This document shows positions 1 to 64,000 of a stretch of 64,000 nt of DNA, one piece after another (the first letter of the stretch is position 1; each line of letters begins with the position of its first letter). The DNA is taken from positions 11,076 through 75,075 of the forward strand of contig JAOACB010000005.1 in assembly GCA_026418055.1 (NCBI GenBank), in the 5' to 3' direction. A program made the position numbers and the translations under genes. Source of the stretch: Fimbriimonadales bacterium (GTDB lineage: Bacteria; Armatimonadota; Fimbriimonadia; Fimbriimonadales; Fimbriimonadaceae). Below the pieces are notes generated by a model. The model had not been told where the DNA came from and made no database searches. It saw nothing but the letters and a program-made list of their open reading frames with translations.

Positions 1-6
1 TCTCTG

Positions 7-40
7 GTCTCGTGGGCTCGGAGATGTGTATAAGAGACAG
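7..40 (+). other. Illumina Nextera adapter remnant (artefact)
   Basis: Bases 7-40 match the Nextera read-2 adapter along its whole 34 bases, and bases 22-40 are the Tn5 mosaic end AGATGTGTATAAGAGACAG. This is library DNA left on the contig end. Bases 1-6 are also unlikely to be genomic. Any reading frame that starts before base 41 is artificial. Confidence 0.97.
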
Positions 41-1000
41 GACTTGGACGGCCGCGTCGGCCTGCACCCCGCGTTGGAGCCTCTGCATGCGCTCTTCCGC
101 GAGGGCAGGGCGGCCGCCGTGCAGCGCGTGGGCTACCCCAACCCGAACCGCAGCCACTTCCGGAGCATGGAGATCTGGCATACGGGAGATCCGGATCAGC
201 CCAGGCGCGACGGTTGGCTGGGTCGCTACGTGGCTCAGCTGGCGGAGCGAGGGCAAGCCGCGGCAACCGCGGCGGTGAGCCTGACCACGGAGCGCCCTCT
301 GGCGCTCACGCATCCCTCGGCCAGCGTGCCCTGCTTCGCCAGCCTGAGGGATCTGGCCCGCCTCGGAGGAGACCCCGAGGTGGAGGAGCTCGTCCGACGG
401 GCCCAGCGCGGCGAGGGAGCGGACCCCGCGGTCCGAAGGGCGGTGGAAGGCGCTCTCGACGCGGCCTCCCGCATCCGGAGCCGCGTGGAGCAAGTTCGCC
501 TGACCGAGTCCTTCGGCGAGGACCCGTTCGGTTCGGCGCTGTCCCAGGTAGCCCGCCTGATGCTCGCTCTGCCGGAGCTCCGCGTCGTGTACCTCGCGGT
601 CGGCGGGTTCGACACACATGCCCGTCAGGCGGAGACGCACGATCGGTTGCTCGGCGGCATGGCGGCGGCGCTCGCCGCGTTCGATCGGCAGAAGAGGGCC
701 TCCGGCCAGGGGGATCGCGCGCTCGTGGCGGTGTTCTCCGAGTTCGGCCGCCGCGCCTACGAGAACGCCAGCCAAGGCACCGACCATGGTGCGGCGGGTC
801 CGGTGTTCCTGGTGGGACCGGGCGTGCGCCCAGGCCTGCACGGTCCCTCGCCGAACCTCGGTGAGCTGGCGGACGGCGACGTGCCCCACGCGGTCGATTT
901 CCGTTCGGTGTACGCCGAGCTGCTCGAGGGTTGGCTGGGCGCCGAGGCGAGCCTGCTGCCGGGCGCTCCCCGGGCGGCGGTCGGCGCCCTGCGCTCCTAG
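41..1000 (+). CDS. DUF1501 family protein, 5' truncated
   Basis: The C-terminal 319 residues of a DUF1501 protein, a secreted sulfatase/alkaline-phosphatase-like family common in Planctomycetes and Armatimonadota. Family hallmarks are visible: DGRVGLHPALEPLHALF at the start of the surviving part, VGYPNPNRSHFRSMEIWHTG just after it, GGFDTHARQ in the middle, and FSEFGRR...NASQGTDHG near the end. Full-length members have roughly 400 or more residues, so the N-terminus and signal peptide lie before the contig end. The apparent start codons at 12 and 26 are inside the sequencing adapter. The stop overlaps the stop of the convergent comM gene by 4 nt. The biochemical role of the family is not established. 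Confidence 0.9.
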   Translation, partial: DLDGRVGLHPALEPLHALFREGRAAAVQRVGYPNPNRSHFRSMEIWHTGDPDQPRRDGWLGRYVAQLAERGQAAATAAVSLTTERPLALTHPSASVPCFASLRDLARLGGDPEVEELVRRAQRGEGADPAVRRAVEGALDAASRIRSRVEQVRLTESFGEDPFGSALSQVARLMLALPELRVVYLAVGGFDTHARQAETHDRLLGGMAAALAAFDRQKRASGQGDRALVAVFSEFGRRAYENASQGTDHGAAGPVFLVGPGVRPGLHGPSPNLGELADGDVPHAVDFRSVYAELLEGWLGAEASLLPGAPRAAVGALRS

Positions 1001-2508
1001 AGCTCCGTTTGGCGGTACTGCACGGCCTCGCTGAGGCAGGGCTTGGTGACCCGCTGCTGCCCGTTCAGGTCAGCGATGGTTCGAGCGACCTTCAGGATGC
1101 GGTCGAACACTCGAGCCGAGAGGTTCAGCCGGCTCATCACCGACCTCATGAAGGCCTTGCACTCGTCGTCGAGCGGCACGAGCTCTCGGATCTCCCGGGG
1201 AGTCATCTTGGCGTTCACGCGCCCTGGCCCGAGCCGTTGCGACTGCAGCCTGCGGGCGGCCACCACGCGCTGGCGGATCGCCGCGCTGGGCTCCCCCGTG
1301 GGCGCGGCCAGCAGCTCGTCAGGCTTGAGCCGTGGCACCGTCAGGTGCAGGTCGATGCGGTCCATCAGGGGACCGCTGATCTTGAGCATGTACCTGCTGC
1401 AGGTGGCAGGGTTGCTCACGCACTTCTGCTCGGGATACCCCTTGAACCCGCACGGGCAGGGGTTCATCGCGCCGACCAGGATGCACTCGGCCGGGAAGCT
1501 GAGCGACGCGTGCACCCGGGCCACGGTGACCACGCCGTCCTCCAGCGGCTGGCGCAACGCCTCCAACACCGTCCGGTCGAACTCTGGCATTTCGTCCAGG
1601 AACAGCACGCCCTTGTGCGCGAGACTGACCTCTCCCGGGCGAGGGATCTTCCCTCCACCGACGACCGCCGCGTGGCTGGCCGAATGGTGCGGAGATCGGA
1701 AAGGACGCTCCCAGAGCAGACCCGTGCGGCCGTTCTTCTGGCCCGCGGCGCTGTAGATGCGCGTGACCTCGATGCTCTCCTCGAGGCCCAAGGGAGGCAG
1801 GATCGTGGGCAGCCTGCGGGCGAGCATCGTCTTGCCAGAGCCCGGAGGACCAACCATCAGCACGTTGTGGCCGCCCGCCGCGGCGATCTCCAACGCTCGG
1901 ATCGCGTGCCGCTGACCCTTGACGTCCGCGTAGTCGAAGCCGCCATCGAGCTCTTCGGGGTCGGGAGCCGGGGCCAGGGTCTCGGGCCTGAGGTCGGTCG
2001 CTCCGTTCAGCAGAGCCACCATGTCCTCCAGGGTCTCCAGCCCGTACACCTGCAAACCCGGAACCACGGCGGCCTCCTGGGCGTCGCCCTTGGGCAGGAG
2101 CAACCGGCGGAAGCCCCTCTCCGCGGCCATGAGCGCCACGCTCAGCGCGCCATCGATGCGCCGCAGGCGTCCGTCCAGCCCGAGCTCGCCGATGATCACG
2201 CAGTCCTCGAGCTCGCTCGGAGGAACGCGGCCTTGGCAGGCGAGGATCGCCGCCGCGATGGGCAGGTCGAGGAACGGACCCTCCTTGCGGATGTCGCCGG
2301 GGGCGAGGTTGCACACGATCTTGCCAAACGGGAACGGCAGATCGGAGTTGGCCATCGCCGTGCGCACGCGCTCCTTGCTCTCCTCCACGGCCTTGTCGGG
2401 CAGGCCGACCATGATGAAGTTGGTCGCTCCGCCCTGCAGGTCTACCTCCACGACGATCGGAAGCGCCTCGATGCCCGCCAGAGTGGCCGAATGCGCCTGC
2501 GCGATCAT
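997..2508 (-). CDS. comM: YifB/ComM family Mg-chelatase-like AAA+ ATPase
   Basis: 503 residues, the usual length for the family. The N-terminal Lon-protease-like (ChlI) domain holds VEVDLQGG...FIMVGLPDKAVEESKERVR. The AAA+ core has Walker A GPPGSGKTML and Walker B GVLFLDEMPEF. The C-terminal Mg-chelatase region contains the cysteine-rich NPCPCGFKGYPEQKC loop. ComM is known as a hexameric helicase promoting branch migration during integration of transforming DNA; a role here is inferred. A TATCCT box lies only 7 nt before the ATG and no Shine-Dalgarno is present, so the mRNA is probably leaderless. A dprA-like gene lies at 40843-41712. Confidence 0.95.
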   Translation of the reverse strand: MIAQAHSATLAGIEALPIVVEVDLQGGATNFIMVGLPDKAVEESKERVRTAMANSDLPFPFGKIVCNLAPGDIRKEGPFLDLPIAAAILACQGRVPPSELEDCVIIGELGLDGRLRRIDGALSVALMAAERGFRRLLLPKGDAQEAAVVPGLQVYGLETLEDMVALLNGATDLRPETLAPAPDPEELDGGFDYADVKGQRHAIRALEIAAAGGHNVLMVGPPGSGKTMLARRLPTILPPLGLEESIEVTRIYSAAGQKNGRTGLLWERPFRSPHHSASHAAVVGGGKIPRPGEVSLAHKGVLFLDEMPEFDRTVLEALRQPLEDGVVTVARVHASLSFPAECILVGAMNPCPCGFKGYPEQKCVSNPATCSRYMLKISGPLMDRIDLHLTVPRLKPDELLAAPTGEPSAAIRQRVVAARRLQSQRLGPGRVNAKMTPREIRELVPLDDECKAFMRSVMSRLNLSARVFDRILKVARTIADLNGQQRVTKPCLSEAVQYRQTEL

Positions 2509-2515
2509 GGACTGC

Positions 2516-2521
2516 AGGATA
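2516..2521 (-). promoter_or_regulatory. -10 box of comM (leaderless start)
   Basis: TATCCT on the minus strand ends 7 nt before the comM ATG at 2508. Initiation 6-8 nt after the hexamer would place the first transcribed base at or next to the start codon. No -35 element is obvious. Confidence 0.55.
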
Positions 2522-2551
2522 CGCCAAACGGCACCGCTCCAACCACAGCCG

Positions 2552-3430
2552 TCAGCGCCAGCGCCGAACGTGTCGGACCCACCGCCGCTCGATCGAGCGA
2601 CGGAGCCGCTGCAGCCGCGGGACGAACTCCCTGCGGTTCCGGTCGGCGATCTCTTCGTAGCGGCGGAGCTTGCGCAGCTCGTTCCAGTACACCAGGAAGT
2701 CCTTGTAGCGCCAAGCGTGGAACAAGATCGGCTCGGCGTACTCCAGCCTGTCCGCCTTGCACACGCACTTGCACTCCATGCGCGACACGTCCAACCACAG
2801 CTTCGAGACCAGCCCCGAGCAACTGTGCTGGAACTGCAGCTTCGGAGGGATCAGTTCGACGTAGCCGCAGCGCAGCATGGCGTCCAGCATGCACACCTCC
2901 TCGCTCACGCCGCCACGGAACGCGTCGAATCCCAGCGAATCGTACTGCGCCTCGGCCCGCCGCATCGCCGCGAGCAGCTCCTCCCATCGGGGGCCGCGCT
3001 CGTAATAGGCCATGCCGCCGTTGAAGCGGGGAAAGCACGGCCCGGGAAGCCCATACTGGCGCACGATGTCGGCAACGGGCTTCCGGTGGAACGTGCCCTC
3101 GGAGTCCCAGAACCCCTGCACCGCGAACGGCTTGCCGCGGCAGTACTCGAAGATCGGGTCCAGCCGCTTGAAGGCGAGCATGTCCACGTCGAGGGACAGC
3201 ACCCGGTCGGCGTCGGTCACCTCGCAGGCCGTGAGCTTGTCGAGCTTGCTCCAAGGCTTGGGAGGCGTCACCACCTCGTCGAAGTAGCGTCGCCAGTCGA
3301 TCCCGTCGATGTCGGTCATGATGACCCGCGGGTTCTCGTCGTTCAGGAGCTGCAGGCTGCGCGCCAGACCAAGCGCCATCTCCGCGTACTGCCGCCCGCC
3401 GCGCGCCACCACGAACACGATCGCCCTCAC
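2552..3430 (-). CDS. Putative glycosyltransferase, GT-A fold
   Basis: 292 residues. A beta-strand opening (VRAIVFVVARGG) is followed by a nucleotide-sugar region and the DxD-type metal site LSLDVDMLAFKRLDPIF, then FNGGMAYYERGPRWEELL, which resembles GT8-like and related transferases. The C-terminal third is rich in Arg and Trp. The start is a GTG that forms a GTGA overlap with the stop of the upstream epimerase gene, so the two are translationally coupled. This suggests both act on the same nucleotide-sugar route, probably for surface glycan. The acceptor and donor cannot be told from sequence. Confidence 0.7.
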   Translation of the reverse strand: MRAIVFVVARGGRQYAEMALGLARSLQLLNDENPRVIMTDIDGIDWRRYFDEVVTPPKPWSKLDKLTACEVTDADRVLSLDVDMLAFKRLDPIFEYCRGKPFAVQGFWDSEGTFHRKPVADIVRQYGLPGPCFPRFNGGMAYYERGPRWEELLAAMRRAEAQYDSLGFDAFRGGVSEEVCMLDAMLRCGYVELIPPKLQFQHSCSGLVSKLWLDVSRMECKCVCKADRLEYAEPILFHAWRYKDFLVYWNELRKLRRYEEIADRNRREFVPRLQRLRRSIERRWVRHVRRWR

Positions 3431-4386
3431 GCCGCCACCAAACCCTCGTCCCGCAGCCAGCGCACGAAGCGCTCCAGACCCTCCGCCACCGACACCTTGG
3501 GCTCGTAGCCCAGCTCGCGCCTCGCCCTCGACGTGTCGGCCCAGGTCTCCCTCTGCTCCGTCGGCGGCGCCGGCGCCTCCTGGATCCTCGCCGGCTTGCC
3601 GAGCAGCCGCTCCAGCTCGCGCACGAAGCGCAGGTTTTCGACCGGCTCGCCTCGTCCAAGGTTGAACAACCGGTACCCTCCCGGCTCGGCCAGCGCCGCC
3701 AGGATGCCGTCGAGGGCGTCTTCGATGAACGTCCAGTCCCGCTTGAGCCGACCCCCGTCGTACAGGGTGAGGGCTCGGCCCTGGTCGATGGCCATCGCCC
3801 ACTGGAACGGCATCATGTCCGGCCTGCCGAACGGACCGTACACGTTGAACAACCGCAGCACCGTGACGTTCAGGCCGAACGAATAGGCATACGACCAAGC
3901 CGCCAGCTCCATGGCCCGCTTGCTGGCGCCGTACGGGGAGAGCGGACGGTCGGCCGGGGCGGCCTCCGAGAACGGCAACGGGGTGTCGGCTCCGTAGACC
4001 GAGCCGCTGGAGGCCACCACCACGTGCGGCACCCGGTGGCGCCGGGCGGCCTCCAGCAGGTTCATCGTGCCCATCATGTTCACTCTGCCGTAGGCGGCCG
4101 GATCCGCCAGGCTGGCGCGCACGCTGGCCAGGGCCGCGAGGTGGATGACCGCCTGCGGCGCGCCGAGCCGGAACACCGAGCTCAGCGCGTCCTCGTCGCA
4201 CAGATCGCCCTTCACCAGCCAGAAGTCGGGGTTCGCGCGGAGGTCGCGCAACCGACGCTCGAAGTGGGCCGGGTCGTAGCGCGGGATGAGAGCGTCCAGG
4301 CCGAACACCCTGTGCCCCAGGGCGAGCAGACGGCGGCAGAGACAGCTCCCCACGAAGCCCGCCGCGCCGGTGACCACCACGTCCAT
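3427..4386 (-). CDS. NAD-dependent epimerase, UDP-glucuronate 4-epimerase-like
   Basis: 319 residues from the ATG at 4386; a TTG at 4398 is the only alternative. An extended SDR: Rossmann glycine motif TGAAGFVGS at residues 6-14, Ser region ASSGSVYG, catalytic SPYGASKRAMEL (Tyr-xxx-Lys) and the RLFNVYGPFGRPDMM substrate loop. The opening GHRVFGLDALIPRYDPAHFERRL is typical of UDP-glucuronate/galacturonate 4-epimerases. It likely makes a nucleotide sugar for the glycosyltransferase encoded immediately downstream, which overlaps its stop by 4 nt. Confidence 0.85.
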   Translation of the reverse strand: MDVVVTGAAGFVGSCLCRRLLALGHRVFGLDALIPRYDPAHFERRLRDLRANPDFWLVKGDLCDEDALSSVFRLGAPQAVIHLAALASVRASLADPAAYGRVNMMGTMNLLEAARRHRVPHVVVASSGSVYGADTPLPFSEAAPADRPLSPYGASKRAMELAAWSYAYSFGLNVTVLRLFNVYGPFGRPDMMPFQWAMAIDQGRALTLYDGGRLKRDWTFIEDALDGILAALAEPGGYRLFNLGRGEPVENLRFVRELERLLGKPARIQEAPAPPTEQRETWADTSRARRELGYEPKVSVAEGLERFVRWLRDEGLVAA

Positions 4387-4466
4387 GCCGAGGAGCAAGG
4401 CTACCCCGAAGGCGAAAGTGTGCGGGAAACCGCAAACGTCCGTTTCCCTCCTTGCACCAAACTCTG

Positions 4467-4472
4467 TACAAT
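4467..4472 (+). promoter_or_regulatory. -10 box upstream of ceramidase-like gene
   Basis: TACAAT followed by G, the form seen before several genes of this contig, lies about 80 nt before the proposed GTG start at 4551. The divergent epimerase gene starts 80 nt away on the other side. Confidence 0.35.
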
Positions 4473-4550
4473 GGGTTCAGAAAGAATGGTTCTCCAGGCG
4501 CTCCAGGCGTCTTGCCAGAGAGGCCAAGCCTCTGGAGAGAGGCCGTCCCC

Positions 4551-5831
4551 GTGCAACAGGTGGCTGTGGTGATGGATGTCGGAGCTGCGAAGATCTCGCT
4601 CGCGGCACATTCCGGTCTGTGGATGGGCGGCCTGCCCGGGCGCACCGAACCCGCAAGGGATGTGCTGGACCAGCCGATGGTCCGAGCCCTGGCGGGTCGC
4701 CAAGGAGACGAGTGGCTGGTTCTGGCAACGCTCGATCTGTTCGGTCTCGACGTGCTGGCTGCCGGGCTCCTGCGCCACCGGATCGCCGCCGAGATCGGCT
4801 GCAACCCCGACAGCGTTTGCGTTGTCTGCACGCACTCGCACTCCGCGCCGGCCTCCCTCAGGGCTCGCGGCAACATGGGCAAGATCGACACCGATTGGCT
4901 GCGCGATGCGTTCGAGGCGACGATCCGTTGCTGCTGCGAGGCGGCGCGCAACCTGCGGAGCTGCCGCGTGCGCTGGGGCGCGAGGCCGGTGTTCGAGCAG
5001 GCCTACGACACGGACGCCGACCGGCTGGCCGCCAACGACCTGGTGCTCGCCGTGCTCCTCGAGGCTTCGGACGGTCCGGTGGCCACCCTGTGCTGGTTCT
5101 CCTGCAAGCCGAACGTTCTCGGCACCTCGAACCGGCTGATCTCCGCCGATTACCCGGGGGTGGTGGCGCGGGAGCTGGACCGCTGGGGCGGCATCGGAAT
5201 GTTCCTGCCGGGAGCGGTGGCCGACGCGGAGCCGCATTCGAACCTGACCGGAGGGTGGGACAGCGGCGGAGCCGCGGAGGTGATGCTCCTGGGCGAAACC
5301 ATCGCCCAGGCCGCCCGGCGCGCGGTGTCCAGCAGCGGCGAGCCGACCTCGGATGGATTCCAGTGCCGCGGCGGCGCTCTGAGCCTACCGATCGATCGGT
5401 TGCCGCAGGCCGCCGAGCTGGCGGAGATCGAGTCGGACCTGCGCGAGAGCTAGAGCGGGCGCTCCTCGGGAGACGACGCGGCCATGTGGTCCGACGTGGA
5501 CTCGTCCATGCTGGATTGGGTCGACGAGGTTCGGGCCGCAGGCTCGCGCGGCTGCCAGGACGCGGTCGAAGCGCCTCTGTGGAGGGCAAGCTTCGCCGGG
5601 CAGGTCTGGATCGGATTGCCCTTCGAGGTGTACCGCAGCACTGCGCAAAGGCTCAAGCCCGCCATCACGATCAGTTGCGCCAACGGCTATCTCGGTCCAC
5701 TGGTCCCCAGCGAGGAGCTGTCGAAGGGAGGCGGAGGCCTCGATCTCGCCTACCGCTGGCTCATCGACATGCCCGGACCGGTGCACCACCAGGCCGAGCG
5801 CTTGGTGCGCACGGCCGCGCTGGAGCTGTAA
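4551..5831 (+). pseudogene. Neutral/alkaline ceramidase-like protein, interrupted by in-frame TAG
   Basis: Two pieces of one reading frame: 4551-5453 and 5454-5831, separated only by a TAG at 5451-5453. The first part resembles the N-terminal domain of non-lysosomal ceramidase-like proteins (VVMDVGAAKISLAAHSGLWM; VVCTHSHSAPASL; CNPDSVCVV). The second carries the matching end: GQVWIGLPFEVY...ITISCANGYLGPLVPSEEL. Because the frame is unchanged across the stop, a single base substitution explains the break better than an indel. The GTG at 4551 is preferred for its GAGAGG Shine-Dalgarno; an ATG at 4572 is possible. TAG ends intact genes here such as fabG, so recoding is unlikely. Either a recent pseudogene or an assembly error. 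Confidence 0.75.
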
Positions 5832-5834
5832 ACT
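5829..5834 (+). promoter_or_regulatory. -10 box of beta-lactamase-like gene
   Basis: TAAACT overlaps the stop codon of the preceding reading frame and ends 6 nt before the ATG at 5841. There is no Shine-Dalgarno, so a leaderless mRNA is implied. Confidence 0.45.
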
Positions 5835-5840
5835 CCGCGC

Positions 5841-6764
5841 ATGCTTGCGCCTCTCGCCGCGCTCCTCCTGGCTCCCAACCGCCAGCAGCCGGTGGATCTC
5901 GGCCCGTTGCAACGGAGGCTCGAGGCGATCTGCCGCAACTTCCGTGGGAGGATGGGCTACAGCCTGATCGTGCTGCGAACGGGCCAGAGGATCTCCTTCC
6001 GAGGGGACGAGCGTTTCCCGACGGCTTCCACGATCAAAACCGCGGTGATGGTCGAGGCGGTGAACCGGGTCGACGAGGGCACGCTGAAGTGGTCGGACAA
6101 GCGCCCCGTGCCGCCCGAGGGCGGGCGCGAGGCCAGCATGTGGTCCTACCACTTCAAGGACGGCGTCGCTCCGGACCTCGATGGATGGGTCAACCTGATG
6201 ATCGGGGTGAGCGACAACACCGCCACGATCGTGCTGCGCGACTGGCTGGGCATCGAGGCGATCAACGCGCGCATGGAGAGGCTCGGCCTGCCCAACACCA
6301 TGGTGCTGGGACCCGTGCCTCCCGAGAAGCAGAGGCTGCACCGTCTGCGGTCGATGTTCGGGCTCGGCGTCACCACGCCCAACGAGATGGCCCGCCTGCT
6401 GGAGCTCATCTACCGAGGCAAGGCAGCCAGCCGCGGGGGATGCGAGAAGATGATCCGCATCCTGGGAAGGCAGTACTGGGACGACCTCATCGGGGCGACG
6501 GTGCCCCCCGACGTCAAGACCGCGCTGAAATCCGGAGCCATCTCGCGCAGCCGTTCCGACACGGGCATCGTGTTTTCGCACAACCCATACGTGCTGTGCG
6601 TGTACACCGACAACCAGAAGGACCGTCGCTGGGCGCCCGACAACGAGGGCGAGCTGGCCATCCGCAGGGTCGCGGAGCTCGTGTGGGCCCACCTCCACCC
6701 GGATCGGCCTTACCGACCCGATCCCAGCTACGAGCCGTTCGCACCCACCGGCGGCGGGGTCTGA
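5841..6764 (+). CDS. Class A beta-lactamase-fold serine hydrolase
   Basis: 307 residues. The penicillin-recognising fold is shown by Ser63-T-I-Lys66 (SxxK), Ser124-Asp-Asn126 (SDN) and Lys230-S-G232 (KTG equivalent). The Glu-xx-Leu-Asn omega-loop motif carrying the deacylating Glu166 of true class A enzymes is absent; the corresponding stretch reads [14 protein letters not shown] strong beta-lactamase is therefore doubtful, and a peptidase, esterase or penicillin-binding role is as likely. A short hydrophobic N-terminus ([11 protein letters not shown]) may be an export signal. The start directly follows a -10 box without a leader. Confidence 0.8.
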
Positions 6765-6847
6765 TCGCGCCGACGGCATCCTGAGTTCCCTTTCTTGCGG
6801 TGAAGGAGGCAAGAAGACCCCTCTCCAAAGCCTCCCGCCTTCTCCGA

Positions 6848-6874
6848 TATCCTTTGAAAGCAGCCCAAAGGAGG
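6848..6874 (+). promoter_or_regulatory. -10 box and strong RBS of chemoreceptor gene
   Basis: TATCCT at 6848-6853, then AAAGGAGG at 6867-6874, 8 nt before the ATG at 6883. Unlike many neighbours this gene has a classical leader. Confidence 0.55.
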
Positions 6875-6882
6875 ACGTTTGC

Positions 6883-8832
6883 ATGAATCTGCTTCGAAAC
6901 CTGCGCACACGCACGAAGCTGCTGCTGGGATTCCTCTTGGTGACCCTTCTCACGGTCGCATCCGGTTGGATCGCGCTGTCCAGCATCGGTTCGATGTCCG
7001 CGATCACGAACGACGTGGCCGTCGGGGACGTCGGCCGACTGAAGGCGCTCGTCGAAGTGACCTCGGCGGCCGGCTGGACGCGCCGAGCCGCCATCAACAT
7101 GGGTCTGGCTTCCAACGCGCAGCAGGCCGAGAAAGCCGCCGCGCGGTACGACGAGGCGAAGCGGGCGTACGAGGGAGCCATCACCAAGCTTCGGCAGTTG
7201 GTGCGGGACGAAGAGGGCAAGCGTCTCCTGCGGGACTTGGACTCCAAGTACTCGGCGTATCGGACGGCTGAGGACGCAAACCAGGCTCTGTGCCGCGCGC
7301 TCCGCCTCGAGGAGTTCCGCCAAAGCGTCAACAAGGGCGGGCGCGAGGCGTTCGCCAAGTTCGATGAGGCCCTCAAGAGCCTGGCGCAACACATCGAGCG
7401 CAGGGCTGTCGAGGACGGCGAACGCGCCGCATTCACCGCCAGGCGGGCTAGGGTGATGACGTTGGCAGGTCTGCTCGCGACCGTAGTGCTTGCCTCGGGA
7501 ATCGCCTTGCTGATTAGCCGCGACATCGCTGGCCAGATGATGGGCATCCGCCGTTGCCTGCGGGTGATCGTCGAGCAGGACGTTCCGTCATTCCGTCGAG
7601 CGATGGAGGCCATGGCCCGCTTGGACCTTACCGTGCGACCCCAGTGGAGCACCGAGGTGCTGCGGGTGCGTCGCAAGGACGACTTCGGCGACCTGGTGCA
7701 GAGCCTGAACCAGCTCGTGTGCGACCTCAAGGGCGCCTCGGACGGCTTGGAGGTCGTGCGCGAGAGCCTGAACGGCATGCTGCGGGACGTCTCCGCAAAC
7801 GCCGAGCACGTGGCGGGCCTCTGCACGCGGCTCGAGGAGGGCATGCAGGAGATCGGCCAAGCGACTTTGGAGATTTCGCAGTCTTCGGAGAAGCTGGCCC
7901 AATCGGCAGAAGGGACCTCCCGGGCGATGGCCTCGATGCGGGACCTGGTGGCCTCGGTGAAGGACTCCGGCGAGGAGCAGTGCCGGGCCGTCGCCGCGAC
8001 GGAGGAGGAGCTGGACGTTGCGAGCGAGGCCGCCGCAGAGATGGCATCGGCGGCCAGGGAGGCGCGCCGCATGGCGGAGAGCGGCCGCCAAAAGCTCGAC
8101 GCGATCGCGCGGGCCAACCAGGATATTCAGACCCAGGTGGAATCCACCACGCGCATGGTGGGAGAGCTGGACTCAGCAAGCGATCAGATCCAAACGATCG
8201 TCACAGCGATCCACCAGATCGCGGAGCAGACGAACCTGCTCGCCCTCAACGCCGCCATCGAGGCCGCCCGAGCGGGCGAGCAGGGCCGTGGTTTCGCCGT
8301 GGTGGCCGAGGAGGTGCGCAAGCTCGCCGAGCAGTCGGGCGCCGCCACCAAGGAGATCGCCGGGCTCATCGAGAACGTGCGCAACCGCGTGGCAGACACC
8401 GTGAAGGCCATCGGCGCCACCGCGCCGATGGTGGTGCGCTCGAACGAGATCACCGCGGACGCCCAAGCGAGCCTGCTGGAGATCTCTCAGACGGCGGACC
8501 GCGTGGCGGATCTCGCATCGCGCGTGGCCGAGGGCAGCCGCCGAGCCAAAGACGCTGTGGACCGCATCCGGGAGTCCGCCGAGGCGAACGCCTCGTCCAC
8601 CCAGAGGATGGCGCATCAGGCTAGGACGGTGGACGACGCGGTGCAGAGCGTGGCCGCCGCCTCCGAGCAGTTCGCCGCGAACACCGAGAGCATCACCGCC
8701 AACGTGCAGATGTTGGGCCGCTCGGCGGAGGCGCTCGATCAAACAGCCGACGGCTTGCGCCGAATGGTGCGCGGCTTCAGGCTGACGGAGGACGACGCCG
8801 CGGACGGCTTGGGGCTCGAGCGCGCCGCGTGA
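6883..8832 (+). CDS. Methyl-accepting chemotaxis protein
   Basis: 649 residues. TM1 at about 13-34, a helical periplasmic four-helix-bundle-like sensor of about 155 residues, TM2 at about 191-212, a HAMP-like linker, then a long coiled-coil signalling domain. The receptor tip is canonical: [20 protein letters not shown] then [16 protein letters not shown] near residues 449-485. It senses an unknown ligand and would signal to a CheA/CheW array. No che gene lies in the window. An AAAGGAGG ribosome site and a TATCCT box precede the gene. Confidence 0.95.
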
Positions 8833-8880
8833 GGGTCTTGGCGAGGAGCAGCGGACGGCCGCCGCGAAGCGCCGGCGGTC

Positions 8881-9258
8881 TCAGAACGTCAGCACCTGGT
8901 CCGACGTGGCCACCCAGCTTGCCAGCTCGGCCATCGAGCCGATCCGCACCCCTTCGATCCACGAAGCCCCCGCCAGGCCCCTCAGCTCGAGGCACAGGCC
9001 GCACGCCGCCACCTCGGCGCCGCGGGAGATCAGCCCCTCGATCCGCCGACCGAGGTTGAGGTCGTCGCTCGGAGCCGACTGCCCCCGAAGGCCCACGTTC
9101 ACCGCATCACCCATCAGAAAGACCCGAACCCTGCACGGGGGATCGCCCTCCTGCAGAGCGGAAGCCAGCCGGAGGGCGTTGTACGGGCGGTCGGTGCCGT
9201 ATCCGGGATCGTTCAGCACGATGGTCACGCTCTTCACAGGCCGCAGAGTACCCTGCAT
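8881..9258 (-). CDS. DsrE/DsrF-like family protein
   Basis: 125 residues. A DsrE-type alpha/beta fold: beta-strand SVTIVLNDPGYG, a helix with NALRLASALQEG, VRVFLMGDAVNVGLRG, and the conserved cysteine loop GAEVAACGLCLELRG. Proteins of this fold relay sulfur or act as small thiol carriers; two cysteines (ACGLC) are present, but no tus or dsr partner is nearby. The ATG at 9258 is supported by GGAGG about 10 nt upstream; a GTG at 9237 would remove seven residues. Confidence 0.75.
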   Translation of the reverse strand: MQGTLRPVKSVTIVLNDPGYGTDRPYNALRLASALQEGDPPCRVRVFLMGDAVNVGLRGQSAPSDDLNLGRRIEGLISRGAEVAACGLCLELRGLAGASWIEGVRIGSMAELASWVATSDQVLTF

Positions 9259-9297
9259 GTTCCGGGCCTCCGAAGGCCGACGGCCCCTGCAGAAGGA

Positions 9298-9915
9298 TCA
9301 GGCCTTGCGTCGGCGACGGGCCGCCGCCAAGCACGCCGCGGCGAGGGCCGTCGTCGCCGGCTCGGGCACCGGCGCTCCCCCCAGCACCACCTCGCCGGAC
9401 CACCGCAGGCCGTCGTCGCTCACCCACCCGTCGAAGCCCAGCGTGCCGTCGAGGCGCCAGCCTCCGAATTCCAACCCCGCCAGGCTGATGCCTTGGCAGA
9501 TCGGCGGCGGACCGAAGATCCGCGGCGTTTGGAACCACAGGCGCAGACGCTGTCCCGGCACGATCTCGATGAACCCGTCGGTGAGGCTCGGCGCGTTCCG
9601 GAACAGCCGCCATCCGGGTTCCTCCACCTCGTACACGTTCATCAACGGCCACGAAAAGCGGCCAAAGGAGGAATCCCATTCGACCTCGAACACCGTCATC
9701 CAAGAGGGCAGCCGCGACCGCTCCCACAAGCGGTCCAGCCAATCCTCCGCCTCGGGAGTCAGGAGCAACGGGAATTCGATCTTCGGCGGCTTCGGGCCGA
9801 GCTCGAGCAACGACACCTGGAATCGGCCGAACGGTTTTCCGGCCGGCTGCGCGCAGAGCTCCGCCGCAAGCCCGACCGCCAACGCGGCCACCGCGAGCAT
9901 CCTCGGGAATCGCAT
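9298..9915 (-). CDS. PEP-CTERM sorting domain protein
   Basis: 205 residues from the ATG at 9915. A signal peptide (MRFPRMLAVAALAVGLAAEL) leads an uncharacterised beta-rich body and ends in VPEPATTALAAACLAAARRRRKA, the PEP motif, hydrophobic helix and basic tail recognised by exosortase. The protein is expected to be exported, processed and held at the surface or in matrix; no exosortase gene is in the window. A GATAAT -10 box at 9955-9960 lies downstream of the longer possible start at 9963, and GAGGAGG sits 11 nt before 9915, favouring the shorter form. A polar middle rich in Trp and Pro has no recognised domain. Confidence 0.8.
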   Translation of the reverse strand: MRFPRMLAVAALAVGLAAELCAQPAGKPFGRFQVSLLELGPKPPKIEFPLLLTPEAEDWLDRLWERSRLPSWMTVFEVEWDSSFGRFSWPLMNVYEVEEPGWRLFRNAPSLTDGFIEIVPGQRLRLWFQTPRIFGPPPICQGISLAGLEFGGWRLDGTLGFDGWVSDDGLRWSGEVVLGGAPVPEPATTALAAACLAAARRRRKA

Positions 9916-9954
9916 CCTCGGCGCAACCTCCTCGGCAGAAATGTCTTTGCTCCC

Positions 9955-9960
9955 ATTATC
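9955..9960 (-). promoter_or_regulatory. -10 box of PEP-CTERM gene
   Basis: GATAAT followed by GGG on the minus strand, about 40 nt before the ATG at 9915, with the GAGGAGG ribosome site (9927-9933) between. It decides against the upstream start at 9963. Confidence 0.45.
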
Positions 9961-10085
9961 CATGATTTTGACTTTTCGAAAGGCGCGCGCCGATGCCCCT
10001 CCTGGGGCAGGCTCCCTTCCGCGATCCGTCCCAGCAGGCGCCGGGGCCGTCTTCGGCGGCCGATGAGGCGGTACGCTGGCGCGGC

Positions 10086-10574
10086 ATGGACGCAACCGAG
10101 GGCCTTCGATCGCAGTACGTCGCTCAGCTCGCCATGCTGGAGGACTGCATCCGCCTTTGCCCGAACGAGGCCTGGACGGCCGGAGAACCGCCGCGATCGT
10201 TCTGGCGGATCGCCTTCCACGCGCTGTTCTACACGCACCTGTACCTGATGCCTTCGGAGCGGGAGTTCGAGCGATGGGGGCCGCTGAGCGGACTCAGCGC
10301 CAGCCTGTGGGAGCAACGGCCTGACGACGCGGCCGGCGCCGCACCGCCGGCGCCCGAGGCGCTGCTCGGATACCTGGAATGGATCCGGTCCAACCTGCCG
10401 GCGTGGCTGGCGCGGCTCGACCTCGGCTCCCCCTCGTCGGGATTCCCGTGGTATCCGATCGGCAAGCTCGAGCACCAGATGGTCAACCTGCGCCACCTGG
10501 GCACGCACATCGGTCAGCTGCAAGAGCGGCTGTTCGCGCTCGGACTGGAGCCGCGTTGGGTCGGCAAAGCCTGA
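10086..10574 (+). CDS. DinB-like four-helix bundle protein
   Basis: 162 residues. Helical throughout, with the DinB/YfiT-type histidines in AFHALFYTHLYL and VNLRHLGTHIGQLQERL, which would form the metal-binding triad of the family. DinB-like proteins include thiol S-transferases and stress proteins of unclear function. The ATG at 10086 matches the family start (MDATEGLRSQYVAQLAMLEDC). A weak TACGCT box ends 8 nt upstream, so this gene may also be leaderless. Confidence 0.8.
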   Translation: MDATEGLRSQYVAQLAMLEDCIRLCPNEAWTAGEPPRSFWRIAFHALFYTHLYLMPSEREFERWGPLSGLSASLWEQRPDDAAGAAPPAPEALLGYLEWIRSNLPAWLARLDLGSPSSGFPWYPIGKLEHQMVNLRHLGTHIGQLQERLFALGLEPRWVGKA

Positions 10575-10580
10575 GGGGGG

Positions 10581-10655
10581 TGGTGGGCGGTACTGGATTT
10601 GAACCAGTGACCCCTTCGGTGTGAACGAAGTGCTCTGCCGCTGAGCTAACCGCCC
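10581..10655 (-). tRNA. tRNA-Val (anticodon CAC)
   Basis: The acceptor stem GGGCGGT/ACCGCCC closes a full cloverleaf. Anticodon stem CTTCG/CGAAG holds loop TTCACAC, with anticodon CAC (plus-strand gtg at 10621-10623). The T loop is TTCAAAT. The 3' CCA is encoded at 10581-10583. It lies between a DinB gene and a pilin gene and reads opposite to both. Confidence 0.95.
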
Positions 10656-10836
10656 GGACTGCCCCGCATCATACCCCAACCCCTCGCGAAAGGAAAGCCC
10701 CGTCCGCCTGCCCGGAAGCAGGCGACGAGGACGGTTTGGACCGTTCGACGAACCATCTGCCAGGCATTTCTCCTTGGAGGGCCAAAATCGAGCCAGAAAG
10801 ACCAAAATAGTGCGCCAAAACGGCCGTGCCATCGCT

Positions 10837-10842
10837 TACAAT
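10837..10842 (+). promoter_or_regulatory. -10 box of first pilin gene
   Basis: TACAAT followed by G, about 70 nt before the ATG at 10912. The leader ends in a near-perfect ribosome site GGAGGTAA. The preceding 150 bases after the tRNA hold no gene. Confidence 0.5.
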
Positions 10843-10911
10843 GCAGGCACCATCCCAAGCAGGGTGGATCTGGTCCGGCTGGCCCGGGCCGGACATCGGA
10901 GGTAATCGAGA

Positions 10912-11832
10912 ATGGTTCAGAAGCGCAGAGGCTTCACGCTCATCGAGCTCTTGGTGGTCATCGCCATCATCGCGATCCTGGCGGCGATCCTGTTCCCCGT
11001 GTTCGCGCAGGCCAAGATGGCTGCCAAGAAGACGCAGGTGTTGTCCAACGTCAAGCAGATGGGCCTCGCCCAGCTCATGTACGCGGCGGACAACGACGAC
11101 CTCTTCTCGCCGATCGCGAACTTCCAGGACGGCTGGAACCTCTGGTCGTTCGTCTCGCTGGTCGAGCCGTACGTCAAGAACTTCGGCATCTTCATGGATC
11201 CGCTCGGTCCGGCCAAGCCGACCGACAACCCGTTCGTGCTGAACAGCCAGTGGGCCATGGCGCCCCGCCGCGCCGCGGTGGCGAGCTGCCCGGGCGAGAC
11301 CGACCTCACCGGTTGCGCCATGGGCGCCTACAACTCGGCCGCGCTCACGCTGACCGGCGGCGTGCCCGCGGGCCGAGACGGCATCGCTGGAGCCAACAAG
11401 AGCCTGTCCGGCGGCTGGTACCACTACATCGTCGACCGGTACAACGGAGGCGTCCCATCGCTCAGTCAGTCGCAGATCAGCCGCGTGGCCGAGACCCTGC
11501 TGGTGACCCAGGCCAACCATTTCGACATGCTGTGGGGAAGCCGCAGCCTCACGCCGGACCGCGCCTACCGGCACTGGGCCGACGCGCCGTTCAACCTGTA
11601 CGGCGACATGAACATGACCTGCGGACCGGCGGCCCGCGTGAACGCCAGCGGCACCAAGGCCGGCATCTGGCCCACCAGCGTGATCAACATGACCGAGTTC
11701 CCCGAGGGCATGAACGTGGGAGTGTACGCCGACGGGCACGCCGTGGTCCGCCAGTGGCGCGAGATGCACACCAAGTTCGTCGATGGTCCGGGAGGAACCA
11801 AGTACATCGCCTATGCGGCTCCGCTCTACTGA
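10912..11832 (+). CDS. Prepilin-type protein with N-terminal methylation motif
   Basis: 306 residues. A short basic leader (MVQKRRG) precedes [18 protein letters not shown], the type IV/type II pseudopilin cleavage and assembly helix, then [38 protein letters not shown]. The globular part ends near [11 protein letters not shown], like the DGH motif of the DUF1559-like pilins expanded in Armatimonadota and Planctomycetes. Probably cleaved by a prepilin peptidase after Gly7 and displayed on the surface. A small lipoprotein gene overlaps its end by 20 nt, the same arrangement as at the second pilin (32291). Confidence 0.93.
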
Positions 11833-12052
11833 CCTGATCGTCGCGGCTCTGGCGGCGCTCGCTCTGGGTGGTTGCTCCTCCGGCAGCGAGCTGCCCAAGG
11901 AGCAGGACCAGGCTCTCCGCGAAGGCTTCCGGCGGACGATGTCCGAAGAGGAGGTGGCCAGGCTCAAGGGCCAAGCCCAGCAGGGAGGCGGCCAGCAGGC
12001 GGCTCCCGAGGGCTCCAGCACCGCCCCCGCCTCGGGACCCACCGCGGACTGA
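11813..12052 (+). CDS. Small lipoprotein following pilin
   Basis: 79 residues. A lipoprotein signal [20 protein letters not shown] precedes Cys21 (lipobox LGGC), then a charged helix ([23 protein letters not shown]) and a Gln/Gly/Ser/Pro tail. The ATG at 11813 lies inside the pilin gene, with a 20-nt overlap and a different frame, so it is probably translationally coupled. No recognised domain. The second pilin of the contig is also followed by a small membrane protein, which suggests a shared pilin-companion role. Confidence 0.75.
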
Positions 12053-12085
12053 CGAGGAACGCTCGACAAAGGAAAGGCGCTTCGA

Positions 12086-12117
12086 GGCCGCCGCCCGGGT
12101 TCCTCCGGGCGGCGGCC
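12086..12117 (+). terminator. Terminator-like hairpin after pilin operon
   Basis: A perfect 13-bp stem (12086-12098 with 12105-12117) with a 6-nt loop lies 34 nt after the lipoprotein stop. No T tract follows. The convergent DUF454 gene ends at 12134, so it may serve both. Confidence 0.6.
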
Positions 12118-12133
12118 CGGCTATTGCCCGAGC

Positions 12134-12559
12134 CTACGCCGGCGCCTTCGTGCGCACCCTCAGGATCACCCAGGTTCCCACCAAGCCGGAGGCGAACACC
12201 ACCGAGGGCACCCATGCGGGCCTGCCCGTGGCGGCCAGGTACGCGACCGACAAAGCGATGCTGACCCACAGCATCGCCAGCGCCACCCGCTTGGTCCGGA
12301 GGCTCATGCTTCGCTCCCGTTGCCAGTCCTGGAGCACGCCGCGGGCTGGAGACTTCTCGAGCAGCCACCTCTCGAACGCCGGGCAGCTGCGCTGGAACGA
12401 CCACAGGGCGACCAGGAAGAACACCGTGGCCGGCATGCCCGGAACCACCAAGCCCAGGTAGCCCAGACCGACGCAACCGACGCCCATCAAAGCGAACAGC
12501 CAGCGGATGCCGCGGTGCGCGAGTCTGGCGTCGGTGGTTTCGGTGCGGGCTCTCTCCAT
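12134..12559 (-). CDS. DUF454 (YbaN-like) inner membrane protein
   Basis: 141 residues with about four hydrophobic segments. The family signature is clear: LGYLGLVVPGMPATVFFLVALWSFQRSCPAFERWLL, a first hairpin followed by a conserved aromatic amphipathic stretch, then a second hairpin ending RVRTKAPA. DUF454 proteins have no established function. The ATG at 12559 has GGAG 8 nt upstream. It is divergent from fabG. Confidence 0.85.
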   Translation of the reverse strand: MERARTETTDARLAHRGIRWLFALMGVGCVGLGYLGLVVPGMPATVFFLVALWSFQRSCPAFERWLLEKSPARGVLQDWQRERSMSLRTKRVALAMLWVSIALSVAYLAATGRPAWVPSVVFASGLVGTWVILRVRTKAPA

Positions 12560-12720
12560 GCGGCGCTCCAACCCCTGCGAATCCCATCGGCCGGGCGGCC
12601 GGGATTCCGCAGGCGGATTGCGCTGAAGGTACCCGTCGGCGCGGGAACCCGGCTCGGCCCTCGTGGGCCTCCAAAGCTGGTAAAACGCAGGGGCATCTCG
12701 CCTGGGAGCTAGCAGCAACG

Positions 12721-13461
12721 ATGGATTTCAGCAACAAAGTGGCCGTGGTGACCGGCGCCAGCCGGGGCATCGGTCGAGAGATCGCCGTCCAGCTCGCCGC
12801 CCGAGGGGCGGCCGTGGCCTGCGCCGCGCCGGCCGTCGACCCGGCGGACGAGACCGCGGACCTGATCGCGCAGTCCGGCGGAACCGCCAAGGCGTACGTG
12901 TGCGACGTCACCCAGACCGCCGAGGTCGACGCGCTGTTCGAAGCCGTGCAAAAGGACCTGGGCGGGCCCGCCATCCTGGTGAACAACGCCGGGATCACCC
13001 GAGACCAGCTCATCCTTCGCATGAAGGACGAGGAGTGGGACAGGGTGCTTGCGGTGAACCTGAAGGGCGCCTTCCTGTGCACGCGGGCTGCCGCGCGGCC
13101 GATGATGAAGGCCCGCTACGGCCGCATCGTCAACATCGCCAGCGTGGTGGGCCTCGCCGGCGCGGCGGGCCAGGCCAACTACTCCGCGAGCAAGGCGGGC
13201 CTGATCGGGCTGACCAAATCCACCGCCAAGGAGTTCGGCAGCCGAGGGATCACCTGCAACGCGGTCGCGCCGGGGTTCATCGAGACGCAGATGACCGCCG
13301 AGCTGCCCGCCGAATTCAAGGAGCACGTGATCCGGACGGCGCCCCTGGGCCGCCTCGGCCAACCGATCGACGTGGCCAACGCCGTGCTGTTCCTGGCTTC
13401 CGATATGGCCTCGTACGTCACTGGCCAGGTGCTCACGGTGGACGGCGGGTTCATCCTGTAG
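12721..13461 (+). CDS. fabG: 3-oxoacyl-[acyl-carrier-protein] reductase
   Basis: 246 residues, a classical SDR. NADP-binding TGASRGIGREIA near residue 12, the NNAGITRD motif with DEEWDRVLAVNLKG that is typical of FabG, catalytic Ser in NIASVVG, YSASK with the catalytic Tyr and Lys, and NAVAPGFIETQMT. It reduces 3-ketoacyl-ACP in fatty acid elongation. It stands alone, without acpP or fabF neighbours, and a GGGAG lies 12 nt before the ATG. It ends in TAG. Confidence 0.92.
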   Translation: MDFSNKVAVVTGASRGIGREIAVQLAARGAAVACAAPAVDPADETADLIAQSGGTAKAYVCDVTQTAEVDALFEAVQKDLGGPAILVNNAGITRDQLILRMKDEEWDRVLAVNLKGAFLCTRAAARPMMKARYGRIVNIASVVGLAGAAGQANYSASKAGLIGLTKSTAKEFGSRGITCNAVAPGFIETQMTAELPAEFKEHVIRTAPLGRLGQPIDVANAVLFLASDMASYVTGQVLTVDGGFIL

Positions 13462-13559
13462 CCGCCGCGGCTTGCTCGCTCGCATGGCATATGGTCCGCC
13501 TCAGCGCCGCGGCGGACCGCTCCCACCGTTCCGCTACCTTCGGAGCCACCCGGCGGGGC

Positions 13560-14648
13560 TCATCCCCCCAGCTTCTCGGCGAGCTTGCCGACGACGAACA
13601 CTCCCCCTGCCTCCTGTTGCAGGAAGAACCGGCGCGCGCCTCCGTCGTGCCAAGCGTCCACGAGGTGCGTGTACGGACCGTGGTCGCCATGGATGCGGTG
13701 CAGATCGACCCCTGCCAAGTCCCTGCCGGTCTCCAGCACATAGGCCAGCTGCTCCAGTTTGCGGTTCGCCTCCCTGCGCTTCCCCGAACGCGTCTCCTCC
13801 AAGAACGTGTTCTCCAAGTCGGGACCCCATCGCAACAGGGGGCTGATGGGTGGCAGCAACTCAAGATCCGCGACGTCGTGCCACCACCGGTCGGCCAGCA
13901 TCCTGCCATAGCCGCTCAGCTTGCCGCCGCTCGCGAGCAGCTCCGGCAGAGCCGACCCAATGGGCGGCAGGCCGACGCGCAATCGCCGGAGGTCCGTCGT
14001 CTGTTCGGCGCTCAGGTTGCCCAGGTCCACCTTGAGCGGCAGGCGCGGGATCCGCACCACACCCTCGGCCCCCTCGAACAGGTACACGGTTTCGTCGGCG
14101 AACAGCAGCCCCAGGGTCTGGAAGAACCCCTGCACCGCCTTGAACCCGCCGGTGGTGTGGAAGACGAGCCTCAAGCCGGGATCGCGGCGCACCCAGTCCA
14201 GGTCGTCGGTCACCCAACGCGCCGCTTCCGCCAGCGCCAAGTCCAGCCGAGGCTGGTCCCGCACCTGCAGGCCCTCGAACGTCCTCAGCTCCACCTGCGC
14301 ACCGGGGTCGCGGTGTTGGAGCCACGTCTGGACGGCTTCCGCCGCCCACCGGCCCAGCAGCGTGTCGGTGTGCACCAGCACGTGCAGGCGCACGGCGGCA
14401 AGGTCGCCGACGTAAGCCAGAAGGCCGTTCAGCTCGGCGGAGAGGGCCCGGGCCTCGGCCGCGTCGGCCCCCTCGAGGCGCTGGGCCTGCCTGCAAAGGG
14501 TCTCCAGCAGCGTTTCCCGCTCCGCAGAATCGACGTCGGTCTCCCTCTCGGCGTGAGCCCACCGCGTGAGCGAGGCTCGGTCGTCGTTCGACGCCCCCTG
14601 GGTCAACAGGCTGGTGCCGCAGGTGGTCACGATGACCATGGTGCGCAT
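13560..14648 (-). CDS. CARF-domain protein (APE2256-like) with RelE-like C-terminus
   Basis: 362 residues. The N-terminal CARF domain has the nucleotide loop VTTCGTSLL (Thr8-Leu15) after strand 1 and FHTTGGFKAVQGFFQTLG (163-180), the NxTGGxK-type motif of APE2256/Csx-like cyclic-oligoadenylate sensors. Ser13 and Lys170 sit where Crn1-type ring nucleases have their active Ser and Lys. A helical middle (about 210-285) leads to a basic C-terminal domain (about 285-362) whose pattern, a charged helix, LHRIHGDHGPY then GARRFFLQQEAGGVFVVGKL, resembles RelE/ParE ribonucleases. CARF-RelE fusions are known type III CRISPR effectors cutting ribosome-bound mRNA. No cas gene or array is visible. It follows a half-uvrA gene by 9 nt on the same strand. 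The CARF call is strong, the RelE call is inferred. Confidence 0.75.
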   Translation of the reverse strand: MRTMVIVTTCGTSLLTQGASNDDRASLTRWAHAERETDVDSAERETLLETLCRQAQRLEGADAAEARALSAELNGLLAYVGDLAAVRLHVLVHTDTLLGRWAAEAVQTWLQHRDPGAQVELRTFEGLQVRDQPRLDLALAEAARWVTDDLDWVRRDPGLRLVFHTTGGFKAVQGFFQTLGLLFADETVYLFEGAEGVVRIPRLPLKVDLGNLSAEQTTDLRRLRVGLPPIGSALPELLASGGKLSGYGRMLADRWWHDVADLELLPPISPLLRWGPDLENTFLEETRSGKRREANRKLEQLAYVLETGRDLAGVDLHRIHGDHGPYTHLVDAWHDGGARRFFLQQEAGGVFVVGKLAEKLGG

Positions 14649-14657
14649 GCACCAAAG

Positions 14658-15704
14658 TTACCCTGAGGGCACGGATCCGCGGCTGCCGACGGCCTGCACG
14701 ACCGAGGGCAGAAGGCCGCGCAGGTACCGACCGGTCCAGCTCTCCTCGGCCCGCGCGACCTCCTCCGGAGTGCCCATCGCCACGACGCGGCCGCCGGCGT
14801 CGCCGCCCTCGGGGCCCAGATCGATGATCCAGTCCGCGGTCTTGATCACGTCCAGGTTGTGCTCGATCACGAGCACGGTGTTGCCTTGGTCCTCCAGGCG
14901 GTGCAGCCCCTCGAGCAACTTCCGCACGTCCTCGAAGTGCAGGCCTGTGGTGGGCTCGTCCAGGATGTACAGGGTTCGGCCGGTGGCCCTCTTGCTCAGC
15001 TCGGCCGCCAGCTTCACCCGCTGCGCCTCGCCGCCGCTGAGCGTGGTCGCCGGCTGGCCCATGCGAAGGTAGCCCAGGCCGACGTCCATCAGCGTGGCCA
15101 GCTTCCGGTGGATCTTGGGGATCGGGCGGAACAGCTCGCAGGCCTCCTCGATCGTCAGCTCGAGCACCTCCGCGATGTTCCTGCCCTTGTATCGGACCTC
15201 CAGCGTCTCGCGGTTGTACCGCTTGCCTTTGCACACGTCGCACGGCACGTACACGTCGGGCAGGAAGTGCATCTCGATCTTCAGGATGCCGTCGCCCTTG
15301 CACGACTCGCAGCGACCGCCCTTCACGTTGAAGCTGAACCGGCCCGCCTTGTAGCCGCGCATCTTCGCGTCGGGAGTCATCGCGAACAGCTCGCGGATCA
15401 TGTCGAACGCGCCGGGGTAGGTTGCGGGGTTGCTGCGCGGGGTGCGGCCGATCGGAGACTGGTCGATGTCGATGACCTTGTCGATCTGGTCGACGCCCTC
15501 GATGCCGTCGTGGGGCTCCCAAGCCTGGCGCGTGCCGTGCAGCTCGTGCAGCAGCCGCGGATAGAGGGTGTCCTGCACCAGCGTGCTCTTGCCGCTGCCG
15601 CTCACGCCCGTGACGCACACGAACAGCCCCAGAGGGATGGCCGCATCCACCCCCTTGAGGTTGTTGCCCCGCGCCCCGCGCAGAACGATCCAGCCGTCGG
15701 CCAT
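14658..15704 (-). CDS. uvrA: UvrA C-terminal half only
   Basis: 348 residues covering the second ATPase module of excinuclease subunit A. Walker [10 protein letters not shown] at residues 33-41, the conserved [19 protein letters not shown], zinc module CESCKGDG...[10 protein letters not shown], signature [14 protein letters not shown], Walker [13 protein letters not shown] and [23 protein letters not shown] complete UvrA has about 940 residues. The first ATPase module, UvrB-binding and insertion domains are missing, and the 500 bases upstream encode nothing like them. A TACACT box 9 nt before the ATG at 15704 suggests the half gene is transcribed on its own. It is followed after 9 nt by the CARF gene. 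Confidence 0.88.
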
Positions 15705-15713
15705 GCAGACATC

Positions 15714-15719
15714 AGTGTA
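15714..15719 (-). promoter_or_regulatory. -10 box of half-uvrA/CARF operon
   Basis: TACACT on the minus strand ends 9 nt before the ATG at 15704, the same hexamer and context (GGTACACT) as before the TPR gene at 39762. It supports independent, near-leaderless transcription of the shortened uvrA gene. Confidence 0.5.
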
Positions 15720-16224
15720 CCGGAGGCTGCCGAAGGTCCCGACCTGACGGCGCCGGGCACCGGATCGGCCCGCGCCTGCACCCTGAGCCTCCGCTTCCGT
15801 TGGGTCTCCAACATCGACCGACGGAACTGCCCCCGGACTTTTCCACGAGGGTCCTTCATTCCCGCAAGACCGCTGACCGGCCCGTGGGCGAGCTCCGCAG
15901 GCTCTCGGGCAACCCGGACGGGGCAAACGAGCTGCCGCTCGGGACCTGCTCCTTCCCGCCGTCCGGCGACTACCCAAGCGCGCTGAGCGAGGCCCGCAAG
16001 GCGGGGGTCGTGCCCCCTGCGAACGACCCGGCCCCCGACTTGGCCAGGCTCCAGGCGCTCGGCGCCCGGTGGCGAACGGAGCGTCTGGGCCTCGTCCCGG
16101 CCGGCGCTGTTGGGCGAAGAGGCTCCCGACGGCGCCGGCTCGCCCAAACCAAGGCCGGAGACGCAAGGCGGGCCGGCCTCGTGGCCGGCCCTCGACCTCT
16201 CCTCTCCACGCAGAAGATCGGCGC
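15720..16224 (-). other. 505-bp region without a supported gene
   Basis: This gap lies between the half-uvrA gene and the PEP-CTERM gene. No frame resembles the missing UvrA N-terminus. A plus-strand frame across about 15880-16090 has strongly GC-biased third positions but lacks a good start and later runs antisense through the PEP-CTERM gene, so it is not called. Several inverted repeats are present, including the hairpin at 16171-16190. It may be the scar of a deletion. Confidence 0.5.
16171..16190 (-). terminator. Hairpin after PEP-CTERM gene
   Basis: Perfect 8-bp stem of GGCCGGCC with a 4-nt loop, 34 nt beyond the stop of the minus-strand PEP-CTERM gene. There is no T tract. Confidence 0.45.
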
Positions 16225-17325
16225 TCAGCGCCGGCGACGGCGCAACGCCGCGGCCAGCGAGGCGCCCGCCAGCAGCAGGGTGCCCGGCTCCGGCACGGGC
16301 ACGGAGGACGGAGCGATCACGACGTTCTCCAGGAACCCGATGTTCTGGAACTCCGCCAACAGGTTCCAGTTCCACTGGCTCGACGCCGCGTCGTAGTACG
16401 TGTGGTACACCCGTCCGCCGAGCAGCGTCTCCACCCCCACCAGCAAGTCCCCCGCTTGGAGGTTGGGCACCGACCCGAGGTTGGACAGCTCGTAGAGGTG
16501 GCTCGTCCCGCCGTAGAGCATCGCGTAGATCGAGGTGTTCGGCGTGACGACCGGGAAGATCCTGAAGCAATCGAGCGAGCCGCCGTTGGAGGGCAGGATC
16601 CCTGCGGGCAGCGTGTGGGCGGTCACGTTGTGCGAAGCGTCGATCGAGAAGTACGTCGAGGTGGGAAGGTTCTGCCCAACCAGCGCCTGGTTCTGCAGGT
16701 TGCCGTAGCGAGGGTTGCTTCCCAGAACGAGGATCGGCTCCGGGCGAGCCAGATTCGAGCCGTCCCTCAGCGTGGCCACGGGCGTGCCCACCCCGGAGGA
16801 GTTGATGCGCCAGACCTGGCCGGTGCCCTCGTCCGCGTACAGCAGGTCGTGGCCGAACACCCCCACGGAGTCCCAGTGGACGGTTGAGTACTCGTTGCCG
16901 CTGGGCAGGCCGGTGGCGAACGGCGCCACGGAGCCAACGGGCGAGATGCTGTACACCGTCCCTCCGCCTCCCGCGGGGACGAATGCAGTGCCGGGCGTGT
17001 GTCCCGCCCACGTCGTCGGGAGCACGGAGAAGAGCGTCTCCTTGTAGGTGGTCCCTCCGGTCTGGGCCAGGTGGCTCAGAGCCTTCGTCGTTCGTTGGAT
17101 GGTCGCGTACTGGGGCGGAATGGAACCGTACTGGTACTGCACCACGAAGCGGTCGTGGGCAGCGTCGTAGTCCATCTTCATGCCGCCCGGGACGGTCGAG
17201 TACAGGGTCGCTTGGACCCCGTAGAAGGTCGTCACTTGGCCGGAGGCCAGACCGGCAAGAAGCACCGCCGAGGCGAGCGCCAACACCCTGGGGCGGTGGG
17301 TCGCATTGTGCTTGCAGCTTCGCAT
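16225..17325 (-). CDS. PEP-CTERM protein with beta-propeller-like body
   Basis: 366 residues from the ATG at 17325, which is preceded by GGAG 8 nt upstream. The signal peptide [19 protein letters not shown] leads a secreted, Gly/Thr/Ser-rich body with repeated aromatic strand patterns ([49 protein letters not shown]) resembling NHL or propeller-type secreted proteins. It ends [20 protein letters not shown] then RRRRR, the exosortase sorting signal. Surface location is inferred. An 8-bp hairpin lies in its leader at 17345-17363. No function can be assigned. Confidence 0.85.
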
Positions 17326-17344
17326 GCTCGTATCTCCACAGAGT

Positions 17345-17363
17345 GGGCGCGAGCTTCGCGCCC
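17345..17363 (-). promoter_or_regulatory. Leader hairpin upstream of PEP-CTERM gene
   Basis: GGGCGCGA and TCGCGCCC form a perfect 8-bp stem with a 3-nt loop, 20 nt before the ATG at 17325 and just ahead of the GGAG ribosome site. It could modulate translation or protect the mRNA end. Function is inferred. Confidence 0.3.
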
Positions 17364-17425
17364 TGCGGAAAAACAAGCAAAAGGAAGTCCCATGCTCGAA
17401 CCCTGTTCCCAGACGTGGAGCTTTG

Positions 17426-17463
17426 GGCCCGGTTCGAACCAGATGCCCCAGTCGAGCCGGGCC
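17426..17463 (+). repeat. 12-bp inverted repeat in divergent intergenic region
   Basis: Bases 17426-17437 and 17452-17463 are complementary over 12 bp with one G-T pair, separated by 14 nt. It lies between the divergent PEP-CTERM and ferredoxin genes. The embedded GGTTCGAACC resembles a tRNA T loop but no cloverleaf forms. It could be an operator or a structured leader. Confidence 0.45.
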
Positions 17464-17510
17464 ACGAGAGCCGGGAACCCCGGACGCTCGCAAAGGCTTC
17501 TAACCATAGG

Positions 17511-17516
17511 TAGAAT
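17511..17516 (+). promoter_or_regulatory. -10 box upstream of ferredoxin gene
   Basis: TAGAAT followed by GG, about 70 nt before the ferredoxin ATG at 17585, in the same TAnnATG form found before other genes of this contig. Confidence 0.4.
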
Positions 17517-17584
17517 GGCCTAGCGGGCGAAGAGCCCGCGGCTGCGCGGCAAGGGTCCCCCGGACCCGACCGCGGGGTGAAGCG

Positions 17585-17755
17585 ATGCCGAAGAAAATCA
17601 ACGACAACTGTGCGGACTGCGGCGTTTGCGCCGAAGTGTGCCCCGAACAGGCCATCGTTCCCGGCGACGGCAAGCACGAGATCCTCGCCGACAAGTGCAA
17701 GGACTGCGGCGAGTGCGTCGAGGTCTGCCCGTCCGGCGCGATCGAAGACCTCTGA
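17585..17755 (+). CDS. Small 2[4Fe-4S] ferredoxin
   Basis: 56 residues, the size of clostridial-type bacterial ferredoxins. Two complete cluster-binding motifs are visible: CADCGVCAEVCPEQAI and CKDCGECVEVCPSGAI, each with CxxCxxC and a remote CP. It would carry low-potential electrons in the cytoplasm; no partner oxidoreductase lies adjacent. GGGGTGA precedes the ATG. A strong 15-bp hairpin follows the stop, so it is probably a single-gene transcript. Confidence 0.93.
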   Translation: MPKKINDNCADCGVCAEVCPEQAIVPGDGKHEILADKCKDCGECVEVCPSGAIEDL

Positions 17756-17770
17756 TCCCCACTCTCGCGC

Positions 17771-17807
17771 GGCGGGATGGTCGGCTTTTGCGGCCGACCG
17801 TCCCGCC
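17771..17807 (+). terminator. Terminator hairpin after ferredoxin
   Basis: A 15-bp stem (17771-17785 with 17793-17807, one G-T pair) and a 7-nt loop containing TTTT, starting 16 nt after the ferredoxin stop. No T run follows. Very stable. Confidence 0.6.
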
Positions 17808-18096
17808 CGCCGACCGACTCCCGCGTCCTCAGGCCCGCAGGCAGCCGCCGCCTGCCTGCGAAGGACGACGGGAGCGTCGCGGCTCCCGGGCCGCGCGCCT
17901 CGCGGGGCCCCGCGCGGCACCGGCCCACGCTTCGGGTCAGGGGTCGCAACGCCCGCAAGGCGCGAGCCGGATCGCGCCCGACAGCGCCCTCCCAAGCCCT
18001 TTGATGGCCGTGGCCGGTGGCCGTCCCCGCGGGCAGGAGCTCCCCAGCACCGAACGGCGCTTGGCTTGGAGCATACTGCCGCTCGGGGGAAGGAAC
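17808..18096 (+). other. Structured intergenic region
   Basis: No gene is supported here. Two more perfect hairpins follow the ferredoxin terminator: 9 bp at 17836-17844/17852-17860, and a nested palindrome at 17891-17917 with CGCGGGGCCCCGCG at its centre. A CATACT box at 18072-18077 and GGGGGAAGG just before 18097 probably serve the glycosidase gene. Confidence 0.45.
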
Positions 18097-19527
18097 ATGC
18101 CGACCGCGCTCCACGCCTGGGATCCCGTCGAAATCGCGCTCCAAGGGGCGTCCAACGGCAATCCGTACCTCGAGGTCCAACTTTCGGCCATCGTCGAGGG
18201 ACCGGACGGGGAGGCCGAGGTGATCGGCTTCCACGACGGCGGCGGCGCCTACCGGATTCGGTTCCTGCCGTCCGCGCCCGGAACCTACCGCTGGCGCACC
18301 CGCAGCAACCATCCCGAGCTCGACGGCAAGACCGGCTCGCTGGAGGTGGAGGCCGCCAGACCCGGCCGGCACGGCCCGGTGCGCGCCGAGGGCGTGGGCT
18401 TCCGGCACGCCGACGGGACGCCCCACCTGTCGTTCGGCACCACTTGCTACGCCTGGACGCACCAGGACCCGGCGGTGCAGGAGGCCACCCTGCGCACGCT
18501 CGCCGCCTCGCCGTTCAACAAGATCCGCTTCTGCTTGTTCCCGAAGTCGTACCGCTACAACGAGAACGAGCCGCCGCTCTATCCGTTCGAGGGAACGCCG
18601 TTGACCGAGTGGGACTGGGACCGCCCGGACTACGCGTTCCTTCGGCATTTCGACGAGAGCGTGCGCCGGCTGGATGAGCTGGGCATCCAGGCCGACGTCA
18701 TCCTGCTGCATCCCTACGACCGCTGGGGTTTCTCCACCATGCCCCGCGACGCCGAGGCGCGGTTCCTTCGGCACGTGGTCGCCCGGCTCGCGGCGTTCCC
18801 CAACGTTTGGTGGTCGATGGCCAACGAGTACGACCTGCTTCCGGATCGGACGGAGGAGTACTGGGACGGCGTGTTCCAGCTCGTGCGGGATGCGGACTCG
18901 GCGGGCCACCTGCGCTCGGTGCACAACTGCGTGCGATGGTACGACCACTCCAAGCCGTGGGTCACCCACCTCAGCGTGCAGAGCGCGAACGTCGGCCAGG
19001 GCGCCGAGCTGCGGCGCAGGTTCGGGAAGCCCGTGGTGTTCGACGAGGTCTGCTACGAGGGCGACATCGAGGAGACCTGGGGCAACATCACGGGGTTCGA
19101 GCTGGTCCATCGCTTCTGGGTCGGCACGGTGTGCGGCGCGTACGTCGGCCACGGCGAGACCTACCGCCACCCGGAGGATCTGCTCTGGTGGGCCAAGGGA
19201 GGCGAGCTGCGCGGCGAGAGCCCCGCGCGCATCGCGTTCCTCCGCCGCATCGTCGAGGAGACGGCGCCGGACGGGCTGACACCGATTGAGGACGACTGGA
19301 TGTACCACGGAAGGGGAGCCCGGGCCTCGGACGGCAGCGTCCTCGTCTTCTTCGGCCCGCACCAGCCGTGTTGCTGGAGGATGCCACCGGGTGGCCCGTT
19401 CAGGGTGGATTGGATCGACCCATGGGAGATGTCGATCCGGACGATCGCCGAGCGCGCCGAATCCGGCCAAGTGGTAGAGCTACCCTCGGTGAGGCCCCAC
19501 CGGGCTCTCCGGCTGAGGAAGCTCTGA
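18097..19527 (+). CDS. DUF5060/DUF4038-type glycoside hydrolase
   Basis: 476 residues. An N-terminal Ig-like DUF5060 domain (HAWDPVEIALQGASNGNPYLEVQLS...YRIRFLPSAPGTYRWRT) precedes a TIM-barrel DUF4038-type catalytic domain. The barrel shows ASPFNKIRFCLFPKSYRYNEN, the probable acid/base in WWSMANEYDLL and the probable nucleophile in VVFDEVCYEGDIEETWGN. A small beta domain (PFRVDWIDPWEMSIRTI) closes it, as in related enzymes including apiosidases. No signal peptide is seen, so it may act on imported oligosaccharide. The substrate is unknown. The ATG at 18097 is supported by GGGGGAAGG. Confidence 0.82.
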   Translation: MPTALHAWDPVEIALQGASNGNPYLEVQLSAIVEGPDGEAEVIGFHDGGGAYRIRFLPSAPGTYRWRTRSNHPELDGKTGSLEVEAARPGRHGPVRAEGVGFRHADGTPHLSFGTTCYAWTHQDPAVQEATLRTLAASPFNKIRFCLFPKSYRYNENEPPLYPFEGTPLTEWDWDRPDYAFLRHFDESVRRLDELGIQADVILLHPYDRWGFSTMPRDAEARFLRHVVARLAAFPNVWWSMANEYDLLPDRTEEYWDGVFQLVRDADSAGHLRSVHNCVRWYDHSKPWVTHLSVQSANVGQGAELRRRFGKPVVFDEVCYEGDIEETWGNITGFELVHRFWVGTVCGAYVGHGETYRHPEDLLWWAKGGELRGESPARIAFLRRIVEETAPDGLTPIEDDWMYHGRGARASDGSVLVFFGPHQPCCWRMPPGGPFRVDWIDPWEMSIRTIAERAESGQVVELPSVRPHRALRLRKL

Positions 19528-22107
19528 TCAGCGGCGCTCCGAGAGGCGTCGCTTCAGGTCGTCGAGCTTCTTCAAGGCCTCGATGGGCGTCAGACGGTCC
19601 AGGTCCAGCCTCCGCAGCTCCTCCTCCAGCGGCGAGGGCTCCAGCTCGAAGAGGCTCAGCTGCAACCGGCGCACCTTGGGCTCGACCGCGCGCACCGGCT
19701 CGGACTTCCGCTCGAGCTCGGCCAGCACCTCCGCCGCGCGGCGCAGCACGGGTTGCGGCACGCCCGCCATGCGCGCCACGTGGATGCCGTAGCTGCGGTC
19801 CGTGCCGCCCGGCAACACTCTGTGCGTCCAAACCACCTCCTCGCCGACCTCCTCCACCGCCACGCGGAAGTTCGCCACCCCCTGGATCTGCCCCTCCAGC
19901 TGGTTGAGCTGGTGGTAGTGGGTGGCGAACAGCGTCTTGGCCCCCAGCTCGGCGAGGTACTCGACCATCGCCCAGGCGATGGCCAGGCCGTCGAAGGTGC
20001 TGGTGCCGCGGCCGACCTCGTCGAGGATCACCAGGCTCCTCTCCGAGGCGTGGTTCAGGATGTTCGCGCTCTCCACCATCTCGACCATGAACGTGCTCTG
20101 GCCCAAGGCCAGCTCGTCCTTGGCGCCGATGCGAGCGAAGATGCGGTCGCACAGCCCGATCCGGGCGCTGCGCGCGGGCACGAAGCTGCCGACCTGGGCC
20201 ATCAGCACGATCAGAGCGTTCTGGCGCAGGTAGGTCGACTTGCCGCTCATGTTCGGCCCGGTGAGGATCATCAGCCGCGGCCTCTCGCCGCCGGGCGGCC
20301 CCAGCGACGTGTCGTTCGGAACGAAGTTGAGGCTGCTGGCCTCCACCACCGGGTGGCGGCCGCCCTCGACCTCCAGCACGTCCTCCTCGACCACCTCGGG
20401 CCTCGTGTAGCCGTGCATCGCGGCCGCCTCGGCCAGCGCCGCCAGCACGTCCACCTCGGCGAGCGCTCGGGCCGTCTGCAGCAACGGGCCTGCCTGCTCG
20501 GCCACCCGGGCGCGCAACCGCTGGAACAGGTCCGCCTCCAACGCCGCCGCCTTGTCCTCGGCCCCGAGCACCTGGGACTCGTGCTCCTTCAGCTCCGCCG
20601 TGATGAAGCGCTCGGCGTTGGCCGTGGTCTGCTTGCGCACGTATTCCGGAGGCACTTTGTCCAGGTTTGCCCGAGAAACCTCCAAATAATAGCCGAACAC
20701 GGCGTTGAAGCCGACCTTCAGGCTGGCGATGCCCGTGCGGGCCCGCTCCTGCTGCTCCAGCTCCGCGATGTACCGGCGGCCGTTGCGCGCCAGGTCGCGC
20801 AGCTTGTCGAGCTCGAGGTCGTAGCCCTCTCGGATGACGCCGCCGTCCCGCAGCAGGTGCGGCGGGTCGGGAACGAGCGCCCGGTCGAGCAGCATCAGTA
20901 AGTCCGTGTGGTCCGCGATCTGCTCGCGCAGCTCCTCCACGCGTCCCAAACCCAGCTTCCGAAGCGGTGCCGCCAGCGCAGGCAGAGCAGCCAGGGAGTT
21001 CCGCAGGGCGGCCAGGTCGCGGGGTCCGGCGAGGCCCGTGGCCGCGCGCGAGACCAGGCGCTCCATGTCCGCGAGGCGCTTCAGCCCGTCGCGCAGGTCG
21101 CCGCGGGAGATCGCTTGCGTGGCCATCTGCTCCACCGCCTCGAGCCTGCGTCGGATCGCCTGCAGGTCGAGCAGCGGCTGCTCGATCCAGCGGCGCATCA
21201 GGCGGGCGCCCATGGCGGTCACGGTGTGGTCGAGCACGCTGAGCAGCGTGTGCCTCCGGGAGCCGTCGCTCAGGTTCTGGGTCAGCTCGAGGCTGCGCCT
21301 CGTCGCAAGGTCGAGCCGCATGAAGCCCTCGATGCTGTAGGTCGACAGGCTCTCGACGTGCGCGAGCGGCAGCTTCATCGCCTCGGCGTACGACAGCACC
21401 ATCGCCGCGGCCACCACGGCCTGTTGCCGGCCCTCCACGCCGAATCCGTGGAGGTTCGAGACCTGAAACTGATCTAGAAGCTTTCTTTCGGCCTGCGCCG
21501 GCGACGGCGGCCCCGTCTCGGTGACTGCCACGCCGAGCGCCTGCCGCACGCCCTCCAACCAGTCGCCGACCGTGGGAGCCGCCAGCAGCTCGGCTGGCCG
21601 CAGGCGAGCCAGCTCCTGCTGGAGCCGCTCCTCCGCCTGGTCGCCCTCGATCTCCGTCACGGCGAACTCGCCGGTGCTGGTGTCGAGGAACGCCAGGCCG
21701 ATGCGCCCGTCGCGCGCGCACACCGCCGCCAGGAAGTTGTTGCGCTCCGAGGACAGCATCGAGTCCTCCATGAGCGTCCCAGGGGTGAGGATGCGCGTGA
21801 CGCCTCGCCGCACCAAGCCCTTGGCCTGCTTCGGGTCCTCCAGCTGGTCGCACAGAGCCACGCGGTGGCCCGCCGCGACCAGCCTCGCCAGGTACCGCTC
21901 GACGGCGTGGTACGGCACGCCGGCCATCGGGATCCGGGATCCGCCGTCCTCGCGCGCGGTGAGCACGATCTCGAGCGCGCGGGCCGCCACCTCCGCGTCC
22001 TCGCCGTAGAACTCGTAGAAGTCGCCCACGCGCATGGCCAGAAGCACCCCGGGGTGCTCGGCCTTGATCCGGAAGTACTGTTGCAGAAGGGGCGTCTTGG
22101 CTCTCAC
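19528..22107 (-). CDS. mutS: DNA mismatch repair protein MutS
   Basis: 859 residues from the GTG at 22107. The mismatch-binding domain begins KTPLLQQYFRIKAEHPG and contains the Phe-x-Glu wedge in RVGDFYEFYGED. The ATPase has Walker A LTGPNMSGKSTYLRQN, Walker B LVILDEVGRGTSTFDG and the ATHYHQLNQL switch. A GTG at 22179 would add 24 residues that do not fit the family start, and a -10 box at 22181-22186 would initiate downstream of that codon. The gene abuts the glycosidase stop end to end. The companion mutL is not in the window. Confidence 0.95.
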   Translation of the reverse strand: MRAKTPLLQQYFRIKAEHPGVLLAMRVGDFYEFYGEDAEVAARALEIVLTAREDGGSRIPMAGVPYHAVERYLARLVAAGHRVALCDQLEDPKQAKGLVRRGVTRILTPGTLMEDSMLSSERNNFLAAVCARDGRIGLAFLDTSTGEFAVTEIEGDQAEERLQQELARLRPAELLAAPTVGDWLEGVRQALGVAVTETGPPSPAQAERKLLDQFQVSNLHGFGVEGRQQAVVAAAMVLSYAEAMKLPLAHVESLSTYSIEGFMRLDLATRRSLELTQNLSDGSRRHTLLSVLDHTVTAMGARLMRRWIEQPLLDLQAIRRRLEAVEQMATQAISRGDLRDGLKRLADMERLVSRAATGLAGPRDLAALRNSLAALPALAAPLRKLGLGRVEELREQIADHTDLLMLLDRALVPDPPHLLRDGGVIREGYDLELDKLRDLARNGRRYIAELEQQERARTGIASLKVGFNAVFGYYLEVSRANLDKVPPEYVRKQTTANAERFITAELKEHESQVLGAEDKAAALEADLFQRLRARVAEQAGPLLQTARALAEVDVLAALAEAAAMHGYTRPEVVEEDVLEVEGGRHPVVEASSLNFVPNDTSLGPPGGERPRLMILTGPNMSGKSTYLRQNALIVLMAQVGSFVPARSARIGLCDRIFARIGAKDELALGQSTFMVEMVESANILNHASERSLVILDEVGRGTSTFDGLAIAWAMVEYLAELGAKTLFATHYHQLNQLEGQIQGVANFRVAVEEVGEEVVWTHRVLPGGTDRSYGIHVARMAGVPQPVLRRAAEVLAELERKSEPVRAVEPKVRRLQLSLFELEPSPLEEELRRLDLDRLTPIEALKKLDDLKRRLSERR

Positions 22108-22176
22108 TTCGGTGGCTGGCTTCGGGGAGAGTATCCCCCAAGCGGCCCCGCCCTCATCGGCCGCCGGGCTTCCTGC

Positions 22177-22186
22177 CACAATGCTA
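22177..22186. promoter_or_regulatory. Overlapping divergent -10 boxes of mutS and yvlD
   Basis: On the plus strand CACAAT (22177-22182) precedes the yvlD ATG at 22200. On the minus strand TAGCAT (22181-22186) faces mutS. The two hexamers overlap by 2 bp, an arrangement in which polymerase could choose one direction or the other. Confidence 0.4.
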
Positions 22187-22199
22187 GCCGGAAGCCGCC

Positions 22200-22589
22200 A
22201 TGAAGAGCCTGCTCTACCGCTGGGTGCTGCTCACCGCGAGCGTGGCGCTCGCGGCGTGGATCGCCCACCGCCTCAGCTTGGCCTTCGTTCTGCGCGTCGG
22301 CAACGCCCGCGAGGTGGCCGAGCTGTTCCTGGGTTCCGCCGTCCTCGCCTTGGCCAACGCCACGCTGGGCAGGCTGCTCAAGCTGGCCACGCTGCCCCTG
22401 CGCTGCCTCACCTTCGGGCTGTTCAGCCTGGTGATCAACGGCTTCATCCTGTTGCTGGTGGCCAAGCTCGACTTCGGGTTCACCATCGAATCCGCGAACC
22501 CATGGGCGGAGTGGATCGCGGCGATCGTCGGAAGCGTGCTGATCACGCTCATCCACTTCCTGCTGCGCCGGATCGTGCCCGACCCATGA
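22200..22589 (+). CDS. Phage-holin-like membrane protein, YvlD family
   Basis: 129 residues with four hydrophobic segments. The family pattern ALANATLGRLLKLATLPLRCLTFGLFSLVINGF is present, as is the final IHFLLRR. YvlD/holin-4 family proteins are small inner-membrane proteins of uncertain role, often linked to envelope stress. GGAAG precedes the ATG. The stop overlaps the next gene as ATGA, starting a chain of coupled genes through gmk. Confidence 0.85.
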   Translation: MKSLLYRWVLLTASVALAAWIAHRLSLAFVLRVGNAREVAELFLGSAVLALANATLGRLLKLATLPLRCLTFGLFSLVINGFILLLVAKLDFGFTIESANPWAEWIAAIVGSVLITLIHFLLRRIVPDP

Positions 22590-23893
22590 TCAGCCGCTAC
22601 CGCCTCCGCAAGCTGCTGGCCCCGACGGCGGGCTTCCGCAGGGCCCTGGTCGCGACGCTGCTGGGGCTGGCGTCGTTTCTGGCCGGCACCGCCCTCAGCT
22701 TCCGGGCGGTGCTGCTGCCGGTGCTGGACATCCTGTCGCGCGCGGCGACGAGCCTCGTGGGGCGCTTCGTGCCGCCCGACAGCCGCGAGATGGCCACGCA
22801 CCTGCTGGGCGGCGCCTTCCTCCTGCTCGGCTTCTACCTGATGTTCCTCGGCGCGAGGCTCGCCCTGCGGCACCTGATCGCCACCCTCAACCCGAAGATG
22901 CGCTCGCCGATGGCCGAGGTCTACTGGCGGCGCCAGCAGCGCGACCAAGGGCCGAACATCGTCGCCTTGGGAGGAGGCACGGGGCTGAGCACGCTGCTGC
23001 GCGGCCTCAAGCAGCACTCCAGCAACATCACCGCCATCGTCACCGTCACCGACGACGGCGGAAGCAGCGGGCGCCTGAGCCAGGACTTCGGCATCCTGCC
23101 GCCCGGCGACCTGCGCAACTGCCTCGTCGCGCTCGCCGAGGCCGAGCAGGCCATGACCGACCTGTTCCAGTACCGCTTCACCGAGCAGGGTTCGTTCAGC
23201 GGCCACTCGCTGGGCAACGTGCTGATCTACGCGCTCACGCGCCAAGCCGGGGGCGACTTCGAGCGCGCTCTGGAGATCGCCAGCGAGGTGCTCAACATCA
23301 GCGGACGGGTGATGCCGTCGACGCTCGATCGGGTGCGCCTGCGCGCCATCGTGGAGGACGGCAGCCAGATCGTCGGCGAGACGGCCATCGTGGACGCCCG
23401 CAAACGCATCCGGCGCATCTTCCTGGACCCCGAGGAAGTTCGACCGTTCGAGCAGGCGCTGGAGGCCATCGCCGAGGCGGACCTCATCTGCATCGGGCCA
23501 GGCAGCGTGTACACCAGCGTGATCCCCAACCTGCTGGTCCCGGGCATCGCCAAGGCCATCCGTCAGTCCAAGGCGGTGAAGGCCTACATCTGCAACGTCA
23601 TGACCCAGCCCGGCGAGAGCGACTCGTTCACCGCCAGCGAGCACGTGATCGCCATCCAGGCCAACGTCGAGGGACGGCTGTTCGACTACGTGGTCACGAA
23701 CGTCGCCCGGCCCAGCCAAGCGCTGCTGCGCAAGTACGAGTCCTCCAACCAGCACTTCGTGGAGCCGGACATCGACCGCATCCGCAGCCTGGGCTTCAAG
23801 GTCATCACGGGCGACTTCATGAACGAGACCGACGTGGTTCGCCACGATCCGTTCCGCGTGGCTGCCAAACTCATGCGGCTGGTGGAGGGATGA
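22586..23893 (+). CDS. YvcK/CofD-like gluconeogenesis factor with membrane N-terminus
   Basis: 435 residues. The first about 110 form a membrane anchor with two hydrophobic hairpins (ALVATLLGLASFLAGTALSF; LLGGAFLLLGFYLMFLGARL), absent from the roughly 320-residue soluble Bacillus YvcK. The rest is a YvcK/CofD domain: IVALGGGTGLSTLLRGLK, TVTDDGGSSGRLSQDFGILPPGDLRNCLVAL, SGHSLGNVLI and CIGPGSVYTSVIPNLLVPGI. YvcK binds UDP-sugars and supports cell-wall growth on gluconeogenic carbon. It is coupled by ATGA overlaps to yvlD and gmk. Confidence 0.9.
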   Translation: MISRYRLRKLLAPTAGFRRALVATLLGLASFLAGTALSFRAVLLPVLDILSRAATSLVGRFVPPDSREMATHLLGGAFLLLGFYLMFLGARLALRHLIATLNPKMRSPMAEVYWRRQQRDQGPNIVALGGGTGLSTLLRGLKQHSSNITAIVTVTDDGGSSGRLSQDFGILPPGDLRNCLVALAEAEQAMTDLFQYRFTEQGSFSGHSLGNVLIYALTRQAGGDFERALEIASEVLNISGRVMPSTLDRVRLRAIVEDGSQIVGETAIVDARKRIRRIFLDPEEVRPFEQALEAIAEADLICIGPGSVYTSVIPNLLVPGIAKAIRQSKAVKAYICNVMTQPGESDSFTASEHVIAIQANVEGRLFDYVVTNVARPSQALLRKYESSNQHFVEPDIDRIRSLGFKVITGDFMNETDVVRHDPFRVAAKLMRLVEG

Positions 23894-24441
23894 GCGGCTC
23901 CCTGGTGATCGTCAGCGGTCCCTCCGGGGTGGGGAAGGACACCGTGATCCGCCGATGGCTGGAGACCGACCCGCGCCTCGAGCGCGTGGTCACCTGCACC
24001 ACGCGCCCCCCGCGACCCAACGACGTGCCGGGTGTGACCTACCACTTCCTCAACCGACAGGAGTTCCTGAGGCGAGCCCGGGAGGGACATCTGTTGGAGT
24101 ACAAGGAGGTGCACGGAAACCTCTACGGAACGCCGCTCGCGGGCGTGCAGGACATCCTGGGCCGCGGCAAGATCGCCGTGCTGAACATCGACGTGCAGGG
24201 CGGCACGGAGGTGCTGGCCAAGCGGCCCGACGCGATCGGGGTGTTCCTGCTGCCGCCCAGCATGGAGGAGTTGGAGAGGCGGCTGCGATCCCGCGCGGAA
24301 GACAGCGAGGAGCAGATCCGCCTGCGGTTGCGCAACGCCATCGAGGAGATGCGCGCCGCCTCGGCCTACCCGCACCAGCTGGTGAACGACGACGTGGACC
24401 GCTGCGCGGCGGCTCTGAGCGCGCTGGTGCCGCGAACATGA
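23890..24441 (+). CDS. gmk: Guanylate kinase
   Basis: 183 residues. P-loop SGPSGVGKDT at about 9-18, TCTTRPPRPNDVPGVTYHFL for GMP binding, the LEYKEVHGNLYGTP segment and NIDVQGG. It phosphorylates GMP to GDP with ATP. The ATG overlaps the yvcK stop and its own stop overlaps the next start (ATGA), so four genes are translationally linked. No rpoZ follows, although gmk-rpoZ is a common pair elsewhere. Confidence 0.95.
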   Translation: MSGSLVIVSGPSGVGKDTVIRRWLETDPRLERVVTCTTRPPRPNDVPGVTYHFLNRQEFLRRAREGHLLEYKEVHGNLYGTPLAGVQDILGRGKIAVLNIDVQGGTEVLAKRPDAIGVFLLPPSMEELERRLRSRAEDSEEQIRLRLRNAIEEMRAASAYPHQLVNDDVDRCAAALSALVPRT

Positions 24442-24875
24442 TGGACTTCAAGAAGAAGAGCAAGAAGCCCAAGCCCCACCAGGAGCTGATGGCCAAGATC
24501 GTCGCCGCCGTGCGGGAGGACCGCCGCGACGAGGCCGCCGGCTTGCTGGACGAGCTGCTGCAGAACCACGCCGAACGCCTGGAGACGCACGTGTTCGCGG
24601 TGGAGGCGTTCCGTCAGCTGGACCGCGCCGAGGAGGCCCTGCTGGAAATGGGAGTGGTGCTGGCCCTCGAACCGGAATACTTCGCGATGCACGCGTTCCT
24701 GGCCCGGGAAGCGGCCGCGAGGGGCTATCCTGCGGTGGCGCGGGCGGTGCTGGACGCCGCTTGGGAGGTGCGGCGCAAGGACATCCCGAAGGATCTGCGC
24801 GAGCAGGCCAAAGCCAGCCACTATCGTCTGCTCGAGGCGGCGGCCGATCCGTCCGAAGGGGACGACGACGCCTGA
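24438..24875 (+). CDS. Helical-repeat (TPR-like) protein
   Basis: 145 residues. A Lys-rich start (MMDFKKKSKKPKPHQ) leads paired helices of TPR spacing (DEAAGLLDELLQNHAERLETHVFAVEAFRQLDRAEEALLEMGVVLALEPEY). No catalytic motif. It is coupled by an ATGA overlap to gmk and is the last gene of the operon. It probably mediates protein contacts; its partner is unknown. Confidence 0.7.
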   Translation: MMDFKKKSKKPKPHQELMAKIVAAVREDRRDEAAGLLDELLQNHAERLETHVFAVEAFRQLDRAEEALLEMGVVLALEPEYFAMHAFLAREAAARGYPAVARAVLDAAWEVRRKDIPKDLREQAKASHYRLLEAAADPSEGDDDA

Positions 24876-24906
24876 GGGCGCCCGGAAGGCGTTCGTCCGC
24901 TTGATC

Positions 24907-24912
24907 CACAAT
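24907..24912 (+). promoter_or_regulatory. -10 box of deoB (leaderless)
   Basis: CACAAT ends 7 nt before the deoB ATG at 24920, with no ribosome site between. Confidence 0.45.
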
Positions 24913-24919
24913 CTGCGCC

Positions 24920-26053
24920 ATGCGCAGAGCGATCGTGGTCGTGCTGGACGGGTGCGGGGCAGGAGCGGCCCCGGACGCGGCGGCGTTCGGCGACGGCCAC
25001 GGACCCGCGACGGTCCGGCACACCTGGAACGCCGTGGGGGGCTTCCGCGCGCCGAACCTGGCGGCCTGCGGCTTTCTGGCCGCTTGCGGCGTTCCCGAGG
25101 CCGGCCCGGTCGGCCTGCACGGCAGGTCCGTGCGATGGGGTCGGCTCCGGCCGCTGTCGGCGGGCAAGGACTCTGTGACGGGCCATTGGGAGCTGATGGG
25201 GGTCGTGACGGAGCGGCCGTTCCCCACCTATCCGCAGGGATTCCCTCCGGAGCTGGTCGAGCCCTTCGAGCGGGAGATCGGTTGCGAGGTGCTCGGCAAC
25301 AAGCCGGCGAGCGGAACCGAGATCCTGCGGGAGCTGGGGGCCCAGCACATGGCCACCGGCAGACCGATCCTGTACACGAGCGCCGACAGCGTGTTCCAAA
25401 TCGCGTGCCACGAGCACGTGGTGCCCGTCGACCGCCTGTACGAGCTGTGCCGCATCGCGCGCCGGCTCTGCGTGGAGCCGCACAACGTGCAGCGGGTGAT
25501 CGCTCGCCCGTTCGTCGGCGATCCCGAGAGCGGCTTCGTCCGCACCGGCCGCAGGAAGGACTTCCCGCTGGAGCCTCCGCCGAACCTGGTGGACGCTGTG
25601 GGCGACGCGTGCGGCGTGGGCGTGGTGCCCGAGCTGTTCGCCGGACGGGGGTTCCGGTCCGCGAAGCGCACCCACGACAACGCCGAGCACGGCGAGGCTT
25701 TGTTGCGTGCGCTGGAGGGGGATGCCCGGCTCGTGTTCGCGAACTTCGAGGACTTCGACATGCTGTTCGGGCACCGCAACGACCCCCGAGGGTTCGCCCG
25801 AGCGCTCGAGGCGTTCGACTCCTTCCTGCCCTCGGTGCTGGCGCGGCTTCAAGAGGAGGACCTTCTGATCCTGACGGCCGACCATGGCAACGACCCAACG
25901 GACGTTTCCACCGACCACACGCGCGAGTACGTGCCGTTCTGCGAGCTGCGAAGCGGCGGATCGGTCGAGGCGCTGGGCGATCGGGACGGCCTGACGCTGG
26001 TGGCGGACGCCGTGGCGCGGCACCTCGGGGTGAGTCGGCCTTCGACCCCGTAA
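24920..26053 (+). CDS. deoB: Phosphopentomutase
   Basis: 377 residues. Alkaline-phosphatase superfamily metal sites: Asp in [15 protein letters not shown] near residue 10, the phosphorylated-threonine region [36 protein letters not shown] and [22 protein letters not shown]. It interconverts ribose 1- and 5-phosphate in nucleoside salvage. The start follows a -10 box directly, and no deo-operon partner is adjacent. Length is near the family norm of about 390. Confidence 0.93.
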
Positions 26054-26191
26054 GACGCTTCCGTGGCTGCGCCCTTGGCGGTCCTCTGCGGGAGGGGCGA
26101 GTGCCGTCGCACGGCGGCCGTCCAAGGCGCCCGGAACGCACTGAGGCGTTGCCTTCGGCCCCGCGCCGCTGGCCGGCCTCGACGGACCCCG

Positions 26192-26872
26192 CTAGTAGGC
26201 AAACCGAGGGTCCAGCAGTTCCCGAGGGATGGCCGCCTCGATGCGCTCGATGCTGCTGTTGCGGCCGGAAGCCTGCAGACCGAGGATGGTGACTTGGATC
26301 ACCTCTCCCTTGTCCCGCCAACCCTCCGTGATGCGGCGGCACTCCCGCAGATCCTTCTCCGCGACGTTCTCCGTTCCGTAGTCCGTGAGAACGAGCACCC
26401 GAGCCGGCTTCGGCAGGTCCCTCAGGCGCCTGTCGACGGTCCGCAGGAAGTTCGGCAGCGACGTGCCGAAGTTTCTCGGATCGACGCCCACGCGCATCCA
26501 GCCGGTGATCAGAGCCGTCGCAGGTTCCTCGCCGCGGGGCGGCTCGCCCGAATACAGCACGTTGGCCCGCATGTCGAAGCAGAGCGCCTCGAGGACCTCC
26601 GCGTCGTAGTGCTCGAGCAGCAGCTCGCGCAGCTGGCTGAGTGGCCCGGCGAGGTCCTTGTCCATGGAGGACGCCGAGACGTCGAGCCCGACGACGACGG
26701 AGCGGGGACGAACCGGGCTCTCACGGGGTTCGGCGCTCTGTGGCCCGGTCGACACTCGGACATCGTCTCCTAAGATGAGTGAGCCGATAGCGGCCGAGAT
26801 GATCACGATCCCGACGACGGTTCCGACTACGGCGATCCAATTGGTGCGAAAGGGGGACAGATGATGGCTCAT
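26192..26872 (-). CDS. Membrane-anchored vWA-domain protein
   Basis: 226 residues. One N-terminal membrane helix (IAVVGTVVGIVIISAAIGSLIL) anchors an external von Willebrand A domain with a complete MIDAS: VVVGLDVSASSMD (DxSxS), the Thr of NFGTSLPNF and the Asp of VLVLTDYGTEN. Such domains bind ligands through a metal. The ATG at 26872 has AAAGGA 9 nt upstream. It lies 23 nt after a polytopic coiled-coil protein gene on the same strand, and the pair is probably one operon. No known system is recognised. Confidence 0.8.
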   Translation of the reverse strand: MSHHLSPFRTNWIAVVGTVVGIVIISAAIGSLILGDDVRVSTGPQSAEPRESPVRPRSVVVGLDVSASSMDKDLAGPLSQLRELLLEHYDAEVLEALCFDMRANVLYSGEPPRGEEPATALITGWMRVGVDPRNFGTSLPNFLRTVDRRLRDLPKPARVLVLTDYGTENVAEKDLRECRRITEGWRDKGEVIQVTILGLQASGRNSSIERIEAAIPRELLDPRFAY

Positions 26873-26895
26873 GGTTGTTGTTCCTTTCCGATTGT

Positions 26896-28308
26896 TCAAG
26901 GCCTTTGGAAGCCTCGAGAGATCTTGTAGGCGACGATCTGCTTCTCGAGCTTCTTGATGCGCAATCGCACAGAAGCAATCTCGGTCCTGTACTTCTGGAA
27001 GGCTTGAAAGTCGGGGTCCTTCTCCAGCCTTCGTCGGAGCTCCTCATCCTCCTTCGCGCGCTCCCGAGCCTCGCTCAGCCTCTCCTCGTACTCTTGCTGC
27101 TCCCTGTCGATCCGCAGCAGCTCGTCTTGCTCCCTGCGACGCCGCTCCTCCTCGGCTCTCTGCCGCTGCTCTTCCCAAGCGCGGCGCTTCTGCTCGAGGA
27201 CCGCCTCCCGATGGGCCTCGTTCTTCTCGTCCAGAGTCAGCGAGAAGTTGCCAGCGGCGTACTTGCTGTAGGCCTCCATGACCAAGAGCGGCATCGTCAC
27301 GCAAAGAGCCACCAGGATCAGAACGATCCAAGGCACCTCGTGCTGCGCCACCGCGCCCGGCAAGGTCCACACTCTTCGACTCAGGTAGGTCTGGAAGGCC
27401 GCCGCGCCCAGCGCGACCTCGGCGACGATCATGGCCAGCGTGATGAGAAGGGCAGAGACGGTGGACCACCACGAACCGCCGGAGAGACTCTTGGCGTTTC
27501 TACGGCCGAGCGTGTACCAGATCGTACCCACGGCCGCCTTCATCCCAGTGACCAATCCCACGCCGATCAACATGCAGCCGAGCGTGTAGTACAGCTTCTC
27601 CAGGCCGAGCGCGTTGCCCAAGACGCCGCTGAGCATGCCGACGCCGTATCCGACGAACATGCCCGCGAGAACGGCCACGACCCAACCGATCCAATCCCGG
27701 TAAGGCGTCTCCTTGCCCGCGTACGGCTTCTCCTCGACCCACCCGGGAACGGCCGACACCGCGGCGCCATCGAGCGGCGCGTCCGCCGTGGGCCTGTGAC
27801 CGAGGAGGAAGAACCTCGCGGGACCCTTGGGCGCATCGGCTCCCTCTCCAGAAGCAGGCGCACCGACGGCCGTCCTGCGTTCTGGCGGATCGGAGCCGCG
27901 CTCTCCATTCGGTTGCGGCTCCGGCGGAGCCTCTTGTTCGAACGAATCGTCGTCGCTCAGGTGGAAAACCCTTCCATCGGGCTCGACCCATTGGACGCGC
28001 GACTCCTCCAGCCAGCGACGGTGCGGGGCAGCCATCGGTTCGAGAGCCACGGTCCGAAACAGCGCGTCTTTCTCGGGATCGTAGAAGAGCCCGAGCGCTC
28101 CGGCATGGTGACCTGCCTTGCGCTGCAACTCCAGCAAGGCATCGTACCAACGCTCGAGCTTCTCCTCCATTGCCGCAACCGTGCGGTCCGTGTGCTCGTC
28201 GTGGGCCTGCCGAGCCCTTTTCCTCTCGCGGTAGGCCTCCTCCACAGGATCTTTGTCGGAAGCGCCGTCCGCGCCGACCTTTGTGCTGTTCGCTTGGTTT
28301 CCGGGCAT
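26896..28308 (-). CDS. Polytopic membrane protein with charged coiled coil
   Basis: 470 residues. An acidic, Pro-rich soluble N-terminal part of about 200 residues, with a coiled segment near residues 25-60, is followed by roughly four membrane helices (DWIGWVVAVLAGMFVGYGVGML; YYTLGCMLIGVGLVTGMKAAVG; STVSALLITLAMIVAEVALG; VPWIVLILVALCVTMPLLVM). A long Arg/Glu coiled coil fills about 360-460. AAGGAGG precedes the ATG. No homologous family is recognised. It is the first gene of a pair with the vWA protein and could scaffold it at the membrane. Base composition is slightly less GC-rich in places than its neighbours. Confidence 0.7.
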   Translation of the reverse strand: MPGNQANSTKVGADGASDKDPVEEAYRERKRARQAHDEHTDRTVAAMEEKLERWYDALLELQRKAGHHAGALGLFYDPEKDALFRTVALEPMAAPHRRWLEESRVQWVEPDGRVFHLSDDDSFEQEAPPEPQPNGERGSDPPERRTAVGAPASGEGADAPKGPARFFLLGHRPTADAPLDGAAVSAVPGWVEEKPYAGKETPYRDWIGWVVAVLAGMFVGYGVGMLSGVLGNALGLEKLYYTLGCMLIGVGLVTGMKAAVGTIWYTLGRRNAKSLSGGSWWSTVSALLITLAMIVAEVALGAAAFQTYLSRRVWTLPGAVAQHEVPWIVLILVALCVTMPLLVMEAYSKYAAGNFSLTLDEKNEAHREAVLEQKRRAWEEQRQRAEEERRRREQDELLRIDREQQEYEERLSEARERAKEDEELRRRLEKDPDFQAFQKYRTEIASVRLRIKKLEKQIVAYKISRGFQRP

Positions 28309-28552
28309 CGTCTTTGTCCTCCTTCCAGTAGTGTCAGGCGACCGGGCGTTGCCAGCCCGATCACCAAAATCACCTTCTCGGGAGGAGCAAGGATCGTGTC
28401 AACCCGAACCGAAAACCGCAGGAATGCTTGGGGGCGTTCGTCCTGAAGCGAACGCCCCCGCCCGTTCGGCCCCAGGACCGAAGACCGAAACCCTTGGTCC
28501 CTGCCACCGCAGTGGGTTCTGCAGGGTCCGGGTTCCGCGACGGCCCGAGCGC

Positions 28553-30847
28553 TCAGGCGGCCCGGAGCCCCGGCTCCGAGCCCCTGTCCCCAAGCCGGAA
28601 GCGAGCGGCCTGTTCCGCCAGGCGGTCTGCCAGCCGGGCCAAGTCGTCGCTGGCTTGAACCACGCGCTCGAACTCCGCCGCTTGGGCGCGGAGCACTGCC
28701 GCGACCGCCGCCATCGCCGCCGACGTCTCCTGCACGCTGGCGCTCATCTGCTCCGCGCCGGCCGCGGTCTCTTGGCTCACGGCGGCCACCTGCGTCAGCG
28801 TCTCGGCGACCACCGAGGAGTCCGCACGCATGCGCTCGGCCACGCCGGCACCGGCCTCGGCGGAAGCCTGCATCCGGCGCACCGCCTCGACGATCTCGGA
28901 CAGCGACCTCTGCGCATCCTCGGAGTGCGCCGCTCCGGCTCGCACCTCCTCGACGCTCGCCCGCATGGTGGCCACCGCGGTGTCCACGCTGCCGCGCACG
29001 GCTCCCAGCAACTCGCCGATCTCGGTCGTGGCGGACGCCGCGCGCTCGGCCAGCTTGCGCACCTCCTCGGCCACGACCGCGAACCCTCGGCCGGCCTCTC
29101 CCGCCCGTGCAGCCTCGATCGCGGCGTTCAGGGCGAGCAGGTTCGTCTGGCCGGCGATCTCGGCGATCGTGCCCAAGATCGCGCCGATCTGCTCCTGGCG
29201 CTCCCCCAGCTCCTGAACGGCCTTGGCGGACTCCGTCACGCGACGCTCGATCGACCGGATGCTGTCCAGCGCCTCACCAAGGGTCTCCGCACCCCGATCC
29301 GCCGTGGACCGCGCCCGTTGGGCCGCCTCGCGCTGATCCGCGCTCGCCGACCCCACGGCCTCGATCGACTCGAGCAGCCTCGTCATGGCTTCGGCGGCCT
29401 CGGTGGCCCCCCGGGCCAAGGCCTCGCTGCCTTGGGCGATCTGCTGCGTGGACCGGGCCGCCTCCTCGCTCGCTCGGCACACGTCGTCGACCGACCGGGC
29501 GGCCTCCTCTCCTCCCGCCTGGCTGGCCGCCACGCTCCCCGCCAGCAGCCGGCTGCGCTCGTCCAGCTCCCCCGCGGCCCGCTGGAGGTCCCCGATCAGG
29601 CCGCGCAGGCTGTCCGTCATGTCGCGCAGAGCCACTCCGAGGGCGTCCTTGGGCCCGCGCGGCTCCAAGGTGCGGGTCAGGTCGCCGGCGGCCACCGCCG
29701 TCGCCAGGTCCGCCATGGAGCGCTCGGCGGCTGCGAGCCTGCGCATCGTCTCGGCCAGCCGACCCACCTCGTCTTCGCCCTGCGCGTCGATGTTGGCGCC
29801 GAGGTCGCCCTCCGCCATGGCTTTCGCCGCGGCGTCCAACGGAGCCAAGGCTCCGAGCGCCTTGCGGGCCATGGTGCCGACCGCAAACGCCAGCAGCGCG
29901 AGGGCCACCGCCGCACCACCGAGCATCTGGGCCCGCAGCCGGTGAACCGGCGCCAGGATCAGCTCCTCGGGCACGCGCAGGGCCACCGTCCACCGGGCGA
30001 ACGGCGCGGTGTCCCAGTAGAGCCGGTACCTCTTCCCATCCAGCTCGATCCGGCTGGCTCCGCGGGCTCCCCGGAGGTGTCGGCCCTCGGGCAACCGATC
30101 GACCGAGGCCCCCTCGCGGTCTTTGGCGGGCAGGAGGCTCTCGTCGGGGTGCTCCACGATCCGACCCTCCGCCGAAACGAGGAACGCCACCTGTCGCTCG
30201 GGGTCCACGGGCAGGCGCACCCGCTCGGCCATCCTCTGCAGGCCGTCGATGGGAATGTCCACGCCTCCGACCCCCACGGGGTTGCCCGCTTGGTCGCGGA
30301 TCGGAAGCGTCACGCTCACCATCGTGATGTCCCCCGAGCCCGCGTCGAAGTACGGCTCGGAGATGGCCAACCGGTTCTCGCGGAACGGCACCGCGTACCA
30401 AAGCTGGTCGGGGTCGTGGAAGTCGTAGGAGTCGCGGTTCAGCCTCGGTTGGCTGTTGCGGTTCATGCCAGGGTTCTCCCGGAAGGCTCGCCAGTCGGCC
30501 TTCTCGAAGTTGGCGTAGACCGCGAACAGCTCCTCCCGGGGCAGCTTGTCCATCAAGCGGGCGTAGAACGACTCGCTGAGGGGGGAAGCCTTGCCGCCTG
30601 CCGCCTCTTGGAACGAAACCACGGTTTTGGCGACGGCAGCGGCGCGCATCAGGGTCTCATCGATGTGCCGCGCCGCCGCCGAAACCTGTCGGGCGGCGTT
30701 CTCATCCGCGGCCCGCACCAGCAACCCCGCCGCCTGGACGTACGCGAACCAAGCGAGGCCAACAAGGCCCAAACCCGACAACGCGACCGACCATACGGTC
30801 AGCCGCCATCCCAGCGACGAACGCACCGAGCTCATCCATTGGCGCAT
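28553..30847 (-). CDS. Methyl-accepting chemotaxis protein with dCache-like sensor
   Basis: 764 residues. TM1 at about 14-36, an extracellular double-Cache-like domain of about 260 residues ([54 protein letters not shown]), TM2 at about 305-328, HAMP, then the signalling coiled coil with tip [20 protein letters not shown] and [16 protein letters not shown] near 565-600. Cache receptors usually bind amino acids or carboxylates. A GATAAC box and the GGGGGAAGGGG ribosome site precede the ATG. Chemotaxis kinase genes lie elsewhere. Confidence 0.95.
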
Positions 30848-30944
30848 GGCGCCCCTTCCCCCGTGGAGTTATCGGGATGCCGAGCCGCCGCCTGAGACGG
30901 CGCTTCTTGCGAAGCCCAAAGCAAACGCGCCGCCGGACAGGGCG

Positions 30945-30950
30945 TACAAT
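30945..30950 (+). promoter_or_regulatory. -10 box of UroD-like gene (leaderless)
   Basis: TACAAT ends 7 nt before the ATG at 30958. An ATG at 30949 is inside the box itself and is excluded as a start. Confidence 0.55.
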
Positions 30951-30957
30951 GCCGCGC

Positions 30958-32181
30958 ATGACCGGACACCAGAGGGTGCTCGCCTCCCTGAACCGCCAGC
31001 CCATCGACCGTGTGCCGATGGATCTGGGCGGCATGCGCTCGACGGGCATCAGCTGCTTCGCCTACCCCGGCCTGAGGCGGGAGCTCGGCCTCCCCGAGAA
31101 ACCGCCTTTGGTGGAGGACACCCACCAGATGCTGGCGCTGCCCGAACGGGACGTGCTCGACGCCCTGGACGTCGACGTGGTCACCATCCTCGACGGCGTC
31201 ACCAACGCCTTCGAGCAACCGGAGCTCTGGCGAGACTACGACTTCGGCGGGCGCCTGCGGGCCAAGGTGAGGCACCCCGAAAACTTCCGCACGGAGCCCG
31301 ATGGAACCGTCGTCCAAGGCTCGGCACGAATGGTGCCGGGCTCCTACGTGTTCGACGTCGAGCATGCGGGGCAACCTCTGAACCTGGACGACCTGCCGCC
31401 GATCGACGTGGAGGCCTTCCGCGAGGAGGCGAGGCGCGGATACGCCACGCCCGAGGAGGCGGACCGGCTGGCGGAGCTGTGCCGCAGGGTGCGCGAATCC
31501 ACCGACCGCGCGGTGTTCCTGAACGACTGGCGCATCGGCCCGGGCATCTCGATCCACGGGTTCGACGGCTTGGCGATCTTTCCGATGCGCTGCCTGCTCG
31601 AGCCGCACACGGTGCGAGCGCTCCACGAGATCCTCACCGAGCGCGCTCTGCACCACATCCGGCTGATCGCCCCTCGCGTCCGGGGTCTCGTGGACGTGGC
31701 GATGGTGTCGGCCGACGACTGGGGCACCCAGCAGAGCCTGATCGCCGGACCGGAGACGTTCCGCAGCCTGTTCCTGCCCTACTACCGCGCGTGCAACGAC
31801 GCTTGGCACGCCGCCGCTCCCGAGACGAAGACGTTCCTCCACTCCTGCGGCGCCATCCATCCGCTGATCCCGCTCATCGCAGAGGCAGGGTTCGACGTGC
31901 TGAACCCGGTGCAATGGACCGCCGGGGGCCGCACCGCGGCGGAGTGGAAGGCCAGCGCCGACCAGGCGGGGATCGCGCTGTGGGGCGGAGGGATGGACTC
32001 GCAAGCCACCCTGCCCCTGGGAACGGTCGAGGACGTCGAGCGGGTGGCCTCGGAGAGCGTGCGGAAGCTCTCGGCGGGCGGAGGATACGTGTTCTGCAAC
32101 ATCCACAACGTGCTGGCGGAGGTGGAGCCGCGGAAGGTGGTGGCGATGTACCGCGCGGCGCGCAGCGTGCGGCCCTGCTGA
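30958..32181 (+). CDS. Uroporphyrinogen decarboxylase-fold protein, probable corrinoid methyltransferase
   Basis: 407 residues, a URO-D family TIM barrel. It has a zinc site typical of cobalamin-dependent methyltransferase subunits (MtaA/MtbA-like): His-Ser-Cys in TKTFLHSCGAIHPLIP and a distant Cys in GGYVFCNIHNVLAEV. The N-terminus (TGHQRVLASLNRQPIDRVPMDLGG) is the classic family start. True HemE lacks the HxC site, so haem synthesis is unlikely. The substrate is unknown; these genes are abundant in environmental bacteria that degrade sugars and glycans. A leaderless start is likely. Confidence 0.82.
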   Translation: MTGHQRVLASLNRQPIDRVPMDLGGMRSTGISCFAYPGLRRELGLPEKPPLVEDTHQMLALPERDVLDALDVDVVTILDGVTNAFEQPELWRDYDFGGRLRAKVRHPENFRTEPDGTVVQGSARMVPGSYVFDVEHAGQPLNLDDLPPIDVEAFREEARRGYATPEEADRLAELCRRVRESTDRAVFLNDWRIGPGISIHGFDGLAIFPMRCLLEPHTVRALHEILTERALHHIRLIAPRVRGLVDVAMVSADDWGTQQSLIAGPETFRSLFLPYYRACNDAWHAAAPETKTFLHSCGAIHPLIPLIAEAGFDVLNPVQWTAGGRTAAEWKASADQAGIALWGGGMDSQATLPLGTVEDVERVASESVRKLSAGGGYVFCNIHNVLAEVEPRKVVAMYRAARSVRPC

Positions 32182-32242
32182 GCCGAAACGGAACGGGACC
32201 CTTCGGGACCGGAAAGTGCGCTCGGGAGGGCCTTTTCTGTCC

Positions 32243-32248
32243 TATCCT
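32243..32248 (+). promoter_or_regulatory. -10 box of second pilin gene
   Basis: TATCCT about 42 nt before the ATG at 32291, with the ribosome site GAGAGGG just before the start. Confidence 0.4.
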
Positions 32249-32290
32249 GAAATCAACCGGCGTTTCTCACAGGCCGGCCGAGAGGGTTCT

Positions 32291-33157
32291 ATGGTTCGCT
32301 CGCATCGCGCCTTCACTCTGATCGAGCTCCTCGTCGTGATCGCGATCATCGCGATCCTCGCCGCCATCCTGTTCCCGGTCTTCGCCAGGGCCAAGGAGTC
32401 CGCGCAGAAGACCTCGGATCTGTCGAACTTCAAGCAGATCATGCTGGCCGTGCTGATGTACAACACGGACTACGACGACACGTTCGTGATGCTGCGCAAC
32501 GGCACGCCGCGATGGGGTTGCCCCGGCGACCCGATCGTGAACTGCTTCCAGGTCAACAACGGCGCCGTGGCGACCCTGCCGTACGTGAAGAACCGGGCCA
32601 TCTGGAAGTCTCCCAACGACAACATCCCGCGGGACGACTGCCCGGACCGCGGGCCGAACACGCCCGGGGGCGAGCTCAGCTACTCCTTCACCTACTACCG
32701 GTCGGGCAACATCGTGTCGTTCGGAGTGTCGGGCTGGTCGAACATGCGCGCGGACGGCACGTTCTCGGCCGGCAGCGGGCCCTCGCTGAGCGCGACCGCC
32801 GTCGGCGCGCCGGCCCAGACCATCTTCATGTACCCCTACTACGCCAGCTTCAGCTACTTCAACGGTCTGCAGGCGTACAGCATCGACGGCCGGCGGCCCG
32901 TGTTCAACGACCCGGCGATCTACGGCATCGAGCTGTGGCCGAACTACAACCCGGGCTACTACTGGTGCGGCCCCGGCGAGAAGATCGCCATCGGAGGCTA
33001 CGGCGGACAGACGAACTACGCCTTCGTCGACGGCCACGCCAAGAGCATGAAGCGCGAGCAGGTGATGGATCGTCTCTGGCTCACCGACCCGACCACGGCC
33101 CACAACAACCGGGCCTACAACCTGATGCACTACGACGAGTCGTTCAAGAACCGCTGA
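32291..33157 (+). CDS. Prepilin-type protein with N-terminal methylation motif
   Basis: 288 residues. Leader MVRSHRA, then [18 protein letters not shown] and ILFPVFARAKESAQKTSDLSNFKQIMLAVLMYNTDYDDTF, almost identical in its first 60 residues to the pilin at 10912. The C-terminal part is different and aromatic-rich, ending NYAFVDGHAKSMKREQVMD, the DGH motif of DUF1559-like pilins. Note the Ala rather than Gly before the FTLIE cleavage site, which is unusual for prepilin peptidase substrates. A small membrane protein gene follows after 1 nt. Confidence 0.92.
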   Translation: MVRSHRAFTLIELLVVIAIIAILAAILFPVFARAKESAQKTSDLSNFKQIMLAVLMYNTDYDDTFVMLRNGTPRWGCPGDPIVNCFQVNNGAVATLPYVKNRAIWKSPNDNIPRDDCPDRGPNTPGGELSYSFTYYRSGNIVSFGVSGWSNMRADGTFSAGSGPSLSATAVGAPAQTIFMYPYYASFSYFNGLQAYSIDGRRPVFNDPAIYGIELWPNYNPGYYWCGPGEKIAIGGYGGQTNYAFVDGHAKSMKREQVMDRLWLTDPTTAHNNRAYNLMHYDESFKNR

Positions 33158-33158
33158 C

Positions 33159-33380
33159 ATGGAGGACCGCAAAACCCTGGTGATCGTGCTGGCGATCGTG
33201 GCCGTTCTGGCGGCGGCGTTCAGCATCTACTCGGTCTGGTCGGGCAGCCAGGGGAAACCCGGCGCCTACTACGGCAGCAAGGATCCCAACGCCCCCTCGC
33301 CCAAGAGCCAGATGGTGCAGTCCGACATGGGCGCGGCTCGTTCCAAGGACGAGCAGGCGGCCGACAGTCCCGGAAACTGA
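33159..33380 (+). CDS. Small single-span membrane protein following pilin
   Basis: 73 residues. One membrane helix (TLVIVLAIVAVLAAAFSIYSVW) then a polar, Gly/Ser/Pro-rich tail. It starts 1 nt after the pilin stop and ends before a strong hairpin, so it belongs to the pilin transcript. No known family. It parallels the lipoprotein that follows the first pilin: both pair a small membrane anchor with a flexible polar tail. Confidence 0.7.
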   Translation: MEDRKTLVIVLAIVAVLAAAFSIYSVWSGSQGKPGAYYGSKDPNAPSPKSQMVQSDMGAARSKDEQAADSPGN

Positions 33381-33406
33381 CCGAGCGGTTCGCAGACTCC
33401 TCGGCG

Positions 33407-33432
33407 GGGGCGCGGGATCCGGCCCGCGCCCC
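33407..33432. terminator. Terminator hairpin between convergent pilin and nadA operons
   Basis: GGGGCGCGGG and CCCGCGCCCC form a perfect 10-bp stem with a 6-nt loop, 26 nt after the small membrane protein and 9 nt beyond the nadA stop. It could serve both strands. Confidence 0.6.
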
Positions 33433-33440
33433 GCGCTCCT

Positions 33441-34541
33441 TCAGGCGAGCTGCAGCATCCGGTCCAGAGCCGCCCTCGCAGGCTCGGCGACCTCGGGCGG
33501 GACCTTCACCTGGTTGACCACGTTGCCCTGGACCAGGTTCTCCAAAGCCCAGCACAGGAAGGAGGGATGGATGCGGTACATCGTCGAGCAGGGGCAAACC
33601 TCGCTGTCCAGGCAGAACACCTTCTGCTCCGGGTGTTCCTTGGCCAGACGGTTCACCAGGTTGATCTCGGTGCCCACGGCCCAAGCGTCTCCAGGCCTGC
33701 CCTCCCGGATCGACCGAACGATGAACTCGGTGGAGCCGTGGAGGTCCGCGGCCTGCACCACCTCGCGGCGGCACTCCGGGTGCACGATCACCCTCACGCC
33801 CGGGTGGCGCCGCCGAGCCTCCTCGACCTGCTCGACCGTGAACCGCATGTGCACGCTGCAGTGGCCCTTCCACAACAGGAAGCGGACGCCCCGGATCGTC
33901 TCCGCGTCCAGGCCGCCGAGCGGCTTGGCGGGATCCCACACCGCCATGTCCCGATCGGGATCGTAGCCGAGCGCGGCGCCCGTGTTGCGCCCCAGATGCT
34001 GGTCCGGGAAGAAGAGGAGCCGCTCCGCCCGCTCGAGAGCCCAGCGCACCGCCGCAGGGGCGTTCGTGGAGGTGCACACGGTGCCTCCCCGCTGACCAAC
34101 GATCGCCTTGAGGCTCGCGGCGGAGTTGATGTAGGTGACGGGCATCACCTTGCCCTCCAACGGCCCCAGCACGGCCTCCAGCTCGCGGAGGCAACGGCGC
34201 ACCTGGAAGGCGCTCGCCATGTCGGCCATCGAGCAGCCGGCCGCGAGGTTCGGCAGGATCACCTTCTGATGGTCGGGCGTCAGGATGTCGGCGCTCTCCG
34301 CCATGAAGTGCACGCCGCAGAACACGATGTATTCTGCTTCCGGGTGCCGGGAGGCGTCCTTGGCCAGCTTGTAGCTGTCGCCGCGATAGTCGGCGTGCTC
34401 GATGATCTCGTCCCGCTGGTAGTGGTGCCCCAATACCACCAGCCGATCGCCGAGCTCCCGCTTGGCGGCTCGGATCCTCTCCCGCAGCTCCTCCGGCTCC
34501 AGCGCCTGATACTCCCTGGGCAACGGCTCCTGCACGATCAT
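33441..34541 (-). CDS. nadA: Quinolinate synthase
   Basis: 366 residues. Makes quinolinate from iminoaspartate and dihydroxyacetone phosphate for NAD synthesis, using a 4Fe-4S cluster. Three cluster cysteines are recognisable in LAAGCSMADM, HPECRREVV and SEVCPCSTMYR. Substrate motifs include LGHHYQRDEII, GDSYKLAKDA and MPVTYINSAASLKA. Its ATG overlaps the dxs stop (ATGA), so the two are coupled. nadB and nadC are not nearby. Confidence 0.95.
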   Translation of the reverse strand: MIVQEPLPREYQALEPEELRERIRAAKRELGDRLVVLGHHYQRDEIIEHADYRGDSYKLAKDASRHPEAEYIVFCGVHFMAESADILTPDHQKVILPNLAAGCSMADMASAFQVRRCLRELEAVLGPLEGKVMPVTYINSAASLKAIVGQRGGTVCTSTNAPAAVRWALERAERLLFFPDQHLGRNTGAALGYDPDRDMAVWDPAKPLGGLDAETIRGVRFLLWKGHCSVHMRFTVEQVEEARRRHPGVRVIVHPECRREVVQAADLHGSTEFIVRSIREGRPGDAWAVGTEINLVNRLAKEHPEQKVFCLDSEVCPCSTMYRIHPSFLCWALENLVQGNVVNQVKVPPEVAEPARAALDRMLQLA

Positions 34542-36454
34542 GGACTCGGACTCCTCTCGCTGGCGTCGACGGCGGCCCGCGGACGGATGAGCGCGAGCGA
34601 CGCCTCGACGGCTGCCTCGACGGACAGCCCGCACTCCGCGCGCAGCACGTCCTGCGGTCCGTGCTCGACGAACGCGTCCGGCAGGCTCAGCGCTCGCACG
34701 GGACACGACAGACCGGCCTCCGCGATCGCCTCGCGAACCCTCTCGCCGAACCCTCCCCAGCCCACGTTCTCCTCGAGCACGACGACGCCCCGCGTGCCGC
34801 GGGCCAGACGCAGGATCGCTTCCCGATCCATCGGCTTCAAGAACCGCGCGTTCAGAACCGCCGCCTCCAAGCCCTGCTCGCGCAGCCTCTGGGCGGCCCT
34901 CCAAGCCACGCCCACCATGCTGCCCACCGCGACCAGAGCGACGTCCCGACCGTCGGCCAGCAACTCGGCGCGGCCGAAGGCGATCGGCGCTCGGCGTTCG
35001 GGGAGCGAAGGGTCGGCCGAGCCCCGAGGATAGCGCACCGCCAGCGGCCCCTCGTCGTAGGCCACCGCCAGGCGCACCATCTCCGCCAGCTCGTCGGGAT
35101 CGCGAGGCGCCATCAGCACCAGGTTCGGGATCGGCCCCAGGTAGCTCACGTCGAAGGCTCCGTGGTGGGTCGGACCGTCGTCGCCCACCAAGCCGGCTCG
35201 GTCCAGGAAGAACCGCACCGGAAGACGCTGCAGGCACACGTCGTGCAGCACCTGGTCGAACGCGCGCTGCAGGAACGTCGAGTAGATCGCGCAGAAAGGC
35301 TTGAGGCCGCCGGCGGCCATGCCCGCGGCAAGGGTCACCGCGTGCTGCTCGGCGATGCCCACGTCGTGGTACCGGCCGGGGTGCCGGGCGCCGAAGGCCG
35401 TCAGGCCCGTTCCGTCGGGCATCGCGGCGGTGATGGCCACCACGGCGGGATCCTGCGCGGCGTCGAGCATCGCGTCGGAGAACGCCTGCGTGAAGGTTCG
35501 CGGCCCCTTGCTGGACTTCATCTCGCACGACTCGGGATCGAACGGACCCACGCCGTGCCACTTGCGGGAATCCTCCTCCGCCAGCTCGAAGCCCTTGCCT
35601 TTGACCGTGAGCGCGTGCACGAACACCGGACCCTTCAGCTCGGCGACGTTGCGGAACACCTCGACCAGAACCGGCAGGTCGTGCCCATCGATCGGGCCGA
35701 TGTACTCGAACCCCAGCTCCTCGAAGATGGTGCCGGTGTGCTCGGGCGCGAAGTAGTGCGTCACGCTGTGGCGCAGACCCGAGGCCACACGCGTGACGGG
35801 CCCCGGAAGCCGCTGAGCCACGCCCTTGGCCCTCTGAGCGAGTCCTTGCACCAACGGGCGGCTGCGGAGCCGGGCGAAATACTGCGTGAGCGCGCCGACG
35901 TTGGGGGCGATCGACATGCGGTTGTCGTTCAGAACGACCGTCAGGCTCGTGCCGCTGTCTCCCGCGTGGTTCAGCGCCTCCCAACTCATGCCGCTGCCGA
36001 TCGACGCGTCGCCCGTCACGGCGGCCACACGGTGGGTCTCTCCCCGCAGGTCCCGCGCCAGCGCCAGACCCAAAGCCGCCGAGATCGCGGTTCCCGCGTG
36101 GCCTGCGCCGAACGCGTCGAACTCGGACTCCTCGCGGCGCAGGAAACCGCTCAGGCCCTTATGCTTGCGCAGGGTGCCGAAGCGCTCGAGCCTGCCGGTG
36201 AGCAGCTTGTGCGGGTACGCCTGGTGCCCCGTGTCCCACACCACCTGGTCCGGCGGCAAGCGGAAAGCGGAGTAAAGGGCCACCGTCAGCTCGACCGTGC
36301 CCAGGTTCGAGCTGAAGTGCCCCCCGGTGCGGCTGACGTGGTCCACGATCGCGCGTCGCACCTCGCGCGCCACCTCCTGCAGCTCCTTCACCGACAGGCC
36401 GTGGAGCTGTTCCGGACGGGCGATCCTCGACAGATGGGGGTAGACCGGTTCCAT
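34538..36454 (-). CDS. dxs: 1-deoxy-D-xylulose-5-phosphate synthase
   Basis: 638 residues from the ATG at 36454 (MEPVYPHLSRI). Thiamine-diphosphate enzyme: WDTGHQAYPHKLLTGR, the cofactor motif GDASIGSGMSWEALNHAG...LNDNRMSI, GHDLPVLVEVFRNVAEL, and the transketolase C-terminal domain with DVGIAEQHAVTLAAGMA. Two usually conserved spots differ: GHAGTAIS where GHSSTSIS is common, and GDA where many have GDG. It condenses pyruvate and glyceraldehyde 3-phosphate in the MEP pathway; ispDF at 51475 belongs to the same route. It is coupled to nadA. Confidence 0.94.
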   Translation of the reverse strand: MEPVYPHLSRIARPEQLHGLSVKELQEVAREVRRAIVDHVSRTGGHFSSNLGTVELTVALYSAFRLPPDQVVWDTGHQAYPHKLLTGRLERFGTLRKHKGLSGFLRREESEFDAFGAGHAGTAISAALGLALARDLRGETHRVAAVTGDASIGSGMSWEALNHAGDSGTSLTVVLNDNRMSIAPNVGALTQYFARLRSRPLVQGLAQRAKGVAQRLPGPVTRVASGLRHSVTHYFAPEHTGTIFEELGFEYIGPIDGHDLPVLVEVFRNVAELKGPVFVHALTVKGKGFELAEEDSRKWHGVGPFDPESCEMKSSKGPRTFTQAFSDAMLDAAQDPAVVAITAAMPDGTGLTAFGARHPGRYHDVGIAEQHAVTLAAGMAAGGLKPFCAIYSTFLQRAFDQVLHDVCLQRLPVRFFLDRAGLVGDDGPTHHGAFDVSYLGPIPNLVLMAPRDPDELAEMVRLAVAYDEGPLAVRYPRGSADPSLPERRAPIAFGRAELLADGRDVALVAVGSMVGVAWRAAQRLREQGLEAAVLNARFLKPMDREAILRLARGTRGVVVLEENVGWGGFGERVREAIAEAGLSCPVRALSLPDAFVEHGPQDVLRAECGLSVEAAVEASLALIRPRAAVDASERSPSP

Positions 36455-36544
36455 GCTGGCCCTGCGCTGAACGGTATTACGCGCCGGCACCCCCGATTGT
36501 GGCAGTTCCATCGGCCCACGTTGTCCGTAGGACGCGGTTCCGAG

Positions 36545-36550
36545 GATAAT
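36545..36550 (+). promoter_or_regulatory. -10 box of response regulator gene
   Basis: GATAAT followed by GG. It overlaps the ATG at 36549, which rules that codon out. The start at 36594 has GGGGGAG upstream and a leader of about 37 nt. Confidence 0.5.
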
Positions 36551-36593
36551 GGAGCAGGAGAGCGGACCCAGCCGATGGGCCCGGGGGAGACGG

Positions 36594-37052
36594 ATGCGGC
36601 TGGTCGAACAGGAGCCCAAGACCATCCTCCTTGTGGAGGACAATCCCGACGACGAGCGCCTGGCGGTGCGCGCCCTGAACCAGTGCCACATGGGGGTCAA
36701 CCTGGACGTCGCGCGCGACGGGGCCGAGGCCATCGAGTACTTCTTCGGTCCGAACGGTCTGGTTCATCGGGAGGGGGCGCGCTATCCGATGCTCGTTCTG
36801 CTGGACCTGAAGCTCCCCAAGCTGTCCGGCTTCGACGTTCTCGAGCGGTTGCGCGCGCATCCCGCCACGCGCCGCGTGCCGGTCGTCGTGCTCACGCTCT
36901 CGGACGAGGAGCAGGACGTCCGCCGGGCGTACGAGCTGGGCGCGAACAGCTACGTGCGCAAACCGGTGAACTTCGAACGCTTCGTCGAGCTCGTCAACCA
37001 GCTCTTGGTCTACTGGTTCAACGTGCACACGCACACGAAGCCCGTCCCTTAG
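36594..37052 (+). CDS. Single-domain response regulator, Rcp1-like
   Basis: 152 residues, a CheY-type receiver with no output domain. Acidic pair in LLVEDNPDDERLAVRAL, phospho-acceptor Asp in LVLLDLKLPKLSGFDVL, Thr in VVVLTLSDEEQDV and Lys in SYVRKPVNF. The long beta2-alpha2 insertion (EAIEYFFGPNGLVHREG) is typical of Rcp1-like regulators paired with bacteriophytochromes or hybrid kinases. No kinase is adjacent; the hybrid kinase at 60399-64000 is a remote candidate. The stop overlaps a convergent gene by 4 nt. Confidence 0.9.
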   Translation: MRLVEQEPKTILLVEDNPDDERLAVRALNQCHMGVNLDVARDGAEAIEYFFGPNGLVHREGARYPMLVLLDLKLPKLSGFDVLERLRAHPATRRVPVVVLTLSDEEQDVRRAYELGANSYVRKPVNFERFVELVNQLLVYWFNVHTHTKPVP

Positions 37053-37930
37053 CGCGGCGCTAGAGCGCGCAGGCAGTCGGCCACGGTCGATCCGGTGCGC
37101 ACCGGAATCAGCTCCCAGCAGGCCACACCCTCCCAGCGAGCGCGGTCCAACCCGCCCGGCGCGGTCTGCAGGGGACAGCTCCTCGCGCCCACCGCGTCGC
37201 CCAGCTCCAGCCGCTTGCCGTCGAACCGCTCTTGGCACAGACCCAGCAACAACCGCCGTGCGACCGGCTCGAGCTCCTCCGGCACCGCGCCCACCTCCAG
37301 CTCCGCCAAGGCGAACTTGCGCATCCCCAGGGTGTGCATCCAGAGCCCTCCGCCGGACGGCTCGGAGCGCACCGCGACGTGCGCCTCAGCCCTCAGGCGC
37401 GGTCCCGCCGCCGGAGCGAGGTCGGCCGGAAGGAGGTACCGCTCCGCCAACGGATCGGCGACGACGCCGTCCGTCAGGGCGGCCAACCGCGCCGCAAGCG
37501 AGCAGACGAACTCGAGCGCCGGCTGGACCATCGGGTCGTGGCTCAGGAAGCTCAGCTGCAGCACCGTCCAGGCTGCCGAAACCCTCGCCCGAACCTCCTC
37601 CGGCAACCGCTGGCCGGCAGGGCTCCGCAGCACCACGCTCGGGTCGAAGAACGCCTCCTGGGTGCTCAGCACCAGCATCCGCACGGCGGTCCTGCGGTCC
37701 GTCGAGATCGCGGCGTAAGACCCTCTCTCGAGCGGCCGCTGGAGGAAGCCCTTGTCCGTCTGCGGAGCGGAGGGCACCAAAAACCCACGCACCGCGCCGC
37801 CCTCTCCCTTCGGACCGAGCACCTCTCGGGGAGCGGGCAGGACAGCGGTCCCCGCCAGGACCGACAGGTAGTAGTCCGCAGCGATCCCGTACCCCGGCGT
37901 CCTCGGCTTGGAGAAGCGGAACGGGCGCAT
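37049..37930 (-). CDS. Uncharacterised protein, partner of TPR gene
   Basis: 293 residues, cytoplasmic by appearance, with no signal peptide or membrane helix. A recognisable stretch GGGLWMHTLGMRKFALAELEV loosely resembles the HTLGM...ELE pattern of DUF4261-like proteins, which is weak evidence. It starts 5 nt after the TPR gene stop, so they share an mRNA and perhaps a function. Confidence in the gene is high, in any function nil. Confidence 0.7.
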   Translation of the reverse strand: MRPFRFSKPRTPGYGIAADYYLSVLAGTAVLPAPREVLGPKGEGGAVRGFLVPSAPQTDKGFLQRPLERGSYAAISTDRRTAVRMLVLSTQEAFFDPSVVLRSPAGQRLPEEVRARVSAAWTVLQLSFLSHDPMVQPALEFVCSLAARLAALTDGVVADPLAERYLLPADLAPAAGPRLRAEAHVAVRSEPSGGGLWMHTLGMRKFALAELEVGAVPEELEPVARRLLLGLCQERFDGKRLELGDAVGARSCPLQTAPGGLDRARWEGVACWELIPVRTGSTVADCLRALAPR

Positions 37931-37935
37931 GGCCC

Positions 37936-39762
37936 TCACCCGTCGATCGGGCGCAGGATCTCCGCGATCTGGGGGTCGCCCTTGGTGGCCTCGCGGATCG
38001 ACCGGGCGAGCTGGCGGGCCTCCTCGACGCGCCCGATGCGGTGCGCGGCGAGCGCGAAATTGATGGCCAGCGGCAGAGACTGCGGCATCAGCTGGCGGGC
38101 GTAGCCCAAAGCCTGGTAGGCCTCCTCGTTCCTGCCTTGAGCGGCCAGAGCCGTCGCCAGCTCGCCGTAGGCCGGCTCGCAGGCAGGGTACAGGGCGAGC
38201 AGGCGCTTGGCGGCCTCCTCGGCCTCGGGATGTTGGCCGAGACGGTTGTGCGCCGCCGACAGCAGCGCCCAGAGCTTCCAGTAGTCGGCCAGCCAGTTGC
38301 TCAGCGGCTTCAGCAGGCGCACGGCTTCTTCGAAGCGGCCTTGGTCCATGAGCTGGCGAGCCTTCTCGACCTGGTCGGTGCGGTTGGTCTGCTCCAGCTC
38401 GAGGAGCCTTGCCTGCGCCGGAGCCCTCAGATTGGGGTCCTGCGTCGCCGTGAGGATGTTGCGGAGCACGCCCGGCAGGTCCGCCTCGCGGTCGGCGGAG
38501 TCCAAGGCCCGCGCGTACTCGATGAGCAGCTGCACGTCGGTGGGGTTCTCGTCGAGGCAGTCCTCGTAGAAGTCCAGCGCCCGGTCGACGGCGCCGTCCT
38601 CCATCAGCAACGGCGCGTAGTGGCGCTTGATCACCGCCGGCTCGTCCGCCTCGGCCAGCGCGTCCTCGAGCGTCCGCAGGGCGCCGGCGCGGTCGCCCGC
38701 CTGGAGCCGCGCCATGGCCAGCTTGGCCCGCAGGAGCGCGTTCTGCGGGTCGCGGTCCACCCGCTCCTCCCACAGCGGCGGAACCTCGTGCCCTCGCCCC
38801 AGCAGGAACAGCGCCTGCGAGAGGAAGTCGAGGCTGGGCTTGGGCTCGTCCTCCAAGTCCATGGCCTTGCGGAAGCGGGGCTCGGCGTTGGCCGGCATCC
38901 CCTGCTGCAGGAACACGATGCCGAGCCGAGTGTGGTGCGCCGGCTCGTCGGGCTCGATCGCGATGGCCTTCTCGAACGCCTGCTCCGCTTGGTCGAAGCG
39001 GCCGGTGGCCTCGTAGAGCTCGCCGAGCGCGAACCAGGCGCGCGCGTCGTCCTCGGCCAGCCGGGTCAGCTCCTGGAGCGCCTCCTCCATCTTGGGGACG
39101 GGGCCCATGCGGTGCTGGACCAGCATCCTCACCAGCTGCACGAGCATCTCGTACGGCGCGAGGAAGTCGGCGTCGGCGCGGACCGACGCCAGCAGCCGCT
39201 CGATCGCCTCCTCGAGCGAGTACTCGCGCACGATGCGTCCCTGCGTCTGCTGCACGTACTGCACCGCGTCGTACCCACGCAGGAAGTCGCGGAACGCCCT
39301 CGGATCCTCGGTGCCGATCTCCAGGTCGGTCTCCTCGGTTTCCTCGCCAACCAGCTCGGCGGCCTTGCGCAGCAGCGCCTCCAGAGCCTGGAACAGCCCG
39401 GGGCCCGAAAGCTCGGCTTTGGAGAACAGCATCGTCTCCGTGTCGCCGTCCTTACGGTGGAAGCGCGCCTGCAGCTCGAAGCCATCCTCCTCGGAGCCGG
39501 AGAGCAGGCCGTCCATCAGCACCTCCACCTCTCCCTGGCCCATCACCTGGCGCACGATCTCGTCCTCCGGCAGGTTCTCGCCCAAGCTCGCCATCGCGAT
39601 CCGGCGGCCGCCCTCCTGCTCGATCTCGACGAACAGGTTGATCATGCCCGCCTCGACTTCGGTGAGCATGCGGAGGTTCTCGCAGACGAAGTTGGCCAGC
39701 TGGCGACCGAGCGGGGCTTCGGACTGCGGGCTGGCGTTGAACGGGAGGGCGGCGAACTTCAT
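37936..39762 (-). CDS. Tetratricopeptide-repeat protein
   Basis: 608 residues. The N-terminal about 150 residues form an acidic alpha/beta region without a known family (FVCENLRMLTEVEAGMINLFVEIEQEGGRRIAMASLGE). From about 230 onward come many TPR units, for example ARAWFALGELYEATGRFDQAEQAFEKAIAIEPDEP and KLWALLSAAHNRLGQHPEAEEAAKRLLALYP. No signal peptide. It likely scaffolds protein complexes. A TACACT box ends 8 nt before the ATG, indicating a leaderless mRNA shared with the 293-residue protein downstream. Confidence 0.85.
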   Translation of the reverse strand: MKFAALPFNASPQSEAPLGRQLANFVCENLRMLTEVEAGMINLFVEIEQEGGRRIAMASLGENLPEDEIVRQVMGQGEVEVLMDGLLSGSEEDGFELQARFHRKDGDTETMLFSKAELSGPGLFQALEALLRKAAELVGEETEETDLEIGTEDPRAFRDFLRGYDAVQYVQQTQGRIVREYSLEEAIERLLASVRADADFLAPYEMLVQLVRMLVQHRMGPVPKMEEALQELTRLAEDDARAWFALGELYEATGRFDQAEQAFEKAIAIEPDEPAHHTRLGIVFLQQGMPANAEPRFRKAMDLEDEPKPSLDFLSQALFLLGRGHEVPPLWEERVDRDPQNALLRAKLAMARLQAGDRAGALRTLEDALAEADEPAVIKRHYAPLLMEDGAVDRALDFYEDCLDENPTDVQLLIEYARALDSADREADLPGVLRNILTATQDPNLRAPAQARLLELEQTNRTDQVEKARQLMDQGRFEEAVRLLKPLSNWLADYWKLWALLSAAHNRLGQHPEAEEAAKRLLALYPACEPAYGELATALAAQGRNEEAYQALGYARQLMPQSLPLAINFALAAHRIGRVEEARQLARSIREATKGDPQIAEILRPIDG

Positions 39763-39770
39763 GAGGCCCG

Positions 39771-39776
39771 AGTGTA
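39771..39776 (-). promoter_or_regulatory. -10 box of TPR gene (leaderless)
   Basis: TACACT on the minus strand ends 8 nt before the ATG at 39762, squeezed into the 24-nt gap after the upstream threonine dehydrogenase stop. Confidence 0.5.
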
Positions 39777-39786
39777 CCTGCAGGCC

Positions 39787-40803
39787 CTACGCGACCCCGT
39801 ACCGCGCGCGCACGCCGGGAAGCAGGTATCCGTCGAACGCCCGGTCCAGGTCGTACTCCGGAGCCCAGCCCCAGTCGGAGCGCGCGGCGGAGTCGTCCGT
39901 GTCCTCGGGCCAGCTGTCCAAGATCGCCTGCCGCTTGACGTCCGGCTCATAGGTCATGCTCCAGGCAGGAAAGGCCGCTCGGACGCGATGCTCCAGCTCC
40001 GCGGCCGTCGGCGAGAACGACGCCACGTTGTACACCTGCCGGGAGAGCCTCTCCACCGGGGCCGCCGCGAGCCGAACCAGGGCCTGCACCGCGTCCGGCA
40101 TCGCCATGAAAGGGATGCGCGTGTCCGGCCTTACGAAGCACGCGTACGGCTGTCCCTGCGCCGCATGGTGCAGCATCTCCGGGGCGAAGTCGCTGGTTCC
40201 TCCGGTGGGCACGGTGACGGCGCTGATGAGGCCCGGAAAGCGGATCCCTCGGAAATCGACCTTCCCGCGCGGGGTCTCGGCGTCGAGCTGGCGGTAGAAC
40301 AGCGAGTAGTACCGACCGAGCTGCTCGCAGTACAGCTTGTTGATGCCGTACATGGTGCGCGGGGCCAAGTGCGCGCCCTCGCCGATCCGACCCTCGGCGC
40401 GCTTCGCCTCGAGGCTGGGGAGCCCGTACACCGCGATCGAGCTGGGATACAGGAAGCGCACCGAACGCCCGAGGCGACGGGCCAGCGAGACCGCGAGCTC
40501 CAGCAGGTTCAGGGTTCCGTTCACGTTCACCTGGTGCGCCAAGGTCGGCTCCCTCTCCGACTTGGTCGACAGCAGCGCCGCAAGGTGGAAGATCTGATCG
40601 AAGTCGTGCTCGGCCGCGAGCGTGCGCAGCAGCGGCACGTCCAGAATGTCGCCGACGACGAAGCGGTGGCAGAGGTCGCGCACGCTTGCGTCGGGAGCGT
40701 GCAGGTCCAGCGCGATCACGCGGTGCCCCCCCCGCTCCGCCATCGCCTGCAGCAGACCGTGACCGATCTCGCCGTTCGCCCCCGTCACCAGCACCGTCGC
40801 CAT
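39787..40803 (-). CDS. L-threonine 3-dehydrogenase, SDR type
   Basis: 338 residues. An extended SDR with TGANGEIGHGL, YPSSIAVYG and the catalytic MYGINKLYCEQLGRYY. The C-terminal half matches the short-chain threonine dehydrogenases rather than sugar epimerases: FPGLISAVTVPTGGTSDFA, PYACFVRPDTRIPFMAMPDAVQAL, YNVASFSPTAAEL and ILDSWPEDTDDSAARSDWGW. It would oxidise L-threonine to 2-amino-3-ketobutyrate with NAD. The partner ligase gene (kbl) is not beside it. A TAGACT box and the GGAGGGAG ribosome site precede the ATG. Confidence 0.85.
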   Translation of the reverse strand: MATVLVTGANGEIGHGLLQAMAERGGHRVIALDLHAPDASVRDLCHRFVVGDILDVPLLRTLAAEHDFDQIFHLAALLSTKSEREPTLAHQVNVNGTLNLLELAVSLARRLGRSVRFLYPSSIAVYGLPSLEAKRAEGRIGEGAHLAPRTMYGINKLYCEQLGRYYSLFYRQLDAETPRGKVDFRGIRFPGLISAVTVPTGGTSDFAPEMLHHAAQGQPYACFVRPDTRIPFMAMPDAVQALVRLAAAPVERLSRQVYNVASFSPTAAELEHRVRAAFPAWSMTYEPDVKRQAILDSWPEDTDDSAARSDWGWAPEYDLDRAFDGYLLPGVRARYGVA

Positions 40804-40842
40804 CGCTCCCTCCGGCGCGGCAGTCTACCACCGGGCTTCGGG

Positions 40843-41712
40843 CTAGCCGGCCAGCATCGGCAAAGGCGGCTGGGGGCCGGCGTGGATCAGCGCCAGGGGC
40901 AGCTCCGCCGGCTCGCGCAGGGGGAACGCGCCCAGTGCCGCCAGAGCGCGCAACGCCGCGTCGGTCGGATCCCAGCGCACGGCCACCCTGCCGAGGCGGC
41001 GGCGCAGGGCCTCGGTCGCGCCCGTCCAGCCCCCTCCGTGCCCGAGGCGCGCGGCGCCCACCACCGTGGATTCGGCCAGAGCGAAGATCAGCGCGTTGCG
41101 CTCCATCGCCGACGGAACCGAGAACGGCTGGCCCGGAGCGGCGGCGCTGATCCGGCAGGCCGCGGCGTCTGCGTCCTCCGCGGTCAGACCCCGCGGCAGA
41201 ATCTCGAGCATCGCTCCTCCAGCGCCGACCAAACCCTCGGCGAACGCCGCGTCGCAACCCTCCGCCGCCCCGGAGACGCCCACGTACCCCAGGCGCGCCG
41301 CCTCCCCGCCCAACTCGCGCAGGAAGGACTCCGCGGCCTGGGGCGGCCGCCGCGACCCGACGCCGCCGACGAATGCCCCCCGCGGCATCCGGCCGGCCAC
41401 CCAGAGCGCAGGAGGACACGAGGCTCCCAGCGCGGCGACCCATCGGGCCGGAAAACCCTCGCACGCCGCGGAGAGAGCGGCTCCGCGCGCCAGCGTCTCC
41501 CGGGCCCACGCCCGGAGCCCCGGATCCTCCATCAGAGCCGCCTCGGCCGACAGGCCCGCCGACCGCAGCGATCCCACGGGGTCGTCGGGCGCCCTGCGGA
41601 GCGCCGCCTCGGCCAAAGGCCACCGGCGGCGGGGAGGCTCGAACCCCCTCGGGCCGCCCGGGAGGTACAGCGAGACCAAGCCCTCCGAGACGGATTCTTC
41701 CCAACGTACCAT
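40843..41712 (-). CDS. DprA/Smf-like DNA-processing protein, divergent
   Basis: 289 residues. A Rossmann-like DprA core is recognisable: GGVGSRRPPQAAESFLRELG, GYVGVSGAAEGCDAAFAEGL (canonical SGGARGID..AH), MLEILPRGL and the AMERNALIFALAESTVVGAA motif corresponding to F..RNR.IA.LS. Several usual residues are replaced, and the SAM-like and winged-helix ends are not evident, so ssDNA and RecA loading function is uncertain. The ATG at 41712 directly follows a TACAAA box by 8 nt. comM at 997-2508 is the other transformation-linked gene here. Confidence 0.72.
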   Translation of the reverse strand: MVRWEESVSEGLVSLYLPGGPRGFEPPRRRWPLAEAALRRAPDDPVGSLRSAGLSAEAALMEDPGLRAWARETLARGAALSAACEGFPARWVAALGASCPPALWVAGRMPRGAFVGGVGSRRPPQAAESFLRELGGEAARLGYVGVSGAAEGCDAAFAEGLVGAGGAMLEILPRGLTAEDADAAACRISAAAPGQPFSVPSAMERNALIFALAESTVVGAARLGHGGGWTGATEALRRRLGRVAVRWDPTDAALRALAALGAFPLREPAELPLALIHAGPQPPLPMLAG

Positions 41713-41720
41713 GCTCTTCG

Positions 41721-41726
41721 TTTGTA
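41721..41726 (-). promoter_or_regulatory. -10 box of dprA-like gene (leaderless)
   Basis: TACAAA on the minus strand ends 8 nt before the ATG at 41712. The divergent mannosidase promoter lies 35 bp away. Confidence 0.45.
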
Positions 41727-41760
41727 CCCCGCCCATCCGGCAGCGGAGGCGACCGATCGG

Positions 41761-41766
41761 TAAAAT
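41761..41766 (+). promoter_or_regulatory. -10 box of alpha-mannosidase gene
   Basis: TAAAAT followed by G, 20 nt before the ATG at 41787, with GGAGGG between. Confidence 0.5.
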
Positions 41767-41786
41767 GCCTAACCTGCGGAGGGTCC

Positions 41787-44700
41787 ATGCTCAAGCACAC
41801 TCAGCTCACTCGCCAGCGCGTCCAGCAGTTCGTCAAGCGCCTGCAGCCGTCCGTCTTCGGCCAGCGGTTCCCCCTTCGGGTTGAGTTCTGCGACGCGCCC
41901 CACCCCGACCAGCAGGCCGCCCTCGCCGGAAGCTGGAGGCCAGTCGAGCAGGGACACCGCTACGGACCCGCCTACAAGACGTTCTGGTTCCGCCTCCGCG
42001 GCACGATCCCGGACGAGCTCGACGGGCTCGAGGCCGTCGTGTTCCCCGAGGTTGGCGGCGAGCGCACCGTGTGGGTGGACAACTCGCCGGTGGCGGGCAT
42101 CGACGACTTCCACGCGTGGCACACCGTGGCCGATCCGGCTCGCGCGGGAGATCCGATCGAGCTGTACGTGCAGGCCTACACGCGCAACCCCCAGTGCCGC
42201 GTGGCAGGCCGGGAGGAGCCCCGCCAGCCACTGGTCGAGACCGTGGGTCCGTGCACCGTGACGTCCATCGACCGCGGCCTGCAGGCTCTGCTGTTCGATC
42301 TCGAGTTCTGCGACAGCCTGCTGGACGCGCTCGGCGAGAAGGACCCCGCCTTCGCGACCATCCTCCGCGCCCTGAACGACGTCTGCAACCTCGAGGCCTC
42401 GGGAGCCGCCGACTGGACCACCAAGGCCCGACGTCTGCTGCGCGACGCCTTGGGGTCGGTCCACTGCGAGCTGCGCCACGCCGTCACGCCCGTGGGCCAC
42501 GCGCACCTCGACACCGCCTGGCTCTGGCCGCTGGACATCACGAAGAAGAAGATGGCCCACACGACGGCCAGCCAGCTCGCGCTGATGGAACGCTACCCCG
42601 AGTACGTGTTCGCCCACAGCCAGGCCTCGCAGTACGAATGGCTCGAGACGCAGTATCCCGTGCTGTTCGAGCGGGTGAAGGAGAAGATCCGCGCCGGCCA
42701 GTGGGAGCCGGTCGGCTCCATGTGGGTGGAGGCGGACTGCAACCTCACCGGAGGCGAGTCGCTCGTGCGGCAGTTCCTCTACGGCCGACGCTACTTCCGT
42801 GAGAAGCTCGGCTACGAGACGCAGGACATGTGGCTGCCGGACGTGTTCGGCTATTCGGCGGCCTTGCCCCAGATCCTCGCCAAGTTCGGGATCAAGACGT
42901 TCGTCACCCAGAAGATCAGCTGGAACCAGACGAACCGGTTCCCCCACCACACCTTCTGGTGGGAGGGCATCGACGGCACCCGGGTGTGGACCCACTTCCC
43001 TCCGGCCGACACCTACTGCGGCGACTGCACCCCCAAGCAGCTGCACGACAGCGTGCTGAACTACGCCGACCAGGCTCGCTGCGACCAATCCCTGTACCTG
43101 TTCGGCTACGGCGACGGCGGAGGAGGACCGACCGAGAAGCACCTCGAATTCCTCCGCCGAGCCCGCTTGGCGCCCTGCCTGCCGGAGATCCAAACCCGGA
43201 AGCGCGCGCTCGACTTCTTCCGCGAGGCCCAGGCCAAGTCCAAGGACCTGATGGTGTGGGTCGGAGAGCTGTACCTGGAGCTGCACCGGGGAACGTACCC
43301 CAGCCAGGCCGCCACCAAGAGGGGCAACCGCTTCGGCGAGTTCGCGCTGCGCGACGCCGAGTGGCTGGCTTGCTTCGATCCGGAGAACCGCTATCCCGCC
43401 GAGGAGCTGGAGCGTCTTTGGAAGCTGCTGCTGCTCAACCAGTTCCACGACATCATCCCCGGCTCGTCGGTGCGCGAGGTGTACGAGGACGCCGAGCGGG
43501 ACTACGCCGAGATCCTGCGCGGCGCCGGGGCGATCATCGAGGCCAGCCTCCGCGCGATCGGAGGGCGCCTGGACACCGCCGGCTTCCAAAGGCCCGTGGC
43601 GCTGTTCCACAACGCCGACGTGGTCTCCCAAGGCTCCCTGCCCTGGGGCGACGAGCCGGCGCCTCAGTCGATCGTCTGCGGCCAGGAGCGCCTGCCCGTG
43701 CAGGTCGTGGACGACCTGGGGGAGACCAGGCTGATCTTTCCCACACCCGAGGCCGCGCTGGGCACCGTGGCGGTCGCCGACCTCTCGCCCGAACCTCCCA
43801 AGACCAAGTTCCGGCTCAAGGCCTCCAGCAGGCGCATCGAGAACGGCGAGTGGTCCGTGCGCTTCGACGCCAACGGCAACATCGCGAGCATCGAGAGCCT
43901 CGAGGACCGCACGGAGTTCATCGAGCCCGGCAAGCTCGGCAACGTGTTCCAGCTGCTCGACGACCACCCGCTGTTCTGGAGCGCCTGGGACGTCGACCTC
44001 TTCTCCTTCGAAACCGCCCAGGACCTGCTGAAGTGCGAGAGCTTCGAGATCGTCGAGCGCGGGCCGGTGCGGGTGGCGGCGAAGATCGTGCGGCGCTTCG
44101 GCCAAAGCACGATCACCCAGCTCGTCAGCCTCGGCCCGACGCCGGGAGTGCGCTTCGACACGCTCGTGGACTGGAGGGAGGACAACAAGATGCTCAAGGT
44201 CGCGTTCCCGGTGAACGTGCACGCCAACCGAGCCACCTACGAGATCCAGTTCGGTCACGTGGAGCGTCCCACCCACGCCAACACGTCGTGGGACCAGGCG
44301 CGCTTCGAGGTGTGCGCCCAGAAGTGGGTGGACGTGAGCGAGGGCGACCTGGGAGTGGCCCTGCTGAACGACTGCAAGTACGGCCACGACGTTCGGGGCA
44401 ACGTGCTGCGCCTGTCGCTGCTGCGCTCCCCCAAGGCGCCGGACCCGCAGTGCGACATGGGGCTGCACCGCTTCACCTACGTGCTGCTTCCGCACGTGGG
44501 CCCCGTGCAGTACAGCGAGGTCGTGGAGGCCGCCTACGCGCTCAACGCGCCGCTGCGGCACGCTTGGCTGGAACCGAAGCCCGGCGTGCAGGCCCAGCTG
44601 GACCCGCTCGTGCAGTGCGACTCCAGGCACCTGGTGATCGAGGCGGTCAAGCGCGCCGAGGACGGCCGGGGCATCATCGTGAGGCTGTACGAGTGCCACC

Positions 44701-44861
44701 ACACGCGCGGCGAGGCGCGGGTCTCGTGCCTGTTGCCGGTGAAGGAGGCGCACCTCTGCGATCTGGAGGAGCGCCCGCTGGAAGAGCTGGAGCTGGAGGA
44801 CGGCGCGGCGCTCGTGGCCTACCGGCCGTTCGAGATCCTCACGCTGCGGCTGATCGTGTGA
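41787..44861 (+). CDS. Alpha-mannosidase, GH38
   Basis: 1024 residues, a full-length family 38 enzyme. An N-terminal jelly-roll-like domain (about 1-220) precedes the catalytic domain with its zinc site VGHAHLDTAWLWPLDITKKK, the nucleophile Asp in MWLPDVFGYSAALPQIL and the downstream metal or substrate residues in NQFHDIIPGSSVREVY. C-terminal beta-sandwich domains follow. No signal peptide, so it probably trims imported mannose-containing oligosaccharides in the cytoplasm. GGAGGG precedes the ATG. An MFS transporter gene follows after 18 nt and may be co-transcribed, suggesting coupled uptake and hydrolysis. Confidence 0.94.
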   Translation: MLKHTQLTRQRVQQFVKRLQPSVFGQRFPLRVEFCDAPHPDQQAALAGSWRPVEQGHRYGPAYKTFWFRLRGTIPDELDGLEAVVFPEVGGERTVWVDNSPVAGIDDFHAWHTVADPARAGDPIELYVQAYTRNPQCRVAGREEPRQPLVETVGPCTVTSIDRGLQALLFDLEFCDSLLDALGEKDPAFATILRALNDVCNLEASGAADWTTKARRLLRDALGSVHCELRHAVTPVGHAHLDTAWLWPLDITKKKMAHTTASQLALMERYPEYVFAHSQASQYEWLETQYPVLFERVKEKIRAGQWEPVGSMWVEADCNLTGGESLVRQFLYGRRYFREKLGYETQDMWLPDVFGYSAALPQILAKFGIKTFVTQKISWNQTNRFPHHTFWWEGIDGTRVWTHFPPADTYCGDCTPKQLHDSVLNYADQARCDQSLYLFGYGDGGGGPTEKHLEFLRRARLAPCLPEIQTRKRALDFFREAQAKSKDLMVWVGELYLELHRGTYPSQAATKRGNRFGEFALRDAEWLACFDPENRYPAEELERLWKLLLLNQFHDIIPGSSVREVYEDAERDYAEILRGAGAIIEASLRAIGGRLDTAGFQRPVALFHNADVVSQGSLPWGDEPAPQSIVCGQERLPVQVVDDLGETRLIFPTPEAALGTVAVADLSPEPPKTKFRLKASSRRIENGEWSVRFDANGNIASIESLEDRTEFIEPGKLGNVFQLLDDHPLFWSAWDVDLFSFETAQDLLKCESFEIVERGPVRVAAKIVRRFGQSTITQLVSLGPTPGVRFDTLVDWREDNKMLKVAFPVNVHANRATYEIQFGHVERPTHANTSWDQARFEVCAQKWVDVSEGDLGVALLNDCKYGHDVRGNVLRLSLLRSPKAPDPQCDMGLHRFTYVLLPHVGPVQYSEVVEAAYALNAPLRHAWLEPKPGVQAQLDPLVQCDSRHLVIEAVKRAEDGRGIIVRLYECHHTRGEARVSCLLPVKEAHLCDLEERPLEELELEDGAALVAYRPFEILTLRLIV

Positions 44862-44879
44862 CGGGTCGGGGCGCCGGCG

Positions 44880-46187
44880 ATGGAGACAACGCGAACGACC
44901 GCCGACGCCCCGATCTCCCCCGAGGCTTACGCCGCGCTGCACCTGAGGCGAAACTTCCTCCTCCTCGTCGGCGAAGCCGGGCTGTTCTTCCTCGGCCTGG
45001 CGTTCTTCGACGGCTCCACCGTGCTGCCTTCGCTGCTGCGCGAGCTGAACGCCTCCGACACGCTCATCGGCTTCACCCGCCTGGTGCAGGTGCTCGGCTT
45101 CACGCTGCCAGCGCTTTGGGCCGCGCACGCGATCCACGGCCGCAGGAGGCACCTGCCGTTCCTGGTCAAGGGCTGCTGGGCGGCCCGCTCGGGCCTGATC
45201 ACGCTGCCGTTCGCCATTCTGTTGCTGGCCGAGGGCCACCCGAGCCTGCTGGTGGCTTGGTTCTTCGTGGTGTTCGCGCAGTTCTGGTTCATCGACGGAG
45301 CCTGCGCCATCTCTTGGTACGACATCTCGGCCAAGGCGATCCCCGCGCGCGTCCGAGGGCGGCTGTTCGGAGCCATGCAGACGCTCGGCGGCGTGGCGGT
45401 GGTGCTGGGCGCCGCGGGCATCTCGTGGGCTCTGTCCCAACGGGGTCCTGGGTTTCCCGCCAATTACGCCCTGCTGGCCGGCATGTGGGCGGCGGGAGCG
45501 CTCGGATCTCTGGTTCTGATCCTGCTGCTCAAGGAGCCCGAGGGCGACGTCGGCGAGGGCCCCAAGCCGACGTTCGCCGGCTACCTGCGGGGAACCCTGC
45601 CCCTGCTTCGGGAGAACCCCGTGCTGCGTCGGGTGATCGCGTCGCGCCTCGTGCTGGAGAGCGCGGGGATGGCCGCGCCGTTCTACGCGCTGTACGCCCA
45701 GCGGGACCTGGGTGCGGCGGCCTCCCTGCTCGGCCTTTACGTGGGAGCCAAGAGCATCGGCAAGATCGGCACCGGCCCGCTTTGGGGATGGGTCGTCGAT
45801 CGCTTCGGCCCTTCGCTGGGATACCGGCTGGTGTCCCTGTGCGTGGTCTTGGTTCCGGTGGCCGCGCTGCTGGTCGGCCTCACCGGCCAGCCGCTGGCCA
45901 TGGCCGCGCCGTTCTTCCTGATGGGGGCGGTCGAGGACGGCCTTTGGATGACCTCGAGCACGCTCGTCATGGCGCACACCGGCGACCGCGACCGGCCGAT
46001 GGCCATCGGCGCCTTCGCCGTGGCCCTGGCCCCCACGGCCGTGTTCGGACCGATCGGCGGGGCGTTGGCCGGTGCGCTGGGCTATGCGCCGGTGTTCGCC
46101 ACGGCGGCCGCCGCGAGCGCGGTCGGCTGCCTGATCGCGCTCACGCTGAGGAGCGCCGACGGCGGACCGAGCGCCGCTTCGGCCTAG
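44880..46187 (+). CDS. Major facilitator superfamily transporter
   Basis: 435 residues with about 12 hydrophobic segments. The loop after TM2-3 has AIHGRRRHLPFL and the central loop VRGRLFGAMQTLGG resembles the conserved MFS GxxxR-type motif. It is 18 nt after the alpha-mannosidase gene on the same strand, so an oligosaccharide or mannose substrate is a reasonable guess. Its 3' end overlaps the convergent topA gene by 47 bp, an unusually long overlap in which both frames remain plausible. Confidence 0.85.
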   Translation: METTRTTADAPISPEAYAALHLRRNFLLLVGEAGLFFLGLAFFDGSTVLPSLLRELNASDTLIGFTRLVQVLGFTLPALWAAHAIHGRRRHLPFLVKGCWAARSGLITLPFAILLLAEGHPSLLVAWFFVVFAQFWFIDGACAISWYDISAKAIPARVRGRLFGAMQTLGGVAVVLGAAGISWALSQRGPGFPANYALLAGMWAAGALGSLVLILLLKEPEGDVGEGPKPTFAGYLRGTLPLLRENPVLRRVIASRLVLESAGMAAPFYALYAQRDLGAAASLLGLYVGAKSIGKIGTGPLWGWVVDRFGPSLGYRLVSLCVVLVPVAALLVGLTGQPLAMAAPFFLMGAVEDGLWMTSSTLVMAHTGDRDRPMAIGAFAVALAPTAVFGPIGGALAGALGYAPVFATAAAASAVGCLIALTLRSADGGPSAASA

Positions 46188-48771
46188 GGCCCGCCTCGCG
46201 CCTGGCCTCCAGCAACCTCAGCGCCTCCTCGCCGGTGATCGACTTGGGGTCGCTGTCTTTGGGGAGCGTGGCGTTCACCTTGCCGTCCGTGACGTAGGGG
46301 CCGTAGCGGCCGGCCAACACCCGCAGCGTGCCCTTTGGGGTCTCGAGCGTCTGGATCGCCTCCTTGGGAGTGGCGCGCGAACCGCCCCTGCGCACCTTGG
46401 GCTGGGCCAGCAGCTCCAGCGCCCCCTGCAGGTCGATCTCGAAGGCCTGCCGCCACGACTGCAGGTTGCGTCTCTCGGAGCCGCATCGAACGTACGAACC
46501 GTAGCGCCCCATCATGGCCTCCACGGGCAGGCCGCTCTCCGGGTGAAGGCCGAGCGTCCGCGGCATCTGGCGCAGCAATGCCAGAGCCTCGGAGTCGACC
46601 TCCTCGGGCTTGAGGTCCGGCGGAAGCGTCACCCGCTTGGGCTCTCCTCCCTCGCTGGCCGCGAACTCCACGTAAGGGCCGAACCTGCCGCCTCGTACGG
46701 TGGCCTTGACCCCCTCGACCTCCAGCTCCGCGAGCTTGCTCAGACCCTTGGCGCCGTCCAAAAGCAGCATCTTGGCCTGCTCCACGCCGAAGTCGGCCGG
46801 CGGAAGATCCTCGGGAACCTTGGCGGTCTTTCCGTCCGGCCCCACGAGGTAGGGGCCGAATCGGCCGATCTTGACCACGTAGCGGAAGCCCGTGTCCGGG
46901 TCCACGCCCACCTCGACCTCCGGGTAGACGATGCTGAGCAGCTTGGCCTCGTCCTCGGTCAGCACGCGGAGCCCCGGCTGGCGGTCGTCGCCGAAGTAGA
47001 AGTCCCGAAGGTAGGCCACCCAGTCGCGGTGGCCCTCGGCGATCTCGTCCAGCTCGTCCTCCATGCGCCGGGTGAAGTGGACGTCGACCAGCTCCGCGAA
47101 GTGCCTCTCGAGCAGCTCGGTGACCGCGAAGCCCAAGAAGGTGGGGATGAGCTCGTCCCTGCGTTTATAGCAGTAGCCGCGCTCCTGGATGGTTCCGAGG
47201 ATGCTGGCGTACGTGCTGGGACGCCCGATGCCCTCTTCCTCGAGCCTCTTCACCAGGGACGCCTCGGTGTAGCGCGCCGGGGGGCGCGTGGTGCGCTCCC
47301 TGGCTTCGACGGCGCTCGGCTCCACGCGCCCGCCCTGCTCCACGCGCGGCAGGATCGTCTCACGGTCGGCCAGTTGGGCCTCGGGGTCGTCCGATCCCTC
47401 CACGTAGGCCTTGAGGAAGCCGGGGAAGACGATGGTCTGGCCCGTCGCGACGAACTCCGCGCTGCCGCGGGAGCACTCCGCGTGGACGACGATCTTGGCC
47501 CGCATCAACCGGGCGTCGGCCATCTGGCAGGCCACCGTGCGCTTCCAGATCAGCTCGTACAGCCGGAACTGGTCGTCGGTGAGGTGCGGCCTCACCTCGG
47601 ACGGCAGCCGCGAAAGATCCGTGGGCCGGATGGCCTCGTGCGCCTCCTGGGCGGACTCCGACTTGTTCTTGTAGCGACGGGGCTTGGCCGGCACGTAGTC
47701 TTGGCCGTAGAGCTCGCGGATGAGGCTCCTCGCCTGCTCCACCGCCCGCTCGGCCAGGTTCAGGCTGTCCGTGCGCATGTAGGTGATCAGGCCCACGCGC
47801 TCGCCACCGAGGTCGACCCCCTCGTACAGCTGCTGCGCGATGCGCATCGTGTCCCTTGCCGAGAGGCGGAGCTTGCGGCTGGCCTCCTGCTGCAGCGTGC
47901 TGGTCATGAAGGGCGGCGCGGGGGTCTGCTTCGCCGGGCTCTCCGCCACGCTGGCCACCACCCAGGGACGGGTCTCCTGCAGCTCCCGAGCCAGGTCTTC
48001 GGCCTCGCCGACCTGCAGCAGCACCGCCTTGGAGGACTTGAGTCGGCCGGTATCCGGGTCGAAGTCGTCCGACTCCGCGAGCGGCCTCCCACCGAGCCGC
48101 GCCAGCTTGGCGCGGAAGCTGCCCTGCTCCGCCGCGATCGTCGCCTCGATGGCGGCGAAGGCGGCGGGCACGAAGCGCTTCCGCTGCCGCTCCCGCTCGA
48201 CCAACAGGCGCAAGGCGACGGATTGCACGCGGCCCGCGCTGAGGCGCGGCTTCACCTTGCGCCACAGCACGGGAGACAGCCCGTAACCGAACAGGCGGTC
48301 CAAGATCCGCCGTGCCTCTTGAGCCCGCACGAGGTTCTCGTCGATGTCCCGCGGGTTCTGCAGCGCGCGCTGGATGGCCTCGGGCGTGATCTCGTGGAAC
48401 ACGATGCGCCGGACCGGCTTGTCCTTCGGCCGGCCCAGCTCCTCCAGGATGTGCCAGCTGATGCTCTCCCCCTCGCGGTCCTCGTCCGTGGCCAGCAAAA
48501 GGGATGCGGCCTCTTCCGCCGCGGACTTCAGCCGACGCACGGCGTCGCGCTTGTCCTTCGGCACCACGTACAGCGGCTTGAAGCCGTTGTCCACGTCCAC
48601 GCCCAGCCTGGCCCAAGGGAGCTTCTTCATCGCCGGGGGCAGCTCGGCCGTCTTCTCCGGCAGGTCCCGAATGTGACCGACCGAGGCCTCGACTTGGTAG
48701 TCGGGCCCGAGAAACCGGCTGATGGTCTTGGCCTTGGCCGGCGATTCGACGATCACGAGCGTTTTGGACAT
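46141..48771 (-). CDS. topA: DNA topoisomerase I
   Basis: 876 residues from the ATG at 48771 (MSKTLVIVESPAKAKTI). Toprim domain at the N-terminus with DEDREGESISWHI, catalytic Tyr in VGLITYMRTDSLNL, and EAHEAIRPTDLSRLP. Instead of zinc fingers, the C-terminus has four topoisomerase C-terminal repeats (IGRFGPYLVG; GGRFGPYVEF; MGRYGSYVRC; AGRYGPYVTDG). It relaxes negative supercoils. A TAGGAT box at 48811-48816 gives a leader of about 33 nt ending in AGGGGCGAAGGC. It overlaps the convergent MFS gene. Confidence 0.96.
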   Translation of the reverse strand: MSKTLVIVESPAKAKTISRFLGPDYQVEASVGHIRDLPEKTAELPPAMKKLPWARLGVDVDNGFKPLYVVPKDKRDAVRRLKSAAEEAASLLLATDEDREGESISWHILEELGRPKDKPVRRIVFHEITPEAIQRALQNPRDIDENLVRAQEARRILDRLFGYGLSPVLWRKVKPRLSAGRVQSVALRLLVERERQRKRFVPAAFAAIEATIAAEQGSFRAKLARLGGRPLAESDDFDPDTGRLKSSKAVLLQVGEAEDLARELQETRPWVVASVAESPAKQTPAPPFMTSTLQQEASRKLRLSARDTMRIAQQLYEGVDLGGERVGLITYMRTDSLNLAERAVEQARSLIRELYGQDYVPAKPRRYKNKSESAQEAHEAIRPTDLSRLPSEVRPHLTDDQFRLYELIWKRTVACQMADARLMRAKIVVHAECSRGSAEFVATGQTIVFPGFLKAYVEGSDDPEAQLADRETILPRVEQGGRVEPSAVEARERTTRPPARYTEASLVKRLEEEGIGRPSTYASILGTIQERGYCYKRRDELIPTFLGFAVTELLERHFAELVDVHFTRRMEDELDEIAEGHRDWVAYLRDFYFGDDRQPGLRVLTEDEAKLLSIVYPEVEVGVDPDTGFRYVVKIGRFGPYLVGPDGKTAKVPEDLPPADFGVEQAKMLLLDGAKGLSKLAELEVEGVKATVRGGRFGPYVEFAASEGGEPKRVTLPPDLKPEEVDSEALALLRQMPRTLGLHPESGLPVEAMMGRYGSYVRCGSERRNLQSWRQAFEIDLQGALELLAQPKVRRGGSRATPKEAIQTLETPKGTLRVLAGRYGPYVTDGKVNATLPKDSDPKSITGEEALRLLEARREAGPRPKRRSVRRRRSSA

Positions 48772-48810
48772 GCCTTCGCCCCTCGGACGATGGGTCAACG
48801 AAGCCAGAGC

Positions 48811-48816
48811 ATCCTA
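48811..48816 (-). promoter_or_regulatory. -10 box of topA
   Basis: TAGGAT followed by G on the minus strand, 39 nt before the ATG at 48771. It supports that start over a longer frame beginning at 48798. Confidence 0.4.
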
Positions 48817-48890
48817 CCCTAAGCCCCCATCGGGCTCCTTGTACGCATGCTCCGACGACGGGGACACGCCTCGCGTTCCCAGTCGTTACC

Positions 48891-48896
48891 TATAAT
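48891..48896 (+). promoter_or_regulatory. -10 box of transglutaminase gene
   Basis: A consensus TATAAT, 13 nt before the ATG at 48910. It overlaps an ATG at 48895 and so excludes the longer reading-frame starts. Confidence 0.6.
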
Positions 48897-48909
48897 GGTG
48901 TCCGTCGGC

Positions 48910-50334
48910 ATGTTCTCCAGACTCCTCTCCCTATGGGTCCTTTTGACCCTCTTCGTCGCACGTTCCCACTCCGCGCAGGACCAGGAGTCCTGGATGGGGC
49001 TGTTCCTGAACGGCCGGAAGGTCGGGTACGCGCAGAGCGTGGTGGTGGAGGACCGCTTCCAAGGGGCCAAGGCCCAGCGAACGGACGCCCGAACCTGGCT
49101 GGACGTGGCGCTGCTGGGAACTCCGCTGAGGATGGACCTGCGATCGTCCACGTGGAGCCGCGACGGCCGACCGATCCGCATGACGTTCCGCGTGGAGAGC
49201 TCGGGGAGGGTGCAGACCTTGGACGCGCGCTTCCTGGGCTCCAAGATCGACCTCATCGTGGAGAACGGCGGCCAAACGGCGCGCAAGACCCTGGAGGTCC
49301 CCAAGGACGGCCCCGTTGTCGACGATCCGATCGACGCCCTTCTCCGAAGCCCGGACAAGAGCCGGCCGCGCGTGGTGTACGTGCTGGATCCTCTCACCGC
49401 CAGCTTGGTGCGCAACGAGGTCAAGCCCGTCGGGCCCGCCTCGGTGACGGTGCTGGGTCGGACGGTGCAGGCCCGGCGGGTGGATCTGGTGGACCCGCGC
49501 GCCGGAACGAAGGTGTTCTTGGACGAGCGGGACCGCATCGTCAAGGCCGAGGGCCCCATGGGCATCGAGATGGTGCCGATGGGCCGCGAGGAGGCCCTGG
49601 CTCCCGGCGTTCCCGCCGCGGGGGAGGGCATCGACCTGGCCTCCGCCTCGCGCATCGTTCCCGAGCAACCGATCCGCGCGCCCTGGGACGTGCGCCGTCT
49701 GAAGGTTCTGCTGAGCGGCGCCGAGTTCGCGCGGCTGCCCAGCGACGCGCACCAGACCGTGACGCGCACCGACGACGGCTGGGTCCTGGAGATCCACCCG
49801 GTTCCGTTCGATCCCTCCCGCTCCCAGACGATCGCCCAGGCCCGAGCCGGCCAGCCGGCTTGGGTCAAGCCGACGCTGTACGTGCCCGCCGAAGCGCAGG
49901 AGATCGTCTCGCTGGCCAAGCGGATCGTGGGACCCGAAACCAACGCAGCGCGCGCCGCCGCGAAGATCCACGACTGGGTGTACGCGCAGATGCGCCCCAA
50001 CGCGGGCATCGGGGTGCTGCGCGACGCGCGCGAGGTCCTGAAGTCCAAAGAGGGCGTCTGCCGGGACTACGCGGTGCTCACCGCCGCGCTGCTGCGCGCC
50101 GCGGGCATCCCGGCCCGGCTGGCCTCGGGTCTCGTGTACCAAGATGGGGCGTTCTACTACCACGCCTGGGCGGAGGCTTGGACGGGTCGGGACTGGCTGG
50201 GCGTGGACTCCACCCGCCCGCGGCACGGCCTGTCGGCGCTGCACATCAAGATCTCCGAGGGCAACGTCGAGGAGGCGTACAACTTTCCGTTCCTGGACAA
50301 AGCGCGCCTGAAGGTTCTGGAAACGGCGCAATAA
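48910..50334 (+). CDS. Secreted transglutaminase-like protein
   Basis: 474 residues. Signal peptide MFSRLLSLWVLLTLFVARSH, then an N-terminal beta-rich half (MGLFLNGRKVGYAQSVVVED) and a transglutaminase-core domain near the end. The catalytic triad is Cys in SKEGVCRDYAVLTAALLRAAG, His in FYYHAWAEAW and Asp in WLGVDSTRPRHGL. Members may be proteases or cross-linking enzymes. A TATAAT box 13 nt upstream supports the ATG at 48910. It is likely exported to periplasm or surface. Confidence 0.87.
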   Translation: MFSRLLSLWVLLTLFVARSHSAQDQESWMGLFLNGRKVGYAQSVVVEDRFQGAKAQRTDARTWLDVALLGTPLRMDLRSSTWSRDGRPIRMTFRVESSGRVQTLDARFLGSKIDLIVENGGQTARKTLEVPKDGPVVDDPIDALLRSPDKSRPRVVYVLDPLTASLVRNEVKPVGPASVTVLGRTVQARRVDLVDPRAGTKVFLDERDRIVKAEGPMGIEMVPMGREEALAPGVPAAGEGIDLASASRIVPEQPIRAPWDVRRLKVLLSGAEFARLPSDAHQTVTRTDDGWVLEIHPVPFDPSRSQTIAQARAGQPAWVKPTLYVPAEAQEIVSLAKRIVGPETNAARAAAKIHDWVYAQMRPNAGIGVLRDAREVLKSKEGVCRDYAVLTAALLRAAGIPARLASGLVYQDGAFYYHAWAEAWTGRDWLGVDSTRPRHGLSALHIKISEGNVEEAYNFPFLDKARLKVLETAQ

Positions 50335-50336
50335 TG
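50331..50336 (+). promoter_or_regulatory. -10 box upstream of PIN-TRAM gene
   Basis: AATAAT followed by GG overlaps the transglutaminase stop, 18 nt before the TTG start at 50355. GAGGGG lies between. Confidence 0.35.
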
Positions 50337-50354
50337 GGATGAGGGGCACGCAAC

Positions 50355-51470
50355 TTGCTTAGGTCCGACAAGCGCACGCTGGCCGTTTCGTCGCTGGCTC
50401 TGGCGTTGATCGCCGGCATCGCGGCGCGACCGTTGCTGGAGCGCTTCTACGTCAACTTCGGCATCCGGCCCGAGGAGGCCGCGCAGCAAGCCTCCGCCTG
50501 GACCGTGATCGTCGCGACGGCGTTGCTAGGCGGGTTCCTCGGCATCTTGCTGGGCAGGGGTGCCCTCCACCTGCGCGACCGCTGGGCCACGATGGGCCTC
50601 GGAGACCGCGTGACCTTCTTCGTCGGCGTGTTCGGCGGGCTCATCGCGTCGGTGCCGCTGGTCACGCTCGCCAACGCCGCCGGCAACCTCGGGGCTTACC
50701 AGCCGTTGCTGATCCTGGGGGTTGTGCTAGGCACGATCTTCCTGTCGGTGTACGCGCTGCAGTCGATGGAGGAAGCGCTGCCCTGGAACCGGGCGGGCTT
50801 CCGGGGCAAGCGCCGGGGCATCAAGGTGCTCGACACGAACGTGATCATCGACGGACGGATCCGCGACGTGGCGCGGTCCGGCTTCATCGAGGGTCAGCTG
50901 TACGTGCCCGGGTTCGTGCTGGACGAGCTGCAGCACATCGCCGACAGTCCCGACCCCCTGCGGCGGCAACGGGGCCGGCGGGGGCTGGACGTGCTGCACC
51001 TGCTGCAGAGCGAGTTCCCCTTGGAGGTGCGCGTGCACGACCGCTACGCCCCCGACCCCAAGGAGCCGGTCGACTCCCGCCTCGTCCGGCTGGCGCGCGC
51101 GCTCGGCGCGGACATCATCACCAACGATTTCAACCTGAACCGCGTGGCGGCGCTGCAGGACGTGAAGGTTCTGAACCTGAACGACCTGGCGCTGGCGGTG
51201 CGACCGAACGTGCTTCCGCAGGAGTGCCTCACCCTCACGCTGATCCGCGAGGGCAACCAGCCGGGCCAGGGCGTGGGCTACCTGGACGACGGCACCATGG
51301 TGGTGGTGGAGAACGGCAGGCCGCACATCGGCGAGACCATCGAGGTGATGGTCACGCAGGTGATCCAGACCGAGCGGGGCAAGCTCCTGTTCGCCGAACC
51401 GACGGCGGACGGACACGCCAACGCAGAGAACGGCCAGCGGAGGCGCGCCGCGGCGCGGAAGAACGGCTGA
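50355..51470 (+). CDS. PIN-TRAM domain membrane protein, YacL-like
   Basis: 371 residues, start TTG. Four hydrophobic N-terminal segments (about 10-30, 48-66, 83-102, 115-135) are followed by a PIN nuclease domain (IKVLDTNVIIDGRIRDV; FVLDELQHIADS; VDSRLVRLARALGADIITND) carrying its acidic residues, then a TRAM RNA-binding domain (GQGVGYLDDGTMVVVENGRP). The order membrane-PIN-TRAM matches YacL/PilT-N proteins, which often sit, as here, just upstream of ispD. It may cleave RNA at the membrane. Confidence 0.9.
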   Translation: MLRSDKRTLAVSSLALALIAGIAARPLLERFYVNFGIRPEEAAQQASAWTVIVATALLGGFLGILLGRGALHLRDRWATMGLGDRVTFFVGVFGGLIASVPLVTLANAAGNLGAYQPLLILGVVLGTIFLSVYALQSMEEALPWNRAGFRGKRRGIKVLDTNVIIDGRIRDVARSGFIEGQLYVPGFVLDELQHIADSPDPLRRQRGRRGLDVLHLLQSEFPLEVRVHDRYAPDPKEPVDSRLVRLARALGADIITNDFNLNRVAALQDVKVLNLNDLALAVRPNVLPQECLTLTLIREGNQPGQGVGYLDDGTMVVVENGRPHIGETIEVMVTQVIQTERGKLLFAEPTADGHANAENGQRRRAAARKNG

Positions 51471-51474
51471 GGCC

Positions 51475-52614
51475 ATGAAGGTTGCGGCGGTGGTTCTGGC
51501 CGCCGGATCGGGCACCCGGTTCGGCGGAGACAAGGCCAGGGCTCCCCTGGCGGGCAAACCCCTGTGGCGCTGGTCCTTCGATGCCTTGGCGAGACACCCC
51601 CGGGTGGACGAGGTCGGCTTGGTGGTGCCCGCCGCAGCCCTCGGGGACTACCGGCGGGAGGCGCCGGAGGCTTCGTTCGTGGTCGCCGGAGGGACGGACC
51701 GCACGGCCAGCGCCAAGATCGGGCTGGACCATACGCCGCCGGACTGCGACGTGGTGCTGCTGCACGACGCCGCGCGCCCGTTCCCGTCGGAGGCGGTGGT
51801 CGACCGGGTGATCGACGCCGCGCTGCGCTCGGGGGCGGCCGCTCCGGGACTGCCGGTGACGGACACCGTGAAGAGCCTGCGGGATGGCGCCGTGCGCACG
51901 GTGGAGCGCGAGGGGCTGTGGACCGTGCAGACGCCGCAGGGATTCCGCCGCGGCCTGCTCGTCCGGGCCTACGAGGCGCTGCAGGGATCGGCGACGGACG
52001 ACCTGGCTGCGGCCGAGGCGCTGGGATGCAAGCCGGAGATCGTGCCCGGCAACGCCGACAACCTGAAAGTCACGCGCCCCGAGGACCTGGAGATCGCGCG
52101 CCGGCTGGCGCGCTCCCAGCCCGCCATCCGCACCGGATTGGGCTACGACGTGCATCGCTTTTCGAACGATCCCGACCGATGCTTGGTACTGGGGGGCGTG
52201 CGGTTCGAGGGCTCGCCCGGACTGGACGGCCACTCGGACGCCGACGCGCTGATGCACGCGGTGACCGACGCCCTTCTCGGAGCCGCATCCTTGGGTGACA
52301 TCGGGCAGCACTTTCCCAATACGGACCCGCGCTGGCGCGCGGAGCCCAGCGAGACGTTCCTGGCCCGCGCCAGGGAACTTCTGAAGGACTCCGGGTGGTC
52401 CGTATGGAACATCGACGTGGCGTTGGTCGCGGAGAGCCCGAAGGTGATGCCGCGGAGCGCCGAGATCCGCGCGAACCTGGCGCGGATCCTGGGGATCCCG
52501 GCGGACCGAGTGGGCCTGAAGGCGACCACCAACGAGCGGTTGGGGGCCATCGGGCGCGGCGAGGGCATCGCTTGCTTCGCCGTGGCCACGATCGGCCCGA
52601 TCCATGGAGGTTAA
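51475..52614 (+). CDS. ispDF: Bifunctional IspD-IspF (MEP cytidylyltransferase / cyclodiphosphate synthase)
   Basis: 379 residues. The IspD domain (about 1-220) has VVLAAGSGTRFGGDK, LLHDAARPF and VTDTVKSL. The IspF domain (about 222-379) begins IRTGLGYDVHRFS with the metal-binding Asp and His, then GHSDADALMHAVTDALLGAASLGDIGQHFP and AVATIGPI. It performs steps 3 and 5 of the MEP pathway; IspE must be elsewhere. Fused IspDF is known in several phyla. The ATG is 4 nt after the PIN-TRAM stop. dxs at 34538 feeds the same route. Confidence 0.95.
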   Translation: MKVAAVVLAAGSGTRFGGDKARAPLAGKPLWRWSFDALARHPRVDEVGLVVPAAALGDYRREAPEASFVVAGGTDRTASAKIGLDHTPPDCDVVLLHDAARPFPSEAVVDRVIDAALRSGAAAPGLPVTDTVKSLRDGAVRTVEREGLWTVQTPQGFRRGLLVRAYEALQGSATDDLAAAEALGCKPEIVPGNADNLKVTRPEDLEIARRLARSQPAIRTGLGYDVHRFSNDPDRCLVLGGVRFEGSPGLDGHSDADALMHAVTDALLGAASLGDIGQHFPNTDPRWRAEPSETFLARARELLKDSGWSVWNIDVALVAESPKVMPRSAEIRANLARILGIPADRVGLKATTNERLGAIGRGEGIACFAVATIGPIHGG

Positions 52615-52624
52615 GGACGAGACG

Positions 52625-53161
52625 ATGGAAGTTCTGGTTCGGAATGCCGAAGGCAACGTGAGCGAGAGGGACCGCGAGTACGCGGCCAAGAAGCTGGGCC
52701 GCCTCAGCCGCTACTTCAACCAAGCCCAGCGCGTCGAGATGGTGCACCGCGAGGAGCGCGGCGGGCACCGCGTGGAGATCACGGTGTTCGCGGACGGCCT
52801 GACCATCCGCGGCGAGGAGCACGACTCCAACCTGCGCGCCGCGATCGACCACGTCAGCGACAAGCTGGAAAACCGCTTGAAGAGGCTCAAGGAGCGGATG
52901 CGAACCCACGCGCGCAAGCGCGGCGTCGAGCTCCCTCCCGCCCTGGCCGAGGAGGACGAGGAGCCCGTCGAGAACCATGAGGTGCGCGTCAAGGAGCGCA
53001 AGCAGTTCCTCCTCAAGCCCATGACCGTGGAGGAGGCCGCGTTGCAGATGGAGATGCTGGGCCACCCGTTCTTCGTGTTCAAGAATCGCGACAGCAACGC
53101 GATCGAGGTGCTCTACAAGCGGAAGGACGGGCACTACGGCCTGTTGCAACCCGAGCCTTGA
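52625..53161 (+). CDS. hpf: Ribosome hibernation promoting factor, long form
   Basis: 178 residues. An N-terminal S30AE domain (MEVLVRNAEGNVSERDREYAAKKL; EITVFADGLTIRGEEHDSNLRAAID), a charged linker and the C-terminal dimerisation domain (KPMTVEEAALQMEMLGHPFFVFKN; VLYKRKDGHYGLLQP). The long form pairs 70S ribosomes into inactive 100S dimers in stationary phase. The ATG at 52625 has AAGGA upstream; an in-frame ATG at 52604 adds seven residues. A classical terminator follows. Confidence 0.93.
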   Translation: MEVLVRNAEGNVSERDREYAAKKLGRLSRYFNQAQRVEMVHREERGGHRVEITVFADGLTIRGEEHDSNLRAAIDHVSDKLENRLKRLKERMRTHARKRGVELPPALAEEDEEPVENHEVRVKERKQFLLKPMTVEEAALQMEMLGHPFFVFKNRDSNAIEVLYKRKDGHYGLLQPEP

Positions 53162-53187
53162 GCGCCCGGACGGACCCCGAGAAGCTG

Positions 53188-53223
53188 GGCGGCCGGCGCG
53201 CTGGGCGCCGGCCGCCTCTTTCC
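53188..53223 (+). terminator. Rho-independent terminator after hpf
   Basis: Perfect 12-bp GC stem (53188-53199 with 53205-53216), a 5-nt loop and a TCTTTCC tail, 26 nt after the hpf stop. Confidence 0.8.
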
Positions 53224-53239
53224 ACAAGGAGACCTACAT

Positions 53240-53839
53240 TCAGCGTCGGCGTCGACGCAAGGCAACCGCCAAGCCCGCCGCGCCGAGCGCCATCGTGAAC
53301 GGCTCGGGAACCGGAACGAACGTGAGGTCGTCGATGCCCTCCTGCTCGGTGGTGGACACGAAAAGGGCGTACCGGAAGGGAACCGGCGAGCTGACGGACA
53401 TGGAGTTGGCAACCAGCGTGGTGCCACCGTCCTGCGCGTTCATGAGCGCGACGACGTTGAAGTTGTCGTCCAGCGCCACCAGCTGCACCAGGTCGTTGCT
53501 CTCCGGCACGTAACGGTCGGTGATCAGGCTCACGAACGTGACCGGCGAGGAGAACGTCATCAGAAGGTCGTTCGTGCCGGGGGCGTAGCCGACCGTGTCC
53601 GGCGACCAAGCCAAGGAGCCCTTGGAGCCGAAGATTGCGCCGGTCATCGCCGGGAGCACCACGGTGTCTCCCAGGTTCAGGCCGGAGGTCACCTGCCCGT
53701 AGGAGAAGGTCACTCCCTGCGCCGCATACACGTTGCCCGGGTTGCTGCCGACGGACAGCAGCTCGAAGTCGATCACCACAGCCGAGGACCCCAGGGCGGA
53801 GACGGCTGCCAAGGCGGAGGCGGCAAGGATTCTACGCAT
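53240..53839 (-). CDS. PEP-CTERM protein, secreted
   Basis: 199 residues. Signal peptide MRRILAASALAAVSALGSSA, then a beta-sandwich-like body opening VVIDFELLSVGSNPGNVYAAQGVTFS, a pattern common to PEP-CTERM proteins with a carbohydrate-binding-like fold. It ends FVPVPEPFTMALGAAGLAVAL then RRRRR, the exosortase signal. AAGGAG lies before the ATG, and a TACACT box (with TGA before it, an extended -10) is 45 nt upstream at 53885-53890. Likely surface or matrix protein of unknown role. Confidence 0.85.
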   Translation of the reverse strand: MRRILAASALAAVSALGSSAVVIDFELLSVGSNPGNVYAAQGVTFSYGQVTSGLNLGDTVVLPAMTGAIFGSKGSLAWSPDTVGYAPGTNDLLMTFSSPVTFVSLITDRYVPESNDLVQLVALDDNFNVVALMNAQDGGTTLVANSMSVSSPVPFRYALFVSTTEQEGIDDLTFVPVPEPFTMALGAAGLAVALRRRRR

Positions 53840-53884
53840 GGACTTTCTCCTTCAGACAAGCACGTTCCCAGTCGTACAGCGGTC

Positions 53885-53890
53885 AGTGTA
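53885..53890 (-). promoter_or_regulatory. Extended -10 box of PEP-CTERM gene
   Basis: TGATACACT on the minus strand, an extended -10 form, 45 nt before the ATG at 53839. Confidence 0.45.
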
Positions 53891-53951
53891 TCACTGGTCT
53901 GGCCCGGTGCCGGGACGTTGAAGCCAAAACCGGTAGGATTGCGGGGTCCGC

Positions 53952-54028
53952 TGGTCGGGGCGACACGATTCGAACGTGCGACCTCTTCCACCCCATGGAA
54001 GCGCGCTACCAAACTGCGCCACGCCCCG
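53952..54028 (-). tRNA. tRNA-Pro (anticodon GGG)
   Basis: Acceptor stem CGGGGCG/CGCCCCG, D loop AGTTTGGTAG, anticodon stem CTTCC/GGAAG with loop ATGGGGT (anticodon GGG), T loop TTCGAAT and an encoded 3' CCA at 53952-53954. 77 nt. Position 32 is A, which is unusual. Confidence 0.95.
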
Positions 54029-54054
54029 ACGCCAAGAGCACAGTATACCGCAGG

Positions 54055-56073
54055 TCACCGCTCCAGCGGGAACGCGGAAGGCCGAACCTTCCACTCCGGC
54101 TTGCCGCGCCAAGGCTCGAAGGCGCTCTCGAACCTTCCGTACCCGAGACCGCGCGCCACCGAGTTCGGCTTCAGGCGGAAGTCGCCCTTGAGCGGGTCCA
54201 CGAACCCGGGATCCAGCACCCGGCTCTCCCTGTCCTGGCCCCTCGCTCGCCACTCCTCCAGCGTCCAGCCCGCGAAATCGAACGCCCCGCCTCCGACCTT
54301 CCAGTACAGGTTGCGGTCGAAGCGGTAATGGTTGTTGCCGCGCCAGTTGCCCCCGAGCAGCGGCGCGTCCGACCAGTACACGATGTTGCGCTCGAACGTG
54401 AACGAGAGGTGCGGCTCCTCCCTGGTGCGCATCACCTGGGCCTCGCCGCCGAGAGCCAGCACGTTATCGCTGACCACGTTCTCCTTGCCGTAGTGCTGGT
54501 GGAATCCCGCGCTCTTGGTCCGGTAGACGACGTTGCCGTACAGCCTCACCTCGGAGCTGCCCTCGTCGGTGTACAGCCCCCAGCCGCCGTACGAGTGGCT
54601 CTGCACGTCGTGGATGAGGTTGAAGCAGATCTCGGTGCCCGGCGCGGGCCCGAGGTGGTACACGCCGCCCATGTCGCTCAGCAGGCCCTGGCCGATGTGG
54701 TGGATGCGGTTGAACGCAACCCGGTTGTGGTGGCTGTTCGTGCGCTGGTAGCCCCAAGACCATCCGACGCTCACGCCCGTGTAGTACAGGTCGGCGATCT
54801 CGTTGCGCTCGACGGTGTTGCGGGGGCTCTGGCCGATGAACACCCCCACCCCGGCGGGGTGCAGCCGGCCGCCCTCCACGATGGTGCAGCCCCGGACGAT
54901 GTTCCTCTGCGCGATCCGCGCCTCGTCCTCGCTGAACGACAGCGTCCCGATCTTGACGCCGCCCGCGCCCAGCCTCCACAGACGGCAGCTCTCCACGGCG
55001 CAGTCCTGCGCGCCGTCTCCGAGCTCCACGGCGTACCCCTCGACGTCCGCCACGGTGCAACCGACGAAGGAGACGTTCGAGGAGCGCTCCACCAGCAGAG
55101 CCCCCGGCAGGTCCGATTCGGCCTGGGGCCAGTTCCGGCCCTCTGGCGGCAACGGGGGCGTCGCGGCGTGCCGGAACTCCAGCCCCCGGAACGACACGTG
55201 CCGGGCATCGCGCACCACGACGAGCCGCTCGAGCCTCGGCGCGACCGGCTCGAAGGATCGGACCCCGCGGGGAGGAATCGCCGTGAAGGTGCCCGTGCGG
55301 GAGTCCAGCACCCACTCGCCCGGCTCGTCCAGGCCCTCCGGCGCGTTCTCGACGAGGTAGCGCCCGTCCTTCTGGAAGCTCGCCCAAAAGTCCGGCCAGC
55401 CGGTGGCTCCCGTGAAGGTCACCACGTCGCCCTCGATGCTGCGGATGCGCAGGCGCGCCATACCCCAGATCATCACCGCCAGGACCTCCCGGTCCTGCAG
55501 GTTCTGCCACGATGGGTCCAAGTCTCCCGGCTTGAAACGGAACCGATCGTGGCCCTGGCGCGAGGCGGCGCCGGTGGGTTGCATCGGTTCTGCGACGCGC
55601 AGCCAGCCGCTCTTGGGAAGCCGCGCCCGCGGCAGCCGCCGGTCTCCCAGGAACAGCGACAGAGGCCTCCATCCCCCGCCGGCCGCCTCGGGCGTCTGCA
55701 GGCGCAAGCGACCCTGGCCGTCCGGCGCCCAGCCCCGCAGGGTCACCCCTCCCGAGAGGAGCGGCCGCTCGCCGGGGAACGCCTCGAGCACCGTGGGCGA
55801 TTGCGGGGTGCCTGACGCCGAGGAGCCGATCTCCAGCGGCTTGCCCAGAGCATAGGTTCCCCCGCGAAGGACCACACGGATCGGCTCGTGGCGCATCACC
55901 TTCAGCATCCGAAGGCGCTCCACCTCCCGCACCGCTCTGTCGAGCGTGCGGAACGGGCCGTTCTCGCCCCGCCTCTCCTCGGCCCTGCCGTTCCAAGCGT
56001 CGTTGCCGCGCGGCGACACGTAGATCGTCTCGCCGCCCTGGGCCATCGCCAGCGCCGCCATCGCCCACACCAT
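54055..56073 (-). CDS. Secreted right-handed parallel beta-helix protein
   Basis: 672 residues. A short signal ([13 protein letters not shown]) then the characteristic opening [15 protein letters not shown]...[16 protein letters not shown] of pectate-lyase-fold or polysaccharide-lyase-like proteins. The second half has the regular N-rich coil repeats of a parallel beta-helix ([57 protein letters not shown]). Such proteins bind or cleave acidic or other polysaccharides. A TATTCT box ends 7 nt before the ATG, so it is probably leaderless. No anchor is seen. Confidence 0.88.
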
Positions 56074-56080
56074 GGCGGGC

Positions 56081-56086
56081 AGAATA
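56081..56086 (-). promoter_or_regulatory. -10 box of beta-helix gene (leaderless)
   Basis: TATTCT on the minus strand ends 7 nt before the ATG at 56073, in the 22-nt gap after metB. Confidence 0.45.
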
Positions 56087-56095
56087 CCGTCGGCG

Positions 56096-57241
56096 CTAGC
56101 CGAGGCGAGCCAGAGCCTGCTCGAAGTCTTCGATCAGGTCGTCGGGGTCCTCGATGCCGACGCTGATCCGCAGCAGGTTCGGCGGTATGCCGCGGGCCAG
56201 CCGCTCCTCCTCGCTCATCGACGCGTGCGACATCAGCGGCGGATAGGCGACCAGGGACTCCACGCCGCCGAGGCTCTCCGCGAGCTGCACCACGCGGAAG
56301 CCCTCGGCCACCCGGGCGGCCTCCTCGGCCGAGTGCCCCACCTCGATGGCGAGCATCGCGCCGAAGTCCCTCATCTGCCGCCGGGCCAGCTCGTGGTCCG
56401 GATGGCTGGCCAGGCCGGGATAGTGCACGCGGCGCACCCTGGGGTGCCTCTCGAGGTGCTCGGCCAGACGCCGCGCGTTGGAGCAGTGCCGCTCCATCCG
56501 AACTTCCAGGGTCTTCAGGCCGCGCAGCGTGAGCCAGCAATCGAACGGGCTGGGCGCGGCTCCGGTCATCTTCAGCCACTCGAACATCGCCTGACCGAGC
56601 TCGGGATCGTTCGTGACGGTGGCTCCGCCCACCACGTCGCTGTGGCCGTTGATGTACTTGGTGTTGGAGTGCACCACGAGATCCACGCCGAGCGCCAGCG
56701 GGCTCTGCAGGTACGGCGATGCGAAGGTGTTGTCGAACACGCTCAGCACCCCCCTGCGGCGGCACGTTTCGGCCAGCGCGGCCACGTCCACGACCCTCAG
56801 GATCGGGTTCGTGGGCGACTCGAAGATCGCCAGGCGCGTGTTCGGTCGGATCGCCGCCTCGAGGCTCGCAGGGTCGCGAGCGTCGAACTCCGAGCACTCG
56901 ATGCCCTGCAGGGGCCAGACCTTCTCCTTGAGCCGGTACGTGCCGCCGTAGATGTCGGAGGCCACCAACACGTGGTCGCCCGCCCTGGCCAAGCTGCCCG
57001 CGGCGGTGATGGCCGCCATGCCGGAGGCGAACACCGTGCAGAACGACCCGCCCTCGAGCGAGGCGATCACCTGCTCGAGGATGTGCCGGTTGGGGTTGGC
57101 GCAGCGCGTGTAGTCGACGGGCGGCACCTCGGCCAGGCTCTGCCAGCTGAAGGTCGAAGTCTGATAGATGGGGTTGACCACCGCCCGGTAGTCGCCGTCG
57201 GGGTTCTGCCCGACCCGAATGGCCTTCGTCGCGAACCGCAT
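56096..57241 (-). CDS. metB: Cystathionine gamma-synthase/lyase family enzyme
   Basis: 381 residues. Cys/Met-metabolism PLP enzyme: FATKAIRVGQNPDGDYRAVVNPIYQTSTF at the start, YTRCANPNRHILE, the phosphate-binding FASGMAAI, VFDNTFASPYLQSPL and the PLP lysine in VVHSNTKYINGHSD. The C-terminal QLAESLGGVESLVAYP is typical. Synthase (MetB) and gamma-lyase cannot be separated surely by eye. A TATCTT box ends 8 nt before the ATG, indicating a leaderless mRNA. Confidence 0.9.
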   Translation of the reverse strand: MRFATKAIRVGQNPDGDYRAVVNPIYQTSTFSWQSLAEVPPVDYTRCANPNRHILEQVIASLEGGSFCTVFASGMAAITAAGSLARAGDHVLVASDIYGGTYRLKEKVWPLQGIECSEFDARDPASLEAAIRPNTRLAIFESPTNPILRVVDVAALAETCRRRGVLSVFDNTFASPYLQSPLALGVDLVVHSNTKYINGHSDVVGGATVTNDPELGQAMFEWLKMTGAAPSPFDCWLTLRGLKTLEVRMERHCSNARRLAEHLERHPRVRRVHYPGLASHPDHELARRQMRDFGAMLAIEVGHSAEEAARVAEGFRVVQLAESLGGVESLVAYPPLMSHASMSEEERLARGIPPNLLRISVGIEDPDDLIEDFEQALARLG

Positions 57242-57249
57242 GACCCCGG

Positions 57250-57255
57250 AAGATA
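57250..57255 (-). promoter_or_regulatory. -10 box of metB (leaderless)
   Basis: TATCTT on the minus strand ends 8 nt before the ATG at 57241. Confidence 0.45.
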
Positions 57256-57272
57256 CCCTTCCAGGGCCTTGC

Positions 57273-58124
57273 TCACTTCAGGCCGGTGAGCGCGATGCCC
57301 TGGATGAACAGCCGCTGCGTGAAGAAGAACAGCACGATCACCGGCGCGACCACGATCGTCGAGGCCGCCATCAGCAGGTTCCACTGGGTTCCGCCGTGCT
57401 GGCTCTGGTAGAACTGCAGGCCCAGCGCCAGGGTGAACGTCTTCTGGTCCAGCAGGTAGATGAGCGGTCCCAGAAAGTCGTTCCACGTGCCCATGAAGGC
57501 GAACAGCGCCACCACGGCGATGGCAGGCTTGCAGAGCGGCAGCACCACGTCGCGGAACACGCGCCACTCCGAGGCGCCGTCGATCTTCGCGGCCTCGCTC
57601 AGCTCGAACGGGAGCGTGCGGAAGAACTGGCGCAGCAGGAAGATCGAGAACGCGCTGCCGAACCACGCCGGGACCCAAAGCGGCCGGAAGGTGCCGATCC
57701 ACTCCAGGTGGCGGAACAGCGCGAACGTGGGGACCATCAGCACCGGAAACGGCACCATCATCGTCGCCAGCGTCGCGGCGAACATCGCGTCGCGGCCCCT
57801 CCACCTCAGCCGGGCGAACGCGTAGGCCACCACGGTGTTCGAGGCGACGGTGCCAGCCACCACCAGGATGCACAGCAGCAGGGTGTTGCGCGCGTACACC
57901 AAGAACGGGATGTAGCCGAGCTTGTCCGCGCCGTAGGTCATCGCGTCGGCGAAGTTGTTCCACTGCAGCTTGCTCGGGATCCACACGGGCGGGATGCGCA
58001 TGGTCTCCTCGATCGGCTTGAGGGCCGTGGAGATCAGCCACAGGAGGGGAAACAGGAACACCACGGACATCGCGATCAGCACGACCTCGATGCCGACGGT
58101 GGCCAGCAGGTTGCGCCGCTTCAC
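57273..58124 (-). CDS. Sugar ABC transporter permease, MalG-like
   Basis: 283 residues, six membrane helices. The EAA loop that contacts the ATPase is EAAKIDGASEWRVFRDVVLP. The N-terminus (FPLLWLISTALKPIEETMRIPPVWIP) is typical of carbohydrate CUT1 permeases. The GTG start at 58124 overlaps the stop of the other permease (GTGA). No ATPase gene follows, so a shared MsmK/UgpC-type ATPase encoded elsewhere is likely. Confidence 0.93.
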   Translation of the reverse strand: MKRRNLLATVGIEVVLIAMSVVFLFPLLWLISTALKPIEETMRIPPVWIPSKLQWNNFADAMTYGADKLGYIPFLVYARNTLLLCILVVAGTVASNTVVAYAFARLRWRGRDAMFAATLATMMVPFPVLMVPTFALFRHLEWIGTFRPLWVPAWFGSAFSIFLLRQFFRTLPFELSEAAKIDGASEWRVFRDVVLPLCKPAIAVVALFAFMGTWNDFLGPLIYLLDQKTFTLALGLQFYQSQHGGTQWNLLMAASTIVVAPVIVLFFFTQRLFIQGIALTGLK

Positions 58125-59008
58125 GCCGTCCCTCCTCCGCCGTAGTGCACGTGCCTCTCGCTGAGCTTCAGCGACAGCATCGTCAGCGCGAAGATGGCCA
58201 GAAACATGATCCAGCCCATGGCGCTGGCGTAGCCCATCTTGTTGTACAGGAACGCGTTGTCGAACAGGTACATGGCGTAGAAGTAGGTGGAGCGCGCGGG
58301 AGAACCGCCCGGGAACATGACGTAGGGCACCGTGAACACCTGCAGCGTTCCGATGATGCCCATGATCAGGTTGAACAGGATCACGGGCGAGATCATCGGG
58401 ATCGTCACGTGCCGCGTCTTCTGCCAGGCCGAGGCTCCGTCCAGCTCGGCGGCCTCGACCAGCGAGGTCGGCACGTCCTGCAGGCCCGCCAGGTAGATCA
58501 GCACCGCGTTGCCCACGCCCCACACGCCCAGAACCACCAGCGCGGGCTTGGACCACGCCGGGTCCCCCAGCCAGTTCGGGCCCTGGATGCCCACCATGCG
58601 CAGCACCTCGTTCAGGATGCCGTGCTCGCCGTTCAGGATCCACAGCCACAGCACCGCCAGCGACACCATCGGCACCAGCGAAGGCAGGAAGAACACCGTG
58701 CGGAAGAACGTGGTGCCGGGCACCTTGGCGTTCAGCAGCATGGCCAGGGCGAGAGCCGTCACCATGCCCGCCGGCAACGACAGCGCCGCGTAGATCGCCG
58801 TGTTCTTCACGGTGATCCAGAACACCTCGTCCGAGAACAGCTCGCGGTAGTTGTCCAGGCCGATGAACACCGGCTTCTTCAGCACGGAATAGTCGCAGAA
58901 CGAGAAGTAGATCGACGCCACCAGCGGGTACGCGAGGAACACCGCGAACCCGATGAACCAGGGCATCGCGAACAGGTATCCGGTCAGCCTCTCTTTGCGG
59001 ATCCTCAC
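58121..59008 (-). CDS. Sugar ABC transporter permease, MalF-like
   Basis: 295 residues, six membrane helices. Typical start (RKERLTGYLFAMPWFIGFAVF) and EAA loop EAAELDGASAWQKTRHVTIP. Its GTG start overlaps the solute-binding protein stop (GTGA), the second such junction in this operon. Pairs with the downstream permease to form the membrane channel of a CUT1 importer. Confidence 0.93.
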   Translation of the reverse strand: MRIRKERLTGYLFAMPWFIGFAVFLAYPLVASIYFSFCDYSVLKKPVFIGLDNYRELFSDEVFWITVKNTAIYAALSLPAGMVTALALAMLLNAKVPGTTFFRTVFFLPSLVPMVSLAVLWLWILNGEHGILNEVLRMVGIQGPNWLGDPAWSKPALVVLGVWGVGNAVLIYLAGLQDVPTSLVEAAELDGASAWQKTRHVTIPMISPVILFNLIMGIIGTLQVFTVPYVMFPGGSPARSTYFYAMYLFDNAFLYNKMGYASAMGWIMFLAIFALTMLSLKLSERHVHYGGGGTA

Positions 59009-60348
59009 TTCCAACCCTCCGCCTTCTCGCGCAGCTCGAGCCGCTTCAGGTACTGCTCCAGCTTGGGCTGCATGCGCGCGGTCACCGCGTCCAGAGCCTC
59101 CTTGGGGGTCTTGCGCAACAGGCCGATCTCCTCGAACGCGTTGTTCAGCTCGGCAGAGTACTCGGCCCAGATCCCGAGCTTCGGCGTGCCGACGGCGTTC
59201 GGCGAGGCAGCGAGCGAGTCGAACAGCCGGATGTAGGGGTTCGGGTGCCGCCTCCAGAACTCCTCGCTCACGTCGGTGAGCGGCGAGTTCTTGCGCTGCA
59301 ACAGGCACAGCGTCTCCATGCCCTTGCGGCTGTTGACGTACCGGATGAACTCGAACGCCTCCCGGGGGTGCTTGGCGCCGCGCGGGATGATCAGCACGTC
59401 GGCCTCGGCGATCGTGGTGCGCGCCAGGTCCGGCCGGTCGGCTGGGTGCGGGAACGGCGCCGCTGCCCACTCCAGCTCCGGGTTGTACATGGAGATGAAG
59501 TTGTACATCCACACGCCCTGGAGCACCATCGCGACCTTCTCGCTCATGAAGGCGTTCTGGGGCGAGGAGAAGTTGCCGAAGCCGCTGCGGAAGGTTTGGA
59601 CCTCGTTGGGGCCGTACTTCTTCGGGAACGACTGCACCCATTCGAACGCCCGCACGTTCTCGGGCGAGTTCGCCGTGATGCGGCCCTTGCCGTCCCACAG
59701 CCGCCCTCCGAAGAAGTAGCCCCAAGCCCAGTTCCACCATCCCGGCTCCGCGGGCAGGAACCCCGCCACGCGGATGCGTCCGGCGGCGTCCTTCTGCACC
59801 ATGCGGTCGGCCATGGCGCTCAGCTCCTCGATGGTGCTCGGCGGGCGGCTGGGGTCCAGGCCGGCTCGCCGCATCATGGCGGTGTTGAAGTGCAGCGCGG
59901 TGGTCGCGGGGGTGCTCGGCAGGGCCCACACGTGGCCGCGGTACGTGACCGCGTTCCAATACACGGGCTTGTAGTCCTCCGGGCCGATGCCCGCCTCCCT
60001 GCAGAAGTCGTCCAGCATCGTCACCGCCCGGTCGTCCACGAACTGGGCGACGTTCGAGCTGAAGATGCCGGCGACGTCCGGCGGAATGCCCGCGCTGGTG
60101 GCGAGCATGGTCTTGTTCTGCACGTTGCTGACGGTCAGCAGCTGGACGAAGATGCGGTTCTGCGACTTGTTGAAGTCGTCGACGACCTTGCGCATCGCGT
60201 CGCCCTCGAAGCCGGTCCACTTCTCCCAGTAGGTGATGCGGACCGGCCCCGGCCGAGCAGGCTCGCGCACGACGATCTCGCTCGCCGCCAAGGTCGCCGC
60301 CACAACCAGGAAGAACCCGGGGAGCGTGAAATCCGACAGCCGGTTCAC
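59005..60348 (-). CDS. Sugar ABC transporter solute-binding protein
   Basis: 447 residues from a GTG at 60348. An N-terminal hydrophobic segment (LPGFFLVVAATLAA) gives export; there is no lipobox Cys. The mature domain shows family 1 solute-binding features: ITYWEKWTGFEGDAMRKVVDDFNKSQ, VWALPSTPATTALHFN, AGFLPAEPGWWNWAWGYFFGG and PRGAKHPREAFEFIRYVNS. Aromatic residues suit an oligosaccharide. First gene of the permease operon and translationally coupled to it. Confidence 0.92.
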   Translation of the reverse strand: MNRLSDFTLPGFFLVVAATLAASEIVVREPARPGPVRITYWEKWTGFEGDAMRKVVDDFNKSQNRIFVQLLTVSNVQNKTMLATSAGIPPDVAGIFSSNVAQFVDDRAVTMLDDFCREAGIGPEDYKPVYWNAVTYRGHVWALPSTPATTALHFNTAMMRRAGLDPSRPPSTIEELSAMADRMVQKDAAGRIRVAGFLPAEPGWWNWAWGYFFGGRLWDGKGRITANSPENVRAFEWVQSFPKKYGPNEVQTFRSGFGNFSSPQNAFMSEKVAMVLQGVWMYNFISMYNPELEWAAAPFPHPADRPDLARTTIAEADVLIIPRGAKHPREAFEFIRYVNSRKGMETLCLLQRKNSPLTDVSEEFWRRHPNPYIRLFDSLAASPNAVGTPKLGIWAEYSAELNNAFEEIGLLRKTPKEALDAVTARMQPKLEQYLKRLELREKAEGWK

Positions 60349-60398
60349 GGACAGAATCTTGGCACGAAACGTCCGGGAGCGAAGCACCCGGGGTCGCC

Positions 60399-64000
<3,602 letters not shown>

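Follow-up and report, generated by a model that had tools for sequence, protein, structure and literature searches.

Cytoplasmic AAA+ proteins are the best-known partners of vWA proteins, and the binding of extended peptides by a MIDAS is described in the available part of one study (PMC7159879). Furthermore, the VWA domain of alpha2delta-1 contacts a loop of CaV1.1 and CLCA acts on TMEM16 channels, as set out in the available portions of two others (PMC6231325, PMC11231702). The gene pair described here gives vWA biology a conserved partner of another type, a four-helix membrane protein. It is encoded on the minus strand of the window, by which we mean the whole stretch of 64,000 nucleotides that was analysed. 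The first gene (26896..28308, minus strand) starts with ATG and encodes P0002, a membrane protein of 470 aa; the second (26192..26872, minus strand) encodes P0001, a vWA protein of 226 aa, also from an ATG, and the ORF list gives for it a longer TTG start at 26899 as well. The first-pass annotation had described a 470-residue frame and a vWA frame 23 nt apart, and both were indeed present on this strand, separated by an intergenic gap of 23 nt (26873..26895, minus strand) that contains GGAAAGGA, the ribosome-binding site of the second gene. The Shine-Dalgarno region of the membrane-protein gene, GGAAGGAGG, occupies 28309..28326 (minus strand); AAGGAGG precedes the ATG of P0002, and both genes have Shine-Dalgarno-like sites. 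The two frames had GC3 values of 0.80 and 0.84, the median for the window being 0.90. Far from the pair, positions 22-40 of the window matched exactly, over 19 bases, a sequence that we take to be the mosaic end of the Nextera transposase. Shuffled sequences gave a chance expectation of 0.00 for this match, which points to residual adapter sequence in the assembly or to a chimeric join at this place.

Since the pair recurs in relatives, it is not a product of chance. A vWA gene adjoined the membrane-protein gene on the same strand in 56 of 59 related Armatimonadota loci, the window included (class 1, 13/13; class 2, 21/21; mobile class, 15/15; others, 7/10), a count taken on fetched wider stretches that keeps the misses L220, L222 (vWA about 700 nt away) and L232 and leaves out some TM-profile matches (for example G112 and G165), the duplicates L230, L231 and L142, the weak matches L022, L023 and L037, L141 (membrane gene not called), L221 (a vWA, but with the membrane ORF below threshold) and L086 (vWA E 2e-8, partner not recognised). 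Separation of the genes in relatives had been named beforehand as something that would speak against a two-gene system, and adjacency was what we found. Among 61 relatives, P0001 was matched in 11 and P0002 in 12, and the ten genomes carrying both had them adjoining. The vWA profile matched 18 of 113 class genomes, 13 strong matches making up the class-1 pair, and the TM profiles matched 19, 29 and 46 of 291 phylum genomes (union at least 54/291). The class-1 frames overlapped by 11-47 nt in eight of the ten genomes measured; in the remaining two they were separated by 9 and 23 nt. Scanning genome contigs with a single peptide pattern gave three loci, the named relatives being Fimbriimonadaceae bacterium ACE_ARM1 and Armatimonadetes MAGs; from these and from the kinship of the genomes matched, the window probably belongs to a member of Armatimonadota related to Fimbriimonadaceae. 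The same kind of pattern gave 20 matches in viral contigs, none of them a relative, and tblastn gave no match in plasmids (P0002 and the L085 and L088 membrane proteins as queries) or in phages (L085). Our literature search found nothing on this pair, on DUF2135, on DUF2135 with a vWA domain, or on replication-relaxation with VWA. Read within Armatimonadota, the pair is a real, conserved and uncharacterised two-gene membrane module.

The module occurs in three settings, and the first-pass annotation, which was right that the pair is real, had missed the three-gene and mobile-element versions. In class 1, the type found in the window, the membrane-protein gene precedes the vWA gene on the chromosome (13 genomes). 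No neighbour family was seen to be common to the surroundings of this type outside the synteny of G000 and G002, and none recurred in more than two among 75 flanking proteins of class-1 loci. In class 2 the vWA gene comes before the membrane-protein gene, a gene for a DUF2135-like membrane protein follows both in 20 of 21 loci, and PF09906 (DUF2135) was confirmed for the trio protein of L088 with a score of 23.8 against a cut-off of 22. This third gene of the trio was absent from all 13 class-1 genomes in a PF09906 search whose E. coli control gave a match. Of the 15 loci that make up the mobile class, 14 carried one or more markers from the set recombinase, integrase, Xis, ArdC, coupling ATPase and Replic_Relax. 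Seven of the 15 had a TrwB-like coupling ATPase, Replic_Relax and a zinc-ribbon gene beside the pair, always with vWA before the membrane protein, and six with ArdC or Xis, without the coupling ATPase, had the membrane protein before vWA; Pfam confirmed TrwB_AAD_bind for three of the ATPases and Replic_Relax for six genes. In this phylum, which has been little studied, an uncharacterised membrane family is linked to mobile-element genes for a TrwB-like coupling ATPase and for Replic_Relax.

This linkage could mean that the polytopic protein is a membrane platform for DNA transfer, seating a coupling ATPase that has no membrane domain of its own as in the pIP501 type, and that it was domesticated in the window. 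None of the coupling ATPases showed two N-terminal membrane helices (L082 and L216 had one borderline segment each), and coupling proteins without a membrane domain that team up with small membrane proteins are described in the available part of PMC7434980. However, we regard such a transfer platform as quite unlikely: in the marker scan, which covered the mobile class, 12 class-1 relatives and 10 other loci, mobile-element markers, the ATPase, Replic_Relax, integrase and ArdC among them, were found near none of the class-1 relatives and none of the others, and no coupling ATPase was recognised among the called window neighbours. Moreover, the elements may have borrowed the pair, because more than one type of element carries it and it is also found away from elements. 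As the pair exists with and without coupling ATPase and Replic_Relax genes, a comparison of mobile-element and chromosomal versions could separate transfer, sensing and exclusion.

Several loci seen in this survey deserve a record of their own. Other families of the phylum have very long relatives of the membrane protein, open frames of 742-988 aa that lie near a vWA gene or adjoin one (L222, L223, L226-L229). At L086 7327-10529 (G104), an uncharacterised membrane protein stands between a vWA lipoprotein and another vWA protein (PF00092), an arrangement not recognised as this pair. A similar HTH/sigma-like protein, judged by eye, precedes the pair in two distant genomes (L084 5621-6280 and L087 from 5375), and in L087 it was read as one frame with the vWA. 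Beside the vWA-TM pair of L087, positions 8657-13556 (G133) hold a protein kinase, then a single ORF combining FHA, reverse transcriptase and TOTE-type archaeo-eukaryotic primase domains, and then Cas1.

P0002 consists of a helix-hairpin head (residues 1-102), an acidic disordered linker (103-201), four membrane helices (202-355) and a coiled coil (356-464). Its AlphaFold model has helices at 202-226, 236-273, 280-315 and 327-355, followed by 359-430 and 432-464, with moderate confidence (mean pLDDT 75.6, pTM 0.42). The "about four" membrane helices expected at the outset proved to be exactly four hydropathy segments, and four were found in all 13 class-1 proteins. The predicted charged coiled coil of about 100 residues was likewise borne out (105 residues in the model; 53% charged over 356-464, net 0), and the part first described as a soluble acidic head resolves into a helix (21-71), a beta hairpin (74-85) and the disordered linker, which carries the acidity (net -8). 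The loop between helices 2 and 3 was net positive in 13/13 class-1 membrane proteins, and loops 1-2 and 3-4 were mostly near zero. By the positive-inside rule both ends of P0002 would be cytoplasmic, a topology that rests on loop 2-3 because the charges flanking the membrane region in the window protein are -1 on the N-terminal side and 0 on the C-terminal side.

No curated Pfam or NCBIfam family reached its cut-off for P0002 or P0001, and PADLOC and PHROGs gave weak matches only for the pair, PADLOC none for P0002. The best family match of P0002 was TgpA_N (PF11992), over the membrane helices, at 22.0 bits (E 9.2e-5), below the gathering cut-off of 30. Weak matches to TgpA_N, FHIPEP, TraP of IncI1 and Rz-like spanins (Pfam, NCBIfam, PHROG) were set aside as helix or coil resemblance. 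A profile of 13 membrane proteins had no significant match in the PDB (best E 0.85), and none of 126 Foldseek matches of P0002 reached E <=0.001; its Foldseek and VIA rows (best Z 8.6, long helices) were not used. The description of an unrecognised two-gene membrane system therefore still holds for curated families and, for the membrane protein, for the PDB. Given the moderate confidence of the model, the absence of a structural match does not prove a new fold.

Two charged residues lie within the membrane helices. Lys257 of helix 2 (codon 27538..27540, minus strand) and Glu297 in the middle of helix 3 (codon 27418..27420, minus strand) were kept as Lys and as Glu/Asp, respectively, in 13/13 class-1 proteins, and all 56 aligned membrane proteins had an acidic residue either at 297 or, a helical turn further along, at 301. 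The two charges may pair in helix packing or contribute to an ion path. The latter would make the four-helix core an ion or solute channel or transporter whose assembly or opening is controlled by the tethered external MIDAS domain, as with alpha2delta and CLCA, and a vWA tethered outside beside a polytopic protein would suit it. On balance we consider a channel or transporter improbable: no sequence or significant fold match to any channel was obtained, buried charges can merely hold helices together, and Lys257 was not kept outside class 1. As a sign of a pore-forming partner, the charges are suggestive only.

The second protein, P0001, has an N-terminal membrane anchor (about residues 13-30) and a putatively extracytoplasmic vWA domain (about 55-226). 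Foldseek assigned the vWA fold with E 2.8e-6 and probability 1.00, and VIA-align gave Z up to 14.5 with an rmsd of 2.7 A over 155 residues, many vWA domains scoring equally well. No Pfam vWA model was matched over its cut-off, which is a criterion of the library and not of structure, and so the placement rests on the fold and the MIDAS; a class-2 homologue did pass PF00092 (31.6 against 23.8). The membrane-anchored vWA with an intact MIDAS claimed from the letters alone was recovered, with D64, S66, S68, T137 and D164 (DxSxS...T...D) invariant in 13/13 class-1 sequences and the N-terminal helix 13-30 modelled at low confidence. DxSxS was absent from 4 of 37 vWA ORFs, all four in elements with coupling ATPase and Replic_Relax, and MIDAS binding is therefore not required in every version. 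Export signals of the class-1 proteins, assigned by eye (the search pattern missed one lipobox and matched one anchor helix), comprised a lipobox in 9/13, a membrane anchor in 3/13 (G000, G002 and G097) and none visible in 1/13 (G070). From the lipoboxes of relatives or the N-terminal anchor, the vWA is predicted to lie outside the cytoplasm. The vWA of G070 (L078 360-881), without visible signal or anchor, has an in-frame stop codon upstream and is possibly a truncated or misassembled copy.

MoxR proteins are cytoplasmic. MoxR genes (PF07726) were present in all 13 class-1 genomes with 31 matches, as would be expected if the locus were an ordinary MoxR-vWA chaperone pair with its AAA+ subunit encoded elsewhere in the genome. 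However, none of the 31 lay near the pair, each being on a different contig or, where the contig was shared, at a distance of at least 390 kb, and the vWA bears export signals, which makes an ordinary chaperone pair of this kind highly improbable. The first-pass annotation had correctly seen no AAA+ gene here, MoxR genes being elsewhere in these genomes, and had missed the probable reason: no AAA+ gene adjoins the pair because a vWA that is exported, as predicted, could not meet a cytoplasmic AAA+ protein.

P0002 is homologous to 55 further aligned Armatimonadota proteins. In hhalign, class 1 matched classes 2 and 3 with 97.3% and 98.0% (against three and four sequences, respectively). Because membrane proteins can score by composition, a class-3-only profile (A13) was tested on forward and reversed class-1 and class-2 proteins, and it matched 34/34 forward (lowest 12.2 bits, median 58.8) and 0/34 reversed. 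In a tree of the 56 membrane domains, built from a short alignment of 156 columns with long branches, class 1 and class 2 separated with support of 100 each. Pairwise identity among 12 compared genomes was 20-38% for the membrane protein and 20-45% for the vWA. Furthermore, the distances of the two proteins correlated with r = 0.53, and with a partial r of 0.53 given MutS. Only 2 of 2000 Mantel permutations attained this value; the comparison covered the 66 pairs formed by 12 genomes, and G054, without a MutS orthologue, was omitted. The two proteins thus co-diverge beyond species relatedness. The vWA distances did not follow MutS (r 0.07), and therefore co-transfer could add to the co-divergence.

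Between G000 and G002, of the same genus, nine syntenic neighbours were 66-93% identical, whereas the vWA reached 33% and the membrane protein 34%; by tblastn the figures were 65-93% for the neighbours and 30-31% for the pair. In G001 (73% complete), considered for the empty site, no orthologue of the flanking MCP was found. Four-fold sites were nearly saturated throughout this block, the neighbours being close to random pairing, and therefore the identity gap cannot tell rapid change from replacement. Such hyperdivergence amid nine neighbours at 66-93%, the patchy occurrence of the class-1 pair (13 of 113 class genomes) and the related pairs in integrative elements, some with ArdC antirestriction genes, would be expected of a conflict module, that is, a fast-changing surface pair for exclusion, self-recognition or defence on mobile elements and chromosomes. 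We nevertheless hold a conflict module to be unlikely. No defence island was seen among 75 flanking proteins of 12 class-1 loci; among 25 families listed of 76, one cytosine methylase was the only likely defence gene, the other flanking matches belonging to household families such as cysteine desulfurase. The best PADLOC match of the pair had E 0.029 (IetA, for P0001; PADLOC-DB 2.0.0), and class 2 often occupies a stable place beside genes that, by our own reading, are smpB- or ruvB-like. In addition, the synonymous sites of the neighbours were near saturation too, which fits fast evolution and replacement alike. Extreme divergence at a conserved locus nevertheless makes the pair a test case for surface arms races.

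Our leading interpretation, to which we give not quite an even chance, is a two-subunit inner-membrane complex with a sensing or relay role. The architecture and the pairing on which it builds have good computational support, and the adjacency in 56/59 loci, the co-divergence and the overlapping or nearly touching frames are consistent with a complex. Both genes would form a translational unit for it. In the polytopic subunit, the four membrane helices with their conserved buried charges would connect two cytoplasmic parts, the N-terminal helix-hairpin head and the C-terminal coiled coil, and the vWA subunit would be tethered to the outer face, by a membrane helix in the window and by lipid in most relatives. 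There the metal of the MIDAS might bind an acidic side chain, so that the vWA could capture an envelope ligand or the short outer loops of its partner. Capture would alter the four-helix core, the change would be passed to the cytoplasmic coil, and the coil may then recruit or control a cytoplasmic partner, which in some mobile-element versions could be the adjacent coupling ATPase.

Compared with known systems, the complex proposed here resembles the MoxR AAA+/vWA systems (RavA-ViaA, VMAP and the iSTAND ternary systems), as they appear in the available part of PMC7159879, in that a MIDAS vWA protein and its partner are encoded next door to each other. It differs from them in that the partner is a four-helix membrane protein and not an AAA+ protein, the vWA is predicted to be extracytoplasmic, and no MoxR gene is nearby. 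We know of no counterpart of the vWA subunit in TraJ/TraI of pIP501. The likeness to that system, as far as the available part of PMC7434980 describes it, is a membrane-protein gene beside a coupling ATPase without clear N-terminal membrane helices, an arrangement shared by the seven mobile loci and different from the window, which is without a coupling ATPase. The alpha2delta and CLCA proteins (PMC6231325, PMC11231702) too place an external MIDAS vWA beside a polytopic membrane protein. They are eukaryotic, and neither sequence nor fold connects these systems with the membrane protein of our pair, whose channel activity is putative. It is possible, and in our view rather doubtful, that the pair represents an undescribed class of bacterial membrane machine, found in chromosomes and in the transfer modules of integrative elements, in which an external metal-dependent vWA would drive or gate a four-helix core with intramembrane charge and a cytoplasmic coil would provide the readout, a layout that would be the prokaryotic counterpart of membrane proteins regulated by alpha2delta or CLCA.
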